Origin: Actinomyces sp. AC-20-1
GTDB taxonomy: Bacteria; Actinomycetota; Actinomycetes; Actinomycetales; Actinomycetaceae
DNA length: 64,000 nt
Reading direction: 5' to 3'
Assembly (NCBI RefSeq): GCF_023369555.1
Contig: NZ_JACJVC010000005.1
Location: 1 to 64,000 of the forward strand
Shown here: positions 1 to 64,000 of the stretch, piece after piece
Numbering within the stretch: the first letter of the stretch is position 1
How the letters are laid out: every line of letters starts with the position of its first letter
Made by a program: the position numbers and the translations under genes
The notes under the pieces: generated by a model
The model's database searches: none
What the model was told of the DNA's origin: nothing
Seen by the model: the letters and a program-made list of their open reading frames with translations, nothing else

Positions 1-234
1 GGCCTGGAGCTGAGCCTGCGCCCCGGCTGGGAGGACGGGGCCAGCCCCGCGCCCCTGCTGACGGCCCGGGCGGCGGCGCTGCGGGCCGGACGCCAGGCCG
101 CCGAGCGCGAGGCGGCCGAGCGGCTGGCCGTGCGGCTCGTCGTGCCACTGGGCCTGTGCCACCTGCCCGCCTTCCTCCTGCTCGCCATCGTCCCGGTGGT
201 CCTCAGCGTCGGCAGCGACCTCCTGGCCGGTTGA
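1..234 (+). CDS. TadC-like type II secretion/Flp pilus membrane protein, C-terminal fragment
   Basis: The frame is open from the first base and stops at TGA 232-234, giving the last 77 residues of a protein that begins outside the window. It shows an amphipathic charged stretch (AAEREAAERLAVRLVV) followed by a hydrophobic helix that starts PLGLCHLPAFLLLAIVPVV and ends in a short polar tail. This layout is typical of the C terminus of the F-domain platform proteins TadB/TadC, which assemble Flp/Tad pili in the inner membrane. The family call rests only on this tail, because the diagnostic F domain lies upstream. Confidence 0.65.
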   Translation, partial: GLELSLRPGWEDGASPAPLLTARAAALRAGRQAAEREAAERLAVRLVVPLGLCHLPAFLLLAIVPVVLSVGSDLLAG

Positions 235-296
235 GCCGGCAGCCCCGCCACGTGCGTGAGCAGCCGCCGGGGGGCGGGCCGTGGCACCATTCCTGT

Positions 297-809
297 ATGG
301 CACTGTCCAAGAAGCTGCTCAGCCGCGACGAGGTCGTCGTCCGCCACATGCGCACCCACGTCAAGGTCCTCCTGTGGCGCATCCTCCTCCAGATCCTCCT
401 GCTCTCCGCCGCCGTCGTCGGCTCCGTCCTCGCCCCGGACAGCTGGCAGCCCTGGGGGTGGATCGTCATCTGGACGCTCTTCACCGCGGTCACGGTCCCG
501 CTGTTCCTCATCCCGTGGCTGCGCTGGACGACGACCACCTACACCGTCACCTCCAAGCGCGTCATCACCCGCTCGGGCATCATCAACAAGGTCGGCCACG
601 ACCTGCCGCTGTCGCGCATCAGCGACGTCCAGCAGGAGCGCACCCTCACCGACCGCATCTTCGGCGCCGGGACCCTGCGCCTGCAGACCAGCTCCGACGA
701 CCCGCTGGTCCTCACCGACGTCCCCCAGGCCGAGATCGTCCAGGTCGAGATCTCCAACCTCCTCTTCCACGACATCCAGGGCGCCATCGACGCCGACCCC
801 ACCGACTGA
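297..809 (+). CDS. bPH2 (DUF304) PH-domain membrane protein
   Basis: A 170-residue protein. Two hydrophobic segments (about residues 26-46 and 53-75) precede a bacterial PH-like domain (about 76-160) that begins TTYTVTSKRVITRSGII. The pattern SKRVI..SGII...DLPLSRISDV is the hallmark of the DUF304/bPH2 family. These are small inner-membrane proteins with a cytoplasmic PH fold; their ligand is generally unknown. I chose ATG 297 because an upstream in-frame extension has shadow-like Arg/Pro-rich content and would overlap the preceding gene. No strong Shine-Dalgarno sequence is visible. It ends 17 nt before the methyltransferase gene and may be cotranscribed with it. Confidence 0.85.
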   Translation: MALSKKLLSRDEVVVRHMRTHVKVLLWRILLQILLLSAAVVGSVLAPDSWQPWGWIVIWTLFTAVTVPLFLIPWLRWTTTTYTVTSKRVITRSGIINKVGHDLPLSRISDVQQERTLTDRIFGAGTLRLQTSSDDPLVLTDVPQAEIVQVEISNLLFHDIQGAIDADPTD

Positions 810-826
810 CAGGCCCGCGCACTCCG

Positions 827-2428
827 ATGACCTCGCGCCCCGTACCCACCGTCACCCCCGAGCAGGCCACCACCCTGCGCAAGGACCTCGAGGCCACCGG
901 CTGGGGCGTCAACTCCGTCCACCACCTCATCGGCGACGTCGCCGACGCCGCCCTGCGCCGCGAGATCCGCCTGCCCGCCGTGCGCGCCATCGCCCGCGTC
1001 CTCGACGAGGACCGCGCCGTCGGCGCCACCCCCACCCCCACGGCCGTCCTCACCGCCCTGTTCATGCTCGGCCAGAGCGTCACCACCGCCGAGCTCGACG
1101 CCGCCCTGCGCCGCACCCGCACCCGCGGCGCCCTCGAGACCGGCCTGGTCGAGCCGGCCCCCGCCGGAAGCGACGGCTCACCGCGCGTGCGCGCCCGGTG
1201 CGACCTGCGCCCCCACGAGGCCACCGGCCTGGCCGACGGCGAGCCGGACGTGCGCTGGTGGGTCGCCTCCGACCTCGGCGAGCTCGAGACCGGCCGAGCC
1301 CTGGAGGGCGACCACGTCCTGGGCATCGGCGGCGCCGGCCTCACCCTGGCCTCCCTCACCCCGCGCACCCCCGTGGGCACCGCCCTCGACCTCGGCTGCG
1401 GCTGCGGCATCCAGACCCTCCACCTGCTGCGCCACGCCGACCGCGTCGTCGCCACCGACATCTCCGCGCGCGCCCTGGCCTACACGGCCTTCAACACCGT
1501 CCTCGCCGGCACCGGGCCCGACCGCCTCGAGCTGCGCCAGGGCTCCCTCCTCGAGCCCGTCGCCGGGAGACGATTCGACCTCATCGTGTCCAACCCGCCC
1601 TTCGTCCTCACCCCGCCCGCCGTGCGCGAGGCCGGCCTGCCGCTCATGGAGTACCGCGACGCCGGACGCCCCGTCCTGCCCGAGCTCGTCCCCGCCCTCG
1701 GCGACCACCTCGAGGTCGGCGCCAGCGCCGTCATGCTCGGCAACTGGGAGCACCACGAGTGGCAGGACTGGCGCGAGCGCGTGAGCGGCTGGCTGCCCTC
1801 GGCCACCGACGCCTGGGTCATCGAGCGCGAGACCCAGGACCCCGTCGAGTACGCCACCATGTGGCTGCGCGACGGCGGCACCACCCCCGAGCGGGACCCG
1901 GCCGGCTTCGATGCCGCCCTGTCCGCCTGGATCGACGACTTCGCCGAGCGCGGCGTCGAGGCCGTCGGCTTCGGCTACCTCCTCCTGCACCGGCCCGACC
2001 CCGACTCCGACGGCGCCCGCCGCGAGCCCTGGCGGGTCCTGGAGGAGGTCGGCACCCGGCCCGCCGGCCCCCTCGGGGCCCACCTGGCCCGCAGCATCGT
2101 CGTGCGCTCCGGCCTGGCCGCCATGGACGACGACGCCGTCGCGGGCCTCCACCCCGTCGTCGCCGCCGACATCACCGAGGAGCGCCACCTCACCCCGGGC
2201 CAGAGCGAGCCCAGCGTCATCCTCATCCGCCAGGGCGGCGGCTTCGGACGGGCCGTCAGGGCGGGCACCGCGCTCGCGGCCCTCGTCTCCGTCGCCGACG
2301 GCGAGCTGAGCGTCGCCCAGATCGCCTCCGCCGTCGCCGCCCTCACCGGGGCCGATGCCCGGGACCTGCGGGCGGAGATGGTCGCCGCCACCCGGGCGCT
2401 GGCCGCGGACGGCTTCCTCGAGCTCTGA
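827..2428 (+). CDS. Class I SAM-dependent methyltransferase, HemK/PrmC-like
   Basis: A 533-residue protein. Residues about 188-200 read DLGCGCGIQTLHLL, the glycine-rich SAM-binding motif I. Residues about 251-260 read DLIVSNPPFV, the NPPF motif of enzymes that methylate amide or amino nitrogens (PrmC, RlmG and adenine methyltransferases). About 180 residues of helical N-terminal domain and a long C-terminal extension flank the catalytic core, as in the actinobacterial family annotated with DUF7059/DUF7782. The substrate cannot be read from the sequence. ATG 827 is preferred because homology-like sequence (TPEQATTLRKDLEATGW) starts just after it; the upstream part of the open frame is low-complexity. 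Confidence 0.85.
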   Translation: MTSRPVPTVTPEQATTLRKDLEATGWGVNSVHHLIGDVADAALRREIRLPAVRAIARVLDEDRAVGATPTPTAVLTALFMLGQSVTTAELDAALRRTRTRGALETGLVEPAPAGSDGSPRVRARCDLRPHEATGLADGEPDVRWWVASDLGELETGRALEGDHVLGIGGAGLTLASLTPRTPVGTALDLGCGCGIQTLHLLRHADRVVATDISARALAYTAFNTVLAGTGPDRLELRQGSLLEPVAGRRFDLIVSNPPFVLTPPAVREAGLPLMEYRDAGRPVLPELVPALGDHLEVGASAVMLGNWEHHEWQDWRERVSGWLPSATDAWVIERETQDPVEYATMWLRDGGTTPERDPAGFDAALSAWIDDFAERGVEAVGFGYLLLHRPDPDSDGARREPWRVLEEVGTRPAGPLGAHLARSIVVRSGLAAMDDDAVAGLHPVVAADITEERHLTPGQSEPSVILIRQGGGFGRAVRAGTALAALVSVADGELSVAQIASAVAALTGADARDLRAEMVAATRALAADGFLEL

Positions 2429-2497
2429 GCGGCCCGCGGCGCCCCGGGGTGACGAGCCTCCCGGCGGCACGCGGCCGGGAGGCTCCGGCCAACCCCC

Positions 2498-2503
2498 TAC
2501 GAT
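2498..2503 (+). promoter_or_regulatory. -10 hexamer TACGAT, leaderless promoter of the PAP2 gene
   Basis: TACGAT lies 7 nt before GTG 2511 and no purine-rich ribosome-binding site intervenes. Transcription would begin at or next to the start codon. This is one of eleven such arrangements in the window. Confidence 0.5.
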
Positions 2504-2510
2504 CAACGAC

Positions 2511-3410
2511 GTGACGACGAGCGGCCCGACCCCTGAGCGCGGAGGCGCCCGGCGCCCCGAGCGCGTCCTGGCCGGGCTGCTGGCCGCCGCCTGCGCGGTG
2601 GGCGTCCTCGTCCTGTGGTACGCCCTCATCTACACGCGCACGGGCCAGCTCATGGAGGACGCGGCCCTGACCGGCTCGCGCATCGGTGAGCGCTTCATCG
2701 ACACCCACGCGCGGGCGCTGCTGTCCACCGTGTCCATGCCCGCCGCCGTCGCCCTCGTGCTCCTCATCCTCCTGCTGGGGCTCTGGCGCGGCAGCCGGCG
2801 CCGGGCCGTGGGGGCCGCCGTCGCGGTGGTGGCCATCAACGCCTCCACCCAGCTGCTCAAGCACCAGGTGCTCTCCCGCCCCGACTACGGCCTGTCCCCG
2901 CGCTGGGACGGCGCCAACACGCTGCCCTCGGGGCACACCGCGGTGGCCGCCTCCGCGGCCGTGGCGCTCGTGCTCGTCGTCGGCCCCTCCCTCAGGGGGG
3001 TGGCGGCCTGGGGCGGGGCCCTGCTCACCGCCGCGATGGGCTACTCGACGCTCGTGTGCCAGTGGCACCGTCCGGCGGACGTCATCAGCGCGGTCCTGCT
3101 CGCCACGGCCTGGGGGTCGCTGGCCGTCGCCTGCGGCATCTGGCAGGACGAGGAGCCCGGTGGTGCCCGGGCGGTGGGGCCGGCGGGCCGGGGCCCGGAC
3201 CTCGTGCTCCTGGGCGGGCTCGGTGCCCTCGCCGGGGCGGTCGGCCTGCTGCTCGAGGCGGCGACCTGGTGGGCGGTCGTGACCGGCAGCGGGGTACTGG
3301 GCCGCACCGGTACCTTCATCGCCTACGCGGCCGGCTCCGCCGGCACGGTGGCCGTCTCCTGCGCCTGCCTGGCGCTGCTGGCCGGGCTCGCCCCCGCGCG
3401 CGTGCGCTGA
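2511..3410 (+). CDS. PAP2-family membrane phosphatase
   Basis: A 299-residue polytopic membrane protein with the tripartite type 2 phosphatidic acid phosphatase signature: KHQVLSRPD near residue 117, PSGHTA near 139, and a histidine/aspartate motif QWHRPADVISA near 183. The three motifs together form the catalytic pocket, with histidine as nucleophile and general acid. Such enzymes dephosphorylate lipid or polyprenyl (di)phosphates at the membrane. The region after residue 215 adds further hydrophobic helices. GTG 2511 is chosen because it directly follows a -10 hexamer; the in-frame sequence further upstream lies in the previous gene's 3' end. The 3' end overlaps a convergent small gene. Confidence 0.85.
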   Translation: MTTSGPTPERGGARRPERVLAGLLAAACAVGVLVLWYALIYTRTGQLMEDAALTGSRIGERFIDTHARALLSTVSMPAAVALVLLILLLGLWRGSRRRAVGAAVAVVAINASTQLLKHQVLSRPDYGLSPRWDGANTLPSGHTAVAASAAVALVLVVGPSLRGVAAWGGALLTAAMGYSTLVCQWHRPADVISAVLLATAWGSLAVACGIWQDEEPGGARAVGPAGRGPDLVLLGGLGALAGAVGLLLEAATWWAVVTGSGVLGRTGTFIAYAAGSAGTVAVSCACLALLAGLAPARVR

Positions 3411-3763
3411 AGGGCACCTGCCCGGCGGTCTCCGGGGCACGCGGGCCCGTGGCCGGTGAGCCCGTGGCCGGTGGACCCGCACCACCAGCGCCGTGCCGCC
3501 CCGGTCCCGGCGGCGCAGCCCGGCGCGGTGACGAGGAGGACGCAGACGGCCAGTGAGGCCGGTGCCGTCGGCGCCAGCGTCCACAGCAGCGAGACCGCCA
3601 GCAGCCCCGCGCCCGCCCCCGTGAGGCAGTCCGCCGCCACGGCGCCCAGGGGGTGCCTCACCCGGCCGGGAGCCGGGGCCGCGGTGGGGCAGTGGGCCAC
3701 TGAGGGCTCGGCGGGGGCCGCCTGGGGCGTGGGCTCGGCAGGGGCGGGCGTCGTGCGCGTCAT
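3323..3763 (-). CDS. Small alanine-rich membrane protein, hypothetical
   Basis: A 146-residue open frame starting at ATG 3763. A proline/alanine-rich N-terminal stretch (MTRTTPAPAEPTPQAAP) precedes two hydrophobic segments, about residues 45-65 and 70-90. Third codon positions are almost all G or C through the membrane part, as in real genes here, but the last ~30 codons lie antisense to the PAP2 gene and look like shadow coding. No ribosome-binding site stands out. I recognise no family. It may be a genuine small membrane protein whose tail has run into the neighbouring gene. Confidence 0.45.
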   Translation of the reverse strand: MTRTTPAPAEPTPQAAPAEPSVAHCPTAAPAPGRVRHPLGAVAADCLTGAGAGLLAVSLLWTLAPTAPASLAVCVLLVTAPGCAAGTGAARRWWCGSTGHGLTGHGPACPGDRRAGALQRTRAGASPASSARQAQETATVPAEPAA

Positions 3764-3858
3764 AGGAGCAGTGCACGCGCGCGGGCTGTGGCGACCGGTG
3801 GCGGCGCCTGTGACCGGGCTGAGGCGCGCGGGGAGGGGACGCAGCGCCCACGCACCCG

Positions 3859-3931
3859 CGCGACTTCGAGGGTTACGTGCCGAGTTCGAGTGCTGAGACC
3901 TCGAGCTCGCGCCCTCAACCTCGAGCTCGCG
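3859..3931. repeat. 73-bp nested palindromic element, copy A
   Basis: Outer arms (GCGCGACTTCGAGG at 3858-3871 and CCTCGAGCTCGCGC at 3919-3932) are complementary at 12 of 14 positions. Inner arms CGAGTTCGA (offset 23) and TCGAGCTCG (offset 43) can form a second, nested stem. It aligns without gaps to copies B (10707-10779) and C (48303-48375). The octamer CTGAGACC at offset 35 is shared with copy B. Confidence 0.75.
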
Positions 3932-3967
3932 CGCGACGGGCGGCGACCACCCGGGGTCAGCGCCCAG

Positions 3968-3981
3968 TCGAATAAATTCGA
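3968..3981. promoter_or_regulatory. 14-bp dyad TCGAATAAATTCGA
   Basis: Six-base arms TCGAAT/ATTCGA surround AA. It lies about 50 bp upstream of the LacI operators and shares the TCGAA arm start with them, so it could be an auxiliary operator or a site for another factor. Confidence 0.4.
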
Positions 3982-4030
3982 TGTTGCTCCCATTCGTTTG
4001 ACCCTCCTGCGAGTGGCGGAACACCCTAGA

Positions 4031-4057
4031 TCGAAGCGCTTCGACAAAGCGCTTCGA
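4031..4057. promoter_or_regulatory. Tandem LacI-family operators
   Basis: A perfect 14-bp palindrome TCGAAGCGCTTCGA (4031-4044) is followed by a second copy of its core, AAAGCGCTTCGA (4046-4057). The dyad centres are 13 bp apart. The central CG step flanked by AAGCGCTT is the usual shape of LacI/GalR operators. The site sits 26-52 bp before the lacI start, so it should allow autoregulation of the whole operon. Confidence 0.75.
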
Positions 4058-4082
4058 GCACGGGAGCCACAAGGAGGTGCGC

Positions 4083-5150
4083 ATGACCACCATGCAGGAC
4101 GTCGCCCGACGGGCCAACGTCGCCGTCTCCACCGTCTCCTACGCGCTGTCCGGCGCACGCCCCGTCGCCCGCGCCACCGCCGAGCGCATCCGCCAGGCCA
4201 TGGAGGAGCTCGACTACCAGCCCAACGCCATGGCCCAGGGACTGGCTCGCCGCCGCGCCCACACCCTCGCCATGAGCTTCCCCGCCTTCGACACGGCCAT
4301 GGGCGAGACGGTCTTCGAGATCGTGCGCGGGGCCCAGGCCGCCGCCGCCGAGTGCGGCTACCACCTCGCGGTCTGGCCCGTGAGCCAGGAGGGCGGCGGC
4401 CAGGAGCTCGCCGCCATCGTCCGCCAGGGCAAGGCCGACGGGGTCCTCCTCGTCGAGGTGGCCGTCGAGGACCCCCGAGTCGAGGCCCTGGAGAGGGCCA
4501 AGGTCCCCTTCGTCCTCGTCGGCCGCACCGCCGACCCGGAGCGCCACGCCTACGTCGACATCGACTTCGAGCAGGCCGTCGCCGACGCCGTCCACTCCCT
4601 GCACGACCTCGGCCACGAGCGCATCGCCTTCGTCGGCAGGCCGGAGTCCCAGGTGGCCTCCGGCTACGGCCCGGCCCTGCGCGCCCGCGCCGGTTACGTC
4701 CAGGTGATGCAGTCCCTCGGCCTGCACCCCGCCACGGTCGCCTGCGACGCCAGCCCGGTCGCCGGCCGCCTGCTGGCCGCCCCGCTGTGGCAGCAGGAGC
4801 GGCGCCCCACCGCCGTCGTCGTCCTCAACGACCTGGCCGTCATGGGGCTCGTCGCGGGCCTGGACGAGATGGGCCTGAGCGTCCCCGAGGACATCTCCGT
4901 CGTCGGCGCCGTCTCCTCACGGACCCTCGGCGCCATGACGAACCCGCCCCTGAGCACCTCGCACGCCCCCGGGGAGCAGATGGGCGCCTACGCCGCCCGC
5001 GCGCTCGTGCGCCTCCTCGACGGCGAGATCGAGCCCACCGACTGCCACCAGCTCGTCCAGTGCACCCCGGTACCCGGCCGCTCCATGGGCCCCGTGCCGA
5101 CCACGCCCCCGTCCCCCACATCATCTCAACGGAGAGGTTCACACCAATGA
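4083..5150 (+). CDS. LacI-family transcriptional repressor
   Basis: A 355-residue protein. The N-terminal helix-turn-helix (TMQDVARRANVAVSTVSYAL, residues 3-22) and hinge (about 45-60) are followed by a periplasmic-binding-protein-like ligand domain to about residue 335. It likely senses an oligosaccharide imported by the genes that follow. ATG 4083 lies 5 nt after GGAGG; GTG 4077 and ATG 4092 are less well placed. The stop codon overlaps the start of the substrate-binding protein gene (ATGA, 5147-5150), so regulator and transporter are translationally coupled. The upstream tandem palindromes are its expected binding sites. Confidence 0.92.
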   Translation: MTTMQDVARRANVAVSTVSYALSGARPVARATAERIRQAMEELDYQPNAMAQGLARRRAHTLAMSFPAFDTAMGETVFEIVRGAQAAAAECGYHLAVWPVSQEGGGQELAAIVRQGKADGVLLVEVAVEDPRVEALERAKVPFVLVGRTADPERHAYVDIDFEQAVADAVHSLHDLGHERIAFVGRPESQVASGYGPALRARAGYVQVMQSLGLHPATVACDASPVAGRLLAAPLWQQERRPTAVVVLNDLAVMGLVAGLDEMGLSVPEDISVVGAVSSRTLGAMTNPPLSTSHAPGEQMGAYAARALVRLLDGEIEPTDCHQLVQCTPVPGRSMGPVPTTPPSPTSSQRRGSHQ

Positions 5151-6454
5151 AGATCAACCGCAGGGCCTTCACCGGCCTCATGGGCACCGCCCTCCTCGGA
5201 CTCGGCCTCGCCGCCTGCGGCTCGGGCTCGGGATCCTCCGACGGCGGCGCCACCACCTTCGTCATCTGGGACTACGAGGGGGACTCCTCCGCACAGGCCA
5301 TCGCCTGGAACCGTGCGGTCGAGATCTTCAAGGAGAGGCACCCCGAGGTCGAGGTCACGATGGTCGAGCAGACCTTCGAGCAGCTGCAGAAGAACGCCAA
5401 GATCGTCCTCACCGGCGACGACGTCCCGGACGTCATGGAGTTCAACAAGGGCAACTCCACCTCCGGGCAGCTCGCCTCCCAGGGGCTCATCGCCCCGCTC
5501 ACCGACTACGCCGCCCAGTACGGCTGGGACTCCACCCTCCCGGCCTCGATCCAGACCACCGCCCGCTACACCGAGGCCGGCCTCATGGGCGACGGCGACT
5601 GGTACGGCGTGCCCAACTACGGCGAGTACGTCTTCGTCTACTACAACAAGGACATGTTCGAGCAGGCGGGGCTCACGGTCCCCACCACGCTCGAGGAGCT
5701 CGAGGCCGTCTGCGACGCCTTCGTCGCCCAGGGCATCACCCCCTTCGCCGAGGCTGGCTCCGAGTACCCGATGGGACAGCTGTGGTACCAGCTCGTCCTC
5801 ACGCAGGCGGACCGTGACTTCGTCAACGCCTACGAGCTCTTCCAGGGCGACGCCGACTGGAGCGCCGACCCGATCAAGGCCGGCACCGACCGGCTGGTGA
5901 GCTGGATCGGCAAGGGCTACGTCGCCGCCGACTCCGCCGGCCTGACCGCCGAGGACGCCGGCGCCTCCTTCATCGCGGGCACCTACCCGATGTTCGTCTC
6001 CGGCTCCTGGTGGTTCGGCCGCATGGTCGCCGACATCACCGGCTTCGAGTGGGACCAGTTCCTCTTCCCGGGCACCACGCTCTACCTCGGCTCCTCCGGC
6101 AACCTCTGGGTCGTGCCCACCAACGCCAAGAACCCGGACCTGGCCGCGGAGTTCATCGACATCACCCTGTCCGAGGAGGTCCAGGCCGTCTTCGCCCAGC
6201 ACGGCGGGCTGCCCGTCCTGGGCGAGACCTCCTCCATCGAGGACGACAAGACCCGTGTGATGACCGAGAACTTCCAGGAGATCCTCGACGGCGACGGCCT
6301 GGCCTTCTACCCCGACTGGCCCGTCGCCGGCTTCTACGACCAGATCGTCTCCGCCATGCAGTCCCTCATCAACGGCTCCAAGACGGGTGCCGAGGCGATG
6401 GCCGACCTCGCGGCCGCCTACGAGGAGGGCAAGGCCGACATCCTCGACGCCTGA
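5147..6454 (+). CDS. Sugar ABC transporter substrate-binding lipoprotein
   Basis: A 435-residue extracellular solute-binding protein (family 1, MalE/UgpB-like). The N terminus has a twin-arginine-like start (NRRAFTG) and a lipobox LAAC with the lipidated cysteine at residue 24, followed by a Gly/Ser linker. The mature part begins FVIWDYEGD and has the two-lobe family pattern (DVPDVMEFNKGN, YYNKDMFEQAGL). It presents an oligosaccharide to the two permeases downstream. GGAGAGG (5131-5137) serves as ribosome-binding site within the end of lacI. The nearby alpha-xylosidase suggests a xylose-containing ligand, which is an inference. Confidence 0.9.
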   Translation: MKINRRAFTGLMGTALLGLGLAACGSGSGSSDGGATTFVIWDYEGDSSAQAIAWNRAVEIFKERHPEVEVTMVEQTFEQLQKNAKIVLTGDDVPDVMEFNKGNSTSGQLASQGLIAPLTDYAAQYGWDSTLPASIQTTARYTEAGLMGDGDWYGVPNYGEYVFVYYNKDMFEQAGLTVPTTLEELEAVCDAFVAQGITPFAEAGSEYPMGQLWYQLVLTQADRDFVNAYELFQGDADWSADPIKAGTDRLVSWIGKGYVAADSAGLTAEDAGASFIAGTYPMFVSGSWWFGRMVADITGFEWDQFLFPGTTLYLGSSGNLWVVPTNAKNPDLAAEFIDITLSEEVQAVFAQHGGLPVLGETSSIEDDKTRVMTENFQEILDGDGLAFYPDWPVAGFYDQIVSAMQSLINGSKTGAEAMADLAAAYEEGKADILDA

Positions 6455-6463
6455 GCCGCTGCG

Positions 6464-6496
6464 GTCCTGAGGGCGGGCTCGCCCCGCCCTCAGGAC
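6464..6496 (+). terminator. Intra-operon stem-loop after the binding-protein gene
   Basis: Arms GTCCTGAGGGCGGG and CCCGCCCTCAGGAC form a perfect 14-bp stem with a 5-nt loop, 10 nt after the stop codon and 58 nt before the first permease. No T-run follows. Such hairpins commonly protect the binding-protein mRNA or attenuate read-through so that binding protein exceeds permease. Confidence 0.65.
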
Positions 6497-6554
6497 GGCC
6501 CGGCTGCCCGCCGGGCCGACGGCTCCTGACGACCCTCGACGAAGAAGACGACGC

Positions 6555-7511
6555 ATGCCCGCACCCACCAGCACACGGCCGCGGACGGCCGCAGCCCGGG
6601 CCCGCCAGTCCCGGCGGCGCTCCCTGCCCTACCTGCTCTACCTCGTCCCCGGCGCCCTGGCCTTCACGGTCATCATCCTCTACCCGCTGGCGATGAACAT
6701 CTGGTACTCCCTGCACAAGTGGAAGGGAGGCATGGCCCCGATGCGCTTCATCGGGCTGGGCAACTACGCCGAGCTGCTGGCCGATGAGAGGTTCTGGTCC
6801 TCCTTCCAGAACTCGATGTTCATGATCGTCGCGATGGTCCTCATCCCGACCCTCATCGGGCTGCTGCTCGCCTCGGTCCTCTTCGACTACGTCGGCAAGC
6901 ACTTCAGCTCCGGGGTGGCGACGACCCTGCGGGCCATGTACTACCTGCCGCAGATCCTCCCCGTCGCCGTGGCCGGCATCGTGTGGAACTGGATCCTCAA
7001 CTCCCAGACCGGGGCCCTCAACAGCATCCTGCGGGGCCTGGGCGTGGACACGCCACCGAACTGGCTGGGCTCGACCTCGCTCGCGCTGCCCTCGGTCATG
7101 CTCGTGCTCATCTGGATCCAGATCGGCTACCCGACCGTCATCTTCATGTCTGCCCTCCAGCGGGTGGACCCCGAGCTCTACGAGGCCGCCGAGCTCGACG
7201 GCGCCGGCTGGTTCGCCCGCTTCCGGGCCATCACGATCCCCCAGATCAAGCCGGAGACCTTCGTCATCGTGCTCACCTGCACCATCGCGGCCCTCAAGGT
7301 CTTCGCCCCGGTCTACGTCCTCACCCGGGGCGGGCCCGAGTCCTCCACCCTCGTGCCCAGCTACTACTCGTACCTCAACTTCTTCGACAAGTCGAAGGTC
7401 GGCTACGGGGCCGCGGTCTCCACCGTCCTCACGCTCGTCATCATCGTCGTCGCCGGCGTCATCCAGATCCTGCAGAACCGCAGCGCCCGCCGTGAGGAGG
7501 AAGGACGCTGA
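6555..7511 (+). CDS. Sugar ABC transporter permease (MalF/UgpA type)
   Basis: A 318-residue inner-membrane permease with an Arg-rich cytoplasmic N terminus and six predicted membrane helices. The EAA loop (EAAELDGAGWFARFRAITIP, starting near residue 210) contacts the ATPase. It pairs with the next gene to form the channel. No ATP-binding subunit is encoded here; in actinobacteria a shared MsiK-type ATPase encoded elsewhere usually energises such importers. The ribosome-binding site is weak (GAAGAAGACG). Confidence 0.9.
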   Translation: MPAPTSTRPRTAAARARQSRRRSLPYLLYLVPGALAFTVIILYPLAMNIWYSLHKWKGGMAPMRFIGLGNYAELLADERFWSSFQNSMFMIVAMVLIPTLIGLLLASVLFDYVGKHFSSGVATTLRAMYYLPQILPVAVAGIVWNWILNSQTGALNSILRGLGVDTPPNWLGSTSLALPSVMLVLIWIQIGYPTVIFMSALQRVDPELYEAAELDGAGWFARFRAITIPQIKPETFVIVLTCTIAALKVFAPVYVLTRGGPESSTLVPSYYSYLNFFDKSKVGYGAAVSTVLTLVIIVVAGVIQILQNRSARREEEGR

Positions 7512-7512
7512 C

Positions 7513-8388
7513 ATGAGCGCCACCGCCGCCCCCGCCACCCGACCGACCAGGCACCAGGACCGCTTCCACCGCGGCGCCGCCCGCTGGATCTTGCTCGCCG
7601 CGGTGGGACTCCTCGCCGTCGTCATGGTGCTGCCCTTCGTGCTCATGGTGATGAACGCCTTCAAGTCGCCGTCGGACTACTCCTCCGGCTCACCCCTGGC
7701 CCTGCCGACCGAGATCTACACCGACGGCCTCGTCTACTTCTGGCACCGGGTCGACTTCCCGGTCAAGCTGTGGAACTCCATCTGGACCAGCGCCCTCGTC
7801 GCCGTCCTGGGGACCTTCCTGTCCCTGTTCAACGCCTACGCCATCGGCGTGGGCCGGGTGAAGGGACGGGCCTGGATCATCGCCCTGTTCATGATCGCGA
7901 ACATGCTGCCCCAGGAGGGGCTCATCTACCCGCTGTTCATGATGGCCCGCAAGGTCGGGCTCACGGACAGCCCCTGGTCGATCGTCGTCATCTTCACCGT
8001 CATCCAGTCCGCCTTCGGCACCTACCTGCTGTCCTCCGTCCTGGGCACCTTCCCCCGGGCCCTGCTGGAGGCGGCCGAGCTCGACGGCGCCTCGCGCTGG
8101 CAGATCCTGTGGAGGGTCGTCTACCCGATCGTGAGACCCACCATGAGCGTGCTCATGATCTTCTTCTTCATCTGGACGTGGAACGAGTTCTTCATCCCGC
8201 TGGTCATGCTCACCTCCGGCGACACCCAGACCGTCCCCATCGCGCTGTCCAGCCTCCAGGGCGACCGCATGCTCGACGTGCCCACCCTCAACGCGGGAGC
8301 ACTGGTCTCCCTCGTCCCGACCTTCCTGTTCTTCCTGGTCTTCCAGCGCACCCTGACCCGCGGCGTCACCGCCGGCGCCGTCAAGTGA
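7513..8388 (+). CDS. Sugar ABC transporter permease (MalG/UgpE type)
   Basis: A 291-residue permease with six predicted helices and an EAA loop (EAAELDGASRWQILWRVVYP, near residue 187). It starts 1 nt after the previous stop codon, with GAGGAAGGA (7497-7505) as ribosome-binding site, so the two permeases are made in step. The C terminus ends in the usual short QRTLTRGVTAGAVK-type tail of this family. Confidence 0.9.
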   Translation: MSATAAPATRPTRHQDRFHRGAARWILLAAVGLLAVVMVLPFVLMVMNAFKSPSDYSSGSPLALPTEIYTDGLVYFWHRVDFPVKLWNSIWTSALVAVLGTFLSLFNAYAIGVGRVKGRAWIIALFMIANMLPQEGLIYPLFMMARKVGLTDSPWSIVVIFTVIQSAFGTYLLSSVLGTFPRALLEAAELDGASRWQILWRVVYPIVRPTMSVLMIFFFIWTWNEFFIPLVMLTSGDTQTVPIALSSLQGDRMLDVPTLNAGALVSLVPTFLFFLVFQRTLTRGVTAGAVK

Positions 8389-8422
8389 GCAGGGACCCCC
8401 ACCCACCCCAGAGGAACCACCG

Positions 8423-10693
8423 ATGAAGTTCTCCAACGGCTACTGGCTCGACCGGGACGGCTACCAGGTGAGCAGGGCCCGCGGGCTGCTCGACCTCAGC
8501 GCCGACGACGGAGCCGTGCACGCCCACGCCCCCGTCCGGCCGGTCCTCACCCGCGGTGACACCCTCAACACGGCCCTGCTGAGCGCCACCTTCACCGCCG
8601 TCGCCGACGGCGTCATCAAGGTCGAGCTCGTCCACCACAAGGGTCGCCGTGAGCGCGGTCCGCGCTTCGAGGTCACCACCGACCCCGGCTACAGGGGCGT
8701 CGTCGAGCAGGAGGGCGACGGCCTCGTCCTGCGCGCGGGCGACCTCGCCGTCGGCCTGGCCGAGGGAGCGGACTGGACGGCGGCCTTCACCCACGCCGGC
8801 CGGCCCCTGACCGCCTCCCTGCCGCGCGCCGTCGCCCACGTCACCGGCCCGGACGGGCGCACCTGGATGCGTGAGCAGCTGAGCCTGCGCCCGGGCGAGC
8901 GCGTCTACGGGCTGGGGGAGCGCTTCGGCGCCCTCACCAAGAACGGCCAGAGCGTCGACATCTGGAACGAGGACGGCGGCACCGCCTCCGAGCAGGCCTA
9001 CAAGAACGTCCCCTTCTACCTCACGAGCGCCGGCTACGGCGTCCTCGTCGACCACCCGGGCGGCGTCTCCTTCGAGGTCGGCTCCGAGGTCAACACCCGC
9101 ACCCAGTTCTCCGTCGAGGGTGAGCGCCTGACCTACTACCTCATCGACGGCCCCACCCCCAAGGACGTCCTGCGCCGGTACACGGCCCTGACCGGGCGAG
9201 CGCCGATGGTGCCCACCTGGTCCTTCGGCCTGTGGCTGACGACCTCCTTCACCACCTCCTACGACGAGGAGACGGTCACCTCCTTCGTGGACGGGATGGA
9301 GGAGCGGGACCTGCCCCTGAGCGTCTTCCACTTCGACTGCTTCTGGATGCGCGGCTTCCACTGGTGCGACTTCGTGTGGGACCCCGAGACCTTCCCGGAC
9401 CCCGCCGGGATGATCGCGCGCATGAAGGCCCGGGGACTGCGGGTCTGCGCCTGGATCAACCCCTACATCGCCCAGCGCTCGCGGCTCTTCGACGAGGGTG
9501 CCGAGCGCGGCTACCTCGTGCGCACCACCGACGGCGACGTCTGGCAGACGGACCTGTGGCAGGCGGGCATGGGGCTGGTGGACTTCACCAACCCGGAGGC
9601 GGTGGCCTGGTACCGCGAGCACCTGAGGGGCCTGCTCGACATCGGCGTCGACTGCTTCAAGACGGACTTCGGTGAGCGGGTGCCGGTGGCCGGCATCGCC
9701 TGGCACGACGGCTCCGACCCGGAGAAGATGCACAACTACTACGCCCACCTGTACAACACGGCCGTCTTCGACCTGCTCAGGCAGGTGCGCGGTGAGGGCG
9801 AGGCCGTCCTCTTCGCCCGCTCCGCCACGGCCGGGGGCCAGCGGCTGCCCGTCCACTGGGGCGGAGACAACGAGTCCACCTACGCCTCCATGGGGGAGAC
9901 CCTGCGCGGTGGGCTGTCGCTCACGAGCTCCGGCTTCGCGTACTGGAGCCACGACATCGGGGGCTTCGAGGGCACCCCGGACCCGGAGGTCTTCAAGCGC
10001 TGGGTCGCCTTCGGGCTCCTGTCCTCCCACGCGCGGCTGCACGGCTCGGGCTCGGTGCGCGTGCCGTGGTCCTTCGGCGAGGAGGCGGTGGACGTCACCC
10101 GCGCCTTCATCCGTCTGCGCCTGTCCCTCATGCCCTACCTGTACGCGGCCGCCGAGGAGGCGCACGCCACCGGCACGCCGATGATGCGCTCCATGTTCCT
10201 CGAGCTCCCCGAGGACCGCGGCTCCTGGGACGTCGACACCCAGTACATGCTCGGCCCCGACCTGCTCGTCGCCCCCGTCATGGACCCCGACGGCGAGGTG
10301 GACGTCTACCTGCCCCCGGGCACCTGGACCTCCTACTGGACCGGTGAGAGCCTCCAGGGCCCGCGCTGGGTCCACGAGACCCACACGGCCGCCACGCTGC
10401 CGCTGTACGTGCGCGGGGGCGCGGTCCTTCCCCTGGCCCAGGGCCTGAGCCGCCCGGAGGACGACTGGGTCCCCGGGCTCGCGCTGCGGGCCTACGAGCT
10501 GGCCGACGGCGAGGAGAGGGTTGTCGCCGTCCCGGCCCACGACGGGCTCGAGGCCGCCGTCTTCCGCCTCGTGCGCGACGGCGGGGTGCTGAGGGCGACG
10601 GCCTCGGGCGCGCGTGGCGCGTGGACGCTCGAGGCCGGGGCGCAGCGCGTGACGGGACAGGGTGACACGACCGTCGAGCTCGCCCTCGGCTGA
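8423..10693 (+). CDS. yicI: Alpha-xylosidase, glycoside hydrolase family 31
   Basis: A 756-residue cytoplasmic GH31 enzyme (E. coli YicI is of similar length). The start MKFSNGYWL matches the YicI family. The catalytic nucleophile lies in CFKTDFGERVP at Asp415 and the acid/base in HWGGDNES at Asp482, matching YicI positions 416 and 482. The order is an N-terminal beta-sandwich, TIM barrel (about 250-585) and C-terminal beta domains. YicI releases alpha-xylose from isoprimeverose-type ends of xyloglucan oligosaccharides. As the last gene of the LacI operon it would process the imported sugar. An alternative is a related alpha-glucosidase activity, but the KTDFGE motif favours xylosidase. Confidence 0.88.
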   Translation: MKFSNGYWLDRDGYQVSRARGLLDLSADDGAVHAHAPVRPVLTRGDTLNTALLSATFTAVADGVIKVELVHHKGRRERGPRFEVTTDPGYRGVVEQEGDGLVLRAGDLAVGLAEGADWTAAFTHAGRPLTASLPRAVAHVTGPDGRTWMREQLSLRPGERVYGLGERFGALTKNGQSVDIWNEDGGTASEQAYKNVPFYLTSAGYGVLVDHPGGVSFEVGSEVNTRTQFSVEGERLTYYLIDGPTPKDVLRRYTALTGRAPMVPTWSFGLWLTTSFTTSYDEETVTSFVDGMEERDLPLSVFHFDCFWMRGFHWCDFVWDPETFPDPAGMIARMKARGLRVCAWINPYIAQRSRLFDEGAERGYLVRTTDGDVWQTDLWQAGMGLVDFTNPEAVAWYREHLRGLLDIGVDCFKTDFGERVPVAGIAWHDGSDPEKMHNYYAHLYNTAVFDLLRQVRGEGEAVLFARSATAGGQRLPVHWGGDNESTYASMGETLRGGLSLTSSGFAYWSHDIGGFEGTPDPEVFKRWVAFGLLSSHARLHGSGSVRVPWSFGEEAVDVTRAFIRLRLSLMPYLYAAAEEAHATGTPMMRSMFLELPEDRGSWDVDTQYMLGPDLLVAPVMDPDGEVDVYLPPGTWTSYWTGESLQGPRWVHETHTAATLPLYVRGGAVLPLAQGLSRPEDDWVPGLALRAYELADGEERVVAVPAHDGLEAAVFRLVRDGGVLRATASGARGAWTLEAGAQRVTGQGDTTVELALG

Positions 10694-10706
10694 GGCCGCG
10701 CTCCAC

Positions 10707-10779
10707 CGCGAGCTCGAGGGTGAGGGCGCGAGACCGAGCCCTGAGACCTCGAAGTCGGCACGTCACCCTCGAGCTCGCG
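10707..10779. repeat. 73-bp nested palindromic element, copy B
   Basis: Outer arms CGCGAGCTCGAGGGTGA (10707-10723) and TCACCCTCGAGCTCGCG (10763-10779) form a perfect 17-bp inverted repeat. Inner arms start at offsets 23 and 43, as in copies A and C. It fills the gap between the convergent ends of the xylosidase and histidine kinase genes, where it could also terminate both transcripts. Confidence 0.8.
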
Positions 10780-10807
10780 CACGATGGACGGCCGGCGGCG
10801 GGCGGCG

Positions 10808-12634
10808 TCACCCGGCCGCGGGCAGGCGCACGGTGAAGGTCGTGCCGTGCTCGCGCGCCCAGCCGTCCACGGCGCCACGGCGCAGCGCCGCCCCGGCTGA
10901 GGGCGCGTCGCCCTGGCGCACGGAGTCCACCGTGAGGGTGCCGCCGTGCGACCTCACGATGGCCAGGGCGATCGACATGCCCAGGCCGGTGGAGCCGGTG
11001 CGGCGCTCGCGCGAGGCGTCGGCGCGGGCGAAGCGCTCGAACAGCCGCTCGCGCACGGCCGGGTCGATGCCCGGGCCGTCGTCGGAGACCGAGATGACCC
11101 AGCTGCCCGCCCTGCCTGGCGCGCCGGGCGCCGGGGCCGCCGTCGGCCCGGGGCCCGGCGGCTCACGGCGGATGCGGGTGACGACCCGGGACCCGGCGGG
11201 GGTGTGCACGCGCGCGTTGGCGAGCAGGTTGACGACCACCTGCTGCAGGCGCGCCTCGTCCCCGGTGACGACGGGCGGCCCGGTGTCCTCAGGGTCCTCG
11301 GGCTCCTCCTCGGACTCGTCCCCGTCCCCGAGGGCGGACAGGTCGAGCACCCACTCCTGCCCGGGCCCCGCGGCGCGCGCGTCACTGACCGTGTCGAGCA
11401 GCAGGGCGAGCAGGTCCACCTCCTCGTGGCGCAGCTCGCGCCCGGCGTCGAGCCTGGCCAGCAGCAGCAGGTCCTCCACCAGGGCGGTCATGCGCACGGA
11501 CTCGGAGCGGACGCGCTGCAGGGCGTGCAGGGCCTCCTCCGGCAGGGCGGCGTCGGCCCCCTCGCGCTGGATGAGCTCGGTGTAGCCGCGGATCGAGGCC
11601 AGCGGGGTGCGCAGCTCGTGGGAGGCGTCGGCGACGAACTGGCGCACCTGCGTCTCCGACCTCTGGCGGGCGGCGAGCGCGGCGTCGACGTGGTCCAGGA
11701 GCGTGTTGAGGGCCGTGCCCACCTGCCCGACCTCCTGCGAGGAGGCCAGGTCCTCCTCGCTCACGCGCTCGTCGATGCTCACCTCGCCGCTCGCCAGGGG
11801 TTGGGAGGCGACGCGCTGGGCCGTCGTGGCGACCCTCTCGAGCGGTGCGGTGGCGGAGCGGACCATGGACCTGCCGACGAGCGCGGCGACGACGGCGCCG
11901 ACGACGGCGATGGCGAGCTCGATGACCAGCTGCGTGCGCACGAGGGTGTTGTCGCCCCTCATCGACAGGCCGGTGACGACGACGTCTCCGGTGGTCTCGT
12001 CGCGGGCGACGAGGACCCGGTAGTCGCCGAGCGAGTCGATGGACACGGTGACGGGCTCGCCGGTGGGCTCGAGGGAGAGCAGGGCCGCGGTCTCCCGTGC
12101 GGACAGCGCCTGGTAGGTGCCGTCGTCGTCGATGTACCCGGCGCGGACGGTGGTGGCGGCGCCGGTCGCGCCGTCCTTGCCGGCACCGGGGGAGATGACG
12201 GAGAGGGTCCCGGTGGACTGCCCGGTGGCGTCCAGGCCCTCGGGCACGGGCGGGTGGTGGTCGTCGTCGGCCTCCTCCCCGGTGTCGACGGCACCGGGCA
12301 CCGGGGAGGGCACGGTGCTGGGCACCGCGTCAGGCACTGTGCCGGCCACCGCGCCGGTCGCTGCGTCGCCGGCACCCGCCGTCGCGCACCGCTGCCCCTT
12401 CTGGCCGTCCTTCCCGCCGTCACCGAGGCCGGCCTGCACGGTGAGGCCGTGCCGGCGGGCGGCGGCGCGCTCGGAGGCGGCGACGAGCTGCTCGTCGAGC
12501 CGGTCCATGAGCGTGTGACGCAGGCTGAGCGTCGAGAAGGCGCCCATGAGGGCGGCCATGAGCAGGACGAGGGCGAGGACCCCGGCCGCCAGGCGGGTCC
12601 TCAGGCTCCGGCGCCGGGCGGGCTCAGCGCGCAC
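10808..12634 (-). CDS. Two-component sensor histidine kinase
   Basis: A 608-residue membrane kinase. Transmembrane helix 1 is at about residues 15-37; a long extracytoplasmic region follows with a Pro/Val/Thr-rich stretch (VPDAVPSTVPSPVPGAVDT, near 110-130). Helix 2 precedes a HAMP domain, a HisKA domain with phospho-acceptor His339 (ADASHELRTPL), and an ATPase domain carrying the N box (NLLANARVHTPAG), DDGPGID and GLGMSIA motifs. An acidic insertion (DGDESEEEPEDPEDTG) interrupts the ATPase domain. GTG 12634 overlaps the end of the response regulator gene by 11 nt, so the pair is coupled. It resembles mycobacterial TcrY/PrrB-type kinases; the signal is unknown. Confidence 0.9.
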   Translation of the reverse strand: MRAEPARRRSLRTRLAAGVLALVLLMAALMGAFSTLSLRHTLMDRLDEQLVAASERAAARRHGLTVQAGLGDGGKDGQKGQRCATAGAGDAATGAVAGTVPDAVPSTVPSPVPGAVDTGEEADDDHHPPVPEGLDATGQSTGTLSVISPGAGKDGATGAATTVRAGYIDDDGTYQALSARETAALLSLEPTGEPVTVSIDSLGDYRVLVARDETTGDVVVTGLSMRGDNTLVRTQLVIELAIAVVGAVVAALVGRSMVRSATAPLERVATTAQRVASQPLASGEVSIDERVSEEDLASSQEVGQVGTALNTLLDHVDAALAARQRSETQVRQFVADASHELRTPLASIRGYTELIQREGADAALPEEALHALQRVRSESVRMTALVEDLLLLARLDAGRELRHEEVDLLALLLDTVSDARAAGPGQEWVLDLSALGDGDESEEEPEDPEDTGPPVVTGDEARLQQVVVNLLANARVHTPAGSRVVTRIRREPPGPGPTAAPAPGAPGRAGSWVISVSDDGPGIDPAVRERLFERFARADASRERRTGSTGLGMSIALAIVRSHGGTLTVDSVRQGDAPSAGAALRRGAVDGWAREHGTTFTVRLPAAG

Positions 12635-13358
12635 TGTCGGCAGGCTTGAGGACGTAGCCGACGCCGCGCATCGTGTGGATCATGGGGGCGCGGCCCTTGT
12701 CGATCTTGCGGCGCAGGTAGGAGATGTACAGCTCGACGATGTTGGCCTGCCCGCCGAAGTCGTAGTTCCACACGCGGTCGAGGATCTGCGCCTTGGACAG
12801 GACCCGTCGCGGGTTGCGCATGAGGTAGCGCAGCAGCTCGAACTCCGTGGCCGTCAGGCGGATCTCGTCGCCGGCCCGCCACACCTCGTGGGAGTCCTCG
12901 TCCATGCGCAGGTCGCCCACCTCGAGGACGTTGTCCTGCTCCTGCGCCGAGGCCCCCGAGCGCCGCAGGAGGGCGCGCAGACGGGCGACGACCTCCTCGA
13001 GGCTGAAGGGCTTGGTGACGTAGTCGTCGCCGCCGGCGGTGAGTCCCGCGACGCGGTCCTCGACGGCGTCCCTCGCGGTGAGGAAGAGGACGGGGACGGT
13101 CGGCTGGTGTCCGTGGATGCGGCGCATGACCTCCAGACCGTCGAAGTCGGGCAGCATGATGTCGAGGACGACGACGTCGGGCTGGATCTCCTGGGCGGCG
13201 CGCACGGCGGCCACGCCGGTGCCGGCGGTGGTGACCTCCCAGCCCTCGTAGCGCAGGGCGGAGGCGAGGAGGTCTGCCAGCATCTGCTCGTCGTCGACGA
13301 CGAGGACGCGCACGGGCGACCCGTCGGGGCGGGTGAGGGTCTCGGTGGGAGTAGTCAT
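12624..13358 (-). CDS. OmpR-family response regulator
   Basis: A 244-residue regulator with a receiver domain (VLVVDDEQ; phospho-acceptor Asp in VVVLDIMLPDFDGLEV; Lys in YVTKPFS) and a C-terminal winged-helix domain (VLSKAQILDRVW to RGVGYVLKPA). It is the first gene of the pair and is activated by the kinase downstream. ATG 13358 is preferred because the conserved part follows soon after; the upstream in-frame extension is Arg-rich and unconserved in type. A short inverted repeat (CTCAT-TCAAG-ATGAG, 13362-13376) lies directly upstream and may be an autoregulatory site. Confidence 0.9.
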   Translation of the reverse strand: MTTPTETLTRPDGSPVRVLVVDDEQMLADLLASALRYEGWEVTTAGTGVAAVRAAQEIQPDVVVLDIMLPDFDGLEVMRRIHGHQPTVPVLFLTARDAVEDRVAGLTAGGDDYVTKPFSLEEVVARLRALLRRSGASAQEQDNVLEVGDLRMDEDSHEVWRAGDEIRLTATEFELLRYLMRNPRRVLSKAQILDRVWNYDFGGQANIVELYISYLRRKIDKGRAPMIHTMRGVGYVLKPADSAR

Positions 13359-13582
13359 GGTCTCATTCAAGATGAGGTGGCTGTGCGCAGCCTGTGGACT
13401 CTTTCTGCGTCGTTCCAGTGTTTTGGTGAAGTCGCGCCGGTGACGGGGCGCGGGCGGGCTCTCAGGAGCCTGGGTCATCTGCGCGCCATTACGCCATCGC
13501 CGCCCCGTTCGGCGTGCGCGACGCGCCGATCTCAGGCAGTCTTTGGCACGTACCTGAACGACTCACAGAGACTGGACTGAGC

Positions 13583-14893
13583 GTGGAGACACAGGTCGGC
13601 TACGAGCGCTTCTTCGACCCCGAGGACATCTTCTTCTCGACGACCGACAGGCGCGGCGTCATCACGAGGTCGAACCGCACCTTCGACACCCTGTCGCGCT
13701 ACCACCGCGACCGCCTCATCGGCGCACCGCACAACATCATCCGCCACCTCGACATGCCCGCAGGCGTCTTCCGCCTCATGTGGGACGACCTCGAGGCCGG
13801 CCGCCCGGCCTGCGCCTACGTGCGCAACCGGGCCGCCGACGGGCTGGACTACTGCGTCTTCGCCACGATCGTGCCCGTGAGCAACGGCTACCTGTCCGTG
13901 CGGACCAAGCCCCTGGACACCACCACCCTCGAGACGGTGAGCACCGTCTACCGCACCGTGCGCGCCAAGGAGCGCGCGGAGGCCGCCCAGGGCGCCTCGC
14001 GCCGCCGGGTCGGAGAGGTCGGCGCCGCCGCGCTGACCGCCGAGCTCAACGGCCTGGGCTTCGACTCGCTGTACGCCATGACGCTCCAGCAGCTGCCCCG
14101 GGAGGTCTCCGCCCTCGTGTCCGCGGGTGTGCGCGTGCCCGGGCCCATGGGCGTGGACGGGCCCGTCACCCGCATCCTCGAGGCCGCCGGGCACCTCGAG
14201 CGCGAGACCAACCTCCTCGTCTTCGAGCTGGAGGAGTACCTGCGGCTGCTGACCTCGATGTCGGGCACGCGCAGCGGCCTGCTCGACGTCGCCGACCGCG
14301 CCGACGCCTTCGGCCGCGTCGTCGGAGGCCGCCGTCTCAACATCGCCGACCGCGCCGACGCCCTGGCCTCACAGGTCATCGAGCTGTCGCAGACGGTCGC
14401 GCCCCGCCTGCGCAGCCTGCCCGAGGGCATGGACGCGCTGCGCACCGCCGTCCTGGAGCTGCGCTACTCCGTCGCCCTCATCCGCCTGCACACCCTCATG
14501 GTGGGGCGCTTCGCCCGCTCCGTGCTCGACGGCAGCGAGGAGTCCCCGGCCGACTCCATCGCCGCCCTGTGCGAGGCGCTGGAGTCCGGCTTCGCCCGGC
14601 TGGGCCCGGTGTGCCGTGAGGTGGAGGAGGGCGTGGTCGCGCTCGACGGCGAGATCCGCCAGGTCACCCCGCTGCTGGACCGCATGGTCCGGCGCCTGAG
14701 CAGGTGGGTCGACCGCCGCGGCGGTCGCAGCACGGTGACCGCGGAGGCCGCCGACCTCGTCGAGCACGGGACCCCGGAGGTCAAGGACCTGGCGGCCCTG
14801 GCCGCCGAGTGCCGCGGGCTCCACCTGCCCTACCACGAGGACGCCGTCAACCAGCGGCTGGCGGTGCTGCGCCAGGCGGTCGGCCAGCTCTGA
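13583..14893 (+). CDS. Aer-type PAS-domain protein, orphan sensor
   Basis: A 436-residue soluble protein. The N-terminal PAS domain (about residues 10-115) carries the Aer/redox-sensor signature PHNIIRHLDMPAGVF, which in enterobacterial Aer surrounds the FAD pocket. The remaining ~320 residues are predominantly helical, with no methyl-accepting, kinase or GGDEF motif that I can see, so the output is unknown. GTG 13583 is favoured because the conserved start (YERFFDPEDIFFS) follows immediately; GTG 13514 would add 23 unconserved-looking residues. It is divergent from the two-component genes, sharing a 224-bp intergenic region. Confidence 0.7.
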   Translation: METQVGYERFFDPEDIFFSTTDRRGVITRSNRTFDTLSRYHRDRLIGAPHNIIRHLDMPAGVFRLMWDDLEAGRPACAYVRNRAADGLDYCVFATIVPVSNGYLSVRTKPLDTTTLETVSTVYRTVRAKERAEAAQGASRRRVGEVGAAALTAELNGLGFDSLYAMTLQQLPREVSALVSAGVRVPGPMGVDGPVTRILEAAGHLERETNLLVFELEEYLRLLTSMSGTRSGLLDVADRADAFGRVVGGRRLNIADRADALASQVIELSQTVAPRLRSLPEGMDALRTAVLELRYSVALIRLHTLMVGRFARSVLDGSEESPADSIAALCEALESGFARLGPVCREVEEGVVALDGEIRQVTPLLDRMVRRLSRWVDRRGGRSTVTAEAADLVEHGTPEVKDLAALAAECRGLHLPYHEDAVNQRLAVLRQAVGQL

Positions 14894-15022
14894 GCCCCCT
14901 GCGGCGGCCGGGAGGCGGCCCGGTCCAGGGGATGCGTTACGCTCGCCCGCGAGGCGACGCCCTGTCGGCGTGCGCACGCCGGGGTCCCCGTCGTCGCCCC
15001 ACCTCAGCGAAGAAGGTTCCAC

Positions 15023-17803
15023 GTGTCCAAGAAGCTCGTCATCGTCGAGTCGCCGAACAAGGTCCGCTCCATCGCGGGGTACCTGGGCTCCGACTTCGAC
15101 GTCGAGGCCTCCGTCGGGCACATCCGCGACCTCGCCCAGCCCTCGGAGCTGCCCGCCGAGGAGAAGAAGGGCCCCTACGGCAAGTTCGCCGTCGACGTCG
15201 AGGACGGCTTCAAGCCCTATTACGTCATCAACCCCGACAAGAGGAAGACGGTCACCCAGCTGCGCAAGGCCCTCAAGGAGGCCGACGAGCTCTACCTCGC
15301 CACGGACGACGACCGCGAGGGCGAGGCCATCGCCTGGCACCTGCTCGAGGTCCTCAAGCCCAAGGTCCCCGTCAAGCGCATGACCTTCACGGAGATCACC
15401 CGGGAGGCGGTGGGCCGCGCCCTGGAGAACACCCGCGAGCTCGACACCGACCGCGTGGACGCCCAGGAGACGCGCCGCATCCTCGACCGCCTCGTCGGCT
15501 ACGAGGTCTCCCCGGTCCTGTGGCGCAAGGTGCGCGCGGGCCTGTCCGCCGGGCGCGTGCAGTCCGTCGCCACCCGCCTCGTCGTCGAGCGCGAGCGCGA
15601 GCGCATGGCCTTCACGGCCGCCGGCTACTGGGGTGTCGAGGCCGAGCTGGCCGCCGGCGGCGGCGTGGGGGAGGAAGCCCAGTCCTTCACGGCCCGCCTC
15701 GCCACCCTCGACGGGCGCCGCGTCGCCACCGGCCGCGACTTCAACGACTCCGGCCAGCTGCGCCCCGCCGCCGTCAAGGCGGGCACGGTCCACCTGCACG
15801 AGGGCGGGGCCCGCGCCGTGGCCGACGCCGTGCTGCGCTCGGCCCCGCAGGTCGCCGAGGTCGAGGAGAAGCCCTACAAGCGCCGCCCGGCGGCCCCCTT
15901 CACCACCTCCACCCTCCAGCAGGAGGCCTCGCGCAAGCTGCGCATGAACCCGCGCGAGACGATGCGCGTGGCCCAGGGCCTGTACGAGAACGGCTTCATC
16001 ACCTACATGCGCACCGACTCGACGGTCCTGTCCAGCCAGGCGGTCAGCGCCGCCCGCGCCCAGGTCGCCGAGCTCTACGGCCCCGAGTACGTGCCCGCCA
16101 AGCCGCGCCTGTACGCCACCCGGACCAAGGGCGCCCAGGAGGCCCACGAGGCGATCCGCCCCGCCGGGGACCACTTCCGCACCCCCGCCCAGGTCGCGGA
16201 CGAGCTCTCCGGCTCCCAGTTCCGCCTCTACGAGCTCATCTGGAAGAGGACGGTCGCCTCCCAGATGGCCGACGCCGTCGGCTCCACCGCCACCGTGCGC
16301 GTGCAGGTGCCGCTGACGGGCGCCGACGGCGGGGCGCGCGACGCGGGCCTGACCTTCCGCACCGCGGGCCTGACCGCCTCGGGCACGGTCATCACCTTCC
16401 GGGGGTTCCTCGCCGCCTACGAGGAGGGGCGCGACGCGGACCGCTACGAGTCCGGCTCGGACAAGGACGTGCGCCTGCCCGCCATGAGGGCAGGGGACCC
16501 GCTGCGCGCGCTGGGCGCCGAGGCCGCCGGCCACGAGACGACGCCCCCGCCCCGCTACACGGAGGCCTCACTGGTCAAGGCCCTGGAGGAGCGCGAGATC
16601 GGGCGCCCCTCGACCTACGCGGCGACGATGAGCGTCATCGCGGACCGCGGCTACGTCGACCACCGGGGTCAGGCCCTCGTGCCCACCTGGCTGGCCTTCG
16701 CGGTCACGCGCCTGCTCGAGGAGAACTTCGCCGAGCTCGTCGACTACGACTTCACCGCCTCCATGGAGCGCGACCTGGACCGCATCGCCGCCGGTGAGGA
16801 GGAGCGGGTCTCCTGGCTGGACCGCTTCTACAACGGCGCCCGCGCCCAGGAGGGGGCCGACGGCGAGGCCGGGCCGACGGGGGAGCGCAGCCTGAGACAG
16901 ATGCTCGACAACCTCGGCGAGATCGACGCCCGGGCCGTCAACTCCATCGACATCGGCCAGGGCGTGACCCTGCGCGTGGGCCGCTACGGGCCCTACCTGG
17001 AGGACGCGGAGGGCGCGCGCGCCAACGTGCCCTCCGACATCGCCCCGGACGAGCTCACCGTGGACAGGGCCCGCGAGCTGTTCGAGCGGGCCGCCGACGA
17101 CGGCCGCGAGCTCGGCACCGACCCCGCCACCGGGCACACGATCATCGCCAAGGACGGCCGCTACGGCCCCTACGTCACCGAGGTCCTTCCCGAGGAGGCC
17201 GAGGACGGAGCCGATGCCGGGGACGCCAAGCCCCGCAAGCGGGCCGCGCGGAAGGCCGCCAAGCCGCGCACGGCCTCCCTGTTCAAGAGCATGAGCCTGG
17301 CGACGGTGACCCTCGAGCAGGCCCTCGACCTGCTGAGCCTGCCGCGCGTCGTCGGCCAGGACGCCGAGGGCGTGGACATCACCGCGCAGAACGGCCGCTA
17401 CGGCCCCTACCTCAAGAAGGGCACGGACTCGCGCTCCCTGGAGACGGAGGAGCAGCTGTTCACGGTCACGCTCGAGCAGGCCAACGAGCTCTTCGCCCAG
17501 CCCAAGCGCCGCCGCGGCCAGGCCGCGGCACGCGGCCCGCTGCGCGAGCTGGGCACGGACCCGGTCTCCGGGCGGCCCGTGGTCATCAAGGACGGGCGCT
17601 TCGGCCCGTACTTCACCGACGGCGAGACGAACGTGACCCTGCGCCGTGACGACGACCCGGCGACCGTGACCCCCGAGCGCGCCTACGAGCTGCTGGCGGA
17701 GAAGCGCGCCAAGGGGCCCGTCAAGAAGCGCACGACGCGCAGGACGACGGCGAAGAAGCCGGCCGCCGGGAGGACGGCCTCCCGCTCCGCGAGGAAGGCC
17801 TGA
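15023..17803 (+). CDS. topA: DNA topoisomerase I
   Basis: A 926-residue type IA topoisomerase that relaxes negative supercoils. The Toprim domain begins at once (KLVIVESPNKVRSIAGYL; acidic DDDREGEAIAWH). The active-site tyrosine is Tyr328 in GFITYMRTDS. C-terminal topoisomerase repeats (NGRYGPYL-type, at least four) replace the zinc fingers of E. coli TopA, and the protein ends in a Lys/Arg/Ala-rich tail, both typical of actinobacteria. GTG 15023 follows GAAGAAGG with suitable spacing. A perfect terminator-like palindrome follows the stop codon. Confidence 0.97.
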   Translation: MSKKLVIVESPNKVRSIAGYLGSDFDVEASVGHIRDLAQPSELPAEEKKGPYGKFAVDVEDGFKPYYVINPDKRKTVTQLRKALKEADELYLATDDDREGEAIAWHLLEVLKPKVPVKRMTFTEITREAVGRALENTRELDTDRVDAQETRRILDRLVGYEVSPVLWRKVRAGLSAGRVQSVATRLVVERERERMAFTAAGYWGVEAELAAGGGVGEEAQSFTARLATLDGRRVATGRDFNDSGQLRPAAVKAGTVHLHEGGARAVADAVLRSAPQVAEVEEKPYKRRPAAPFTTSTLQQEASRKLRMNPRETMRVAQGLYENGFITYMRTDSTVLSSQAVSAARAQVAELYGPEYVPAKPRLYATRTKGAQEAHEAIRPAGDHFRTPAQVADELSGSQFRLYELIWKRTVASQMADAVGSTATVRVQVPLTGADGGARDAGLTFRTAGLTASGTVITFRGFLAAYEEGRDADRYESGSDKDVRLPAMRAGDPLRALGAEAAGHETTPPPRYTEASLVKALEEREIGRPSTYAATMSVIADRGYVDHRGQALVPTWLAFAVTRLLEENFAELVDYDFTASMERDLDRIAAGEEERVSWLDRFYNGARAQEGADGEAGPTGERSLRQMLDNLGEIDARAVNSIDIGQGVTLRVGRYGPYLEDAEGARANVPSDIAPDELTVDRARELFERAADDGRELGTDPATGHTIIAKDGRYGPYVTEVLPEEAEDGADAGDAKPRKRAARKAAKPRTASLFKSMSLATVTLEQALDLLSLPRVVGQDAEGVDITAQNGRYGPYLKKGTDSRSLETEEQLFTVTLEQANELFAQPKRRRGQAAARGPLRELGTDPVSGRPVVIKDGRFGPYFTDGETNVTLRRDDDPATVTPERAYELLAEKRAKGPVKKRTTRRTTAKKPAAGRTASRSARKA

Positions 17804-17810
17804 GGACGAG

Positions 17811-17834
17811 GGTCTGGGCGGGCCCGCCCAGACC
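17811..17834. terminator. Palindromic terminator between topA and tetR
   Basis: A perfect 24-bp palindrome with arms GGTCTGGGCGGG/CCCGCCCAGACC sits between convergent genes. It lacks a T-run, as do most hairpins in this window. Confidence 0.6.
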
Positions 17835-17842
17835 GGCCCCGC

Positions 17843-18553
17843 TCAGGTGCCCCCCGCGCCAGTGTCCTCGCAGGAGCGCTGCGAGGCCGGCAGTGGGACG
17901 GCACGGCGGATCTCCTGGACGACGTCCAGCATCCTGCGCTCCGCGTCCTCCGAGCAGGAGAGCGCCGTCAGCTGACGGCTCAGGCGCTTGAGCAGGGAGG
18001 CGGCCGTCTGCCGCACGTCGCGCATCTCGCTCAGGGCCGTGACGGCGGCGCCGTCGACGATCGCGATGATCATCTCCGGGGTGGCGGGCACCTCCAGCCG
18101 GTCGAGCACCCGGGCGACGGCCGCGTTGAGGCGGCTCCGCCCCTCGCGGTAGGCGCGCCCGACGGGCTGGGAGGTGTTGGCGGAGATCAGCTGCATGTAG
18201 TGGCCCAGGTAGGGCCCCTCGGCGGGCAGCGTCGCCTCCAGCAGGAGCTCGATGCGCCCTTCGAGCTCGGGCAGGGACTCGAGGGCCTCGACCTTCTGGG
18301 CGGTGCGCTCGGCGCGCTCGGCCCACTGGCTGATGTTGAGCTGGCCGGCGTGGTAGAGCAGGTCGTCCAGCCCGTTGAAGTAGTAGGTGGTGGCGGACAG
18401 GGAGCAGCCGGCGCGCTGGGCGACGGCGCGGTGGCTGATGGCGGTGGGACCGGACTCCCGGATGAGGGCGGCGGCGGCCTCGATGATGGCCTGCCTGCGC
18501 ACCTCACCCTTCACCGTGGCGGCTGCGGGACGGACGGGTGGGGAAGTGTCCAT
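17843..18553 (-). CDS. TetR-family regulator
   Basis: A 236-residue regulator with an N-terminal helix-turn-helix (AISHRAVAQRAGCSLSATTYYF, about residues 40-61) and a helical ligand domain. It lies 61 nt downstream of the MFS gene on the same strand, as the distal gene of the transporter unit, so it may control the transporter genes or the arginine locus. ATG 18553 is the only good start before the HTH. No specific ligand can be inferred. Confidence 0.85.
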   Translation of the reverse strand: MDTSPPVRPAAATVKGEVRRQAIIEAAAALIRESGPTAISHRAVAQRAGCSLSATTYYFNGLDDLLYHAGQLNISQWAERAERTAQKVEALESLPELEGRIELLLEATLPAEGPYLGHYMQLISANTSQPVGRAYREGRSRLNAAVARVLDRLEVPATPEMIIAIVDGAAVTALSEMRDVRQTAASLLKRLSRQLTALSCSEDAERRMLDVVQEIRRAVPLPASQRSCEDTGAGGT

Positions 18554-18614
18554 GGCAGGATTTTAGGTGCGGCGGCGGGTTCTGGGCCGGTGGTCCGGTA
18601 CCTGGGCGGACCGG

Positions 18615-19982
18615 TCAGCGCGTGGAGCGCTTGACGACGGACAGGTCCAGTGGCGGGGCCCAGTGGGAGACCAGGAGGGACACCAGGGCCAGGCCCGCCA
18701 CGGCTGTGAGGTAGTAGGCGGGGGCGGCCTGCGAACCCGAGACGAGGATGAGCCAGGTCGCGACGAAGGGGCAGGTGCCGCCCAGCAGGGTGTTGGCCAG
18801 GTTGAAGGACAGGGCGAAGCCCGAGTAGCGCACCGAGGTCGGGAAGCTCTCCGCGAGGAAGGAGGCCAGGGTCCCGTCGTTGGTGGTGAGGATGAGGGCG
18901 AAGAGGATCTCGCACAGCACCACCACCCACAGGGAGCCCACCGACATGAGGTGGAACAGAGGGATCGAGGCGACGACGAAGGCGACACAGGCCAGGACGA
19001 GCACCTTGCGCCGTCCGACGACGTCGGAGACGTGCCCCATGAGGAAGATGAAGGCGATGTAGACGACGAGGGTGACGGAGGTCGCCAGGGTGGCCGCCGT
19101 CTCGGAGTGCCCCAGCTCGTGCTCGACGTAGTTGGGCATGTAGCTCAGCAGCATGTAGAAGGCGACCGCGTTGAGGCAGCTGACGCCGAAGCAGGCCAGG
19201 AGCGCCCGGCGGTGGGAGGTGAGCAGCAGGCGCAGGGGCTCGGCCCAGCGTGAGCGTGAGGGTGCCTGCTGGGTCTGGCTGCTGGCCGCCTTCGCCACGA
19301 GCGCCTGGTAGGCGGGGGAGTCCTCGAGGTGGACGCGGATGTAGCGGCCGACGAGGCCCAGGGGGCCGGCGAGCAGGAAGGGCACACGCCAGCCCCACGT
19401 GACCATGGAGGTGTCGTCGAGGAAGGCGTACAGGCCGGAGACGAACAGGGAGCCCATGAGCAGGCCGCAGGCGGTGGAGGCGGGCACGAGGGAGACGTAG
19501 ATGCCGCGCTTGGAGGGCGGGGCGTACTCTGCCAGGAAGGTCCCGGCGCCCGCGTACTCGCCGGAGGCGGAGAAGCCCTGGCACATGCGCATGGCGACGA
19601 GCGCGACGGCCGCCCACAGGCCGATCTGGTTGTAACCGGGCAGGATCCCGACGACGAAGGTCGCCCCCGACATGATGAGTATGGACCAGGACAGCGCCCA
19701 GCGCCGCCCGAGCCGGTCCCCGAGGATGCCCCACACGACGGCGCCGACGGGACGCAGGATGAAGGAGGTGGCGAAGACGGCGAAGGCGTACAGCAGCCGG
19801 CCGGTCGGGGAGGACTCGGGGAAGAAGACCAGGCCGATGACGGAGGCGAGGTAGCCGTAGGAGGCGTAGTCGAACCACTCGATGAAGTTGCCGATGAAGG
19901 AGGCCTTGGCGGCGCGGCGCACGGCGTGGCCGTGGTCTCCCGTCCCGCTGGCCGCGGTGGTGGCGGAGTCAGCGCTCGACAT
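18615..19982 (-). CDS. MHS-type MFS transporter (metabolite:proton symporter)
   Basis: A 455-residue, 12-helix transporter. SFIGNFIEWFDYASYGYLA near the N terminus, the loop motif GDRLGRRWAL and the motif SGEYAGAGTFLAEYAP are diagnostic of the metabolite:H+ symporter family (ProP, KgtP, ShiA). Members carry small zwitterions or organic acids, so arginine, ornithine or another arginine-pathway product is plausible but unproven. ATG 19982 has GAGGGAG at good spacing. The gene start overlaps the end of the EamA gene by 14 nt, indicating one transcript. Confidence 0.85.
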   Translation of the reverse strand: MSSADSATTAASGTGDHGHAVRRAAKASFIGNFIEWFDYASYGYLASVIGLVFFPESSPTGRLLYAFAVFATSFILRPVGAVVWGILGDRLGRRWALSWSILIMSGATFVVGILPGYNQIGLWAAVALVAMRMCQGFSASGEYAGAGTFLAEYAPPSKRGIYVSLVPASTACGLLMGSLFVSGLYAFLDDTSMVTWGWRVPFLLAGPLGLVGRYIRVHLEDSPAYQALVAKAASSQTQQAPSRSRWAEPLRLLLTSHRRALLACFGVSCLNAVAFYMLLSYMPNYVEHELGHSETAATLATSVTLVVYIAFIFLMGHVSDVVGRRKVLVLACVAFVVASIPLFHLMSVGSLWVVVLCEILFALILTTNDGTLASFLAESFPTSVRYSGFALSFNLANTLLGGTCPFVATWLILVSGSQAAPAYYLTAVAGLALVSLLVSHWAPPLDLSVVKRSTR

Positions 19983-21036
19983 GGGGGACTCCCTCGTGCT
20001 CAGCGGGCTCAGCGACCTCGGCGGCGTCGCCGCGCCGGGCACCGTTGCGCGAGAGGGCGTCGACGACGATGGGTGCGAAGCCGCCGCCGATGATGAGCAG
20101 GCCGCCCACGGCGCCGGTGGGGGTCATGGTCTCGTGGAAGACGAGGAACCCGCAGATGATGGCGACGACGCACTCCCAGTAGGAGATGGTCGACATCTCG
20201 ACGGCGGGGAGGTTGCGCCCGGCGACGACGAGGAAGCCGAGGGCGAACAGGCCGCTGAAGAAGAACAGCCCGAAGGCCCACGCCCAGTTCGTCGGGGAGA
20301 AGGTGGACACGCCGTGCCAGGGGCGCAGGACCAGGGACATGCACAGGGTCGCCACGGCCGCCCAGAGGAAGTTCCAGGTCCCGCGCACGATGGAGTCGAC
20401 GTCCTTGCGGTAGCCGTTGAAGAACAGGGCCATGCCGTAGAAGACCCCGGACAGGAGGCCGAAGAGGTCGCCCAGGGGCTTCTGGGGGTACTCGGCGGAG
20501 GAGGTGGACAGGTCGAGGCCGAAGTGGAGGCGGCCGCCGTCGAAGTCGATGATCTGGATGGTCATGAGCATGCCGACGAAGACGAGCAGCAGGAAGACGC
20601 CGTTGAGCAGGCTCACCTTCTCCTTGCGGAAGATGCGCGCCAGGATCGTGCAGAACAGCGGCCCGGTGTAGATGAGGAAGACCGCGTTGGCGATCGAGGT
20701 CATGAGGGTCGAGGAGATGTAGAAGCCCAGGGACAGGCCGATGCTCACCCCTCCCATGACGATCGCGGGGCTGAGCCGGGTGGAGCGGAACAGGGAGGTC
20801 TTCCTCAGCGCGAGGAGCATGAGCGTGAAGCCGATGAGGCCCAGGCTCATGCGCCCGAAGGCGAGGAAGGAGCCGATGACGGACTTGTCGGCGTCGGCGA
20901 GGTCGGCGGTGGTGCCCCGCGAGAGGGTGCCGACCAGGCCCATTCCCGTGGCGGACAGGATCATGGCGATGGCGCCGAGCTTCTTGTTCATCACGTACTC
21001 GCCGGACGTCGTTGTCGCGGCAGGGGATGTCTTCAT
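19969..21036 (-). CDS. EamA/DMT-superfamily transporter
   Basis: A 355-residue membrane protein with about ten hydrophobic helices in two EamA repeats (GRMSLGLIGFTLMLLAL in the first; YWECVVAIICGFLVFHE in the second). Family members mostly export amino acids and metabolites. ATG 21036 is supported by TGAGGAA at 6-nt spacing; ATG 20991 has no site. It begins the EamA-MFS-TetR unit and sits next to arginine-degrading enzymes with no ArcD antiporter nearby, so a role in ornithine or arginine movement is an inference. Confidence 0.85.
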   Translation of the reverse strand: MKTSPAATTTSGEYVMNKKLGAIAMILSATGMGLVGTLSRGTTADLADADKSVIGSFLAFGRMSLGLIGFTLMLLALRKTSLFRSTRLSPAIVMGGVSIGLSLGFYISSTLMTSIANAVFLIYTGPLFCTILARIFRKEKVSLLNGVFLLLVFVGMLMTIQIIDFDGGRLHFGLDLSTSSAEYPQKPLGDLFGLLSGVFYGMALFFNGYRKDVDSIVRGTWNFLWAAVATLCMSLVLRPWHGVSTFSPTNWAWAFGLFFFSGLFALGFLVVAGRNLPAVEMSTISYWECVVAIICGFLVFHETMTPTGAVGGLLIIGGGFAPIVVDALSRNGARRGDAAEVAEPAEHEGVPHVER

Positions 21037-21148
21037 GGGGGTTCCTCAGGCGGTGGGCGGGCTCAGGGGTCGAAAGGGTACGGGGTGGTGGCGGTGGGTT
21101 CGGGACAGGGGGACCGGGGCGGGTGGTGAGCGGGGGCTCGGGATGGGG

Positions 21149-21198
21149 GCCGGGGCCCGGGGCGCCGCTGCTGGACCAGCGGCGCCCCGGGCCCCGGC
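21149..21198 (-). terminator. 22-bp perfect stem-loop after the amidinotransferase gene
   Basis: Arms at 21149-21170 and 21177-21198 pair perfectly around a 6-nt loop (21171-21176). It begins 10 nt after the amidinotransferase stop codon and lacks a T-run. It separates this gene from the EamA unit. Confidence 0.7.
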
Positions 21199-21207
21199 GG
21201 GTGGGTC

Positions 21208-22335
21208 TCAGACCCGCGTCGGGTCCTCGACCTGGTTCGGGAAGTAGTCCTCGCAGCCGCCCTCGCGGTAGACGTCCGCGGTGGCGCAGTGCAGGGCACC
21301 GCCGAAGGGGTAGGCGTCGCGGAAGGGCACCGGGATGACGTTCATGCCCAGCTTGTCCATCTGCTCCATCTGGTGGACCTCGGAGGCCTCGCAGATGACC
21401 GTCTTGTGGTCCAGGACCAGGCAGTTCATCGACAGCCAGACCGAGGAGTAGCACAGCGGCGGCGGGGTCGTGTGAGCCGGCTGGGCGGCGTCGACGATCT
21501 GCCAGTCGTTGGCCTCGAAGATCTTGCGCTGCTCCTCAGGCAGGCGGCGCTGCGGGTTGTTGATGATGAGGCCCGGGCGCAGCGGCACGAAGGTCGCGTC
21601 GATGTGGATCGGGTAGGGGTCGCCCGGGAAGTTGACGGCGTGGACGCGCAGGTCCGGGTAGTAGCGCTTGAACCACTCCATGGCCGTGCGGTTGGTGGTC
21701 AGGCCGTGCTGGATGAACAGGTCCTTGCCCAGGCGCAGCACGTCGGCGGCGTCCCACATGGGCTCCACCTCAGTGGTGACGAAGTCCTTGTTGGCGGTGC
21801 GCTCCAGGCGCTCCTCCAGGGAGATCTTCTCGTCGTAGTAGTTGTGCTTGTAGGACTTGTCGGTCAGGCGCGGGCGCGGGGCCTGGGTCCACTTGAACTC
21901 GGGGTCCTCGTCGAAGTACTGCTTCATGAGCGGCCAGTAGGCGAGGTACTCGAAGTAGCGGCAGCGGAAGGAGTTGGCCGAGGCCATGATCTCGTTGCCG
22001 ATGGTGAGCAGGATGTCGCGGGGCGGCATGCAGGTCATCATCGAGTCGTTGCGGAAGTCCGGCGTCTGGATGTGCTGGTTCCACTGCAGGGGCGTGGGGC
22101 GGTCGACCTTGACGCCGTGCTCCTCGAGGGTCTTGGCGAGGAAGTCGAGCTGGGCGGCGGCCTTCTCCACGGTCTCCTGGGGGCGGGGGCCCCACATGCC
22201 GCGCATCTCGGAGTCGACGGGCACCTTCTCCGAGGTGGCGGGCTCCTCGGGCGGGATGACCGAGTTCTCCGCGCGGCCGACGATGACGTGCTTGAGCGGG
22301 TCGAAGTCGTTCCACGAGTTGACGATCTTCGTCAT
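21208..22335 (-). CDS. Arginine:X amidinotransferase (AGAT/StrB family)
   Basis: A 375-residue enzyme of the guanidine-modifying superfamily. The catalytic triad of L-arginine:glycine amidinotransferase is complete: EPMWDAADVLR (Asp195), PIHIDATFVPLRPG (His244) and GGALHCATADV (Cys350). Such enzymes move the amidino group of arginine to an amine acceptor and release ornithine. The acceptor may be glycine, an inosamine phosphate or another amine; it cannot be read here. Length fits AGAT and StrB and not arginine deiminase. It has its own upstream region (198 bp with a terminator for arcC) and its own terminator, so it may be expressed separately from arcABC. Confidence 0.88.
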   Translation of the reverse strand: MTKIVNSWNDFDPLKHVIVGRAENSVIPPEEPATSEKVPVDSEMRGMWGPRPQETVEKAAAQLDFLAKTLEEHGVKVDRPTPLQWNQHIQTPDFRNDSMMTCMPPRDILLTIGNEIMASANSFRCRYFEYLAYWPLMKQYFDEDPEFKWTQAPRPRLTDKSYKHNYYDEKISLEERLERTANKDFVTTEVEPMWDAADVLRLGKDLFIQHGLTTNRTAMEWFKRYYPDLRVHAVNFPGDPYPIHIDATFVPLRPGLIINNPQRRLPEEQRKIFEANDWQIVDAAQPAHTTPPPLCYSSVWLSMNCLVLDHKTVICEASEVHQMEQMDKLGMNVIPVPFRDAYPFGGALHCATADVYREGGCEDYFPNQVEDPTRV

Positions 22336-22481
22336 GTTCTCTCACTCCTTTGTGATGGTGTGTTCGTGGTGGTTCGGTGCCGGCCGGTGGCCGACGGGTG
22401 GTAGGTGCCCGGACGGGGCTGGTGTGTGGTCGGGCGGCTCCTGGGGTCAGCGGTGGTACGGGGTGGTGGGTGGATAGGTCA

Positions 22482-22512
22482 GTGGGGCCGCCGGAAGGCG
22501 CGCCGGCCCCAC
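22482..22512 (-). terminator. Stem-loop terminating arcABC
   Basis: Arms GTGGGGCCG (22482-22490) and CGGCCCCAC (22504-22512) pair perfectly, 22 nt after the arcC stop codon. There is no T-run. Confidence 0.6.
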
Positions 22513-22533
22513 CGACCAGCCGGTGGGCGGGGC

Positions 22534-23514
22534 TCAGCCCCTGCGCAGGCGGGCGTCGTGCGGCTCGGGCACCTCGGGGCGGATGTCGTCCGGGCCGCCG
22601 TAGTTGCCGCCCGCGGTGACGACCGTGCCGGCACGGCCCTCGATGATCTCCAGCGCGTCCTCCAGGCGGCCGATGGCGGCCATGTCCCCGGTGAGCTCGA
22701 CGAAGCGGCAGACGGCCTCGACCTTGGGTCCCATGGAGCCCGCCGGCAGGTCCATCGCCCGCAGGGAGGCGGGGGTGGCGCGGGAGACGGTCTTCTGCTC
22801 GGGGGTGCCGAAGCCGGTGCACACGCCGTCGACGTCGGTGAGGATGAGCAGGGCGTCGGCCTCCAGGTCCTCGGCGAGGACGGCGGCGGTGAGGTCCTTG
22901 TCGATGACGGCCTCGATGCCCTCAAGCTTGCCCTTGGCGTTGCGGATGACGGGCACGCCCCCGCCTCCGGCGCACACGACGACGGCGCCGGCCTGGAGCA
23001 TGATGCGGGCCATGCGGGTCTCGATGACGCGCTGGGGCTTGGGGGAGCCGACGACGCGGCGCCAGTAGGGGCCGTCGGGCTTGACGGTCCAGCCCTTCTC
23101 CGCGGCGAGGGCCTTGGCGGTGGCCTCGTCGTAGACCTCGCCGACGAACTTGGTCGGGTTGGAGAAGGCCGGGTCGCCGGACAGGACGAGGGTCTGGCTG
23201 ATGAGGGAGACGACGTGGCGTCCGGGCAGCGCGTTCTGCATGGCCTGCAGGAGCCAGTAGCCGATCATGCCCTGGGTCTCGGCACCGAGGGTGTCGAAGG
23301 GGTAGGGCTCGCTCAGCCTCTCGTCGTTGGCGGACTCCAGGGCGAGGGTGCCCACCTGGGGCCCGTTGCCGTGGGTGATGATGAGCTCGTGCTTCTCGGC
23401 GAGCTTGGCGAGCTGGCGGGCGGCGAGCTCGACGTTCCTGATCTGGGAGCGGGCGTCGGGCTTCTCCCCGCGCCGCATGAGGGCGTTGCCTCCCAGGGCG
23501 ACGACGATGCGCAC
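22534..23514 (-). CDS. arcC: Carbamate kinase
   Basis: A 326-residue enzyme making ATP and carbamate from carbamoyl phosphate and ADP, the last step of the arginine deiminase pathway. VVALGGNAL at the N terminus, ITHGNGPQVG, DTLGAETQGMIGYWL and CAGGGGVPV are the family motifs. GTG 23514 starts 1 nt after the arcB stop codon, so its translation is coupled to arcB. The gene order A-B-C is conserved in many bacteria. Confidence 0.95.
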   Translation of the reverse strand: MRIVVALGGNALMRRGEKPDARSQIRNVELAARQLAKLAEKHELIITHGNGPQVGTLALESANDERLSEPYPFDTLGAETQGMIGYWLLQAMQNALPGRHVVSLISQTLVLSGDPAFSNPTKFVGEVYDEATAKALAAEKGWTVKPDGPYWRRVVGSPKPQRVIETRMARIMLQAGAVVVCAGGGGVPVIRNAKGKLEGIEAVIDKDLTAAVLAEDLEADALLILTDVDGVCTGFGTPEQKTVSRATPASLRAMDLPAGSMGPKVEAVCRFVELTGDMAAIGRLEDALEIIEGRAGTVVTAGGNYGGPDDIRPEVPEPHDARLRRG

Positions 23515-23515
23515 G

Positions 23516-24526
23516 TCAGTCCTCCCAGGTCCCGAGGGTGGCGACCATGACGGCCTTGATGGTGTGCATGCGGTTCTCGGCCTGGTCGAAGGAGACGTTG
23601 CGCTCGGTCTCGAAGACGTCGTCGGTGACCTCCAGGCCGTCGAGGCCGGTCTTGGCGTAGATGTCCTCGCCGACGGTCGTGTTGCGGTCGTGGAAGGCGG
23701 GCAGGCAGTGGAGGAACTTGACGTCGTCGTTGCCGGTGCGGGCGACGAGCTCGGCGTTGACCTGGTAGGGGTGCAGGAGGGCGATGCGCTCGTCCCACAC
23801 CTCCTTGGGCTCGCCCATGGAGACCCACACGTCGGTGTAGAGGAAGTCGACGCCGGACACGCCCTCGTCGACGTCGCTGGTGATCGTGATGCGGGCACCG
23901 GTCTCGGCGGCCAGGCGCTCGGCGTGGGCGACGACCTCGGGGGCGGGGGCGAGCTCGGCGGGGCCGACGAGGCGCACGTCCATGCCCATGAGGGCACCGG
24001 AGACGAGCAGGGAGTTGGCGACGTTGTTGCGCGAGTCCCCCAGGTAGGCGAAGGAGATCTCCTTGAGGGGCTTGCCGGCGTGCTCGAGCATGGTGAGCTG
24101 GTCCGCCAGGGCCTGGGTGGGGTGCCAGTCGTCGGTGAGGCCGTTCCACACGGGCACGCCGGACAGGGCCGCGAGCTGCTCGACCTTGGCCTGCTCGTCA
24201 CCGCGGTACTCGATGCCGTCGAACATGCGGCCCAGGACGCGGGCGGTGTCGGCGACGGACTCCTTGTGGCCCATCTGGGAGCCGGAGGGGTCGAGGTAGG
24301 TGACGTGGGCGCCCTGGTCGTGGGCGCCGACCTCGAAGGAGCAGCGGGTGCGCGTGGAGGTCTTCTCGAACAGCAGGGCGATGTTCTTGCCCTCCAGGCG
24401 CCTGACCTCGCGGCCGGCCTTCTTGTCGGCCTTGAGCTGGGCAGCGAGGTTGAGCAGGATGCTCCACTCTCCGGCGGTGAAGTCGATCTCCTTGAGGAAG
24501 GAGCGGCCGGACAGGGGGTAGGTCAT
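23516..24526 (-). CDS. arcB: Ornithine carbamoyltransferase, catabolic context
   Basis: A 336-residue transcarbamoylase that phosphorolyses citrulline to ornithine and carbamoyl phosphate. Carbamoyl-phosphate binding motif [21 protein letters not shown] and the ornithine-side motif HCLPAFHD are all present. ATG 24526 is selected because AAAGGAGAT lies 7 nt upstream; an ATG 18 nt earlier would overlap that site. It lies between arcA (49 nt upstream) and arcC. Confidence 0.95.
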
Positions 24527-24575
24527 AGGTATCTCCTTTGACATCTGTGACGTGGGTGGTGGCGGGGGCCGGGGG

Positions 24576-25799
24576 TCAGTCGAGGGGCTTGCGCAGGATC
24601 GGGCAGCTCATGCAGTGCGGGCCGCCGCGGCCGCGGCCGAGCTCGGAGCCGGGGATGGTGAGGACCTCGATGCCCTGGCTGGTGAGGAAGCGGTTGGTGT
24701 TGATGTTGCGCTCGTAGGTGATGATGGTGCCGGGGGCGATGGCGAGGGAGTTGGCGCCGTCGTCCCACTGCTCGCGGGCCGCGGAGCGCGAGTCCTGCGG
24801 GGTGGTGAGCACGCGGATCTCGTCCAGGCCCAGGGCCTCGGCGATGACGTCGTGCATGCGCTCGGGCGCGTTCTCGGTGACGAGGATCTGCCCGGGGGCG
24901 TCGCCGGGGCGCAGAGTCACGGTGGGCAGCATGCCGACGCCGGCGTACTTGGTGAAGGTACCGCGGTCGACCATCGTCATGACGGTGTCGAGGTGCATCT
25001 GGGCGCGCGACTTGTGCATCCTCACGGCGATGACCTCGCGGACGCCGCCCTCGAAGAGGCTGGCGGTGAGGTGCTCGACGCCCTGGGGGCAGGTGCGCTC
25101 GGAGATGCCGATCATGACGGCGCCGTTGCCGATGATCTGGATGTCGCCGCCCTCGATGCTCATCTCGCGCCCGAGGGTGCCGTCGTTCCACAGGGGGAAG
25201 TCGGCCTCGGCGAACAGCGGGTGCCAGCGGTAGATGGCGCGGTAGTTGAGGGTCTCGCGCCGTCGTGCGGTGCGGCGCATCGTGTTGACCGAGACGCCTC
25301 CGTAGATCCAGCTGGAGGAGTCGCGGGTGAAGAGGTGGTTGGGCAGGGGGTTGAGCAGGAGGTCCTCGTCGTCGATGGAGGACATGACCATGGAGCTGAC
25401 GCCGGGCAGCTGCTCGAGCAGCTCGGCCTTGGTGATGCCGGCGATGAGGACCTCGGCGAGGACGTCGGCCTCGGCCTCCTCGGCCCAGCGCCGGACGGTG
25501 GGGGCGGCGGTGTGGCCGGTGTGGTGGGGGGTGAGGGCGCCCTCGAGGAGGTACTGGCGCGCCTGCGGGATCTTGACGGTGTCCGTCAGCAGGTCCTTGA
25601 GGTAGAGGACGTTGACGCCTCTCTGCTTGAGGACGGCGGCGAACTGGTCGTGCTCCTGCTGGGCCCTCTCGAGCCACAGGACGTCGTCGAAGAGCAGCTC
25701 GTCCTTGTTGTCCGGGGTGAGCCGGTTCATCTCCTTGCCGGGGCGGTGGAGGATGACGGTCTCGAGCTCACCGATCTCTGAGTCAACGGAAAACTTCAT
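24576..25799 (-). CDS. arcA: Arginine deiminase
   Basis: A 407-residue enzyme hydrolysing arginine to citrulline and ammonia. The motifs are [41 protein letters not shown] and the C-terminal HCMSCPI, where Cys396 is the expected nucleophile. The start [10 protein letters not shown] follows GGAGACGAG. The pathway yields ATP and ammonia and supports acid tolerance in oral and gut bacteria. It leads the arcABC unit. A likely promoter lies about 85-110 bp upstream. Confidence 0.96.
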
Positions 25800-25882
25800 C
25801 GTTCTCGTCTCCAGCACGTGGTGCGGTGTCGCGCTGTGCAGTCGTGGGGTGTGGGGCTGGCGCCCGCTTCCTGAGTGGTACA

Positions 25883-25910
25883 AGCGTACTAGACATTGCG
25901 TAAGTCACAA
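25883..25910 (-). promoter_or_regulatory. Candidate arcA promoter
   Basis: On the minus strand, TTGTGA (25910-25905) and TACGCT (25888-25883) are separated by 16 bp. The dyad GTAC-AAGC-GTAC overlaps the -10, so a repressor or activator may act there. The predicted 5' leader is about 75 nt. Confidence 0.4.
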
Positions 25911-26143
25911 GGGGCGTCGAAGCGGATTCGGTACATTTGTGCCAAATAGAGAACGCATCGTGAGACGTGGCGTCGTCAAAGTCCGGTCATATCGGGGATA
26001 TGGGCAGCCCCTCCTCATCTCAGAAGCGACGCCGATGGGGCGGGGAGCACCTGAGAGTTGTAGGAAACAGCAATGCTGTGGAGGGTGAGGCGCCCACCGG
26101 CACGGTGCGTCGCCGGGACGGGCGCCGCTGCGCGCCCCGCCGC

Positions 26144-26149
26144 TACGCT
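26144..26149 (+). promoter_or_regulatory. -10 hexamer TACGCT, leaderless promoter of tmk
   Basis: TACGCT ends 6 nt before GTG 26156 with no ribosome-binding site between. Confidence 0.5.
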
Positions 26150-26155
26150 GAGGCC

Positions 26156-26848
26156 GTGACCGACCCCTCCCGCGCCACCCGCCCCGGCCTGCTCATCTCC
26201 TTCGAGGGCGGCGACGGCGTCGGCAAGACCACCCAGATCGAGCACCTGGCCCGCTCGCTCGAGCGCGACGGCCACGAGGTCCTTGTCACCCGAGAGCCCG
26301 GAGGCACCGGGCTCGGCTCCGAGATCCGCCGGCTGCTCCTGCACGGCGGCCACGTCGCCCCCCGCGCCGAGGCCCTGCTGTACGCCGCCGACCGCGCCCA
26401 CCACGTCGCGACGCGGGTCCGACCCGCCCTGGAGCGCGGCGCCGTCGTCCTCACCGACCGCTACCTCGACTCCTCCGTCGCCTACCAGGGCGCCGCCCGC
26501 GCGCTCGGGCCCGAGGAGGTCCGCGACCTGTCCCTGTGGGCCACCGAGGGCCTGCTGCCGGACCTCACCGTCCTGCTCGACGCCGACCCCGGCCTGGCGG
26601 AGCGGCGCACCGCCGGCAGAGGGGGCAAGGACCGCCTCGAGCGCGAGCCCGGCTCCTTCCGCGCCGCCCTGCGCGAGCAGTTCCTCGCCCTGGCGGAGGC
26701 CGAGCCCGAGCGCTTCACCGTCATCGACGCCGACCGGCCGGTCGAGCCGGTCGCCGACGACGTCCGGGCCGCCGTCCTCGCCCTGCTCAGGAGCCGCGGC
26801 GCCACCGGGGGCGCTGGGGCCTCTCAAGCCGTCACCGGCTGCCGCTAG
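26156..26848 (+). CDS. tmk: Thymidylate kinase
   Basis: A 230-residue dTMP kinase supplying dTDP for DNA synthesis. FEGGDGVGKTTQ (P-loop), TREPGGT, DRYLDSSVAYQG (the DR(Y/H) motif) and the LID region (TAGRGGKDRLE) are all present. GTG 26156 follows a -10 hexamer directly. Its stop codon TAG (26846-26848) is part of the -10 hexamer of holB, and tmk-holB adjacency is common in bacteria. Confidence 0.95.
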   Translation: MTDPSRATRPGLLISFEGGDGVGKTTQIEHLARSLERDGHEVLVTREPGGTGLGSEIRRLLLHGGHVAPRAEALLYAADRAHHVATRVRPALERGAVVLTDRYLDSSVAYQGAARALGPEEVRDLSLWATEGLLPDLTVLLDADPGLAERRTAGRGGKDRLEREPGSFRAALREQFLALAEAEPERFTVIDADRPVEPVADDVRAAVLALLRSRGATGGAGASQAVTGCR

Positions 26849-26851
26849 CCT
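26846..26851 (+). promoter_or_regulatory. -10 hexamer TAGCCT, leaderless holB promoter overlapping the tmk stop codon
   Basis: TAGCCT lies 6 nt before GTG 26858, and its first three bases are the tmk stop codon. Confidence 0.45.
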
Positions 26852-26857
26852 GGGCGC

Positions 26858-28081
26858 GTGAGCATGAGCGTGTGGGACGACGTCGTCGGCCAGGACAAGG
26901 TCGTCGCGGACCTCGAGGCCGCGGCGCGCTCCGCCCGCGCCCTGGCCGAGCAGCGAGAGGGGCGTGCGGACACCGCAGGCGCCACCGACGCCACGGGCTC
27001 CGCCGGCACCGCGGCCATGACCCACGCCTGGCTCGTCACCGGCCCGCCCGGCTCCGGCCGCTCCAACGCCGCCCGCGCCTTCGCCGCCGCCCTGCAGTGC
27101 ACCGGCGCCGTGCCCGGCTGCGGCGAGTGCAAGCCCTGCCGCGACGTCATGAGCGGCACCCACCCCGACGTCGTGCGGCTGTCCACCGAGCGGCTCATCA
27201 TCACGATGGAGGAGGTCAAGGACCTCATCGGCGAGGCCCAGCGCCGCCCCTGGACCGGGCGCTGGCGCGTCATCCTCGTCGAGGACGCCGACCGCATGGC
27301 CGAGCGCACCACCAACGTCCTGCTCAAGTCCATCGAGGAGCCGCCGCCGCAGACCGTCTGGGTCCTGTGCACCCCCAGCGCCGACGACGTCCTGCCGACC
27401 ATCCGCTCGCGCTGCCGCCTCGTCACCCTGCGCGTGCCGCCGCCGCAGGCCGTCGCGGAGCTGCTCGTGCGCCGCGACGGCGCCGACCCGGGGCTCGCCG
27501 AGCGCGCGGCCCGCGCCAGCCAGTCCCACATCGGCCTTGCCCGCCACCTCGCCGTGGACCCGGGCGCCTGGGAGCGCCGCCGCCGGCTCCTGCTCGCCCC
27601 CGTCTCCCTGCGCAGCGTCGGCGACGCCGTCCTGGCCGCCGCCGAGCTCGTCGAGAACGCGGAGACCGAGGCCAAGGAGGCCACCACCGAGCGCGACGCG
27701 CGCGAGCGGGCCGAGCTCCTGCGGGCCCTGGGCATGGAGGGGGACACCAAGGTGCCGCCCGCCCTGCGTGCCCAGGTCCGCCAGCTCGAGGAGGACCAGA
27801 AGCGCCGCGCCAAGCGCGCCCGCACGGACGTGCTCGACCGCGCCATGACCGACCTGCTGTCCTTCTACCGCGACGTCCTGGCCACCCAGCTGGGCTCCGA
27901 CGTCGAGCGCGTCAACATCGACCTCGCCGAGGCCGTGGACCAGGTCGCCCGCACCACCGGGCCGGAGCAGTCCCTCGCCCGCATCGCCGCCATCGAGGAG
28001 TGCCGCGCCCGCCTGCGCACGAACGCCTCCGCGCTGCTGGCCGTCGAGGCCCTCATGGTCCAGCTGCGCCCCCAGGCCTGA
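26858..28081 (+). CDS. holB: DNA polymerase III subunit delta'
   Basis: A 407-residue clamp-loader AAA+ subunit. It has the P-loop-like GPPGSGRSNAA (about residues 64-74), zinc-binding cysteines (CGECKPC, about 88-94, with an upstream Cys), VILVEDADRM, and the SRC motif (TIRSRCRLVTLRV). An Ala/Thr-rich insertion (residues about 34-52) separates the first helix from the P-loop. GTG 26858 follows a -10 hexamer; ATG 26864 is an alternative. Confidence 0.92.
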   Translation: MSMSVWDDVVGQDKVVADLEAAARSARALAEQREGRADTAGATDATGSAGTAAMTHAWLVTGPPGSGRSNAARAFAAALQCTGAVPGCGECKPCRDVMSGTHPDVVRLSTERLIITMEEVKDLIGEAQRRPWTGRWRVILVEDADRMAERTTNVLLKSIEEPPPQTVWVLCTPSADDVLPTIRSRCRLVTLRVPPPQAVAELLVRRDGADPGLAERAARASQSHIGLARHLAVDPGAWERRRRLLLAPVSLRSVGDAVLAAAELVENAETEAKEATTERDARERAELLRALGMEGDTKVPPALRAQVRQLEEDQKRRAKRARTDVLDRAMTDLLSFYRDVLATQLGSDVERVNIDLAEAVDQVARTTGPEQSLARIAAIEECRARLRTNASALLAVEALMVQLRPQA

Positions 28082-28093
28082 GCCGGGCGGCAG

Positions 28094-28438
28094 GTGTGGG
28101 CCGGGCAGTACTCCCCGTCGTCGCGCTCGGCCCTGCTCATCGAGGTCACGGTGTCCAAGGGCGTGGCCGCCAGCAACCTCTACCTCATCGCCTCGGACGG
28201 CAGGCCCGTCCTCCTGCCCGCCCAGGGCCTCACCGGCTCCATGCGCAAGGAGACCAGGGCCGCCACCGAGACCCTCCGGGTCGCGGACACCCTGTGGGCC
28301 TGGGCCGAGGTCCGCGGGCTCGTGCGCGAGTCGGGCCAGTACGTGAGGAGCACGAGCAGGCTCCTCGAGCGCAACCGCCTGTCCCCGGGCCGGGAGCACG
28401 AGCTCCGGGCCGCCTACGCGCAGGGCCGGCGCGCGTAG
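28094..28438 (+). pseudogene. C-terminal fragment of a PH-domain membrane protein
   Basis: A 114-residue frame matching the second half of the minus-strand gene at 29764-30417: both have an IA-DG...L-P stretch, then LWAW/IWAW, the identical GLVRESGQYV, and a final RLSP motif. The two membrane helices expected before the PH domain are missing, and the frame starts 12 nt after holB. It is probably a truncated paralog, though translation coupled to holB is possible. Confidence 0.55.
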
Positions 28439-28508
28439 CACCGATAGCGCCGACGGTGGCGGTGGCGCCGGGTGCGCGCTCCCCATCGTGCGGGCGGCGC
28501 GCCCCTGC

Positions 28509-28514
28509 GAGGAT
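28509..28514 (+). promoter_or_regulatory. -10-like hexamer GAGGAT before the split PH-domain gene
   Basis: GAGGAT ends 6 nt before GTG 28521, the same geometry as the other leaderless promoters, although the first base departs from consensus. Confidence 0.35.
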
Positions 28515-28520
28515 CGCCCC

Positions 28521-29816
28521 GTGAGCACCCCCTCCGCCCACCGGGCCCGGTCTGGCCCCGAGGTCTACGTCCGGCGCCGTCCCCTCATCGAGCGCGTCAT
28601 GGCCGTGCCCTTCATCGCCCTGGCGGGCACGGCCCTCGCGGGCCTGGTCCCGCTGCTGGCGGGGGCCGTCACCGGCCGCCACCCGGCTGGCTCTGTCGGG
28701 CCCGGCCTGGTGCTGCCCACAGTGCTGCTCATCCTCCTGCTCGCCGTGCCCGGGGTCGTCGCCTAACGGCCGCGCCTCGTGGCGGACGCCTCCGGGCTGC
28801 ACGTGCGCGGCATCCTCACCCGACGGGACCTGCCGTGGCCGGCCAGCCGCGGCGAGCTCGTCACCGTCCCCGTCCTCGGGCTCCGCCGCACGAGGACCAT
28901 GGCCGTCCAGTACCGTCCCGCGGACGGCTCCCGGGCGGTGACGATCCACGCCCTCGCCCGGCCGACGGTGACGGTCCTCGAGGACCCGGACGCCGTCCAG
29001 GAGGCCACCGACCTGTGGCAGTGGGGCGTGAGCCGCGGCTACGTCAACCCGGCCGAGGAGCCCCGGGGTGCCGCCGAGGCGCCCCGCGCCGCCGGGACAG
29101 CCACCGCTGGGACCGCGCTCGCGCCGTCGGACCACCTGGGGCTGAGCACCGCCGGGCCGGGCGCCGTCGGCTCCCCGCTGGACCCGGCGCTGCACCAGGC
29201 CCAGGCCCTGCACCTGCGCGCCTGGGACAGCGCCCGCGGCGCCCTCACCGTCCTCCTGACCGTGCTCGGGCTCATCCTGACCGCCGTCATCGCCACCCTC
29301 CTGAGCCCGGGCAGCGCGGCGGAGGCTGTCGGTGCCGGCGTCGCGCTCCTGTTCTTCGGGCCCCTCACCGCGCTCGTCCTCGTCCTCGCCTCCGGCACGA
29401 CGACGATCGACGCCGAGGGCTTCCACGTCCGCCGCCTCGGCCGCCTCGGGCGGGTAGACGCCCCCTGGCCCCGCTCGCGCTCCGACCTCTACGTCCACGT
29501 GGCGACGAGCGGGCGCTCGGGCAGCACCGGCACCTGCGTCCTGCTCCTGCCCGACGGACGCCCCCTCATGCTGCCGGGGACGGGCGGCGGCAGGGGAGCG
29601 GGCGGGGCGCTGCGCGCCTGGGAGACCTCCGAGCGCATCTGGGCGTGGGGCGTGTCGCACGGCCTCGCCCGGGATGACGGCGCCTACCGGCCCTGCGCCG
29701 ACCGGACTTGGGAGGCGCGGCGCCGGCTCTCCCGGGCCCACCTCGACGTCGAGCGCGCGCGCCTCAGCCCTCGCGCAGGGCCTGCTCCTGCCGGGGGCTC
29801 AGACGGTACTGCTTGA
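28521..29816 (+). pseudogene. Tandem PH-domain membrane protein split by an in-frame stop
   Basis: One reading frame runs from GTG 28521 to the stop at 29816, but TAA at 28764-28766 interrupts it. Before the stop are 81 residues with two membrane helices (VMAVPFIALAGTALAGLVPLL; VLPTVLLILLLAVPGVV). After it, restart at GTG 28779 gives 345 residues: a PH-like part (ASGLHVRGILTRRDLPWP), two more helices (about residues 150-205), a second PH-like part (IDAEGFHVRRLGRLGRV) and the family tail (RIWAWGVSHGLARDDGAY, RLSPR). Comparison with the paralog at 29764-30417 shows that the two parts belong together. Either this is a pseudogene or two separately translated polypeptides have arisen. The last 53 nt overlap the convergent paralog. 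Confidence 0.6.
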
Positions 29817-30417
29817 CCTCCCGGTTGGTGGTGTCGACGTACTGCCCGCTCTCACGCACCAGCCCCCGTGACAGGGCCCACGCCCAGATCGTGTCCGCGT
29901 CCACCAGCGACCGCCTCAGGTGCTCGCGGGCCAGCGCCCGCCTCGGAGCCCCCACGGTGCGCAGGGTGCCGGGCACGAGGGAGGCCGAGCCGTCGGCGGC
30001 GATGACCCACACCGCGCTGGCGTAGGAGCCCTCCTTCTTGCTCATGACGGCGATGGCGGAGCGCGACGGCGGCCACGGCAGGAGCCTCGTCCCGGTGGCC
30101 GTGGTGACGCGGATGCCCTCGCGCGTGAGGACGACGCGCGAGCGGAAGGTGGAGATGAGGTTGTAGACCATCCAGATCGCCAGCCCGATGCAGAACACGC
30201 CCCAGGCCTGGGTGAGCAGGCCGTGGCCCTCAATGAGCCGGGCGCGACGCGACGTGCCGGTCCGGGCGTCCGGATGGAGGATGAGCTGCGTGCTGAGCCA
30301 GACCATCCCGGGGGCGAGGAGGAGACCGAGGACCAGCGCGCTGATCCTGGTGCTGAGTCTGTGGGTGAAGGCCAGGGGCTCGAGGCCCACACGGACGTGG
30401 TCTGCGAGGGAGGTCAT
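29764..30417 (-). CDS. PH-domain-like membrane protein, intact paralog
   Basis: A 217-residue protein. Two membrane helices (about 25-45 and 70-92) are followed by VVLTREGIRVTTATGTRLLPWP, the start of a PH-like domain, then the tail motif TIWAWALSRGLVRESGQYV and the C-terminal RLSPRQEQAL. ATG 30417 is 6 nt after a CAGGAT hexamer, suggesting a leaderless transcript. It is the only intact member of three related loci here. Function unknown; a membrane-anchored cytoplasmic PH fold is inferred. Confidence 0.7.
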   Translation of the reverse strand: MTSLADHVRVGLEPLAFTHRLSTRISALVLGLLLAPGMVWLSTQLILHPDARTGTSRRARLIEGHGLLTQAWGVFCIGLAIWMVYNLISTFRSRVVLTREGIRVTTATGTRLLPWPPSRSAIAVMSKKEGSYASAVWVIAADGSASLVPGTLRTVGAPRRALAREHLRRSLVDADTIWAWALSRGLVRESGQYVDTTNREVKQYRLSPRQEQALREG

Positions 30418-30423
30418 GGCGGC

Positions 30424-30429
30424 ATCCTG
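30424..30429 (-). promoter_or_regulatory. -10 hexamer CAGGAT (minus strand)
   Basis: Read on the minus strand, CAGGAT ends 6 nt before ATG 30417, with no ribosome-binding site. Confidence 0.4.
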
Positions 30430-30521
30430 CCAGGCCCTCCCTCCGGCCCGCAGCGGCGCAGGCTCCCGGGCCGGGGAGCGCTCCCCCTTGAGGAGGAGTG
30501 CGGCCCGCAGGCGGGCGCCCG

Positions 30522-30527
30522 TAGGCT
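30522..30527 (+). promoter_or_regulatory. -10 hexamer TAGGCT, leaderless promoter of the peptidase gene
   Basis: TAGGCT ends 7 nt before GTG 30535. Confidence 0.5.
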
Positions 30528-30534
30528 GCCGCTC

Positions 30535-32160
30535 GTGACCCCCATGACCCGCACCCCCCGACACACCCGCTCCCAGCGCGCGCTCGCGGCCCTCGCGGCC
30601 ACCGCTCTCGCCCTGGGCGCCGCCGCCTGCGGCGGACAGACGGTTCCCGTCAGGAACGCCACCCCCGCGCCCGGCTCGACCGCCGCCGTCCCACAGGGCC
30701 TGGAGTCCTTCTACTCCCAGGAGCTCGACTGGTACCCCTGCGGCGACGGCTCCACGATCGCCGAGTACGCCAAGGGCGAGCTCCTGTGCGCCACCGCCGA
30801 GGTCCCGCTCGACTACGAGGACCCGGACGGCCAGAGGATCACCCTCGCGCTCAAGAAGCGCGAGGCCGACGGCGACGCCCAGGGCACGCTCTTCGTCAAC
30901 CCGGGCGGCCCCGGCGGCTCCGGCGTCGAGCTCGTGGGCTCCGCCGACGGCCTCATCGGTGAGGACGTCCTCAAGGTCTACGACGTCATCGGCTTCGACC
31001 CGCGCGGCGTCGGCTCCTCCACGGCCGTGGACTGCGTGAGCGACGCCGAGCTCGACGAGCAGCGCTCCGGCCGGGTCTACACCGCCGAGGAGCTCGCCGC
31101 CGAGGAGAGCGAGGAGGACACCCAGGCCGCCGTCCTGGCCTCCGCGAAGGAGGACGCCGCCGCCTGCGAGGCCCACACCGAGGTCAAGGGCCTGCTCGAC
31201 CACATCGACACCGTCTCCGCCGCCCGCGACCTCGACATCCTGCGCGCCCTGGCCGGGGACCCGGTGCTCACCTACCTGGGCTACTCCTACGGCACCTACC
31301 TGGGCGCCACCTACGCGGACCTCTTCCCCGCCAACGTCGGCCGCCTCGTGCTCGACGGCGCCGTCGACCCGATGCTGAGCGCCGGCGAGCTGAGCCTGGG
31401 CCAGGCCGAGGGCTTCGAGAACGCCCTGCGGGCCTTCGTCAAGGACTGCCAGTCCGGCAGCTCCTGCCCGCTGACCGGCGACGTCGACTCCGGTGTGCGC
31501 CAGGTCCAGGACTTCCTCGACCTCGTGGCCACGAGCCCCATCGAGACCTACGACCCCAAGCGCCCGCTCACCCGCTCCCTCGCCCTCGACGCCATCATCG
31601 GCGTCCTCTACGCCGACGAGTCCTGGTCGGTGCTCGCCGAGGCCCTGAACCAGGCGATGCTCCAGGACGACGGCTCCACCATGCTCTACATCGCGGACCT
31701 GCTCGCCTCGCGCAACGACGACGGCTCCTACTCCGGCAACGGCGACGAGGCCATCACGGCGATCAACTGCCTCGACTACCCGGTCCAGGGAGACCCGGCC
31801 TCCTGGGCGGCCGAGGCCGACAAGGCCGAGGAGCTGTCCCCGACCTTCGGCGACGTGATGGGCTACTCGGACCTGTACTGCCAGGGGTGGGGGCACGCCT
31901 CCGACCGTGAGCGCACGGCGATCCGCGCCACGGGCGCCGCCCCGATCCTCGTCGTCGGCACGACGGGCGACCCCGCCACCCCCTACCAGTGGTCGGTCTC
32001 CCTGAGCGAGCAGCTCGACTCCGCGGCGCTGCTCACCTGGGAGGGCAACGGGCACACCGCCTACGGGCGCGCCGGCGACTGCGTGGGCAGCGCCGTCGAC
32101 ACCTACCTGCTGACGGGACAGCTGCCCGAGGACGGCCTGACCTGCGCCGGCCAGGAGTGA
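30535..32160 (+). CDS. Secreted tripeptidyl aminopeptidase-like lipoprotein (S33 alpha/beta hydrolase)
   Basis: A 541-residue exported hydrolase. The signal sequence ends in a lipobox (LGAAACGG). The alpha/beta-hydrolase core has the oxyanion motif NPGGPGGSG, the nucleophile elbow GYSYGT (Ser251), the acid in VGTTGDPATP and the histidine in GNGHTAYGR. The C-terminal TAP-like domain places it with Streptomyces SlpD/SlpE-type tripeptidyl aminopeptidases (peptidase family S33), which trim N-terminal tripeptides outside the cell. GTG 30535 follows a -10 hexamer. In this peptide- and arginine-using organism it may supply amino acids. Confidence 0.88.
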   Translation: MTPMTRTPRHTRSQRALAALAATALALGAAACGGQTVPVRNATPAPGSTAAVPQGLESFYSQELDWYPCGDGSTIAEYAKGELLCATAEVPLDYEDPDGQRITLALKKREADGDAQGTLFVNPGGPGGSGVELVGSADGLIGEDVLKVYDVIGFDPRGVGSSTAVDCVSDAELDEQRSGRVYTAEELAAEESEEDTQAAVLASAKEDAAACEAHTEVKGLLDHIDTVSAARDLDILRALAGDPVLTYLGYSYGTYLGATYADLFPANVGRLVLDGAVDPMLSAGELSLGQAEGFENALRAFVKDCQSGSSCPLTGDVDSGVRQVQDFLDLVATSPIETYDPKRPLTRSLALDAIIGVLYADESWSVLAEALNQAMLQDDGSTMLYIADLLASRNDDGSYSGNGDEAITAINCLDYPVQGDPASWAAEADKAEELSPTFGDVMGYSDLYCQGWGHASDRERTAIRATGAAPILVVGTTGDPATPYQWSVSLSEQLDSAALLTWEGNGHTAYGRAGDCVGSAVDTYLLTGQLPEDGLTCAGQE

Positions 32161-32181
32161 CGGGACGCTGAGCGCCCGGGG

Positions 32182-32203
32182 CTGAGAGGCGCCGGAGCCT
32201 CAG
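32182..32203. terminator. Convergent hairpin between peptidase and asparaginase genes
   Basis: CTGAG-A-GGC pairs with GCC-CTCAG around GCCGGA, with one bulged base. It overlaps the asparaginase stop codon region. The stem is weak, so this is tentative. Confidence 0.3.
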
Positions 32204-33213
32204 TCCCGGGTGAGCTCCCCGGCGATCGAGCGGCCCACCCAGCCGGCCAGCCCGGCGCCGCGCAGCCCCTGGCTCAGGAGGAACTGCACCTTGGCGTAGA
32301 CGGCCTCCAGGGTCATGTCCGCGCTGCCGACCGCCCCCGCCCGGGCCATCGCGTCGCCCGTCTCGTAGCGTCCGAGGCGCACGCGGGCCTCGTGGCACTG
32401 GGAGGCGACGACGACGGCCGTGCCCGCCGCGGTGACCGAGGCGATGAGGCCGGTGAGCCCGGGCTCACCGCTGGGCACGTTGCCGACGCCGAAGGCCCGC
32501 AGGATGACGGCCTCAGGCAGGGGCGTGAGCATGGCCTCCAGCCGGGCGGTCGTGAGGCCGGGCACGAGGTCGACGACGGCGACGTCGTGACGGCGGTAGG
32601 GCCGTGGCCGCGGCCATCCCTCACCCGTCCCGGGGGTGGCGGACCACTGCCACGGGGCACCGGCGCGGGCCAGCGGCGGGTGGGAGGGCGAGTCGAAGCC
32701 CTCGAAGGACCAGGCGCTCGTCTTGGTCGCCCGGTTCCCGGCGAGCAGGCGGTGGCCGAAGAAGAGGCTCACGCCCGCGGCGCGCGGGTGGCGGGCGGCC
32801 CGCAGGGCGCCGGTGACGTTGGCGGCGGCGTCGGAGCCGGGGCTGAGCGCGGGCAGCTGCGAGCCGGTGACGACGACGGGCCGTCCCAGGCCGGTGAGGG
32901 CGTAGGACAGGGCCGCGCTGGTGTAGGCCATCGTGTCCGTGCCGTGCAGGACGACGAGGCCGTCGGCGGCCCGCGGCCCGACGGCGTGGGCGCGCAGGTC
33001 GTCCACGACCTGCTGCCAGGACTCCGGTGTGGCGTTGGAGGAGTCGATGAGGGGGGCGAGTGAGGAGAAGGTGAGGCCGTCGGCGAGGTCCGCGCCCTCG
33101 GGGCCCTCGAGCAGGCGGGTGAGCCAGCCCTCGAGGTCCGCACCGGGGACGAGGCCCTGGGGGGAGCCGACCATGCCGATGGTGCCGCCGGTGTAGGTCA
33201 CGTGCAGGCGCAT
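32200..33213 (-). CDS. ansA: Type I L-asparaginase
   Basis: A 337-residue amidohydrolase converting asparagine to aspartate and ammonia. The catalytic motif YTGGTIGM is at residues 7-14 and the second threonine motif is VLHGTDTMAYT. No signal peptide is present, so it is cytoplasmic (type I). ATG 33213 comes 6 nt after TACCCT on the minus strand; a longer in-frame start would add ten residues ahead of the universal start of the family. Confidence 0.92.
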   Translation of the reverse strand: MRLHVTYTGGTIGMVGSPQGLVPGADLEGWLTRLLEGPEGADLADGLTFSSLAPLIDSSNATPESWQQVVDDLRAHAVGPRAADGLVVLHGTDTMAYTSAALSYALTGLGRPVVVTGSQLPALSPGSDAAANVTGALRAARHPRAAGVSLFFGHRLLAGNRATKTSAWSFEGFDSPSHPPLARAGAPWQWSATPGTGEGWPRPRPYRRHDVAVVDLVPGLTTARLEAMLTPLPEAVILRAFGVGNVPSGEPGLTGLIASVTAAGTAVVVASQCHEARVRLGRYETGDAMARAGAVGSADMTLEAVYAKVQFLLSQGLRGAGLAGWVGRSIAGELTRD

Positions 33214-33219
33214 GGGCCC

Positions 33220-33225
33220 AGGGTA
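33220..33225 (-). promoter_or_regulatory. -10 hexamer TACCCT (minus strand), leaderless ansA promoter
   Basis: TACCCT ends 6 nt before ATG 33213 on the minus strand. Confidence 0.5.
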
Positions 33226-33330
33226 GGGGTTCCGCCCGGGCACCTGTGTCCAGGACCACGCGGTGGTGGGCGCGGCGGCGTTTGCGCCCCGCGCGGCGCT
33301 GCCGGTAGCGTGTGCTGCGCTGCCCAGCGC

Positions 33331-33406
33331 GCCACCTTAGCTCAGTCGGCAGAGCGATTCACTCGTAATGAATAGGTCGTGGGTTCGATTCCCACAGGTG
33401 GCTCCA
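33331..33406 (+). tRNA. tRNA-Thr (anticodon CGT)
   Basis: Acceptor arms GCCACCT/AGGTGGC pair fully. The D arm (GCTC...GAGC), the anticodon stem ATTCA/TGAAT with loop CTCGTAA (anticodon CGT, reading ACG) and the T arm GTGGG-TTCGATT-CCCAC are all canonical. Discriminator T and an encoded CCA (33404-33406) follow. Confidence 0.96.
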
Positions 33407-33408
33407 GC

Positions 33409-33439
33409 AAGGCCCCGGACCGGATGGTCCGGGGCCTTT
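33409..33439 (+). terminator. Terminator of tRNA-Thr
   Basis: AAGGCCCCGGACC and GGTCCGGGGCCTT form a perfect 13-bp stem with loop GGAT, directly after the tRNA, ending in a short T-run. Confidence 0.8.
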
Positions 33440-33646
33440 GCCGTTCCCCGTCCCATAAGCGCCGTTGCCGCTCGGCGAGGATTTATCCGGGCTCTCCGGG
33501 CCGGCGTCGTCGGTGAATCGGAGAATGGAATCGAGTTTCCCGCCCGATAATGTTGCCTGGAATGCAGATCGCGTTTATTGTTTTCTTGACATCGGTCCCC
33601 GCGCATTCTTGTGGAAGGGCCGGGAAGTCCATCAAGGAGAGCACTT
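33440..33646. other. AT-rich lsr2 upstream region
   Basis: This gap is clearly less GC-rich than its surroundings, especially 33540-33610. TTGACA (33586-33591) could be a -35 but no good -10 follows at 17 bp. AAGGAGA (33634-33640) is the lsr2 ribosome-binding site. AT-rich DNA is the preferred target of Lsr2, so autoregulation is plausible. Confidence 0.45.
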
Positions 33647-33976
33647 ATGGCCCAGAAGACCCAGGTCATTCTCGTAGACGACGTCGACGGCTCCGAGGCC
33701 ACCCAGACCATCACCTTCGCGCTCGACGGCGTCAGCTACGAGATCGACCTCAACGACGAGCACGCCGCCGCCCTGCGCGAGTCCATCGAGGAGTGGGCCT
33801 CCAAGGCGCGCCGCACCGCCGGGCGCCGCAGCCCCGGCACCCGCCGCCGCGCCGCCGCAGCCTCCGGCGAGACCCAGCGCATCCGCGAGTGGGCCCGCGA
33901 GCAGGGCATGGAGGTCTCCACCCGCGGCCGGATCTCCTCCGACATCCGCGCCGCCTACGAGAAGGCCAACGCCTGA
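33647..33976 (+). CDS. lsr2: Lsr2 nucleoid-associated protein
   Basis: A 109-residue H-NS-like silencer of AT-rich, often horizontally acquired DNA. The N-terminal dimerisation domain ([19 protein letters not shown]) and the C-terminal DNA-binding domain ([18 protein letters not shown], with the RGR AT-hook-like minor-groove motif) are both intact. ATG 33647 follows AAGGAGA at 6 nt. It is encoded about 4 kb before the lower-GC island, which is the type of DNA it would silence. Confidence 0.95.
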
Positions 33977-34142
33977 GGCCCTGCTGCGCCACCCGCGTCG
34001 CGGCCGTCCCCGCCAGGGAGCGGCCGCGACTGTGCTCCGAGTCCCCCGCGCCCCCAGGGGCTCCGGTGCCCTCAAGGTCCTCAGGGGCCCGCCCCCGCCC
34101 GTGACGGGCCCTCCGGCCTGGTCGTACCCCCTGCCGGCCTGG

Positions 34143-34148
34143 CAAGAT
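34143..34148 (+). promoter_or_regulatory. -10-like CAAGAT before gpmA
   Basis: CAAGAT ends 6 nt before ATG 34155, with no ribosome-binding site between. Confidence 0.45.
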
Positions 34149-34154
34149 GGCCCC

Positions 34155-34892
34155 ATGGCTTACACCCTTGTGCTGCTCCGCCACGGCGAGAGCGAATGGA
34201 ACGCAAAGAACCTCTTCACCGGCTGGGTCGACGTCCCGCTGTCGGAGAAGGGCCGCGCCGAGGCCGCCCGCGGTGGTGAGCTCCTCAAGGAGGCGGACGT
34301 CCTGCCCGACATCCTGTTCACCTCGATGCTGCGCCGCGCCATCATGACGGCCAACCTCGCCCTCGACTCGGCGGACCGCCACTGGATCCCCGTCGAGCGT
34401 CACTGGCGTCTCAACGAGCGCCACTACGGCGCCCTCCAGGGCAAGAACAAGAAGGAGATCCGCGACGAGTACGGCGAGGACCAGTTCATGCTCTGGCGCC
34501 GCTCCTTCGACGTCGCCCCGCCGGCCATCGAGGCGGGCTCCGAGTTCTCCCAGGACCAGGACCCCCGCTACGCCGGCGAGCCGGTCCCGGCCTCCGAGTG
34601 CCTCAAGGACGTCATCGCCCGACTCCTGCCCTACTGGGAGGAGCGCATCGTCCCCGAGCTGCGCACCGGCAAGACCGTCATGGTCGCCGCCCACGGCAAC
34701 TCGCTGCGCGCCATCGTCAAGCACCTCGACGGCATCTCCGACGAGGACATCGCCGGCGTCAACATCCCCACCGGCATCCCGCTCGTCTACGAGCTCGACG
34801 AGGAGACCCTCAAGCCCCTGAAGAAGGGCGGCACCTACCTCGACCCCGAGGCCGAGGCCAAGATCGCGGCCGTCGCCAACCAGGGCAAGTGA
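34155..34892 (+). CDS. gpmA: 2,3-bisphosphoglycerate-dependent phosphoglycerate mutase
   Basis: A 245-residue glycolytic enzyme interconverting 3- and 2-phosphoglycerate. The phospho-histidine is His10 in [10 protein letters not shown], with [12 protein letters not shown] and [10 protein letters not shown] completing the active site. The length matches the dPGM family. ATG 34155 immediately follows a -10 hexamer. A strong stem-loop follows the gene. Confidence 0.96.
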
Positions 34893-34913
34893 GCCTCCGG
34901 GCGGCCTGACCCC

Positions 34914-34947
34914 ACGGCCCCGCAGCGCACCGGCGCTGCGGGGCCGT
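34914..34947 (+). terminator. gpmA terminator
   Basis: Arms ACGGCCCCGCAGCGC and GCGCTGCGGGGCCGT pair over 15 bp with a 4-nt loop and end in TTGT, 22 nt after gpmA. Confidence 0.75.
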
Positions 34948-34990
34948 TGTCAGTGCCCGGCAGCGCCGGTGGGCGCCGGTCGGGGTGCCG

Positions 34991-35674
34991 TCACCGCTGG
35001 TCGCCGGCCTCCTCGGCCTGGCCGTCGTGCGCGCCCAGGTGGTGGCCCGAGACGAGGTAGGTCACGCGACGGGCCACCGATGTCGAGTGGTCCCCGAAGC
35101 GCTCGAGGAAGCGTCCCATGAGGACGGCGTCGACCACCTGCTGGCGGCTGAGCTCGTGGGCCGGGTCCAGGACCATCTGGAAGCACTCGCGGTGCAGCCG
35201 GTCCATCTCGGCGTCGTCGGCCTGGATGCGCCGGGCCAGGTCGAGGTCCTGGGAGGCGACCAGGCGCGCCACGTCCCGCCCGGCGCGCACCGCGTGGTCC
35301 GCCATGGTCAGCAGGTGGCCCATGACGGGCTCCGGCACCGGCGGCTCGGGGTAGCGGCCGCGGGCGATGGCCGCCACATGACGGGCCAGGTCGCCCTGGC
35401 GCTCGAGCGTCTGAGCCATGCGCAGCGCCGAGATGACGTGACGCAGGTCGGAGGCGACCGGCTGCTGACGGACCAGCAGCATGATGCACAGGTCGTCGAT
35501 GTCCCGCTGCAGGTCGTTGATGCGCTCGTCGGCGTCGATCACCTGCTCCGCCACGATGAGGTCGCCGTCACGCAGCGCCGCGCTGGCCCGCTCGATGGCG
35601 GTGGCGACCTGATCGGCCATGGACTCGAGGTCGTAACCGAGCTGCCTGAGCTCCTGGTTGAAGATGTCGCGCAC
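34991..35674 (-). CDS. phoU: Phosphate transport regulator PhoU
   Basis: A 227-residue protein made of two three-helix PhoU repeats, each with the conserved (E/D)xxx(D/E) metal-binding pattern (DADERINDLQRDIDD; DDAEMDRLHRECF). It represses the phosphate sensor kinase when phosphate is plentiful. GTG 35674 (RDIFNQELRQLGYDL) has AGGAGA upstream; longer starts lack family similarity. It is divergent from senX3, the classic actinobacterial arrangement. Confidence 0.93.
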   Translation of the reverse strand: MRDIFNQELRQLGYDLESMADQVATAIERASAALRDGDLIVAEQVIDADERINDLQRDIDDLCIMLLVRQQPVASDLRHVISALRMAQTLERQGDLARHVAAIARGRYPEPPVPEPVMGHLLTMADHAVRAGRDVARLVASQDLDLARRIQADDAEMDRLHRECFQMVLDPAHELSRQQVVDAVLMGRFLERFGDHSTSVARRVTYLVSGHHLGAHDGQAEEAGDQR

Positions 35675-35831
35675 GGTGACGTCTCCTGGTGTCGAGGGGC
35701 GCGCGGGCAGGGGCCCGCGGACGTCACCAGCATGGGCGCCCAAGGTGAACAACCGGCGACGGGGCCGAACACAGTCGGTGAACTCCTCGCCGTCGGCCCC
35801 CGACGTGCTCGCCACCCTCCCGGGCGCCGCC

Positions 35832-35837
35832 TACCCT
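35832..35837 (+). promoter_or_regulatory. -10 hexamer TACCCT, leaderless senX3 promoter
   Basis: TACCCT ends 7 nt before GTG 35845. Confidence 0.5.
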
Positions 35838-35844
35838 GAGGGGC

Positions 35845-37005
35845 GTGGACGTCCCCTGGCTCATCATCACCGCGGTCGTGGCCCTGGCCGCCGGCGCCGC
35901 GCTGGGCTGGGCCGCCGCCCGCGCCTCCGGTCGTCCTGGTGAGCGCCCCGGCGCGATGGGCGGCCTGCTGAGCGACACCGCCGTCATCCCCGTCCTGGCC
36001 GCCCTGCGCTCGACCGTCGTCGTCCTCGATGACGACGACGAGGTCCTGCGGGCCTCCGCCTCCGCCTACACCTACAACCTCGTGCGCGACGACGCCGTCT
36101 GCGTCCCCGACGTCGCCGAGATAGTGGCGCGCGTGCGCGAGGACGGCGAGCCGCGCGAGCAGGAGATCACCGTCCCGCGCGGCCGGGTGCCCGGGTCGGG
36201 CCACTTCTTCCTGCACGTGCGCGTGGCCTCCATCGGCGAGGGGCGCCTGCTCGTCCTCGTCGAGGACCGCAGCGCCGCCAAGCGCCTGGAGGACATGCGC
36301 CGCGACCTCGTCGCCAACATCTCCCACGAGCTCAAGACCCCCGTCGGCGCCATCGCCCTGCTGGCCGAGACGATCGAGGACAGCGCCGAGGACGCCGGGC
36401 TCGTCGCCGGCTTCGCCGCCCGCATGCGCACCGAGGCCACCCGGCTGGGCGTGCTCGTGCAGGACATCATCGAGCTCTCCCGCGTCCAGGACGGTGACGC
36501 CCTCGTCAGCCCCGAGGACGTCGACGTCGACGCCGTCGTCGCCGAGTCCGTCGACCGGGTCCGGGTCGAGGCCGAGGCCCGCTCCATCGACGTCGTCTCC
36601 GGCGGCACCTCGGGCCTCATGGTCCGCGGCGACGCCTCCCTCATCGTCACCGCCGTGCGCAACCTGCTCGACAACGCCGTGCGCTACTCCGAGCCGCGCA
36701 CCCGCGTGAGCGTGGGCGTCTCGCTCGACCCCGCGGACCCCGGGCTCGTGCGCGTCGCCGTCGTCGACCAGGGCATCGGGATCGCGCCCGAGGACCAGGG
36801 GCGCGTCTTCGAGCGCTTCTACCGCGTCGACCGGGCCCGCTCGCGCGCCACCGGCGGCACCGGCCTGGGCCTGGCCATCGTCAAGCACGTCGCCGCCAAC
36901 CACGGCGGCACCATCGAGCTGTGGTCGGCCCCCGGCCGCGGCTCGACCTTCACCCTCGTCCTGCCGCGCCTGGTCCCCGCCCTGGTGCGGGCGCAGGCCG
37001 GCTGA
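35845..37005 (+). CDS. senX3: Phosphate-sensing histidine kinase SenX3
   Basis: A 386-residue kinase. One N-terminal membrane helix (residues about 5-27) is followed by a PAS-like domain (about 50-140), HisKA (VANISHELKTPVGAI) and the ATPase domain (NLLDNAVRYSEPRT, VVDQGIGIAPEDQGRVFERFYR, GGTGLGLAIVKHV). With RegX3 and PhoU it controls the phosphate-starvation response. It is 50 nt upstream of regX3 and cotranscribed with it. Confidence 0.93.
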   Translation: MDVPWLIITAVVALAAGAALGWAAARASGRPGERPGAMGGLLSDTAVIPVLAALRSTVVVLDDDDEVLRASASAYTYNLVRDDAVCVPDVAEIVARVREDGEPREQEITVPRGRVPGSGHFFLHVRVASIGEGRLLVLVEDRSAAKRLEDMRRDLVANISHELKTPVGAIALLAETIEDSAEDAGLVAGFAARMRTEATRLGVLVQDIIELSRVQDGDALVSPEDVDVDAVVAESVDRVRVEAEARSIDVVSGGTSGLMVRGDASLIVTAVRNLLDNAVRYSEPRTRVSVGVSLDPADPGLVRVAVVDQGIGIAPEDQGRVFERFYRVDRARSRATGGTGLGLAIVKHVAANHGGTIELWSAPGRGSTFTLVLPRLVPALVRAQAG

Positions 37006-37055
37006 CCCGCCGCGACGAGCGGCACCGAGAAGAGACCGAGAAGAAGGAAGCCACC

Positions 37056-37754
37056 ATGACCCGGATCCTGCTCGTCGAGGACGAGGAGAGCTACCGCGAG
37101 CCCCTGGCCTTCAGCCTGCGCCGTGACGGTTTCGACGTCGTGGAGGCCGAGGACGGTGTGGCCGCCATCGAGGCCTTCGAGGCCGCGGGCCCCGCCGTCG
37201 CCATCGACCTCGTGCTGCTCGACCTCATGCTCCCGCGCCTGAGCGGCACGGAGGTCTGCCGCCGGATCCGGCGCGTGTCCTCGGTGCCGGTCATCATGCT
37301 CACCGCGAAGGACTCCGAGGTGGACACCGTCGTCGGCCTGGAGATCGGCGCGGACGACTACGTGACCAAGCCCTACTCCTACCGCGAGCTCATCGCCCGC
37401 GTGCACGCCGTCCTGCGCCGCAGCCGCGAGGAGGAGCCGGCGGACCTGGTGCTGGAGGCCGGGCGCGTGCGCATGGACGTCGAGCGCCACGAGGTGAGCG
37501 TGGCGGGCGAGCCGGTGGCGATGCCGCTGCGCGAGTTCGAGCTGCTCGAGCTGTTCCTGCGCAACCCGGACCGGGTGCTCACCCGCGGGCAGATCATCGA
37601 CCGGGTGTGGGGTGCGGACTACGTGGGGGACACCAAGACCCTCGACGTCCACGTCAAGCGCATCCGGGCGAAGATCGAGCCCGACCCCGGGGCGCCGCGC
37701 ATGCTCATGACGGTGCGCGGCCTGGGCTACAAGCTCGTCGCCCACCCCCGCTGA
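37056..37754 (+). CDS. regX3: Phosphate response regulator RegX3
   Basis: A 232-residue OmpR-family regulator: receiver domain (ILLVEDEESYREPL; phospho-acceptor Asp in VLLDLMLPRLSG; TKPYSYRELIARV) and winged-helix domain (LTRGQIIDRVWG, RGLGYKLVAHPR). ATG 37056 follows GAAGGAAG. Codons 206-226 (37671-37733) recur as an 89%-identical copy at 39454-39516. Confidence 0.94.
   Translation: MTRILLVEDEESYREPLAFSLRRDGFDVVEAEDGVAAIEAFEAAGPAVAIDLVLLDLMLPRLSGTEVCRRIRRVSSVPVIMLTAKDSEVDTVVGLEIGADDYVTKPYSYRELIARVHAVLRRSREEEPADLVLEAGRVRMDVERHEVSVAGEPVAMPLREFELLELFLRNPDRVLTRGQIIDRVWGADYVGDTKTLDVHVKRIRAKIEPDPGAPRMLMTVRGLGYKLVAHPR
37671..37733 (+). repeat. Direct repeat in regX3 3' end, copy 1
   Basis: This 63-bp segment of regX3 matches 39454-39516 at 56 of 63 positions, in the same orientation, 1.78 kb away. 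Confidence 0.85.
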
Positions 37755-37776
37755 GGCCTGAGCTCTCACGTCGGCC

Positions 37777-37797
37777 CCTGACCTCTCCGGTCAGGGC
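37777..37797 (+). terminator. regX3 terminator
   Basis: CCCTGACC and GGTCAGGG pair around TCTCC, 22 nt after the regX3 stop codon. There is no T-run. Confidence 0.55.
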
Positions 37798-37814
37798 TCA
37801 GCGTGTGGGGCCGG

Positions 37815-38648
37815 TCACGGGCGAGTGGCTCTGTACCAGCGGCGGGTGTACCGGATCGCTGTACCGGCGCAGAGGGCCGTCAGCGCCGCGTACACGAGGA
37901 CTGTCCACGCGAACCAGTCGCCGGTGCTGACCGCGCGCGTGAGGCTGAGGCCTACCCAGGTCGCGGACAATAGGCAGTACAGGATCGTCAAGCGGCGAGG
38001 AACTGTGCGCAGGTCTGTCGGCAGTGCTTGGACGTAGCCTTCTGGTGGCCCGAGCTCCCGCGCAACTCCGAGCCCGGTGTCGTGGGCGTGTGAGGCAGCC
38101 TCCCGCAGCACCGCCTCGATCCGGTCCTCGGTCAGATCTCCACATCGCCGCAGTGCGGAGCGTGCGCGATCACGCCAGGCGTCGTCGTCCAGCGTCGCGC
38201 TCTTCAGGATCGACTCGGCGGTCAACACGGGCGGATGAGCATGGTGTGGACGCCACGACCGTGCTACCGCCCACGCGGCGACGCCGTACACCGGCACGAG
38301 GACCAGGGACCAGAACCCGCTGACACGTGGGCCAACCTGCCCGAGCGGCACGATCAGTCCCGCGATCGCCACGCTTCCGACGACGACCGTCAGCCCAGAG
38401 ACAGCTACGGTGAATCCGAACGAGTACCGTGCGTTCGCGCGCTTGTAGACCGTGATGAGGGCCATGATCATCGCGCCCACCAGCAGTGGCATGAGAGCCA
38501 TCCCCACAGTGAGATCGGTGACACGGTCCGCGAACGGCAGGAGCGAGAGCAGTTGGCTGCCGAACAGGAGCAGACTGACACCTGCCGCGACCCCGGGCGC
38601 CGACACGACGCTCTCCCGCGCATCGAGCATCAGCGCATCGTCGAACAC
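37815..38648 (-). CDS. HAAS-type multi-pass membrane protein, probably 5'-disrupted
   Basis: From GTG 38648 this gives 277 residues with about six membrane helices (four before residue 130, two at the C terminus) and no enzymatic motif. The same frame continues upstream without a start codon for 50 more codons (ALVDAVATVRDAQVDPGEAYG...), which looks like the HAAS helical domain that links PadR-controlled membrane proteins to their regulator. A further HAAS-like segment (VDWAESACVRLVMDEV) lies one frame over, near 38790-38850. One extra C near 38785 would explain the break. It is downstream of the PadR gene on the same strand. Base composition is less GC-rich than in the flanking core genes. 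Confidence 0.6.
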   Translation of the reverse strand: MFDDALMLDARESVVSAPGVAAGVSLLLFGSQLLSLLPFADRVTDLTVGMALMPLLVGAMIMALITVYKRANARYSFGFTVAVSGLTVVVGSVAIAGLIVPLGQVGPRVSGFWSLVLVPVYGVAAWAVARSWRPHHAHPPVLTAESILKSATLDDDAWRDRARSALRRCGDLTEDRIEAVLREAASHAHDTGLGVARELGPPEGYVQALPTDLRTVPRRLTILYCLLSATWVGLSLTRAVSTGDWFAWTVLVYAALTALCAGTAIRYTRRWYRATRP

Positions 38649-38929
38649 GTCCGGCCCCGCCTCGCGGAGCTCGGTGAGCCGTTCACGAGCCCACTGCTGC
38701 GGCGCTCCATATGCTTCCCCGGGATCAACCTGCGCGTCACGGACCGTGGCGACTGCGTCGACGAGCGCCTGCTCGACGACATCGACGCACCTCGTCCATC
38801 ACCAGCCGGACGCATGCCGATTCCGCCCAGTCCACGTCGGACTCGCGGCCGCGCGCCTAGAAGAACACCTCGTGCACCCGAGCCAGTTCTGGCCCCGCAG
38901 GACGATCCTTCCTCGAAGCATCCACACTC

Positions 38930-39358
38930 TCAACGGATATCGCTTCCCCCTTCCTGTGTGGTGCCGTGCGCGACGACCGTGCTGATCTGAGTGGCGTCGC
39001 TGTGCCGGTGAGCAGATGTGCCCAGGCGATTCGTGAACATCGCAAGCAATGCCCGTTCCCGTTCGAGCCGCTGCCGCCCGTGAGTGGTCAGTGTGTACTC
39101 ACGACGCGCCGGCCCTGATGGTCCCGGCACCCACACGGCGTTGAGCGCACCGTCCTCCTCCAACCGGGCCAGCGCTGGATAGAGCGACCCTCCCTTCGGC
39201 ACACCGAGTCCCAGCGCTCCCAGCGCCTGAGCGATCGCGTATCCGTGCAGCGGGCGACCATCCACGCACGCCAGCACCGCGGTCGGCAACAGTGCCCGCA
39301 CCCACGTCCCCGGAAGCACAGGGGCGTGATCAGCGCGACTCGACTCATCTACATCCAC
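38930..39358 (-). CDS. PadR-family transcriptional regulator
   Basis: A 142-residue winged-helix regulator. LPTAVLACVDGRPLHGYAIAQ, GGSLYPALARLEEDGAL and REYTLTTHGRQRLERE are the three conserved PadR segments. PadR proteins usually repress their own operon and respond to stress or drugs. GTG 39358 is the likely start. The dyad TAAGT-ATAGA-ACTTA directly upstream overlaps its -10 element and is the probable operator. The broken membrane protein gene follows it. Confidence 0.88.
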   Translation of the reverse strand: MDVDESSRADHAPVLPGTWVRALLPTAVLACVDGRPLHGYAIAQALGALGLGVPKGGSLYPALARLEEDGALNAVWVPGPSGPARREYTLTTHGRQRLERERALLAMFTNRLGTSAHRHSDATQISTVVAHGTTQEGGSDIR

Positions 39359-39366
39359 TATGAATC

Positions 39367-39381
39367 TAAGTATAGAACTTA
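39367..39381 (-). promoter_or_regulatory. PadR promoter/operator: dyad over TATACT
   Basis: On the minus strand TATACT (39375-39370) is a near-ideal -10 element. The inverted repeat TAAGT-N5-ACTTA (39367-39381) covers it, giving a simple autorepression layout. No clear -35 was found. Confidence 0.5.
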
Positions 39382-39453
39382 TCTAGAAAGGGGTGCGACT
39401 GAGTCGCCATGAGCGTGTTCGCTCACTGCTACTTGCGGTAGTGGGGCAGCCCG

Positions 39454-39516
39454 AAGATCGAGCCTGACCCCGGGGTGTCGCGCATGCTCAAGATGGTGTG
39501 CGGCCCGGGCTACAAG
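39454..39516 (+). pseudogene. Remnant of a regX3-like response regulator 3' end (direct repeat copy 2)
   Basis: Translated, it reads KIEPDPGVSRMLKMVCGPGY versus KIEPDPGAPRMLMTVRGLGY in RegX3. Seven of 63 bases differ. Similarity ends abruptly on both sides. It is either a relic of a duplicated response regulator or the trace of an insertion that duplicated the regX3 end. Its antisense strand supplies the last nine codons of the mauE-like gene. Confidence 0.75.
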
Positions 39517-40111
39517 CGCAGGGCTCAGCAGATGGTTGTTGTGAGGACGCGGGTGGCAGGGGCTGCGGCGCTGCGTGGGCGATGGGCTGAGGCTGGCTAC
39601 CGCGGTACTGGAACCAGCGCTGGAGCACTAGGAGGGCCACCACGACCGCGAGCCCGAGGTAGACCGAGCTGACCGGCCCGGCAAGGACGAGGCGCTGGGG
39701 CACGACGACGAGCCCGTCGACTGCGAGCAGGGCGGCAAGGACGACGTTGCGAATGACGACTGCAGGGCCGACACGTCGACGGGCGATGCTGCCCCAGCAT
39801 CCGCAGTCCGTGGCGATCCCCCGCGCCAGGACGCTGGCGGCCGCAGCCGTCAGCAGAACGAAGAGTACCGAGGTGAGGACGGAGATCAGGGGTGCGAACA
39901 TGCCCAGGATCAGGCACATGCTCAGCGTCATCTCGACGACGGGCAGAGCGAAGGCCGTGGCCTCCGCCGTCCTGGCGCCGAGGATCCGGTAGCCGAGGAT
40001 GTCGCTCACGCCTTGGCGGTAGTCCTGGCGCAACTTGCCGGTGGCGCTGACGAAGAGGAGCAGCCCCGCCAGGAGACGGGCGCCGGCGAGGATGAGTGCG
40101 AGAGTGTCCAT
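39488..40111 (-). CDS. MauE/DoxX-family redox-associated membrane protein
   Basis: A 207-residue membrane protein with four helices of the MauE type: GARLLAGLLLFVSATGKLRQ at the N terminus and the conserved cysteine pair in TDCGCWGSIARR between helices 3 and 4. MauE is needed for disulfide-rich methylamine dehydrogenase maturation, and relatives couple quinone or thioredoxin redox to extracytoplasmic disulfides. GAGGAAGTG precedes ATG 40111. It is 37 nt downstream of the cysteine-rich precursor, so disulfide formation in that product is the obvious hypothesis. The C-terminal Pro/Gln/Ser-rich tail ends in sequence read antisense to the regX3 remnant, so the tail was probably created by a rearrangement. 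Confidence 0.82.
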   Translation of the reverse strand: MDTLALILAGARLLAGLLLFVSATGKLRQDYRQGVSDILGYRILGARTAEATAFALPVVEMTLSMCLILGMFAPLISVLTSVLFVLLTAAAASVLARGIATDCGCWGSIARRRVGPAVVIRNVVLAALLAVDGLVVVPQRLVLAGPVSSVYLGLAVVVALLVLQRWFQYRGSQPQPIAHAAPQPLPPASSQQPSAEPCACSPGRTPS

Positions 40112-40148
40112 AGGATCTCACTTCCTCGTGATGATCTGGGTGTCGAGC

Positions 40149-40805
40149 TCAGACGTAGTTGACGCAGATGACGCCGGTCTTCTCGCAGTGGGCGGCGAGG
40201 CAAATAGGGCACCAAGTGAGCCCGCAGAGGATGGCTGTCGGCCCGGCCCATATGCAGGCGGCGCAACACGTGAGGAAGTCCTTGCTTACCTTCACGCAGG
40301 TACCTTTCGGGATGGTGCCAATCGGACACGGTGAGCTAGTCGTGGAGGTGTAAGAATCGGTGCTGAAGTGGGTGGCGTCTCCGGGCACCTCGCTGGTGGC
40401 CTCGGCTGCGACGAGCTCTAGGTATTGCCCGTCTGCGCTGTCCTCCCACCGAAGCAGACGAGTGTCCAGTTTCTGTGCTCCATCGGCGGAGAACAGATCT
40501 ACTGCGAGGGCATAGTGCCCGCTGTCATCTTGTGCGGCGGTACGTCTCACGATCCGTCCGTCAGGAAGTTGTCCCGTAGCGGACATGAAGACGGAGACAG
40601 GCATACCGACGATGTTGCTCGCCTCGTCGAGGGTCAACTCGTGTGTGGTGTCCCTCATGCTGTCGGCTGGTACTGGCGCGTCCCACCAGTTTGGTGATGT
40701 CGGACCGGGTGAACCCGTCAATGCTCGCGCTTCGGGTACCAGGGCGAACAGCGCTCCTGCCATCGATGTCCAGATTCCAGTGAGTAGTGCTTGACGGCGC
40801 TTCAT
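40149..40805 (-). CDS. Secreted precursor with ten-cysteine C-terminal peptide (bacteriocin-like)
   Basis: A 218-residue protein. ATG 40805 has AGGAGG at 6 nt. The N terminus is a signal peptide with a twin-arginine-like start (MKRRQALLTG) and an AxA-type site (EARA, about residue 28). A cysteine-free acidic middle (about 29-159) follows. The last 59 residues hold ten cysteines, at 160, 170, 180, 181, 184, 194, 199, 202, 207 and 214, with hydrophobic spacers (CCAACIWAGPTAILCGLTWC). The layout resembles halocin C8-like or fulvocin C-related precursors in which the C-terminal cysteine-rich peptide is released; this is a similarity in architecture, not proven homology. The MauE-like gene downstream fits disulfide folding. 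No dedicated exporter or immunity gene is visible. Confidence 0.65.
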   Translation of the reverse strand: MKRRQALLTGIWTSMAGALFALVPEARALTGSPGPTSPNWWDAPVPADSMRDTTHELTLDEASNIVGMPVSVFMSATGQLPDGRIVRRTAAQDDSGHYALAVDLFSADGAQKLDTRLLRWEDSADGQYLELVAAEATSEVPGDATHFSTDSYTSTTSSPCPIGTIPKGTCVKVSKDFLTCCAACIWAGPTAILCGLTWCPICLAAHCEKTGVICVNYV

Positions 40806-40886
40806 GGTTCCTCCTCGAGGACAACAACATGGTGTGACGCGCCTCACGAGTGTAGCGGTTGGTTGAGAGGGCAACAAGGGCTCGAC

Positions 40887-40911
40887 GAGACTCATCAGGA
40901 ATGCCCGCGAA
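40887..40911 (+). repeat. Left terminal inverted repeat of outer IS
   Basis: CTCAT-N7-GCCCGCGAA (40891-40911) mirrors TTCGCGGGC...ATGAG at 43742-43763. A second GCCCGCGAA copy lies just inside, at 40932-40940, and a matching internal GCGGGCAC occurs near the right end, so both ends carry a doubled motif. GGGCTCG at 40878-40884 and 43772-43778 is a candidate target duplication. Confidence 0.6.
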
Positions 40912-40920
40912 GGGGGCTCG

Positions 40921-41925
40921 GTGCCTCACGTAGAGCTGCCCGCGAAGTCCGTGGACCGTGGTGGGCATGGGAAGTGGGTTGTCGGTGCAGGTCAGGGCCG
41001 AGATCACAGCAGGTACGCAGGGGCGTACGCGAAGGCCTCAAAGAAGGACAAGGGGCGGATCCTTGACGAGGTCTGCGTGGTCACGGGCTGGAGCCGGGAC
41101 AACGCGCGCCGGCGCCTGGTGGCCGCGGCCAGGCGCACACCCGGTCACAGGAAACCGGAGCCCAGGGCTAGGGCCCGCAGGTACTCATACGACGCCTTGA
41201 AGGTACTTCAGCTGGTGTGGGCCGCCATCGGCGGACAGTGCGGCAAGTACCTCAAGGAGTCCATGCCGATGCTGCCAGGCCCGCTGGAGGTGAGTGGTGA
41301 GCTCGACGACGAGCCGTGCTACAGCCCGGCTGTCAGAAGCGAGCCGGGTGGCTATGAGCGCGCCCGGCCATCGACCGCTACCTCGCCCCGGCACGGTCCA
41401 CCGACCAGCTGCGGGGCAGGTCGACGACCAAGGCTGGCCCACTGCCGCGCAGCTCCATCAAGGTCCGCAAGGCCGGCGACGAGGCCGAGCCCGGGTTCTT
41501 CGAGGCCTGTCGCCGTCGCCCACTGCGGGCCGACCCTCAAGGGAGAGTTCGCCCGGGGGCGTGAACATGACCGATGTTCTCACAGGGTGGACCTTCACCC
41601 GCTCGATCCGCAACAACGCCGACAAGCACATCATCTCCGCCCTGGACGCTGCTGTGGGCTGCCTGCCGTTACCCGTCCTGGGCATGGACTTCGTAGGCGG
41701 CTCGGAGCTCATCAACCACGGGGTGGTCAAGTGGGCGGCGGACCTGGACATCTACTCCCGCCCGTTCGCGCCCCTACCCGAAGAACGACCAGGCCACCAT
41801 CGAGCCTGTGGAACAACCACCTGGTGCGCCGCTACGCCTTCTACTACCGCTATGACACCAGCGAGGAGCGCGAGGTCCTGGGCCGCCTTTGGGAGCAGGT
41901 CAACGTCAAGCTCAACTTCCTGCCC
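40921..41925 (+). pseudogene. Outer IS transposase, 5' part, frameshifted
   Basis: The frame from GTG 40921 reads YAKASKKDKGRILDEVCVVTGW and then ALKVLQLVWAAIGGQCGKYL, typical of the N-terminal helix-turn-helix region of IS1202/ISNCY integrases. After about 41300 the reading shifts frame at least twice. Catalytic-core-like segments recur in other frames (TDVLTGWTFTRSIRNNADKH; GMDFVGGSELINHGVVKWA, with a DDE-type aspartate; HLVRRYAFYYRYD). It cannot yield a full transposase. Confidence 0.75.
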
Positions 41926-42162
41926 GTTACCTTGTTGGTGGTCCTGGGTGGTCCGGGGCTGGGCCAGCTGCTGCGGGCATGTTGTCTTGCCCCTGTCTAC
42001 TCAATGATCCGGGGGGGGGTTGTCACCCGCGGCAGCCGGGCGCTGGGGAGCGCTGATAAGGGGAACGCCCCGCTGTGTGTGAGGTCTAACGCACACGTGG
42101 GTGCGGGGCCAGTCGTCCACCGGCTGGCCCCGCATCGACTTGACCGAGAGGCGGCACAAGGG
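41926..42162 (+). ncRNA. Candidate bridge-RNA region of the IS110 element
   Basis: Noncoding 5' region of the IS110-type element. In this family the left end encodes a structured bridge RNA that selects donor and target. GC-rich complementary segments are present (for example GGGGCCAG and CTGGCCCC at 42105-42132). The call is by position and family knowledge only; no covariance evidence was available. Confidence 0.35.
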
Positions 42163-43374
42163 ATGGATATCGAGGACATCGAGGTCTTCATCGGCACCGG
42201 GCGTCGGCAAGAGCGAGCACTGGGCCACGGCCTTGGGCCGGGACGGGCGCAAGGTCCTCGACAGGGCGCTGCCCAATGACGAGGGCCGGCTGCGTGAGGT
42301 CTACCAGCGCCTGCAGGCCAAGGGGCAGGTGCTGGTTGTGGTCGACCAGCCCGCCACCATCGGGGCCCTGGCGGTGGCGGTGGTCCAGGACATGGGCGTC
42401 ACCGTGGGCTACCTGCCCGGACTGTCCATGAGACGCATCGCCGACCTGACGCCGGGCAGCGCCAAGACCGACGCCAAGGACGCGGCCGTCATCGCCCAGG
42501 CCGCCAGGACCATGCCTCACACCCTCAGCGCCATCAGCGCCTCGGACGAGGACGCGGCCGCCTTGTCGATGCTGACCGGTTTCGACCTGGACCTGGCCCG
42601 CCAGGTCAACCAGACCGCCAACCGGATCCGGGGACTGTACACCCAGATCCACCTATCTTTGGAGGCCGTGTTGGGGCCCTGGCTGGAGCACGACGCCGTC
42701 CTGGAGGTCATCGCCGCCTGGCCCACCCCAGTCGACCTGAAGAGAGCGGGCAAGGCAAGGATTGACGCCAGGCTCAAGAAACACGGGTGCAGGCGCCACG
42801 CCACCTGGGCCGCCAGATCATCTCGGCCCTGGAGCGCCAGCGCGTCACCGTCGCCGGCACCGACGCCGCCGCAGTGGTGCTGCCCCACCTGGCCAGGCAG
42901 CTCATCGCCCTGCACACCCAGCGCGCCGACATCGCCGCCCAGGTCGAGACCCTGGTGCAGGCCCACCCTCTTTACCAGGTCCTGACCTCCATGCCCGGGA
43001 CCGGGGTCCCGGCCGCTGCCGTCTTCCTGGCCGAGACCCTGGGCAAGACCTTCACCACCGGAGCCCACCTGGCCTCCTACGCCGGCCTGGCACCAGTGAC
43101 CAGCAGATCGGGCTCATCGATCCGCGGTGAGCACGTCTCCTACGCCGGCAACAAGCGCCTCAAGCGCGCCATGTTCCTGTCCGCCTTCGCCTCACTGCGC
43201 TGCGACCCCGTCTCACGGGCCTGCTACCAGCGCAAACGAGACCAAGGCAAACGCCACAACCAGGCCGTCCTCGCCCTGGCGCACCGCCGCATCCTGACCC
43301 TGCACGCCATGATCAAAAACGGCACCCTCTACGACCCCCCCCAACCAGCACGCGAGCTACCCGCAGCCACTTGA
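42163..43374 (+). pseudogene. IS110-family transposase with two frameshifts
   Basis: Starts MDIEDIEVFIG (ATG 42163), then an extra G near 42203 shifts the frame to GKSEHWATALGRDGRKVLD. The RuvC-like DEDD domain continues (VVVDQPATIGALAVAV, DAKDAAVIAQAART) to KKHG near 42785. A second shift there leads to the Tnp_20 domain (LTSMPGTGVPAAAVFLAE, SYAGLAPVTSRSGSSIRGE with the conserved serine region), ending at 43374. All domains are recognisable, so inactivation is recent. Confidence 0.8.
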
Positions 43375-43391
43375 CACACCACATAGGGGCA

Positions 43392-43694
43392 CCCCCCCGT
43401 AAGCCCGTCGGGTGGGGCACTGACAAGGCCGGCAGGCTGGGGTGCCTCTACGACGCTCCCCGCACCCCGCCAGGCCGGCTGCTGGACACCGACGCCTTGA
43501 CCAAGACCCAGAAGACGGACCTGATCACCTACCGCTACCAGCTCAACCCCGTCGCCATCACCCGTCGCATCATCGAGCTCCAGGACGTCCTCATCCGCCT
43601 GGCCGAGGACAAGACCGACCAACTCTACCTCGCCCAGACCCCCAGCATCCTGCCCGACGTCCACAAAGGCATCCGCATCAAGAAAGCCTCCTGA
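43392..43694 (+). pseudogene. Outer IS transposase, 3' part
   Basis: Continues the interrupted frame: RKPVGWGTDKAG...LTKTQKTDLITYRYQLNP...RIIELQDVLIRLAED to the stop at 43694. It has no start of its own and is separated from its N-terminal half by the IS110 element. Confidence 0.75.
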
Positions 43695-43741
43695 GCACAA
43701 CCGGACTACGCGGGCACTCCTACATAAGGCACCGAAGATAT

Positions 43742-43765
43742 TTCGCGGGCACATTGACATGAGAC
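43742..43765 (+). repeat. Right terminal inverted repeat of outer IS
   Basis: TTCGCGGGCACATTGACATGAGAC is the inverted counterpart of 40887-40911. A partial second copy of the motif (CGCGGGCACTCCTACAT) lies about 30 bp inside. Confidence 0.6.
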
Positions 43766-43936
43766 ACCCCGGGGCTCGGTGGCACCGGTGAAGATGCTCG
43801 TGAGGCGGACTCGGTGCCTGACGTCGGGGGCCCTTGAGGGCTCGGCGTTTCCGTGTGTGGGTCGTGGGCTGGCTGGCGTGCGCGCGACGGTCTGGCCTGT
43901 GAGGTAGGTCCTCCCGACTTTTCCGCAGGATCCTGC

Positions 43937-43942
43937 TAAAAT
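43937..43942 (+). promoter_or_regulatory. carD promoter -10 element TAAAAT
   Basis: TAAAAT with CCGACT 17 bp upstream (43914-43919) forms a sigma-A-type promoter 35 bp before carD. It lies beyond the right end of the IS, so the insertion did not separate it from the gene. Confidence 0.55.
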
Positions 43943-43977
43943 GAGATCTCTCAACACTGACTGGAGTGACGTCACCC

Positions 43978-44472
43978 ATGACCTTCGAAGTCGGCGAGAC
44001 CGTCGTCTACCCCCACCACGGCGCGGCCAGGATCATCGACATCCGCCAGCGCAAGGTGCGCGGCGAGGAGAAGACCTACCTGCAGCTCGAGGTCGCCCAG
44101 GGCGACCTGACGATCCTCGTCCCCGCTGAGAGCGTCGAGCTCATCGGTGTGCGCGACGTCGTCGACCAGGCCGGCCTGGAGCGCGTCTTCGACGTGCTGC
44201 GCGCCCCCCTGACCGAGGAGCCCACCAACTGGTCGCGCCGCTTCAAGGCGAACCAGGAGAAGATCGCCTCCGGTGACGTCATCAAGGTCGCCGAGGTCGT
44301 GCGCGACCTCTCCCGCCGGGACACGGACCGCGGCCTGTCCGCCGGCGAGAAGCGCATGCTCTCCAAGGCCCGCCAGATCCTCGTCTCCGAGCTGGCCCTG
44401 GCGGAGAAGACGGAGGAGGACGCCGCCGAGACCAAGCTCGACGAGGTCCTGGCCTCCGGCACCGCCGCCTGA
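43978..44472 (+). CDS. carD: CarD-family RNA polymerase-binding regulator
   Basis: A 164-residue protein. The N-terminal RNA polymerase-interacting Tudor-like domain ([17 protein letters not shown]) and the C-terminal helical DNA-binding domain ([37 protein letters not shown]) match mycobacterial CarD, which stabilises open complexes, especially at rRNA promoters. ATG 43978 matches the universal start; a GTG 12 nt earlier overlaps the GGAG site. It is an essential gene in mycobacteria. Confidence 0.95.
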
Positions 44473-44524
44473 GCCCGGCTGAGCCCGCCTGCGCGCCGAC
44501 GACGGCGCTGCGCGCGCACCCACC

Positions 44525-44554
44525 GGCCCGTCCGCCCCCGTGGTGTGACGGGCC
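44525..44554 (+). terminator. Possible carD terminator
   Basis: GGCCCGTC (44525-44532) pairs with GACGGGCC (44547-44554) across a 14-nt loop, 52 nt after carD. No T-run follows. Confidence 0.35.
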
Positions 44555-44612
44555 GCACCCGTGTGCGACGCCGTCGTCACGCGGACGTTGCCTGACGTTC
44601 GCCACCGGGTCG

Positions 44613-44618
44613 TAGGCT
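44613..44618 (+). promoter_or_regulatory. -10 hexamer TAGGCT, leaderless promoter of the UMF1 transporter
   Basis: TAGGCT ends 7 nt before ATG 44626. Confidence 0.5.
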
Positions 44619-44625
44619 CACGACC

Positions 44626-46101
44626 ATGACCCCCACCTCCCCGCGCGCCGCCGAGCCCGCCGGCGCCGTCGTCGATCCCCCCGCCGCCCCCAGCAGCCGC
44701 CTGCTCACCTGGCCCGTCATCTCCTGGGGCCTGTGGGACTGGGGCTCGGCGGCCTTCAACGCGGTCATCACGACCTTCGTCTTCACCGTCTACCTCACCA
44801 GCTCCTCCTTCGGCGACCCGGCCGAGAACGAGGCCGCCCTGTCCCTGGGCCTGACCATCGCCGGTGCCTTCATCGCCCTGCTCGCACCCGTCACCGGCCA
44901 GCGCTCGGACCGCGCCGGCCGCACCGTCTTCTGGCTGGGCGCCTACACCGCCGTCGTCGTCGCCGTCAGCGCCGCCCTGTTCCTCGTCCTGCCGGAGCCC
45001 GGGTACCTGTGGCTCGGCATCACGCTGCTCGGCGTCGGCAACGTCTTCTTCGAGCTCGCGAGCGTCAACTACAACGGCATCCTGTCCCACCTGGCCCCCA
45101 AGGACCGCGTGGGCGCCGTCTCCGGCCTGGGCTGGGGCATGGGCTACATCGGCGGGATCGTCCTGCTGCTCATCCTCTACGTCGGCTTCATCAGCCCGGA
45201 GGTCGGCTGGTTCGGCGTCACGAGCGAGAACGGCCTCAACGTCCGCGTCTGCATGCTCATCGCCGCCGCCTGGTTCGGCCTGAGCGCCGTCCCCGTGCTC
45301 ATCACCCAGTCCGGTGCGGGCGCGCGCCGGCGCCGCATGGCCCTGGCCGAGGCCGAGCGGCGCGGCACCGAGCGCGCCGCCACCGGCATGGAGTCCGAGC
45401 CCGGCCGGAGCACCGAGCCGGTGCGGGTGCGCCGCGAGCCCCTGTGGGTGTCCTACAAGCGCCTGTGGCACACACTCGTCGGCCTGTACCGCACCCACCC
45501 CGAGGTCCTGTGGTTCCTGCTCGCCGCCGCCGTCTTCCGCGACGGCCTCGCCGGCGTCTTCACCTACGGCGGCATCATCGCCCAGAACACCTTCGGCTTC
45601 TCCAGCGGCGACGTCATCATCTTCGCCATCGTGGCGAACGTCGTCGCCGGCATCGCCACGATCCTCAGCGGCCGCCTCGACGACCTGTTCGGCCCGCGCA
45701 AGGTCATCCTCGGCGCGCTCGGCCTGCTCGTCCTCGCGGGCCTGGGGGTCTTCCTCCTGCACGACGGCGGCTCCACCGTCTTCTGGGTCCTGGGCCTCGT
45801 GCTCTCCGGCTGCGTGGGCCCGGCCCAGTCCGCGGCGCGCTCCTTCCTCGCCCGTCTCATCCCCGAGGGGCGCGAGGGCGAGATCTTCGGCCTCTACGCC
45901 ACCACCGGCCGCGCCGTGTCCTTCATGGCCCCGGCCATGTACGGCGCCTTCATCGCTATCGGCCACCGGGTCGTCGGCGGCAGCGCCGCCTACTGGGGCG
46001 TGCTCGGCATCGTCGTCGTCCTCGCCATCGGGCTGCTGCTCATGCTGCGGGTCTCGGACCCCAAGGGGCACATCACGAGCCTGGGCGACGAGCAGCTCTG
46101 A
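44626..46101 (+). CDS. UMF1-family MFS transporter (Atg22-like)
   Basis: A 491-residue, 12-helix transporter. The N-terminal signature SWGLWDWGSAAFNAVITTFVF and the loop SHLAPKDRVGAVSGLGWGMGYIGG are typical of the UMF1/Atg22 branch, whose fungal member exports amino acids from vacuoles. A charged central loop (about residues 230-275) separates the two halves. The bacterial substrate is unknown. Confidence 0.88.
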   Translation: MTPTSPRAAEPAGAVVDPPAAPSSRLLTWPVISWGLWDWGSAAFNAVITTFVFTVYLTSSSFGDPAENEAALSLGLTIAGAFIALLAPVTGQRSDRAGRTVFWLGAYTAVVVAVSAALFLVLPEPGYLWLGITLLGVGNVFFELASVNYNGILSHLAPKDRVGAVSGLGWGMGYIGGIVLLLILYVGFISPEVGWFGVTSENGLNVRVCMLIAAAWFGLSAVPVLITQSGAGARRRRMALAEAERRGTERAATGMESEPGRSTEPVRVRREPLWVSYKRLWHTLVGLYRTHPEVLWFLLAAAVFRDGLAGVFTYGGIIAQNTFGFSSGDVIIFAIVANVVAGIATILSGRLDDLFGPRKVILGALGLLVLAGLGVFLLHDGGSTVFWVLGLVLSGCVGPAQSAARSFLARLIPEGREGEIFGLYATTGRAVSFMAPAMYGAFIAIGHRVVGGSAAYWGVLGIVVVLAIGLLLMLRVSDPKGHITSLGDEQL

Positions 46102-46120
46102 GCGCCCCGCGCAGGCCCGC

Positions 46121-46146
46121 GACCGCCCGGCTCTCCCGGGGCGGTC
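46121..46146. terminator. Convergent terminator, UMF1 / DUF2218
   Basis: GACCGCCC (46121-46128) and GGGCGGTC (46139-46146) pair between the convergent gene ends. Confidence 0.5.
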
Positions 46147-46575
46147 TCAGTCCCGGTCGCCGCGCTGGCGGGCCTCGCGCTCGCGGCGCATGCGCTCCAT
46201 GTCCTCGGTCGTGAGCGGGCCCTGCGTGGTGCCGGCGGTACCGCCCTCACGGGTCCAGGAGACCGCCAGGCCGTCGCGCTGGCCGAAACGGGCCAGGTGG
46301 ATGCCGGTCACCTGCTCGAGGCGCTCGAGGTTCTCCTCGGTGGTGGACAGGCGCAGCTCGAGCACGCCCTCGTCGCAGGACAGGGCGACGAGGCCGGTGC
46401 TCGGGCCCTCGCGGGTGAAGGACATCCAGCCGGTCGAGGACTCCCGGTCCCAGGCCCCCTCGATCTTGCGGCCCATGTGGCTGACGAGCTGGTGGCCGTA
46501 GCGGGCGGGCCTGTCCGTGGCGACGCGGGCGACGGAGGTGCGGTCGAAGGTGCCGGTGACGGGGGCAGCGCTCAT
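46147..46575 (-). CDS. DUF2218 protein
   Basis: A 142-residue protein. ARVATDRPARYGHQLVSHMG near the N terminus and HLARFGQRDGLAVSW mark the DUF2218 family, small proteins often encoded near siderophore or iron functions; the role is unknown. The C-terminal 30 residues are charged (MERMRREREARQ). ATG 46575 lies 6 nt after an AAGGAT hexamer on the minus strand. Confidence 0.85.
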   Translation of the reverse strand: MSAAPVTGTFDRTSVARVATDRPARYGHQLVSHMGRKIEGAWDRESSTGWMSFTREGPSTGLVALSCDEGVLELRLSTTEENLERLEQVTGIHLARFGQRDGLAVSWTREGGTAGTTQGPLTTEDMERMRREREARQRGDRD

Positions 46576-46581
46576 AAGGGC

Positions 46582-46587
46582 ATCCTT
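46582..46587 (-). promoter_or_regulatory. -10-like AAGGAT (minus strand) before DUF2218
   Basis: AAGGAT ends 6 nt before ATG 46575, matching the leaderless geometry seen elsewhere. Confidence 0.4.
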
Positions 46588-46677
46588 ACCTATGAGCCCC
46601 GTCCGGTGCCAGCGCCTCATCGCCGACGGCGCAACCCGGCGCATCCCGACGGCGGGCGACGGGCTGCGCCGGGCCCG

Positions 46678-48246
46678 TCACCCGGCGGCGTAGGAGAAGT
46701 CCTCCACACGCGTCGAGCCCGCGAGGGCGCGCACGCCCACGAGGCGGCCCGTGAAGCCCCCGGCGACCTCGGTGGACAGGTGGCGCCCGTCGAGGCGGGC
46801 GATCTCGCGCACGCCGCCCTCGGCCTCCTCCTCACGCAGCCCCAGGACGATCTCGTCCACCTTCCGGTTGAACATGGACGTCGGGTCCGGCCGCTCACAG
46901 GTGAGGACCAGGCGCACCGGGCCCGCCGCGGGCACCGGCGCCCCGAGCTCCTGGCACAGCGGGCCGATGCGGACGACGGCGCTCACCGCGGTGCCGTCGG
47001 TGCGCACCGCCGCCCAGTGCGCGGGGTCGAGGTAGACGAGGAGCTCGCCCGCCCCGCCCTCGCCGGGCGTGAGCGTGACCTCGGCGCGCCAGGCCTCGTC
47101 GCGGGCGCGCACCCCGATGAGCGGGCGGGACGCGTCCGGGTCCTCGGGGGCGGTCAGGTGCAGGCGCCCCTGCGCGTCACGGCTCAGGCCCGGGCGCGCC
47201 AGGCCGCCCGGCGAGACCCAGGCGTCGCCCAGCGACCAGGGGGCGTCGCCCTCGGCCACCGGCCCCGGCTCGCCCGTGAGCGCGTCGGTGAAGGAGCGCG
47301 GGGCCGCGGCCTCGCGCTCGGCGACCGCCTCGGCGTAGGTCTCCTCGACGACGACCGGCCAGTCGCCGGACCAGTCGACGCCCTGGAGGAAGGTCTCACG
47401 GCCGTTGACGTGCACCCCGGGGAAGGGGTCGCGCTGACGGATGCCCAGGTGGACCATGGCGAAGCGCTCGCCGTCCCAGTCGCCGTCGCCCTCGCCGTCG
47501 AGCGGGACGAGGTCGGCGTGCCCGGTCGCCTGGACCGGGTGGTCGGTGGAGCGGTGCGTGAGCACGGGGTTCGTGGGGCACTCCTCCCAGGGGCCCTCGA
47601 GGCTGCGGGCGCGCGCCATCGTCACCATGTGCCCCAGGCCCGTGCCGCCCTCGGCCAGCAGGAGGTACCACCAGCCCCGACGGCGGTACAGGTGCGGCCC
47701 CTCGGCGTCACGGCCGCCGGAGCCGCCCCACAGCGCGCTCTGCTCACCGGTGCGCTCGCCGGTGGACGGGTCGATGGTCACGTGGCTGATCGCCCCGGCG
47801 AACTGGCCGTCCCTCATGCCGAGGTCCCGCCAGGTGAGGTGGCAGGTGCCCTCCTCGTCCCAGAAGAGGTCCGGGTCGATGCCCGGGGTGTCCGGGACCA
47901 TGACCGGCTCGCCCCAGCCGGCGGCCGGGTCCGTGGTCGAGACGATGACCTGGCCGAGGGGCTGGGCGCCCATGTTGGTGACGACGACGTGGAAGACGCC
48001 GTCGTGGTAGCGGATGCAGGGCGCGAAGGTGCCCATGGAGGGCGCGTCGCCCAGAGGCAGCGGCAGGGTGGAGGGCCGCTCGTAGACGTGCCCGACCTGC
48101 TCCCAGTGGATGAGGTCCGTGGAGCGGTGGACCGGCAGCGCCGGGAAGGACTCGAAGCTCGAGCTCACGAGCCAGAAGGTGTCCCCGACCCGGCAGATCG
48201 AGGGGTCGGGGTAGTAGCCGGGCAGGATGGGCAGGGTGTTGCGCAT
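46678..48246 (-). CDS. Glycoside hydrolase family 43 (beta-xylosidase/arabinofuranosidase-like)
   Basis: A 522-residue enzyme with no signal peptide. The five-bladed propeller (about residues 1-300) carries the general base Asp14 in GYYPDPSICRV, the pKa-tuning aspartate region GIDPDLFWDEEG and the acid motif AEGPHLYRR. A C-terminal beta-sandwich (about 330-520, DUF1349-like) is typical of GH43 xylosidases. AAGGACA precedes ATG 48246. It is the last gene of the leftward glycosidase series and is separated from the GH2 gene by the palindromic element. Confidence 0.9.
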   Translation of the reverse strand: MRNTLPILPGYYPDPSICRVGDTFWLVSSSFESFPALPVHRSTDLIHWEQVGHVYERPSTLPLPLGDAPSMGTFAPCIRYHDGVFHVVVTNMGAQPLGQVIVSTTDPAAGWGEPVMVPDTPGIDPDLFWDEEGTCHLTWRDLGMRDGQFAGAISHVTIDPSTGERTGEQSALWGGSGGRDAEGPHLYRRRGWWYLLLAEGGTGLGHMVTMARARSLEGPWEECPTNPVLTHRSTDHPVQATGHADLVPLDGEGDGDWDGERFAMVHLGIRQRDPFPGVHVNGRETFLQGVDWSGDWPVVVEETYAEAVAEREAAAPRSFTDALTGEPGPVAEGDAPWSLGDAWVSPGGLARPGLSRDAQGRLHLTAPEDPDASRPLIGVRARDEAWRAEVTLTPGEGGAGELLVYLDPAHWAAVRTDGTAVSAVVRIGPLCQELGAPVPAAGPVRLVLTCERPDPTSMFNRKVDEIVLGLREEEAEGGVREIARLDGRHLSTEVAGGFTGRLVGVRALAGSTRVEDFSYAAG

Positions 48247-48302
48247 GGTTCATTGTCCTTGAGGTGGGTGGGCTCGTGAAGGACCTGCGGCGTCGAGCCG
48301 GA

Positions 48303-48375
48303 TGCGAGTTCGAGGGTTGTGCTGCGAGTTCGACACCTGTGGGTACGAACTCATGACACAACCCTCGAACTCGCG
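48303..48375. repeat. 73-bp nested palindromic element, copy C
   Basis: Outer arms GCGAGTTCGAGGGTTGTG (48304-48321) and CACAACCCTCGAACTCGC (48357-48374) form a perfect 18-bp inverted repeat. Inner arms CGAGTTCGA (offset 23) and ACGAACTCA (offset 43) pair within it. It lies between two same-strand glycosidase genes. Confidence 0.85.
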
Positions 48376-48410
48376 TGGAGGGCGGTTCTGGTTCGGGCGG
48401 CTCAGCCGGC

Positions 48411-50993
48411 TCAGCCGACGGCGAGGGGCACTCGCGCCTCGCCGTAGGGGCTCGTGACGACCGCGACGACGGCGCCCGCCTCTCGCCCGGCGCGCACGAC
48501 GGCCAGGGCCCGGCCCTGGAAGAGGCGGGTGCGGTCCCCGTCGTAGGGCCCTGCGGCCTGCACGTGCGGTCCCTCCTCGCCGAGGGGGCGGTCGGCGGGA
48601 GCCGGGTCGGCCGAGCCCAGGGCCGCCAGGGTGGCGACCGCGCCCGGCAGGACAGCGCCGTCGGCGCCCTCAAGCCGGACGCCCACCTCCTCCCCGGAGA
48701 CCGAGGCGAGGGTCCCGGCGGCGTCGACGACCTCGATCTCGAGGTGGGCGAGGTCCTGACCGCCCGCCGCCAGCGCCTCGCGGTCGCTCGTCACGCGCAG
48801 GCGCAGCGGCCCGCTCGTGGACCTCAGGGTGGCCCGCCCGACCTCGCGGCCGCCGATCTTGTTGACGGCCGTGAGGTCGCCCTCGCCGTAGGGGACGGTG
48901 AAGGTGGCGACGCAGCCGTGCCTCACACCGGCCGCCTTCGTGCCCAGTGAGCGGCCGCCGACGAGGAGCTCGACCTCGGGCGCGTAGGAGTAGACCTCGA
49001 CCCTCGCCCTCGTGCCCGGGGCGGCGTGCGGCCAGGACCAGGAGGGCACGGCGTCCGTGCCCCGCCACATCGCCTGGTGCGCCTTCTGCCCGGCGCGGTC
49101 GAGCGGGCGCACCGCGATCTCCGGGGTGCGCGAGCGGGTCCACACGGTGCGGGCCAGGGCCATGGAGCCGTCACCGTGCCCGGTGAGGTCGATGGCGCCG
49201 GCGCCGGAGCGGATGAAGGGGAAGGGCTTGTGGAAGCCGCCCGGGGCGTCGCCGTAGGTCCACAGGCCGATGCCGACCTCCCCCAGGTGGTCCCACCCGG
49301 TCCACATGAAGTCCCCGATGAGGTAGGGCAGCTCCTCGACCTGCTGCCAGTTGCTGACGATCTGGTACGGCATCGTCTCGGAGCCGACGATGAGACGGCC
49401 CGGGTGCAGGCTGCCGTCGCGGCGGTAGCGCGAGCCGGCGTAGTTGTAGCCGGCGACGTCGAGGTAGGAGAAGACACCGTCGCTGGCCCGGTCCGCCTTC
49501 GCCGAGCGCGCCGCCAGGCTCATGAGCGTGCCCATGCGCGAGGCCAGCAGGTTGAAGGCCGTGGAGTCCATCGGGTCCTTCCTGGGCTTCTCGTCGGCCT
49601 GGGCAGCGGCCTTCTGAGTCGACTCGGCCATGGCCTCACCGATGGTGTCCTTGCCGGAGGCGGAGGAGGCGTTGATCATGAGGTTGATGCCGGCCGTCAG
49701 GGGGCGCGAGGCGTCGAGGGCGCGCACGGCGGCGGCGACGCGCCGCCCCGCCTCGATGCCGGCGGCGGTGCCGGACTCGCCGACCTCGTTGCCGATGGAG
49801 TACAGGATGACGCTCGGGTGCAGGTAGTCCTTGCGGACCATAGCCTCGACGTCGGCGGTGAGGGTCTGCTCGAAGTGGGAGGCGTCGTCGCCGGGCGTCT
49901 TGTGCCGGAACCACATGTCCGTCAGCTCGTCCATGACGTAGAGGCCAACCTCGTCGCAGGCGTCGAGCAGGTCCCGGCTCATGGGGTTGTGGGCGCTGCG
50001 CACCGCGTTGAAGCCCTGCTCCTTGAGGATGCGGGCGCGGCGGTGCTCGGCGTCGCGGAAGGTGGCGGCGCCCAGGACCCCGGAGTCGTGGTGGACGCAG
50101 GCGCCCCGCAGCAGCGTCTCGACGCCGTTGACGAGCAGGCCCCGCGTCGCGTCCAGGGCGAGGGTGCGCAGCCCGGTGCGGGTGGTGAGCTCATCGAGGA
50201 CGGTGGCCCCGGCGACGTCATCGACGTCATCGACGTCGTCGGCGCTGTCGGGGGCGCCGTCGAGCAGGGTGACGGTGAGCGCGTAGAGGTACGGGTCGGT
50301 GTCGCTCCAGGGGTGGGCCGCGGGGACGGTGAGGTCGAGCTCGACCACGCCCCCGGTGGTGGCGACGCGGGACTCGGCCACAGGACCGGCCTCGCCGGGC
50401 TCGCGCAGGGCGACGACGACGGTGACGAGCCGGCCCTGCGGGTTGTCGATCTCGACGCGGGCGGTGGTGCGCGCGGCACCGCCCCGGTCCTCACCGAGGT
50501 CGCGGGTGAGCAGCTGGGCGCCGCCGCGGGTCAGGCGCACGGGGCCGCTGCGGCGCAGGTGGACGTGGCGGTAGATGCCGGAGCCGGAGTACCAGCGCGA
50601 GGCCGGCTGGACGGTGTTGTCCACGCGCACCTCGATGAGGGCCTGGGCGCCCGGGGTGAGCGGGCCGAGGTCGACCTCGAACTCCGTGTACCCGCCGGCG
50701 CAGCCGCCCCGCTCGGTGCCGTCGACGTGGACGGTCGCGTTCTTGTAGACGCCCTCGAAGACGAGGGAGAGGCGGTCCTCGCCCAGGTCCTCGGGCACCG
50801 CCAGGCTCCTGCGGTAGCGGTAGAGGCCGCCGGGGAAGAAGGCGGAGTGCGAGCCGGTGGCGGCACCGGCGCTGCGGGGCTCGTGGATCATCGCGTCGTG
50901 CGGCAGGTCGACGTCGGTCCAGGGTGTCGGGGTGGCGGTGTCCTCGCGGCGGACCTGCCAGCCGGCGTCGAGGAGGGTGGTGCGTGAGGTCAT
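48411..50993 (-). CDS. Glycoside hydrolase family 2 (beta-galactosidase-like)
   Basis: An 860-residue cytoplasmic enzyme. Order: jelly-roll sugar-binding domain (about 1-165; RWYSGSGIYRHV), Ig-like domain (to about 275), TIM barrel (to about 600), then C-terminal domains resembling DUF4982 and an Ig-like module. The acid/base is Glu403 in SIGNEVGE and the nucleophile is probably Glu539 in VGSETMP. GH2 covers beta-galactosidase, mannosidase and glucuronidase; galactosidase is favoured by overall layout only. ATG 50993 overlaps the GH1 stop codon by 4 nt. Confidence 0.88.
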   Translation of the reverse strand: MTSRTTLLDAGWQVRREDTATPTPWTDVDLPHDAMIHEPRSAGAATGSHSAFFPGGLYRYRRSLAVPEDLGEDRLSLVFEGVYKNATVHVDGTERGGCAGGYTEFEVDLGPLTPGAQALIEVRVDNTVQPASRWYSGSGIYRHVHLRRSGPVRLTRGGAQLLTRDLGEDRGGAARTTARVEIDNPQGRLVTVVVALREPGEAGPVAESRVATTGGVVELDLTVPAAHPWSDTDPYLYALTVTLLDGAPDSADDVDDVDDVAGATVLDELTTRTGLRTLALDATRGLLVNGVETLLRGACVHHDSGVLGAATFRDAEHRRARILKEQGFNAVRSAHNPMSRDLLDACDEVGLYVMDELTDMWFRHKTPGDDASHFEQTLTADVEAMVRKDYLHPSVILYSIGNEVGESGTAAGIEAGRRVAAAVRALDASRPLTAGINLMINASSASGKDTIGEAMAESTQKAAAQADEKPRKDPMDSTAFNLLASRMGTLMSLAARSAKADRASDGVFSYLDVAGYNYAGSRYRRDGSLHPGRLIVGSETMPYQIVSNWQQVEELPYLIGDFMWTGWDHLGEVGIGLWTYGDAPGGFHKPFPFIRSGAGAIDLTGHGDGSMALARTVWTRSRTPEIAVRPLDRAGQKAHQAMWRGTDAVPSWSWPHAAPGTRARVEVYSYAPEVELLVGGRSLGTKAAGVRHGCVATFTVPYGEGDLTAVNKIGGREVGRATLRSTSGPLRLRVTSDREALAAGGQDLAHLEIEVVDAAGTLASVSGEEVGVRLEGADGAVLPGAVATLAALGSADPAPADRPLGEEGPHVQAAGPYDGDRTRLFQGRALAVVRAGREAGAVVAVVTSPYGEARVPLAVG

Positions 50994-52267
50994 GGCTGCG
51001 GCTCCAGGGTGACGGCGTTCTCGGCCGCGACGCGGCCGAGCCAGGCGAGGGAGGGCTTGGGGGTGCGGGTGAAGGTCTCACGGTCCACGGCGATGAGACC
51101 GAAGGTCGGCTCCCAGCGGCCCCACTCGTAGTTGTCGAGCAGCGACCAGTGGCAGTAGCCGCGCACGTCCGCGCCGTCGCGCACGGCCTCGATCATCCCC
51201 TTGAGGGCGCCGGTCGTGTACTCGATGCGGCGGGCGTCGTCGGCGGTGGAGATGCCGTTCTCGGTGACGAGCATCGGCTTGCCGTACCTCTCGTGGTAGC
51301 GGCGCAGGTTGAGGCCGAGGGCCTCGGGGTGCCAGGCCCAGCCGGACAGGGAGTTGTCCGGCGAGCCCGGGTGCGGGACAGGGCCGTGCTCATCCACCGG
51401 CTGGGAGGTGTAGGCCTGCACGCCGATGAAGTCGTCGTCGGCGCAGGCCTCGAGGTAGACGCCCTCCCACTGGTGGAAGACCCGCTCGAAGACCTCCTCG
51501 TTGCCCGGCGTGGGGGTGAAGGCCTGGGCGGCGATGGCCCAGCCGATGCGCGCCTGCGGCACCGTCTCGCGCAGGACGGCGGTGGCGGCCCTGTGCATGG
51601 CGATGATCGGGGCGGCCATCTCGAGCGGCGGGGCGGGCAGGGCGGCCATCCGCTCGGTGACGGCCAGCTGCTCGCCGTCGGACCCTGCCTCGCCGCCGGT
51701 CCCGGTGCGGGCGCCGAGGGCCCCGGCCATCTCGGCCAGCTCCTCCGGGGTCTTGCCCGCGGTCAGGCTCGCCAGGCCCATGAGGGCGAGGATGTTCGGC
51801 TCGTTGATGTCGACGATCCAGCGCACGTCCCCGAGGACCTGGGACACGTAGCGCACGTAGGCGGCGAAGAGCTCGGGCGCCTCGGGGCTCATGATGCCGC
51901 CCAGGGCCGCGAACCAGCGTGGCGAGGCGAAGTGGTGCAGGGTGACGACGGGCTCGAGGCCGTGCTCGTGGCAGGCGTCGATCATGTCCCGGTAGTGCAG
52001 GAGGGCGGCGCGGGAGAGCTCCCCGCGGACGGGCTCGATGCGCGACCACTCGATGCTGAAGCGGTAGGCCCTCAGACCCCCCTCGGCGGCCAGGCGGATG
52101 TCCTCACGGTAGCGGTGCCAGGAGTCGCAGGCGGAGCCGGAGCGCTCCTGGACATGGCCCCCGGTCACCTGCTCGGTGTCCCAGAAGTCGGCGTTCACGC
52201 TGTCCCCCTCGGTCTGGTAGCCGGAGGTGGAGGCTCCCCACAGGAAGTCGTCGCGCAGGATGGTCAT
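50990..52267 (-). CDS. Glycoside hydrolase family 1 beta-glycosidase
   Basis: A 425-residue enzyme. DDFLWGASTSGYQTEG at the start, the acid/base Glu156 in DINEPN and the nucleophile Glu336 in VTENGIST define GH1 (beta-glucosidase or beta-galactosidase). It lacks a signal peptide and a phospho-sugar loop signature is not evident, so it likely acts on free oligosaccharides in the cytoplasm. It is slightly shorter than usual. It overlaps GH2 by 4 nt. Confidence 0.92.
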   Translation of the reverse strand: MTILRDDFLWGASTSGYQTEGDSVNADFWDTEQVTGGHVQERSGSACDSWHRYREDIRLAAEGGLRAYRFSIEWSRIEPVRGELSRAALLHYRDMIDACHEHGLEPVVTLHHFASPRWFAALGGIMSPEAPELFAAYVRYVSQVLGDVRWIVDINEPNILALMGLASLTAGKTPEELAEMAGALGARTGTGGEAGSDGEQLAVTERMAALPAPPLEMAAPIIAMHRAATAVLRETVPQARIGWAIAAQAFTPTPGNEEVFERVFHQWEGVYLEACADDDFIGVQAYTSQPVDEHGPVPHPGSPDNSLSGWAWHPEALGLNLRRYHERYGKPMLVTENGISTADDARRIEYTTGALKGMIEAVRDGADVRGYCHWSLLDNYEWGRWEPTFGLIAVDRETFTRTPKPSLAWLGRVAAENAVTLEPQP

Positions 52268-52312
52268 GGTCGGTGTCCTCTCGTCGTTGAAAGCGTGTGG
52301 TGCGCGGGCGCC

Positions 52313-54541
52313 TCAGAGCGGCCAGGGGGTCAGTCCCTCGGCCCGCACGTCCCAGCCCTCGCCGAAGCCCGGGTGCTCCTCGGAGCCCTCCCAGCCGGCG
52401 GCCATGAGGGCGACGGCGGCCAGCAGGCCCCCGTTGCCGGGCAGGTACAGCGGGATGAAGGCCCCCATGGCGGGGTTGTGGCCGACGGCGTCGTAGCGGT
52501 TCTTCGCGCCCTCCTGCATGAGCAGGTCCACGGCCTCGGCGCGGCGGCCCAGACGGGTCGCCGTCATCGCCATCACCGGGTAGTCCCAGCCCCAGGTCGA
52601 GTCCCAGTCCCACACCTCGCGCACCCAGTCCAGGGTGGCGCCCATGGCGGCCGGGTCGATGAGCGGCGTCGGCGGCAGGAAGCCCAGGCCCTGCAGGAAG
52701 GAGGGGTGGTCGTCGGTGCGCACCGAGGGTGAGCCCGCCACCGCCGTGTAGCGGCCCTCGACCTGCTCGGGCACCGGCAGCGCCGCCTGCACCGCCTCCC
52801 ACTCGGCCACGCGTCCCAGGCCCCGGCGCTCGCGGAAGCGCTGGGCCAGCTCGAGACCGAACCACCAGTAGGCGAGCTCGTAGGTGGGGTCGCGGGTGAC
52901 GGCCGCGTCGTAGAACTCCTGCGCCGGCATGACCGGGGCGCCCAGGTGGGCGACGACGGAGCCCTGCGCAGTCCGCTCCATCTGGGGGAAGGAGGCCATG
53001 AGCTCCGCGGTCTCGTCGAGCAGGTCCCCGACGGTGGCGAGCAGCCGCTCGCGGCCGGCGGCGGCCTCGGCCTCGCCGCGGGTGCCGTAGGCGGCCCAGC
53101 ACAGCTCGGCGAGGTAGAGCAGGTGGGGCTGCTGCCAGACGAGGAAGGGACCGATGCTGCCGGGCGCCTCGTGCCCGTCAGGGCCGACCTCCTTGGGCCA
53201 GCGGGCACCGCGGCAGCCCTGGGCGGCGGCGGTCGCCTGCGCGGACGGCAGGATGCTGCGGTACCAGCCGAAGGAGCGCTCGAGCACCTCGGGGCGGCCC
53301 CAGGCGGCGAACTGGGCGGCGTGCCACCAGTGCATCTCGAGGTGGAACTTGCCGCGCCACGTGTTGCTGATGAGGCCGGTCTCCTGCGGCGGCATGAGCC
53401 CGCCGCCGTTGGCGCGTAGCAGGTACTGGGACAGGACGAGGCGGCGCTCGAGCTCTGCGGCGCGCGGGTGCTGGCTGCCGGCGAGCTCGACGGCGGCGCC
53501 GGAGGCCCAGTAGCCCTCCCAGAAGGCGGCGGCGGAGGCGAGGACGGCGTCCACGCTGGTGAGGGCGCCCTCGGCGGGGGCCTCGTACCACTGGCTGCCG
53601 GGGCCCGCGACGGGGGCGAAGGCAGCGACAACCTCGAGAGTGTCGGTGCCGGCGGCGGGGGTGAGCAGGACGGTGCGCCCGCCGTCGTGGGAGGCGGTGG
53701 CGGCGCCCGTCCAGGTGAGGGTGATGGTGTAGGTGGTGGAGTCGAGGCGGCGGGTGACGACGGCGCTCCCGCCCTGGGCGTCGGAGGCCCGGACCTCGAG
53801 CTCGACCGTGCCCTCGACCTGCTCGCCCCAGCGGATCCCGGGGAACATCTCGGGGCTGGGGTCGGGGAGGGCGAGACGCAGGGCGGCGCGGCCCTGGGCG
53901 AGCAGCGTGGAGGTGACCCGGGTGGCGAGGACGGCGCCCTCACCGGCGACGGCAGTGGTGACCTCGACGCGCTCGCCGCCGCTGGTGAAGGTGGAGTCGA
54001 GGCGGCCTGCCCACAGGTCGAGGCGGGCGTCGACGTCGTCGACCTGCGGGGTGCCGGCCGTGGGGCCGTCGGGCAGGAGGAGGCCGAGGCGGCCCAGGTC
54101 CAGGCGGTGCGGGTTGGCGCCCAGCCACATGCCGGCGAGGTCGGCGGCCTCCGGCGCGGCCTGGCCGGTCATGACGGCCATCATCCGCTCCATCGACGGC
54201 GAGTCCGGGTAGAGGACCTCGCCGCGGGCGGTGGCGTAGGGGTGCATCGTGTCGGCGAGGGTGAAGCCCTCGGGGTTGGGCTGCTCGTGCCAGCCCCAGG
54301 TGGACTGGGTGCCGGTGTCGACGACGCGCGTGGCCATGGCCGAGCGCATGTCGAGACCCGAGGGGTCGTGGGTGGCGAGGGTCTGCAGACCGGTGACGTC
54401 GGCGGAGAAGGCGAAGTCGCCGTTTCCGAGGGTGAGGACGAGCTCGGGGGAGTCGGCGTCCAGGCGCACCGCGTGGCGCGAGACGAGGGCGCGGCGGTCG
54501 ATGCTGTGGCCGGCCGGGTGGCCGGTGCTCGGGGTGCTCAT
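52313..54541 (-). CDS. (Alpha/alpha)6-barrel glycosidase, GH65/GH95-like
   Basis: A 742-residue protein. An N-terminal beta-rich domain (about 1-290; LVLTLGNGDFAFSADVTGLQT) precedes a helical barrel with SNTWRGKFHLEMHWWHAAQFAAWGR-like sequence and a later EVWDWDSTWGWDYPVMAMTATRL segment. The W(x)GKFHLEMHWWH pattern is reminiscent of clan GH-L (GH65) and GH95 enzymes, but I cannot match a defined family. It lies in the glycosidase operon, so a carbohydrate substrate is likely. AGAGAGG precedes ATG 54541. Confidence 0.65.
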   Translation of the reverse strand: MSTPSTGHPAGHSIDRRALVSRHAVRLDADSPELVLTLGNGDFAFSADVTGLQTLATHDPSGLDMRSAMATRVVDTGTQSTWGWHEQPNPEGFTLADTMHPYATARGEVLYPDSPSMERMMAVMTGQAAPEAADLAGMWLGANPHRLDLGRLGLLLPDGPTAGTPQVDDVDARLDLWAGRLDSTFTSGGERVEVTTAVAGEGAVLATRVTSTLLAQGRAALRLALPDPSPEMFPGIRWGEQVEGTVELEVRASDAQGGSAVVTRRLDSTTYTITLTWTGAATASHDGGRTVLLTPAAGTDTLEVVAAFAPVAGPGSQWYEAPAEGALTSVDAVLASAAAFWEGYWASGAAVELAGSQHPRAAELERRLVLSQYLLRANGGGLMPPQETGLISNTWRGKFHLEMHWWHAAQFAAWGRPEVLERSFGWYRSILPSAQATAAAQGCRGARWPKEVGPDGHEAPGSIGPFLVWQQPHLLYLAELCWAAYGTRGEAEAAAGRERLLATVGDLLDETAELMASFPQMERTAQGSVVAHLGAPVMPAQEFYDAAVTRDPTYELAYWWFGLELAQRFRERRGLGRVAEWEAVQAALPVPEQVEGRYTAVAGSPSVRTDDHPSFLQGLGFLPPTPLIDPAAMGATLDWVREVWDWDSTWGWDYPVMAMTATRLGRRAEAVDLLMQEGAKNRYDAVGHNPAMGAFIPLYLPGNGGLLAAVALMAAGWEGSEEHPGFGEGWDVRAEGLTPWPL

Positions 54542-54579
54542 CGTTGAGCCTCTCTGCTGCGTGCTGACGGGGGTGCGCC

Positions 54580-55290
54580 TCAGGCGCTCAGGGCCTGCAG
54601 GGCGTCGGTGACGGCCTGGCGGGCGAGGATGAGGTCGCGGCCGGTGACGTCCGCGAAGGCGAGGAGGATCTCCTCCTCAAGGTCGAAGTCCCCACTGACG
54701 ACCCACTGCTGCTGCAAGCCGTCCCAGGAGGCGAGGAAGCGGCGCGCCATGGAGGAGGCGTCGCGGTCGGTGCGGGCCAGGCCGGCCTTCTGGAAGGCGC
54801 GGATGAGTGCGCCGATGCCGTCGATGGCCTCGGCGTAGTGGGTGGTGAAGTGCTCGTGGGCGGCGCTGCCCTCGACCTGGGCCTGGCCGGCGAGGTAGGA
54901 GTACAGGCGCAGGCGGGCGTCGTCGGAGGCGGTGGCGGCGATGAGGCGACGGATGGTCTCCTCGGACTCCTCCAGGCTCGGCTCCCGGTCGGCGGTGACG
55001 CCGTGGTCCCGGCGGAAGGCCTCGAGGTTGCCCCCGCCCTGGATGACGTTGTCGAAGTGGTCGAGGGCGGCTGTGAGCAGGTGGTCGCGGGTGGGGAAGT
55101 GGTAGAGCATCGTGCGCTCGGCCATGCCCGCGCGTGCGGCGACGGCGGCGGTGGTGAGCCCCTCGTGGCCGACCTCCTGGACGACCTCGTAGGCGGCCCG
55201 GGCGATGGCGGCTCGCTTGGCGGTGGTCTTCGCGTAGGGACCGCGGGTGTGGCCCGGCCCGGTGGACGAGGTGTGTGCTGCGGTGCTCAC
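54580..55290 (-). CDS. TetR-family regulator of the glycan locus
   Basis: A 236-residue regulator. The helix-turn-helix (LTTAAVAARAGMAERTMLYHFP) is at about residues 45-66, followed by a helical ligand domain. GTG 55290 is preferred over ATG 55314/55317 because AAGGAAGG lies just upstream of it. It is first in the leftward operon and divergent from the GPH transporter; dyads in the shared region are its probable operators. Confidence 0.87.
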   Translation of the reverse strand: MSTAAHTSSTGPGHTRGPYAKTTAKRAAIARAAYEVVQEVGHEGLTTAAVAARAGMAERTMLYHFPTRDHLLTAALDHFDNVIQGGGNLEAFRRDHGVTADREPSLEESEETIRRLIAATASDDARLRLYSYLAGQAQVEGSAAHEHFTTHYAEAIDGIGALIRAFQKAGLARTDRDASSMARRFLASWDGLQQQWVVSGDFDLEEEILLAFADVTGRDLILARQAVTDALQALSA

Positions 55291-55463
55291 GAGACCTTCC
55301 TTGGTGGTGACCATCACTCAAAAACTGATGATAGACGCCAGTTTGAATCGACACATTGACAATGTCAACCCCTTGACCTCGGACGAACTTGGTAGTTCAC
55401 TTCAGTTTCGCCATCCCCTTCCCTTCGTCAACGACGACCGAAGCACTGAGGAGCCCCGGACAC
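55291..55463. promoter_or_regulatory. Divergent regulatory region with three dyads
   Basis: AAACTG-N11-CAGTTT (55322-55344), TTGACA-A-TGTCAA (55356-55368) and GAACT-TGGT-AGTTC (55385-55398) lie between tetR and the GPH gene. TTGACA (55356-55361) and TTGACC (55373-55378) are -35 candidates for rightward transcription; -10 elements are unclear. The region is AT-rich for this genome. Confidence 0.6.
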
Positions 55464-56885
55464 ATGGACTCACCCGCCCTCTCCCCCGCACCCACCCGCG
55501 CCCGGAAGAAGGCGCTCACGCGCTCCGACCCCGACTACGTCAGCTTCGGCACCAAGATGGCGTGGTCCGCCCGCGCCCTGTCCATGGCCGCCAACGTCAT
55601 GGTCCTGGGCTACTTCAGCCTCTACGTGACGGACACCCTGGGCCTGAGCCCCGCCCTCCTGGGCACGCTCCTGCTCGCCTCCAAGGTTGTCGACGGCTTC
55701 ACCGACCTCATCGCCGGCTGGCTCATCGACCGCACCCGCACCCGCTTCGGACGCGCCCGCCCCTACGAGCTCGCCATGCTCGGGATGTGGGTGAGCATCT
55801 GGGCGCTCTTCTCCATCCCCGCCGGCGCCTCCACCGGCCTCAAGGCCGCCCTCGTCCTCCTCCTCTACACCATGGTCAACTCCGTGTTCGCCACCCTGGC
55901 GAACACCAACCAGACGCTCTACACCGCCCTGGCCTTCCCCAGCCGCGTCGCCATCGGCAAGGTGAGCGCCTTCGCGGGCCTCGTCATCTCCCTGGGCGCC
56001 ATCATCATCTCGGTCATCATCCCGGTGGGACTCGAGTGGGCCGGCAAGGACCCCGGCCGCTGGTCCACCTTCATCCTCTTCCTCGCCGTGCCCATGGCCG
56101 TCCTCGGCATGATGCGCTTCCTCTTCGTCAAGGAGGTCAACACCACCCCCGACGACGAGGCCGAGAAGGTCACCTTCCCCGAGATCTTCGCGACCCTGAG
56201 GGACAACCCCTGGATCTGGGTCATCTTCGTCATCACGATCCTGCAGAACCTGCTCCTCAACGTCGGCGCCGGCGCCTACTACTTCCGCTACATCGTCGGC
56301 AACCTCGGCCTGCAGTCCCTCACCGCCGTCGTCGGCCTCGTCGCCGTCCCCGCCGTCCTGCTCATCCCGCCGCTCATGAAGCGGTTCAAGCTCACCACCA
56401 TCATGGTCGCCGGCCAGCTCCTCTGCGCCGCGGCCAGCATGATCTTCTACGTCGCCGGGGCCAACATCCCCCTGCTCGTCCTCGGCAGCCTCGTCAACGC
56501 CGTCGGCGTCCTGCCGCTGTCCTACATGATCGGCATCCTCATCATCGACTGCGCCACCTACAACGAGTGGAAGGGCCACCGCCGCCTCGAGTCGATCATG
56601 GGCGCCGTCCAGTCCGCCGCTGCCAAGATCGGCCAGGGCGTGGGCCTCGCGGCCGCCGGGGCCTTCCTCGCCGCCTTCGCCTACGACGGCACCCTCGACG
56701 CGCAGCCCGACACCGCGGTCTTCGCCATCCGTGGCCTGTTCACCTGGGTCCCCGCCATCATCGCCCTGCTCATGGCGCTCGGCCTGCACCTCTACAAGCT
56801 CGAGGACCACCTGCCGCAGATCAACGAGGAGCTGGCCGCCCGGCGCGCTGCCGCCGAGACCGCCGGCGCCGCCGACCCGGCCTGA
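55464..56885 (+). CDS. GPH-family sugar:cation symporter
   Basis: A 473-residue, 12-helix carrier of the glycoside-pentoside-hexuronide family (MelB, XynB and XylP transporters). DLIAGWLIDRTRTRFGRARPY after helix 2 and CATYNEWKGHRRLESIMGA before helix 10 are the family motifs. It likely imports the oligosaccharides cut by the adjacent hydrolases. GAGGAG (55448-55453) precedes ATG 55464. It begins the rightward operon. Confidence 0.9.
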   Translation: MDSPALSPAPTRARKKALTRSDPDYVSFGTKMAWSARALSMAANVMVLGYFSLYVTDTLGLSPALLGTLLLASKVVDGFTDLIAGWLIDRTRTRFGRARPYELAMLGMWVSIWALFSIPAGASTGLKAALVLLLYTMVNSVFATLANTNQTLYTALAFPSRVAIGKVSAFAGLVISLGAIIISVIIPVGLEWAGKDPGRWSTFILFLAVPMAVLGMMRFLFVKEVNTTPDDEAEKVTFPEIFATLRDNPWIWVIFVITILQNLLLNVGAGAYYFRYIVGNLGLQSLTAVVGLVAVPAVLLIPPLMKRFKLTTIMVAGQLLCAAASMIFYVAGANIPLLVLGSLVNAVGVLPLSYMIGILIIDCATYNEWKGHRRLESIMGAVQSAAAKIGQGVGLAAAGAFLAAFAYDGTLDAQPDTAVFAIRGLFTWVPAIIALLMALGLHLYKLEDHLPQINEELAARRAAAETAGAADPA

Positions 56886-56929
56886 CCGGGCCCTCCCCTC
56901 TCCCGCCCCTTCGCACGACAGGAGCCACC

Positions 56930-59242
56930 ATGACCACCCAGCGCACCTACCCCTACCAGGACCCGAGCCTCAGCGTCACCGAGCGTGTCGAGGACCTGCT
57001 CTCCCGCCTGTCCACCGCCGAGAAGATCGGCCAGCTGCGCCAGTACTTCTACGTCGCCCCCCACATGGACGACATCCCCGAGGAGCACATCGCCCATCTC
57101 CCGGCCGAGCACCAGGAGTACGCCCGCCAGCCCGGGCGCATCCGCGAGGCCATCGACCGCGGCGAGGTCGGCTCCCTCCTCTTCGTCACCGACCCCGAGT
57201 TCATCCGCGGCCTGCAGGAGCGCGCCGTCGCTGGCTCGCGCTGGGGCATCCCGCTCCTCTTCGGCTACGACGTCATCCACGGCCTGCGCACCATCTTCCC
57301 CGTGCCCGTCGCCACCGCCGCCTCCTGGGACCCGCAGGTCGCCGAGGAGGGCCAGCGCGTCGCCGCCACGGAGGCCTCGGCGGTCGGCATCCGCTGGACC
57401 TTCGCCCCCATGGTCGACATCGCCCGCGACCCGCGCTGGGGCCGCATCATCGAGGGCGCCGGCGAGGACGCCTGCCTGGGCGGCGCCATGGCCGCCGCCC
57501 AGGTGCGCGGCTTCCAGGCCGGGGCCCGCACCGGCGAGGCCTTCCCCGCCGACGCCCTGCTCGCCGGCCCCAAGCACTTCGCCGGCTACGGCGCCGCCGA
57601 GGGCGGACGCGACTACGAGGACGTCGACCTGTCCGACGACCTCCTCCACAACGTCTACTACCCGCCCTTCACCGCCGCCATCGAGGCCGGAGCCGGCAAC
57701 GTCATGGCCGCCTACATGGACCTCAACGGCGTGCCCGCCGCCGCCAACCGCCACCTGCTCACCGGCATCCTGCGCGACGAGCTCGGCTTCGAGGGCTTCG
57801 TCGTCTCCGACGCCAACGGCGTCAACAACCTCGTAACCCAGCACCTCGTCGCCGACGACGAGCACGCCGGCGCCCGGGCGCTGGCTGCCGGGCTCGACAT
57901 GGAGATGGCCAACGGCCCCGCCGCCTACGAGCACCTGGCCGCCGCCCTCGAGGCCGGCCTCGTGGACGAGGCGGCCCTGGACACCGCCGTGCGCCGCGTC
58001 CTGGCCGCCAAGGTCTCCCTCGGTCTCTTCGAGAACCCCTACGCCGACGTCCCCCGCGCCGCCGAGGTCCTCGCCGAGCCCTCCCACCGCGAGGCCGCCC
58101 GCCGCGCCGCCGAGAAGAGCCTCGTCCTGCTCGAGAACGACGGCACCCTGCCGCTGGCCGCGAGTGGGGCGAGGGCCGTGCGCCGCGTCGCCGTGCTCGG
58201 CGACCTCGCCGCCTCCCAGCGCGACGTGCTCGGCCCCTGGGTCTTCGCCGAGGACGTCGCCGAGTCCGTCAGCCTCCTGGAGGGCCTGAGGGCCCGCGCC
58301 GAGCAGGCCGGCGTCACCCTCGAGCACGCCCGCGCCCTGGCCACCGCCGAGCGCGTCCAGCCCTCGATGTTCGACCGGATGGACGAGGGACTGCTGCCCA
58401 CCACCCCCGAGGGCTTCGACGCCGACGCCGAGCTCGACCGCGCCATCGGGCTGGCCGCCACCAGCGACGTCGCCCTCGTCGTCGTCGGCCAGAACCAGAA
58501 CCAGATCGGGGAGAAGTCCTCCGCCTCCACCCTCGACCTGCCCGGGCGCCAGGCCGAGCTGCTCCGGCGCACCATCGCCACGGGCACGCCGACCGTCGTC
58601 CTCGTCATGAGCGGCCGACCGCTCGACCTGCGTCCCGCCGACGGCGCCGCCGCCGTCCTGCAGGTGTGGTACCCGGGCACCCGGGGCGGTGAGGCCGTCG
58701 CCGCCGCCGTCTTCGGCGACGTCAGCCCGGCCGGCCGACTGCCCTTCACCTGGCCGCAGCACGTGGGGCAGGTTCCCGTCCACTACGCCCACCGCACCAC
58801 CTTCGACCCGCAGGGGGCGACCACCCGTTACTGGAACGAGGCCTCCCACGCCCCGCGCTACGTCTTCGGCCACGGCCTGAGCTACGCCGCCTTCGACTAC
58901 TCGCCCGTCCAGGTGCCGCAGCGGCTGGCCGTGGGGGAGACCGGGACGGTCGCCGTCGAGGTCACCAACACCTCCGCCGTCGACGCCGACGAGGTGGTCC
59001 AGCTCTACACCCACCAGCGCTACGGCGAGACCACCCGCCCCGTGCGCGAGCTCAAGGGCTTCGCGCGCGTGCACGTGCCCGCCGGGCGGACGGTGACGGT
59101 TGAGCTGCCGCTGGGGCCCGAGCAGCTGCGCTACTGGTCCTCGGTCAGCCGCACCTGGGTGCAGGAGCCCACCGTCGTGGACATCGCCGTCGGCGGCTCC
59201 TCCGCAGCACCCTTCACCGCCCAGGTGGAGGTCACGCCATGA
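56930..59242 (+). CDS. Glycoside hydrolase family 3 beta-glycosidase
   Basis: A 770-residue enzyme with no signal peptide. The N-terminal barrel has FAPMVDIARDPRWGRIIEGAG, GPKHFAGYG and the nucleophile Asp294 in GFVVSDANGV. Most GH3 enzymes have SDW here, so the substitution of Ala-Asn after Asp is unusual. The alpha/beta sandwich follows (VVVGQNQNQIGEKSSASTLDLPG) with a C-terminal fibronectin III-like domain (about 670-770). Substrates could be beta-glucosides or beta-xylosides. It overlaps the GH78 gene by 4 nt. Confidence 0.92.
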   Translation: MTTQRTYPYQDPSLSVTERVEDLLSRLSTAEKIGQLRQYFYVAPHMDDIPEEHIAHLPAEHQEYARQPGRIREAIDRGEVGSLLFVTDPEFIRGLQERAVAGSRWGIPLLFGYDVIHGLRTIFPVPVATAASWDPQVAEEGQRVAATEASAVGIRWTFAPMVDIARDPRWGRIIEGAGEDACLGGAMAAAQVRGFQAGARTGEAFPADALLAGPKHFAGYGAAEGGRDYEDVDLSDDLLHNVYYPPFTAAIEAGAGNVMAAYMDLNGVPAAANRHLLTGILRDELGFEGFVVSDANGVNNLVTQHLVADDEHAGARALAAGLDMEMANGPAAYEHLAAALEAGLVDEAALDTAVRRVLAAKVSLGLFENPYADVPRAAEVLAEPSHREAARRAAEKSLVLLENDGTLPLAASGARAVRRVAVLGDLAASQRDVLGPWVFAEDVAESVSLLEGLRARAEQAGVTLEHARALATAERVQPSMFDRMDEGLLPTTPEGFDADAELDRAIGLAATSDVALVVVGQNQNQIGEKSSASTLDLPGRQAELLRRTIATGTPTVVLVMSGRPLDLRPADGAAAVLQVWYPGTRGGEAVAAAVFGDVSPAGRLPFTWPQHVGQVPVHYAHRTTFDPQGATTRYWNEASHAPRYVFGHGLSYAAFDYSPVQVPQRLAVGETGTVAVEVTNTSAVDADEVVQLYTHQRYGETTRPVRELKGFARVHVPAGRTVTVELPLGPEQLRYWSSVSRTWVQEPTVVDIAVGGSSAAPFTAQVEVTP

Positions 59243-61617
59243 CGGGCACCCTCCTTCAGGCCCCGGTCCTGGCCGACCTCGACGACGCGGCCTGGCTCGC
59301 CACCCCCGCCGAGGTCCCGCCTGCCGGCCGGCGCCCCGCCTACGAGCTGCGCACGCACGTGAGCCTCACGGCGGCAGAGGCCGCCGCCCCCGCGCGCCTG
59401 ACCGCCACCGCCCACGGCATCTACGAGGCCTGGATCAACGGCGAGCGCGTGGGCGACTGCGAGCTCACCCCGGGCGCCACCACCTACCGCGCGACCCTCC
59501 AGGTCCAGTCCTACGACGTCACCGGCATGCTGCGCGAGGGCGACAACGAGCTGCGCCTGACCGTCTCCGACGGATGGTTCCGCGGACGCTGCGGCGCCAC
59601 CCGCGTCCCCGACGCCTACGGCGAGCGCACCGGTGCCCTCGCGGCCCTCGTCATCGGGGCCGGAACCGAGGCCGCCCGCACGCTCACCACGGGGCAGGGG
59701 TGGGAGGTCGCCGTCGGCGCCATCACCGCCGCCGACCTCATGGACGGCCAGACCACCGACCTCACCCGCCTCGGCCACGAGCAGTGGGCTCCCGCCGAGC
59801 TCTCCGACGAGCCGCTCACCCGCGACCGCAGCCGGCTCGCCGCCTCACCCTCCCCGGCCGTGCGCCGCGGCCTTGAGGTCCCCGCCGTCAGCGTCACCCG
59901 ACTCGCCTCCGGCCGGCAGGTCGTCGACTTCGGACGGATGCTGTCGGGATGGGTGCGCGTCGCCGAGCTCGGTCCCGCCGGCACGCGCCTGATCCTCACC
60001 CACTTCGAGGTCACCGGGCCCGACGGCGACCTCACCACCCGCCACATCCAGCACGCCGTGCCCTGGCTGCCCGAGCCCTACCCCCTCGGCCAGGTGAACA
60101 CGATCATCTCCCGCGGCGTCGCCGGGGACGTGGTGGAGCCCCACCACACGACCCACGGCTTCCGTTACGTCGCCGTCGACGGCGCCGACTGGGACCTCGA
60201 CCCCACCGCCCTCACCGCCGTCGAGGTGCGCAGCGACCTGACCCCCACCGGGGACTTCTCCTGCTCCCACGAGGACCTCAACCGCCTGCACGCCAACACC
60301 GTGCGCGCCTGGCACTCCAACTCCTGCGAGCTGCCCACCGACTGCCCGCAGCGCGAGCGCTGGGGCTACACCGGCGACTACCAGATCTTCGCCCGCACCG
60401 CCGCCCACCTCGACGACGTGCGCGGCTTCACCCGCAAGTGGCTGCGCTCCCTGGCCGACGAGCAGTACGAGGACGGCACGATCACCAACGTCGCCCCCAG
60501 CTACGGGGTGGACGACGGGCCCATGCCGGACCTGTCCGGCTCCGCCGGCTGGGGCGACGCCGCCACCATCGTCCCCTGGGAGATGTGGCGCGCCTACGGC
60601 GAGGCCGACGCCCTGGCCGAGGCCTACCCGATGATGGTGCGCTGGGTCGAGCACATCGAGGCCGCCGCCGCCGGCGCCCGCTACCCGGCCCGCGCCGAGG
60701 CCCACCCCGAGCCCCGCGCGCACGACCGCTACCTGTGGGACACCGGCTTCCACTGGGGCGAGTGGACCGAGCCCGACGTCGAGTGGGACCCGCGCGGCGA
60801 CTTCGGCATCGTCGCCACCGCGTACCTGGCCCGCTCGGCACGCATCGTCGCCGAGGCCGCCGTCGTCCTCGGCCGCGAGGACGACGCCGCCCGCTTCGGC
60901 GCGCTCGCGGACAGGGCCGCCGAGGCCTGGCGCACCGAGTTCATCGAGGATATTGCTGAGGAGCCCACCGCTGAGGGGGACGCCGCCCCCCGGCTCCGGC
61001 TCACCGTGCCGACCCAGGCGAGCTACGTGCGCGCACTCGCCTTCGACCTGGTGCTGCCGAGCCAGCGCCCGGCCGCTGCCGCCGAGCTCGCCCGGCTGCT
61101 GCGCGCCAACGGCAACCGGCTGTCCACGGGCTTCCTGTCCACCGGCATGCTCCTGCCGGTGCTGGTCGAGGCCGGTTACACGGACCTCGCCTACGAGGTT
61201 CTCCTCCAGCGCGAGGAGCCCGGCTGGATGGTCATGCTCGACCGCGGCGCCACCGCCATCTGGGAGGACTGGAACGGCCTGAGCGCCGACGGCGTGCCCA
61301 CCGGCTCGCAGAACCACTACTCCAAGGGCGCCGTCGTCGCCTTCCTCCACGAGTACACGGCCGGCATCCGTCCGGCCGAGCCCGGCTACGCCGCCGTCGA
61401 GATCGCCCCGGTGCCCGGCGGCGGGCTCACGAGCGCCCGCGCGAGCCTGGACACGGCCCGCGGGACGGTCTCCTCCTCCTGGGTCATCGAGGACGGCGCC
61501 TTCCGGCTCACGGTGCGCACGCCGCCGGGGACACCGACGACGGTGCGCCTGCCGGACGGGAGTGCCACCACGACCGGGGGCGGCGAGCACACCCTCACCT
61601 GCGCCTGGCCCGCCTGA
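59239..61617 (+). CDS. Alpha-L-rhamnosidase, glycoside hydrolase family 78
   Basis: A 792-residue enzyme. The N-terminal Bac_rhamnosid_N beta-domain (AWINGERVGDCELTPG) and concanavalin-like domain precede the (alpha/alpha)6 catalytic domain with the family signature LPTDCPQRERWGYTGD (acid Asp in DCPQRER) and NWNGLSADGVPTGSQNHYSKG-like C-terminal motif. It removes terminal rhamnose from plant glycosides or pectic side chains. It is translationally coupled to GH3 (ATGA overlap). Confidence 0.92.
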   Translation: MTGTLLQAPVLADLDDAAWLATPAEVPPAGRRPAYELRTHVSLTAAEAAAPARLTATAHGIYEAWINGERVGDCELTPGATTYRATLQVQSYDVTGMLREGDNELRLTVSDGWFRGRCGATRVPDAYGERTGALAALVIGAGTEAARTLTTGQGWEVAVGAITAADLMDGQTTDLTRLGHEQWAPAELSDEPLTRDRSRLAASPSPAVRRGLEVPAVSVTRLASGRQVVDFGRMLSGWVRVAELGPAGTRLILTHFEVTGPDGDLTTRHIQHAVPWLPEPYPLGQVNTIISRGVAGDVVEPHHTTHGFRYVAVDGADWDLDPTALTAVEVRSDLTPTGDFSCSHEDLNRLHANTVRAWHSNSCELPTDCPQRERWGYTGDYQIFARTAAHLDDVRGFTRKWLRSLADEQYEDGTITNVAPSYGVDDGPMPDLSGSAGWGDAATIVPWEMWRAYGEADALAEAYPMMVRWVEHIEAAAAGARYPARAEAHPEPRAHDRYLWDTGFHWGEWTEPDVEWDPRGDFGIVATAYLARSARIVAEAAVVLGREDDAARFGALADRAAEAWRTEFIEDIAEEPTAEGDAAPRLRLTVPTQASYVRALAFDLVLPSQRPAAAAELARLLRANGNRLSTGFLSTGMLLPVLVEAGYTDLAYEVLLQREEPGWMVMLDRGATAIWEDWNGLSADGVPTGSQNHYSKGAVVAFLHEYTAGIRPAEPGYAAVEIAPVPGGGLTSARASLDTARGTVSSSWVIEDGAFRLTVRTPPGTPTTVRLPDGSATTTGGGEHTLTCAWPA

Positions 61618-61620
61618 GCG

Positions 61621-61654
61621 GTGTCTGGTCCTCCCACTTAGGAGGGCCAGACAC
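61621..61654. terminator. Bidirectional terminator
   Basis: GTGTCTGG-T-CCTCC and GGAGG-G-CCAGACAC form a 13-bp interrupted stem with loop CACTTA between convergent genes. Confidence 0.7.
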
Positions 61655-61657
61655 GTC

Positions 61658-63428
61658 TCAGAGCACCGAGGGGTGAGCCTCGAGGTCGACGAGCGGCAGC
61701 AGCAGGGTGCTGGGGTGCTCGGCGTCGTGCAGGACGCGCATCTCGACGCCCCGGCCGCCGTCGGGGTCGCAGACGGCGTAGCGCGGCCAGGAGGAGACCG
61801 CCAGGTTGAGGCGCAGGCGGTGGCCCGCGCTCACGTGCAAGCCCGTGGCCCACATGTCGACCTCGACCGGCTCGCCGGGGGTGAGCGGGTCGCGGCGGTC
61901 GAGGCCGTGGCGGCCCGACAGCCGCAGCACGCCGTCGGTCAGCAGGGTGCTCGTGCCGTCCTCCATGACCTCGGTGAGGCTCGCGTGCAGGTGCGCGTCG
62001 GTGGCCCGCGCCGCCACCCAGGCGCGCAGGCGCACCGGGCCGAGGATCGTCACCGGCTCGGTGAGCACCGGGCTCGTGAAGGACACGACCTCCTCGCGGG
62101 CCTCGACGGCGCGCTGGTCGTGCGGGCCGGCGGCCTCGGGCGGGCCCATGAGCACCTGCCCGCCGTCCGTGGGCACCGGGTCCCGGGGGTCGTGGACCCA
62201 GGCCGTGGACCCGGCGCCCACGGCCTCGTCCCCCAGCGCGGCCCTCCAGACGTCGAGCGTGAGGGTGGCGAGGCCCGCGTCGCGGGTCGAGCCGTGGGGG
62301 AAGGAGCGGCTCGCTGTGCGCCAGCTCGGGGTGCTCGGCGTGGAAGCGGTCGATGAGCCCCGGTGCCAGACCCGCCTCAGTGAGCAGGTCGCGGGCGCTG
62401 CGCCCACCGATCTCGTCGGCCAGGAGGGTGCCGAGCCCCGTCATCTCGTGACGCACCCCGCCGGCCAGCAGGGGCAGGTCCGCGCCGTGCCCGCGGCGCA
62501 CGGCCTCGAAGGTCGGCGCGGTGATGACCTCGCCGTCCACCACCGGCACGAAGGTCCGCGACATCGTCTCGGGCGGGCGGGTGAAGCGGGACAGGTCGAG
62601 CGAGATGTCGAAGAGCGGGAGCTCGCGGCCGAGGGCCGCCGCGGTGTCGAGCACCTGCTCCTCGGTGAGCGAGCGCCAGCCCGCCAGCGTCGGGGCGATG
62701 CCGGCGATCTCGGCGCCGCGCTCGGCGATGGCGCGGGCGTCGGCGACCGTGGCCGCCGTCGTCCCGCCCGACTCGCAGATGAGGCCGTGGACGAGCCCCG
62801 CCGCCCGTGGGCACGCCAGGAGCGCCATGACCGAGGCTCCGCCGGCGCTCTGGCCCGTCACCGTCACCCGGCCCGGGTCCCCACCGAAGGCGGCGATGTT
62901 GTCGCGCACCCACTCCAGGGCCGTCACCTGGTCGAGGGTGCCGCGGTTGAAGGGTGCGCCGTCGTAGTAGGGGCTGTTCTGGCTGCCGGCGCAGAAACCG
63001 CCTCCGTGGACCCACACGAGCACCGGCAGGGGCGCCTGCGGCCCCTCGGGGGTGCCCGGGTCCCCGGGCGCGGGGGTGAAGACGTTGAGGTTGAGGACCC
63101 CCTGACCGGGCACGCTCGGCTCGGGGACCGCCGTCGTCTCACCGAAGGGGCGCCGCTGCGGGGTGGGGCCGGGGACGACGGCGTCGCGCACCCCCTCCCA
63201 CGCGGCCCGGCGCACGGGGGCGAGCAGACGCAGGTCCCCGACCGGGTCCTCGGCGTAGGGGATGCCGTAGAAGGCGGCCGAGCGGGGGTGGGCCCCCGCC
63301 CTGCCGGCGGCGGAGGGGACCTCGCGCCAGAGGCCGCGCACGGCCCCGGCCGGGGCGGCGACGACGGGCCCCTCCTCGCCGGTGGGGACGGCGACGGGGG
63401 TGGAGGCGACGTGCTGCGGGGTGCTCAC
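61658..63428 (-). pseudogene. Chimera: carboxylesterase type B N-terminus with out-of-frame PepX_C domain
   Basis: From GTG 63428 the frame encodes about 370 residues of a type B carboxylesterase: FYGIPYAEDPVGDLRLLAP, VWVHGGGFCAGS and the nucleophile elbow TGQSAGGASV, ending at HPELAHSE near 62312. Another frame then encodes a complete C-terminal domain of the CocE/NonD (PepX_C) type (VHDPRDPVPTDGGQVLMGPP, LTEPVTILGPVRLRAWVA) from about 62300 to the stop at 61658. The esterase lacks its catalytic Glu/His region and the CocE-like protein lacks its hydrolase domain. A deletion that fused two neighbours out of frame is the simplest account. The start overlaps the MFS stop codon by 4 nt. Confidence 0.65.
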
Positions 63429-64000
63429 TTGACCTTCTTCACCGGGACGATGGCCAGGGCCGCGACGACCATGCAGATGAAGGCGGCGATGTAGATGGCG
63501 CGGTAGCCGGCGGGGCCGACGATCTGGGCGACGATGACGCCGGCGAGCACCGGGGCGAGGGTCTGGCCGATGTTGGTGGCGACGTTGGCGACGCCGAGGT
63601 CGCGCCCGGCGGCCTCCTTGTCCGGCAGGACGTCGATGAACAGGGCCTGGTCCACCGTCATGAAGGCGCCGAGGGCGAAGCCGTTGAGGGTGGTCTGGAT
63701 GAACAGCGAGGGCAGCGTGGGCCAGAGGATCGGCAGCATGAGGAGGGCCATCGTGGCGACGGTGGAGCCGATGACGAAGACCTTGCGCCTGCCGATGCGG
63801 TCGGACAGCTTGCCCGAGACGATCATCGAGATGAGCATGCCGGGCAGGGAGCACATGCTCAGCAGCGTGGCGTAGGTGTTGGCCTCGGCCTGCGTGAGCG
63901 CGGGCTGGACGTAGGACTGCAGGACGAAGAGGGAGAAGGTGGTGGTCAGCGTGGCGCCGAGCATGGAGACGAAGCGGGCCAGCCACACCCAGCGGTAGTC
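63425..64000 (-). CDS. MFS transporter, C-terminal part
   Basis: Open to the window edge; 191 residues of the C-terminal half are visible. SGKLSDRIGRRKVFVIGS is the MFS loop motif between helices 8 and 9, and about six membrane helices are present, ending VPVKKVK. The start lies outside the window. It is upstream of, and overlaps, the chimeric esterase gene. The substrate is unknown; context suggests a sugar or aromatic released by the esterase. Confidence 0.85.
   Translation of the reverse strand, partial: DYRWVWLARFVSMLGATLTTTFSLFVLQSYVQPALTQAEANTYATLLSMCSLPGMLISMIVSGKLSDRIGRRKVFVIGSTVATMALLMLPILWPTLPSLFIQTTLNGFALGAFMTVDQALFIDVLPDKEAAGRDLGVANVATNIGQTLAPVLAGVIVAQIVGPAGYRAIYIAAFICMVVAALAIVPVKKVK

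Follow-up and report, generated by a model that had tools for sequence, protein, structure and literature searches.

A patchily distributed family of cysteine-rich, putatively exported precursors and their MauE-type partners in Actinomyces

Introduction

What is made by a gene pair in which one gene encodes a putatively exported protein with all of its cysteines in a short C-terminal tail, and the other a membrane protein of the MauE type? This question is raised by a locus of Actinomyces sp. AC-20-1, whose genome assembly comprises 2.70 Mb in 47 contigs. The 64,000 nucleotides of this genome that were analysed are referred to here as the window. An original prediction, made from the letters of the window, had placed a two-gene unit at positions 39488..40805 with 37 nt between the genes; these coordinates are right, and the unit lies on the minus strand, which had not been named. 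The prediction further proposed that the tail is released as a disulfide-rich, perhaps bacteriocin-like peptide and that the MauE-like protein supplies the oxidizing step. This proposal is reasonable and partly supported by the analyses described below, which also bring several other explanations into view.

The precursor and its modelled domains

The precursor gene (40149..40805, minus strand) starts with ATG, has a GAGGAGG sequence just upstream and encodes 218 amino acids. Its translation agrees with the predicted division into a signal, a cysteine-free middle and a tail of 59 residues containing ten cysteines. The putative export signal (residues 1-29; 40719..40805), called by eye, begins with MKRR and ends with PEARA-L. 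It is followed by the middle part (residues 30-138; 40392..40718), a linker that varies in length and sequence within the family (residues 139-158; 40332..40391) and the tail (residues 160-218; 40152..40328), all on the minus strand. Residues 1-159 contain no cysteine, and the ten cysteines of residues 160-218 are spaced as C-x9-C-x9-CC-x2-C-x9-C-x4-C-x2-C-x4-C-x6-C-x4. The calculated mass of the tail in reduced form is 6,161 Da. In 47 mechanically called open reading frames (ORFs) of the window, cysteine accounts for 131 of 18,496 residues; at this frequency, at least ten cysteines in 59 residues would be expected with a probability of about 1e-11, and the maximum in the last 60 residues of any of the 47 ORFs is four. 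A chance cluster was rejected.

Structure prediction of the window precursor with AlphaFold, using the six family sequences, gave a mean pLDDT of 68.3 and a pTM of 0.66, with the five models of the job ranging from 45.2 to 68.3. The middle is modelled as one helix (residues 59-66) and a five-stranded sheet, with block means of 85-93 for residues 51-130, and the tail as a strand, short helices and a further strand with block means of 58-84. Residues 1-37 and 138-158 have pLDDT values below 50. In the model of the A. oris precursor, which is less confident (mean pLDDT 55.6), the elements follow one another in the same order; this agreement is not independent, because the same six sequences were used as input. 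Neither Foldseek nor VIA-align returned a reliable relative. In the model, the middle and the tail are separate domains, and the low-confidence linker before the tail fits a peptide that could be released.

Distribution of the precursor family

Single-sequence searches with the window precursor gave no match outside its own genome, and no convincing match was obtained in plasmid, phage and viral searches. The entry point to the family was provided by MauE: a search within the genus returned 17 MauE places, spread over 14 of the 49 genomes, and at the A. gerencseriae MauE locus a clear precursor homologue is located alongside. A two-row profile searched against the 49 genus genomes (E 0.1 or better) matched 12 of them, six with the gene, one with a remnant (G165) and five weakly (E 0.02-0.09). 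On reading, two of the weak matches (G307 and G330) correspond to no such gene; the other three (G298, G302 and G319) are limited to regions that precede the tail and were left uncounted. A pattern-and-tblastn scan across the contigs of 84,980 species yielded 37 matches, 32 of which were dismissed by tblastn as not being relatives, while the remaining five were confirmed and are the same as those found with the profile. These homologues belong to A. gerencseriae DSM 6844, A. oris S64C, A. bowdenii DSM 15435, A. israelii DSM 43320 and A. massiliensis 4401292.

The profile search of 396 genomes of the order found no convincing member outside Actinomyces. Eight of these genomes matched, six of them too weakly to be counted as members; matches in G096, G110 and G279 fall within other long ORFs or antisense to them, and weak matches in G047, G249 and G175 were left uncounted. 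With a tail-only profile, 296 genomes of the phylum returned the window's own gene and two weak matches with an internal stop. Among 297 genomes, five of the six that matched (E 0.002-0.009) were likewise considered too weak. No match to any of the six members was found in NCBIfam, PHROGs and PADLOC, and none was convincing in Pfam, where the best E value (0.0036) linked one member to an unrelated PIN-domain model. A literature search, which missed most subscription papers, found no published account of this Actinomyces family. Within the genomes searched, the family is patchy and confined to Actinomyces, where it occurs in 6 of 49 genomes.

Two loci of this set show irregular forms. The A. 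gerencseriae precursor (L047 8742-9368) has a frame disrupted at the N-terminus and opens at a TTG codon past the expected twin arginine; either translation begins at this TTG, or the N-terminal part of the gene has been damaged or misread. The remnant in G165 (L080 4615-4671) consists of 19 residues of a ten-cysteine tail and is apparently located beside a gyrB/parE-type gene, as judged by eye; perhaps it marks a decaying site. A gyrB/parE-type site carries the gene pair in A. gerencseriae and MauE alone in G319.

Conservation of the tail

Conservation of the cysteine pattern among homologues had been set in advance as a test of the original prediction. All ten cysteines are invariant in the six aligned members, together with P166, G188, W198 and H206 of the tail, and W40 and a few further columns are invariant as well. 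Four members have twelve cysteines, the two extra ones standing beside the first and second positions and always being gained together, and the tails range from 56 to 62 residues. In each of the 15 pairwise comparisons, the tails are more alike than the middle parts, whose identity is 15-44% outside the closest pair. Comparison of the A. israelii and A. massiliensis genes gave a dN of 0.035, a dS of 0.218 and a dN/dS of 0.16 for the whole gene; the values are 0.044 (dN) and 0.179 (dS) for the middle, and 0.021, 0.277 and 0.075 (dN/dS) for the tail. Thus, the precursor is under purifying selection in this one species pair.

The invariant H206 and two C-x2-C spacings would be compatible with a tail that binds zinc or an iron-sulfur center, in which case MauE might guard its thiols from wrong oxidation. 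We regard such a metal-binding domain as very improbable, since the predicted export signal places the tail outside the cell, where thiols oxidize, the CC doublets and the twelve-cysteine variants would suit disulfides better, and no metal-site family was matched in Pfam. A cytoplasmic metal-binding tail is made unlikely by the export signal only.

In a second alternative, the tail would be a stable domain rich in disulfides, belonging to an exported two-domain protein without antimicrobial function (a surface protein, redox protein, adhesin or inhibitor), and MauE would maintain the state of its cysteines. The tail is strongly conserved rather than diverse, and it contains the invariant W198-C199-x2-C202, which we take to recall a thioredoxin-type motif. 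Moreover, the net charges of the six tails (+2, 0, 0, -2, -5 and -5) are not cationic, and an immunity gene and an exporter were not recognized among the ORFs surrounding the pair. Against these points stand the low-confidence linker that separates the domains, the patchy presence in the genus and the lower-GC, IS-flanked location described below, both of which suit a gene for competition, and the density of ten to twelve cysteines in about 60 residues, which would suit a stand-alone stabilized peptide. Taken together, a non-antimicrobial domain is a serious but somewhat unlikely explanation.

Pairing of the precursor with MauE

The second gene of the unit (39488..40111, minus strand) encodes a MauE/DoxX-type membrane protein of 207 amino acids, in which the DCGCWG pair noticed originally places a CxC motif at residues 103-105. 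Its assignment holds, as PF07291 is matched with 69.9 bits at a cut-off of 27; the MauE proteins paired with the other precursors also exceed this cut-off, with 71.5 bits in A. gerencseriae and 74.4-78.8 bits in the other four. All six carry the CxC motif after the third helix (DCGCW, DCGCY or DCGCG).

The neighborhood survey confirmed that the pairing recurs: MauE adjoins the precursor in all six cases, on the same strand and at a distance of 21-104 nt. The gap is 37 nt in the window, 21 nt in A. gerencseriae, 43 nt in A. oris, 40 nt in A. israelii and 42 nt in A. massiliensis, and is 92 or 104 nt in A. bowdenii, depending on the start chosen. MauE is located downstream of the precursor in both ten-cysteine members and upstream in the four twelve-cysteine members, and these two gene orders suggest either that the pairing survived a rearrangement or that it arose on two occasions. 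The MauE proteins divide as the precursors do, with identities of 56% between the partners of the ten-cysteine members, 41-84% among those of the twelve-cysteine members and 19-26% across the groups.

The CxC motif is intact in all six paired MauE proteins and in 4 of the 11 unpaired ones among the 17 places in the genus. The unpaired proteins that keep it are two in G319, one in G304 (contig 4) and one in G308 (contig 37); the seven others read CGYFG (G326, G321, G332, G305, G318 and G322) or DGGYG (G300). If the 17 proteins were independent, a calculation that ignores shared ancestry, the probability of all six paired motifs being intact would be 0.017. Because they are not independent, the correlation is suggestive only, and with only six members it rests on few independent events. 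The DGGYG protein is an informative case: it is closest to A. bowdenii MauE (48%) and, by eye, has the same kinds of neighboring genes, but tblastn found no precursor at this locus. A clade of MauE paralogues in six Actinomyces genomes (L048-L053) has lost the second cysteine throughout (CGYFG) and lacks a cysteine-rich partner; the neighbors of these genes resemble, by eye, pyruvate phosphate dikinase or a MoxR-type ATPase.

Other MauE partners and the general oxidation machinery

Two further loci show CxC-bearing MauE proteins beside different exported proteins. In G319 (L055 8083-8460), a partner of 125 amino acids and zero cysteines overlaps the MauE gene by 4 nt; it resembles the precursor only weakly (23% when an alignment was forced; hhalign probability 3%). 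On A. israelii contig 37 (L054 7387-7626), an exported protein of 79 amino acids with two cysteines directly precedes MauE and shares the leader region of the precursor (hhalign probability 89%, E 2e-6). A further CxC-bearing MauE of G319 (L046) has no precursor alongside. Because intact MauE proteins sit by cysteine-free or two-cysteine partners, MauE proteins of this group may work for more than one kind of exported partner, and the 79- and 125-residue proteins are possibly other cargoes of the same system.

These partners bear on a further reading, in which the disulfides of the tail are made by the general MdbA/VKOR system and MauE serves the leader, the middle module or another substrate. 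Both the cysteine-free partner and the two-cysteine partner that shares the leader would agree with it, as would the presence of VKOR in all six precursor-bearing genomes; VKOR alone could be enough for the disulfides of the tail. In A. oris, MdbA is described as the major oxidoreductase for pilus proteins in the accessible text of PMC5478893. The division of the CxC motif, kept in every paired MauE and lost in 7 of 11 unpaired ones, points the other way, and we consider it unlikely that MauE has no part in oxidation of the tail. MauE itself probably oxidizes cysteines.

Export and membrane topology

A twin arginine is found within the first six residues of all five precursors with an intact N-terminus, and TatC is present in all six precursor-bearing genomes. 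Twin arginines occur in Sec signals too; the signal appears Tat-like by this feature, and the precursor may use the Tat pathway.

The orientation of MauE was considered by comparing the paired proteins with 27 other actinobacterial MauE proteins from 29 loci, with hydrophobic segments called by a plain hydropathy window. The original description as a four-helix protein fits the window MauE, which shows four segments, but not its five paired counterparts, each of which shows five. In the paired proteins, the net charge is +1 to +4 for loop 1, 0 to +3 for the CxC loop and +2 to +7 for the C-terminus. Five of the six have a neutral or negative N-terminus; that of A. bowdenii, whose start is uncertain, carries +7. 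In the comparison set, in which several starts were surely placed too early, the N-terminus is positive in 21 of 27 and the CxC stretch ranges from -9 to +1; 11 of these proteins show just three segments, so that the stretch extends to the C-terminus. When only the 16 comparison proteins with four segments are considered, the CxC loop carries -3 to +1, a range that overlaps with that of the paired six. The paired proteins are thus set apart by five segments in five of six and by a charge pattern unlike that of the 27 others. By the positive-inside rule, their CxC motif may face the cytosol, opposite to that of the others. An inverted MauE of this kind would oxidize the tail in the cytosol, and the folded, bridged peptide would then leave via Tat. 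We regard this variant as doubtful and quite improbable, and the +7 N-terminus of A. bowdenii speaks against it. If it were true, a peptide exported by Tat would have its own oxidative-folding step in the cytosol.

Genomic setting

The pair is embedded in an island of 6.2 kb (37755..43965) between regX3, which ends at 37754, and carD, which starts at 43966. In most other loci these two genes adjoin: CarD was found in 49 of 49 genus genomes, and 30 loci were returned. Leaving aside that of the window, RegX3 directly precedes CarD in 25 of 29, and in the other four no RegX3 match was present in the fetched stretch. The CarD of G320 is 100% identical to that of the window, and there only 127 nt separate the RegX3 and CarD matches. 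As originally noted, the GC content is lowered, being 0.665 in the island and 0.645 in the pair, compared with 0.722 in the whole window. The IS elements reported nearby correspond to an IS110-family transposase in two pieces (42101..43374, plus strand; PF01548 and PF02371).

A PadR-type regulator (38930..39358, minus strand; PF03551, 66.8 bits) follows 129 nt past the MauE stop and is itself followed by a gene for a membrane protein of 277 amino acids (37815-38648, minus strand). A link of the regulator to the pair is uncertain, and none of the other loci fetched contains a relative of it at E 1e-5. In L055, a PadR gene (6824-7402) is also positioned after MauE on the same strand, and the two PadR proteins are unlike at E 1e-5. 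The remaining island ORFs include two without any Pfam family. A Pfam scan of eight ORFs of the island recognized no family of transporters, proteases or immunity proteins, consistent with what the original prediction had reported for exporter, protease and immunity genes, and found neither methylamine dehydrogenase (MADH), MauD nor other mau genes.

An IS110-type gene neighbors three of the six pairs, on differing sides (window 42101-43374; L047 6934-8096; L075 8729-9958), at a distance of at most 0.2 kb in A. gerencseriae and A. oris and of 1.3 kb in the window; none was found in the stretches fetched around the other three pairs. A segment of 66 nt from the regX3 3'-end (37669-37734) recurs with 89% identity at 39452-39517. 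This second copy overlaps the MauE ORF, encoded on the other strand, at its 3' end, and the PadR and 277-residue membrane protein genes sit between the two copies. The layout looks as if a single insertion event had used the regX3 end.

Comparison with known systems

In layout, the nearest known system is halocin C8, which contains ten cysteines in its mature form. Its precursor ProC8 (283 amino acids) is exported via Tat and yields a 76-residue C-terminal peptide together with HalI, which is the immunity peptide, as given in the accessible text of PMC11509114. A similar layout is predicted here from sequence and model, with export of the precursor and an N-terminal part set apart from a short cysteine-rich C-terminus. 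The Actinomyces precursor differs in being bacterial rather than haloarchaeal, in its pairing with MauE and in lacking a match to TIGR04449. This model matched none of the six members at E values up to 10, nor the tail alone, nor anything in the genome of the window, while the control Haloferax volcanii was positive. The precursor is therefore not a member of the halocin C8 domain family, and descent from halocin C8-like proteins, which the original prediction had named as a target for a profile search, is not supported. By analogy, the precursor may still work like halocin C8, including an N-terminal domain that protects the producer; as with HalI, the precursor's own N-terminal part is a candidate for the immunity function that the original prediction left unexplained.

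A precedent for the pairing is found in Streptomyces, where decRiPPter, according to the accessible text of PMC7794033, returned three candidate RiPP families that contain mauE and, as described there, no other mau genes; the precursor of every one of them has at least eight cysteines. The Actinomyces pair likewise places mauE beside a precursor with at least eight cysteines. According to the same text, the Streptomyces candidates had been filtered for the presence of genes for transporters, peptidases and regulators; compared by description only, the Actinomyces unit differs from them by its two-domain precursor of 218 residues and by having no recognized transporter or peptidase. MauE beside a cysteine-rich precursor has thus already been proposed in Streptomyces, and the Actinomyces family is a new form of that idea.

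Actifensin shares with the present family the genus Actinomyces and the type of a secreted, disulfide-rich bacteriocin, which is putative here. It is a mature peptide of 37 amino acids with six cysteines and a 32-residue leader, encoded at a locus with ABC transporters and a subtilisin-like protease (PMC6989792, accessible text). None of these locus genes was recognized here, and membership was rejected because the tails have ten or twelve cysteines in 56-62 residues. The MauE of methylamine dehydrogenase is likewise a PF07291 membrane protein with a CxC motif, and the island differs from MADH operons in the lack of the other mau genes among the ORFs scanned.

Conclusions

The explanation that we favor tentatively, with a probability of roughly 0.45, is that the unit makes a cysteine-rich, bacteriocin-like C-terminal peptide and that MauE supplies the oxidation for its disulfides. 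According to this scheme, the precursor would be exported via its N-terminal signal, and the middle would act as a separate β-sheet pro-domain, perhaps with an additional role in protecting the producer. It would be connected by a floppy linker to a C-terminal mini-domain of 56-62 residues, in which ten cysteines, or twelve in four relatives, would form five or six disulfides. MauE would act as a dedicated membrane thiol oxidant, directly or via an MdbA-type oxidoreductase, and the tail would most likely be released by a host protease. This explanation draws on the invariant cysteines, the diverging middle, the joint gain of two cysteines, the low dN/dS in one species pair, the pairing in six of six cases, the parallel division of MauE and precursors, the division of the CxC motif, the linker and the Streptomyces precedent. 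Counting against it are the lack of a recognized exporter, maturation protease or immunity gene and the tails, which are not cationic. Further points against it are the intact CxC motif in 4 of 11 unpaired MauE proteins, two of them beside partners with zero or two cysteines, the presence of VKOR, and the charge pattern that may place the CxC motif in the cytosol.

The family lies outside Pfam and NCBIfam recognition and probably comprises disulfide-rich Actinomyces peptides, each with its own candidate oxidant. Several of these Actinomyces species are human oral or abscess bacteria. If the favored explanation is true, the family would provide a testable case in which a cysteine-rich peptide is retained or lost jointly with an enzyme devoted to forming its disulfides, and MauE would gain a defined substrate outside methylamine metabolism. 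The ten- and twelve-cysteine tails would then represent two natural versions of a small stabilized scaffold.
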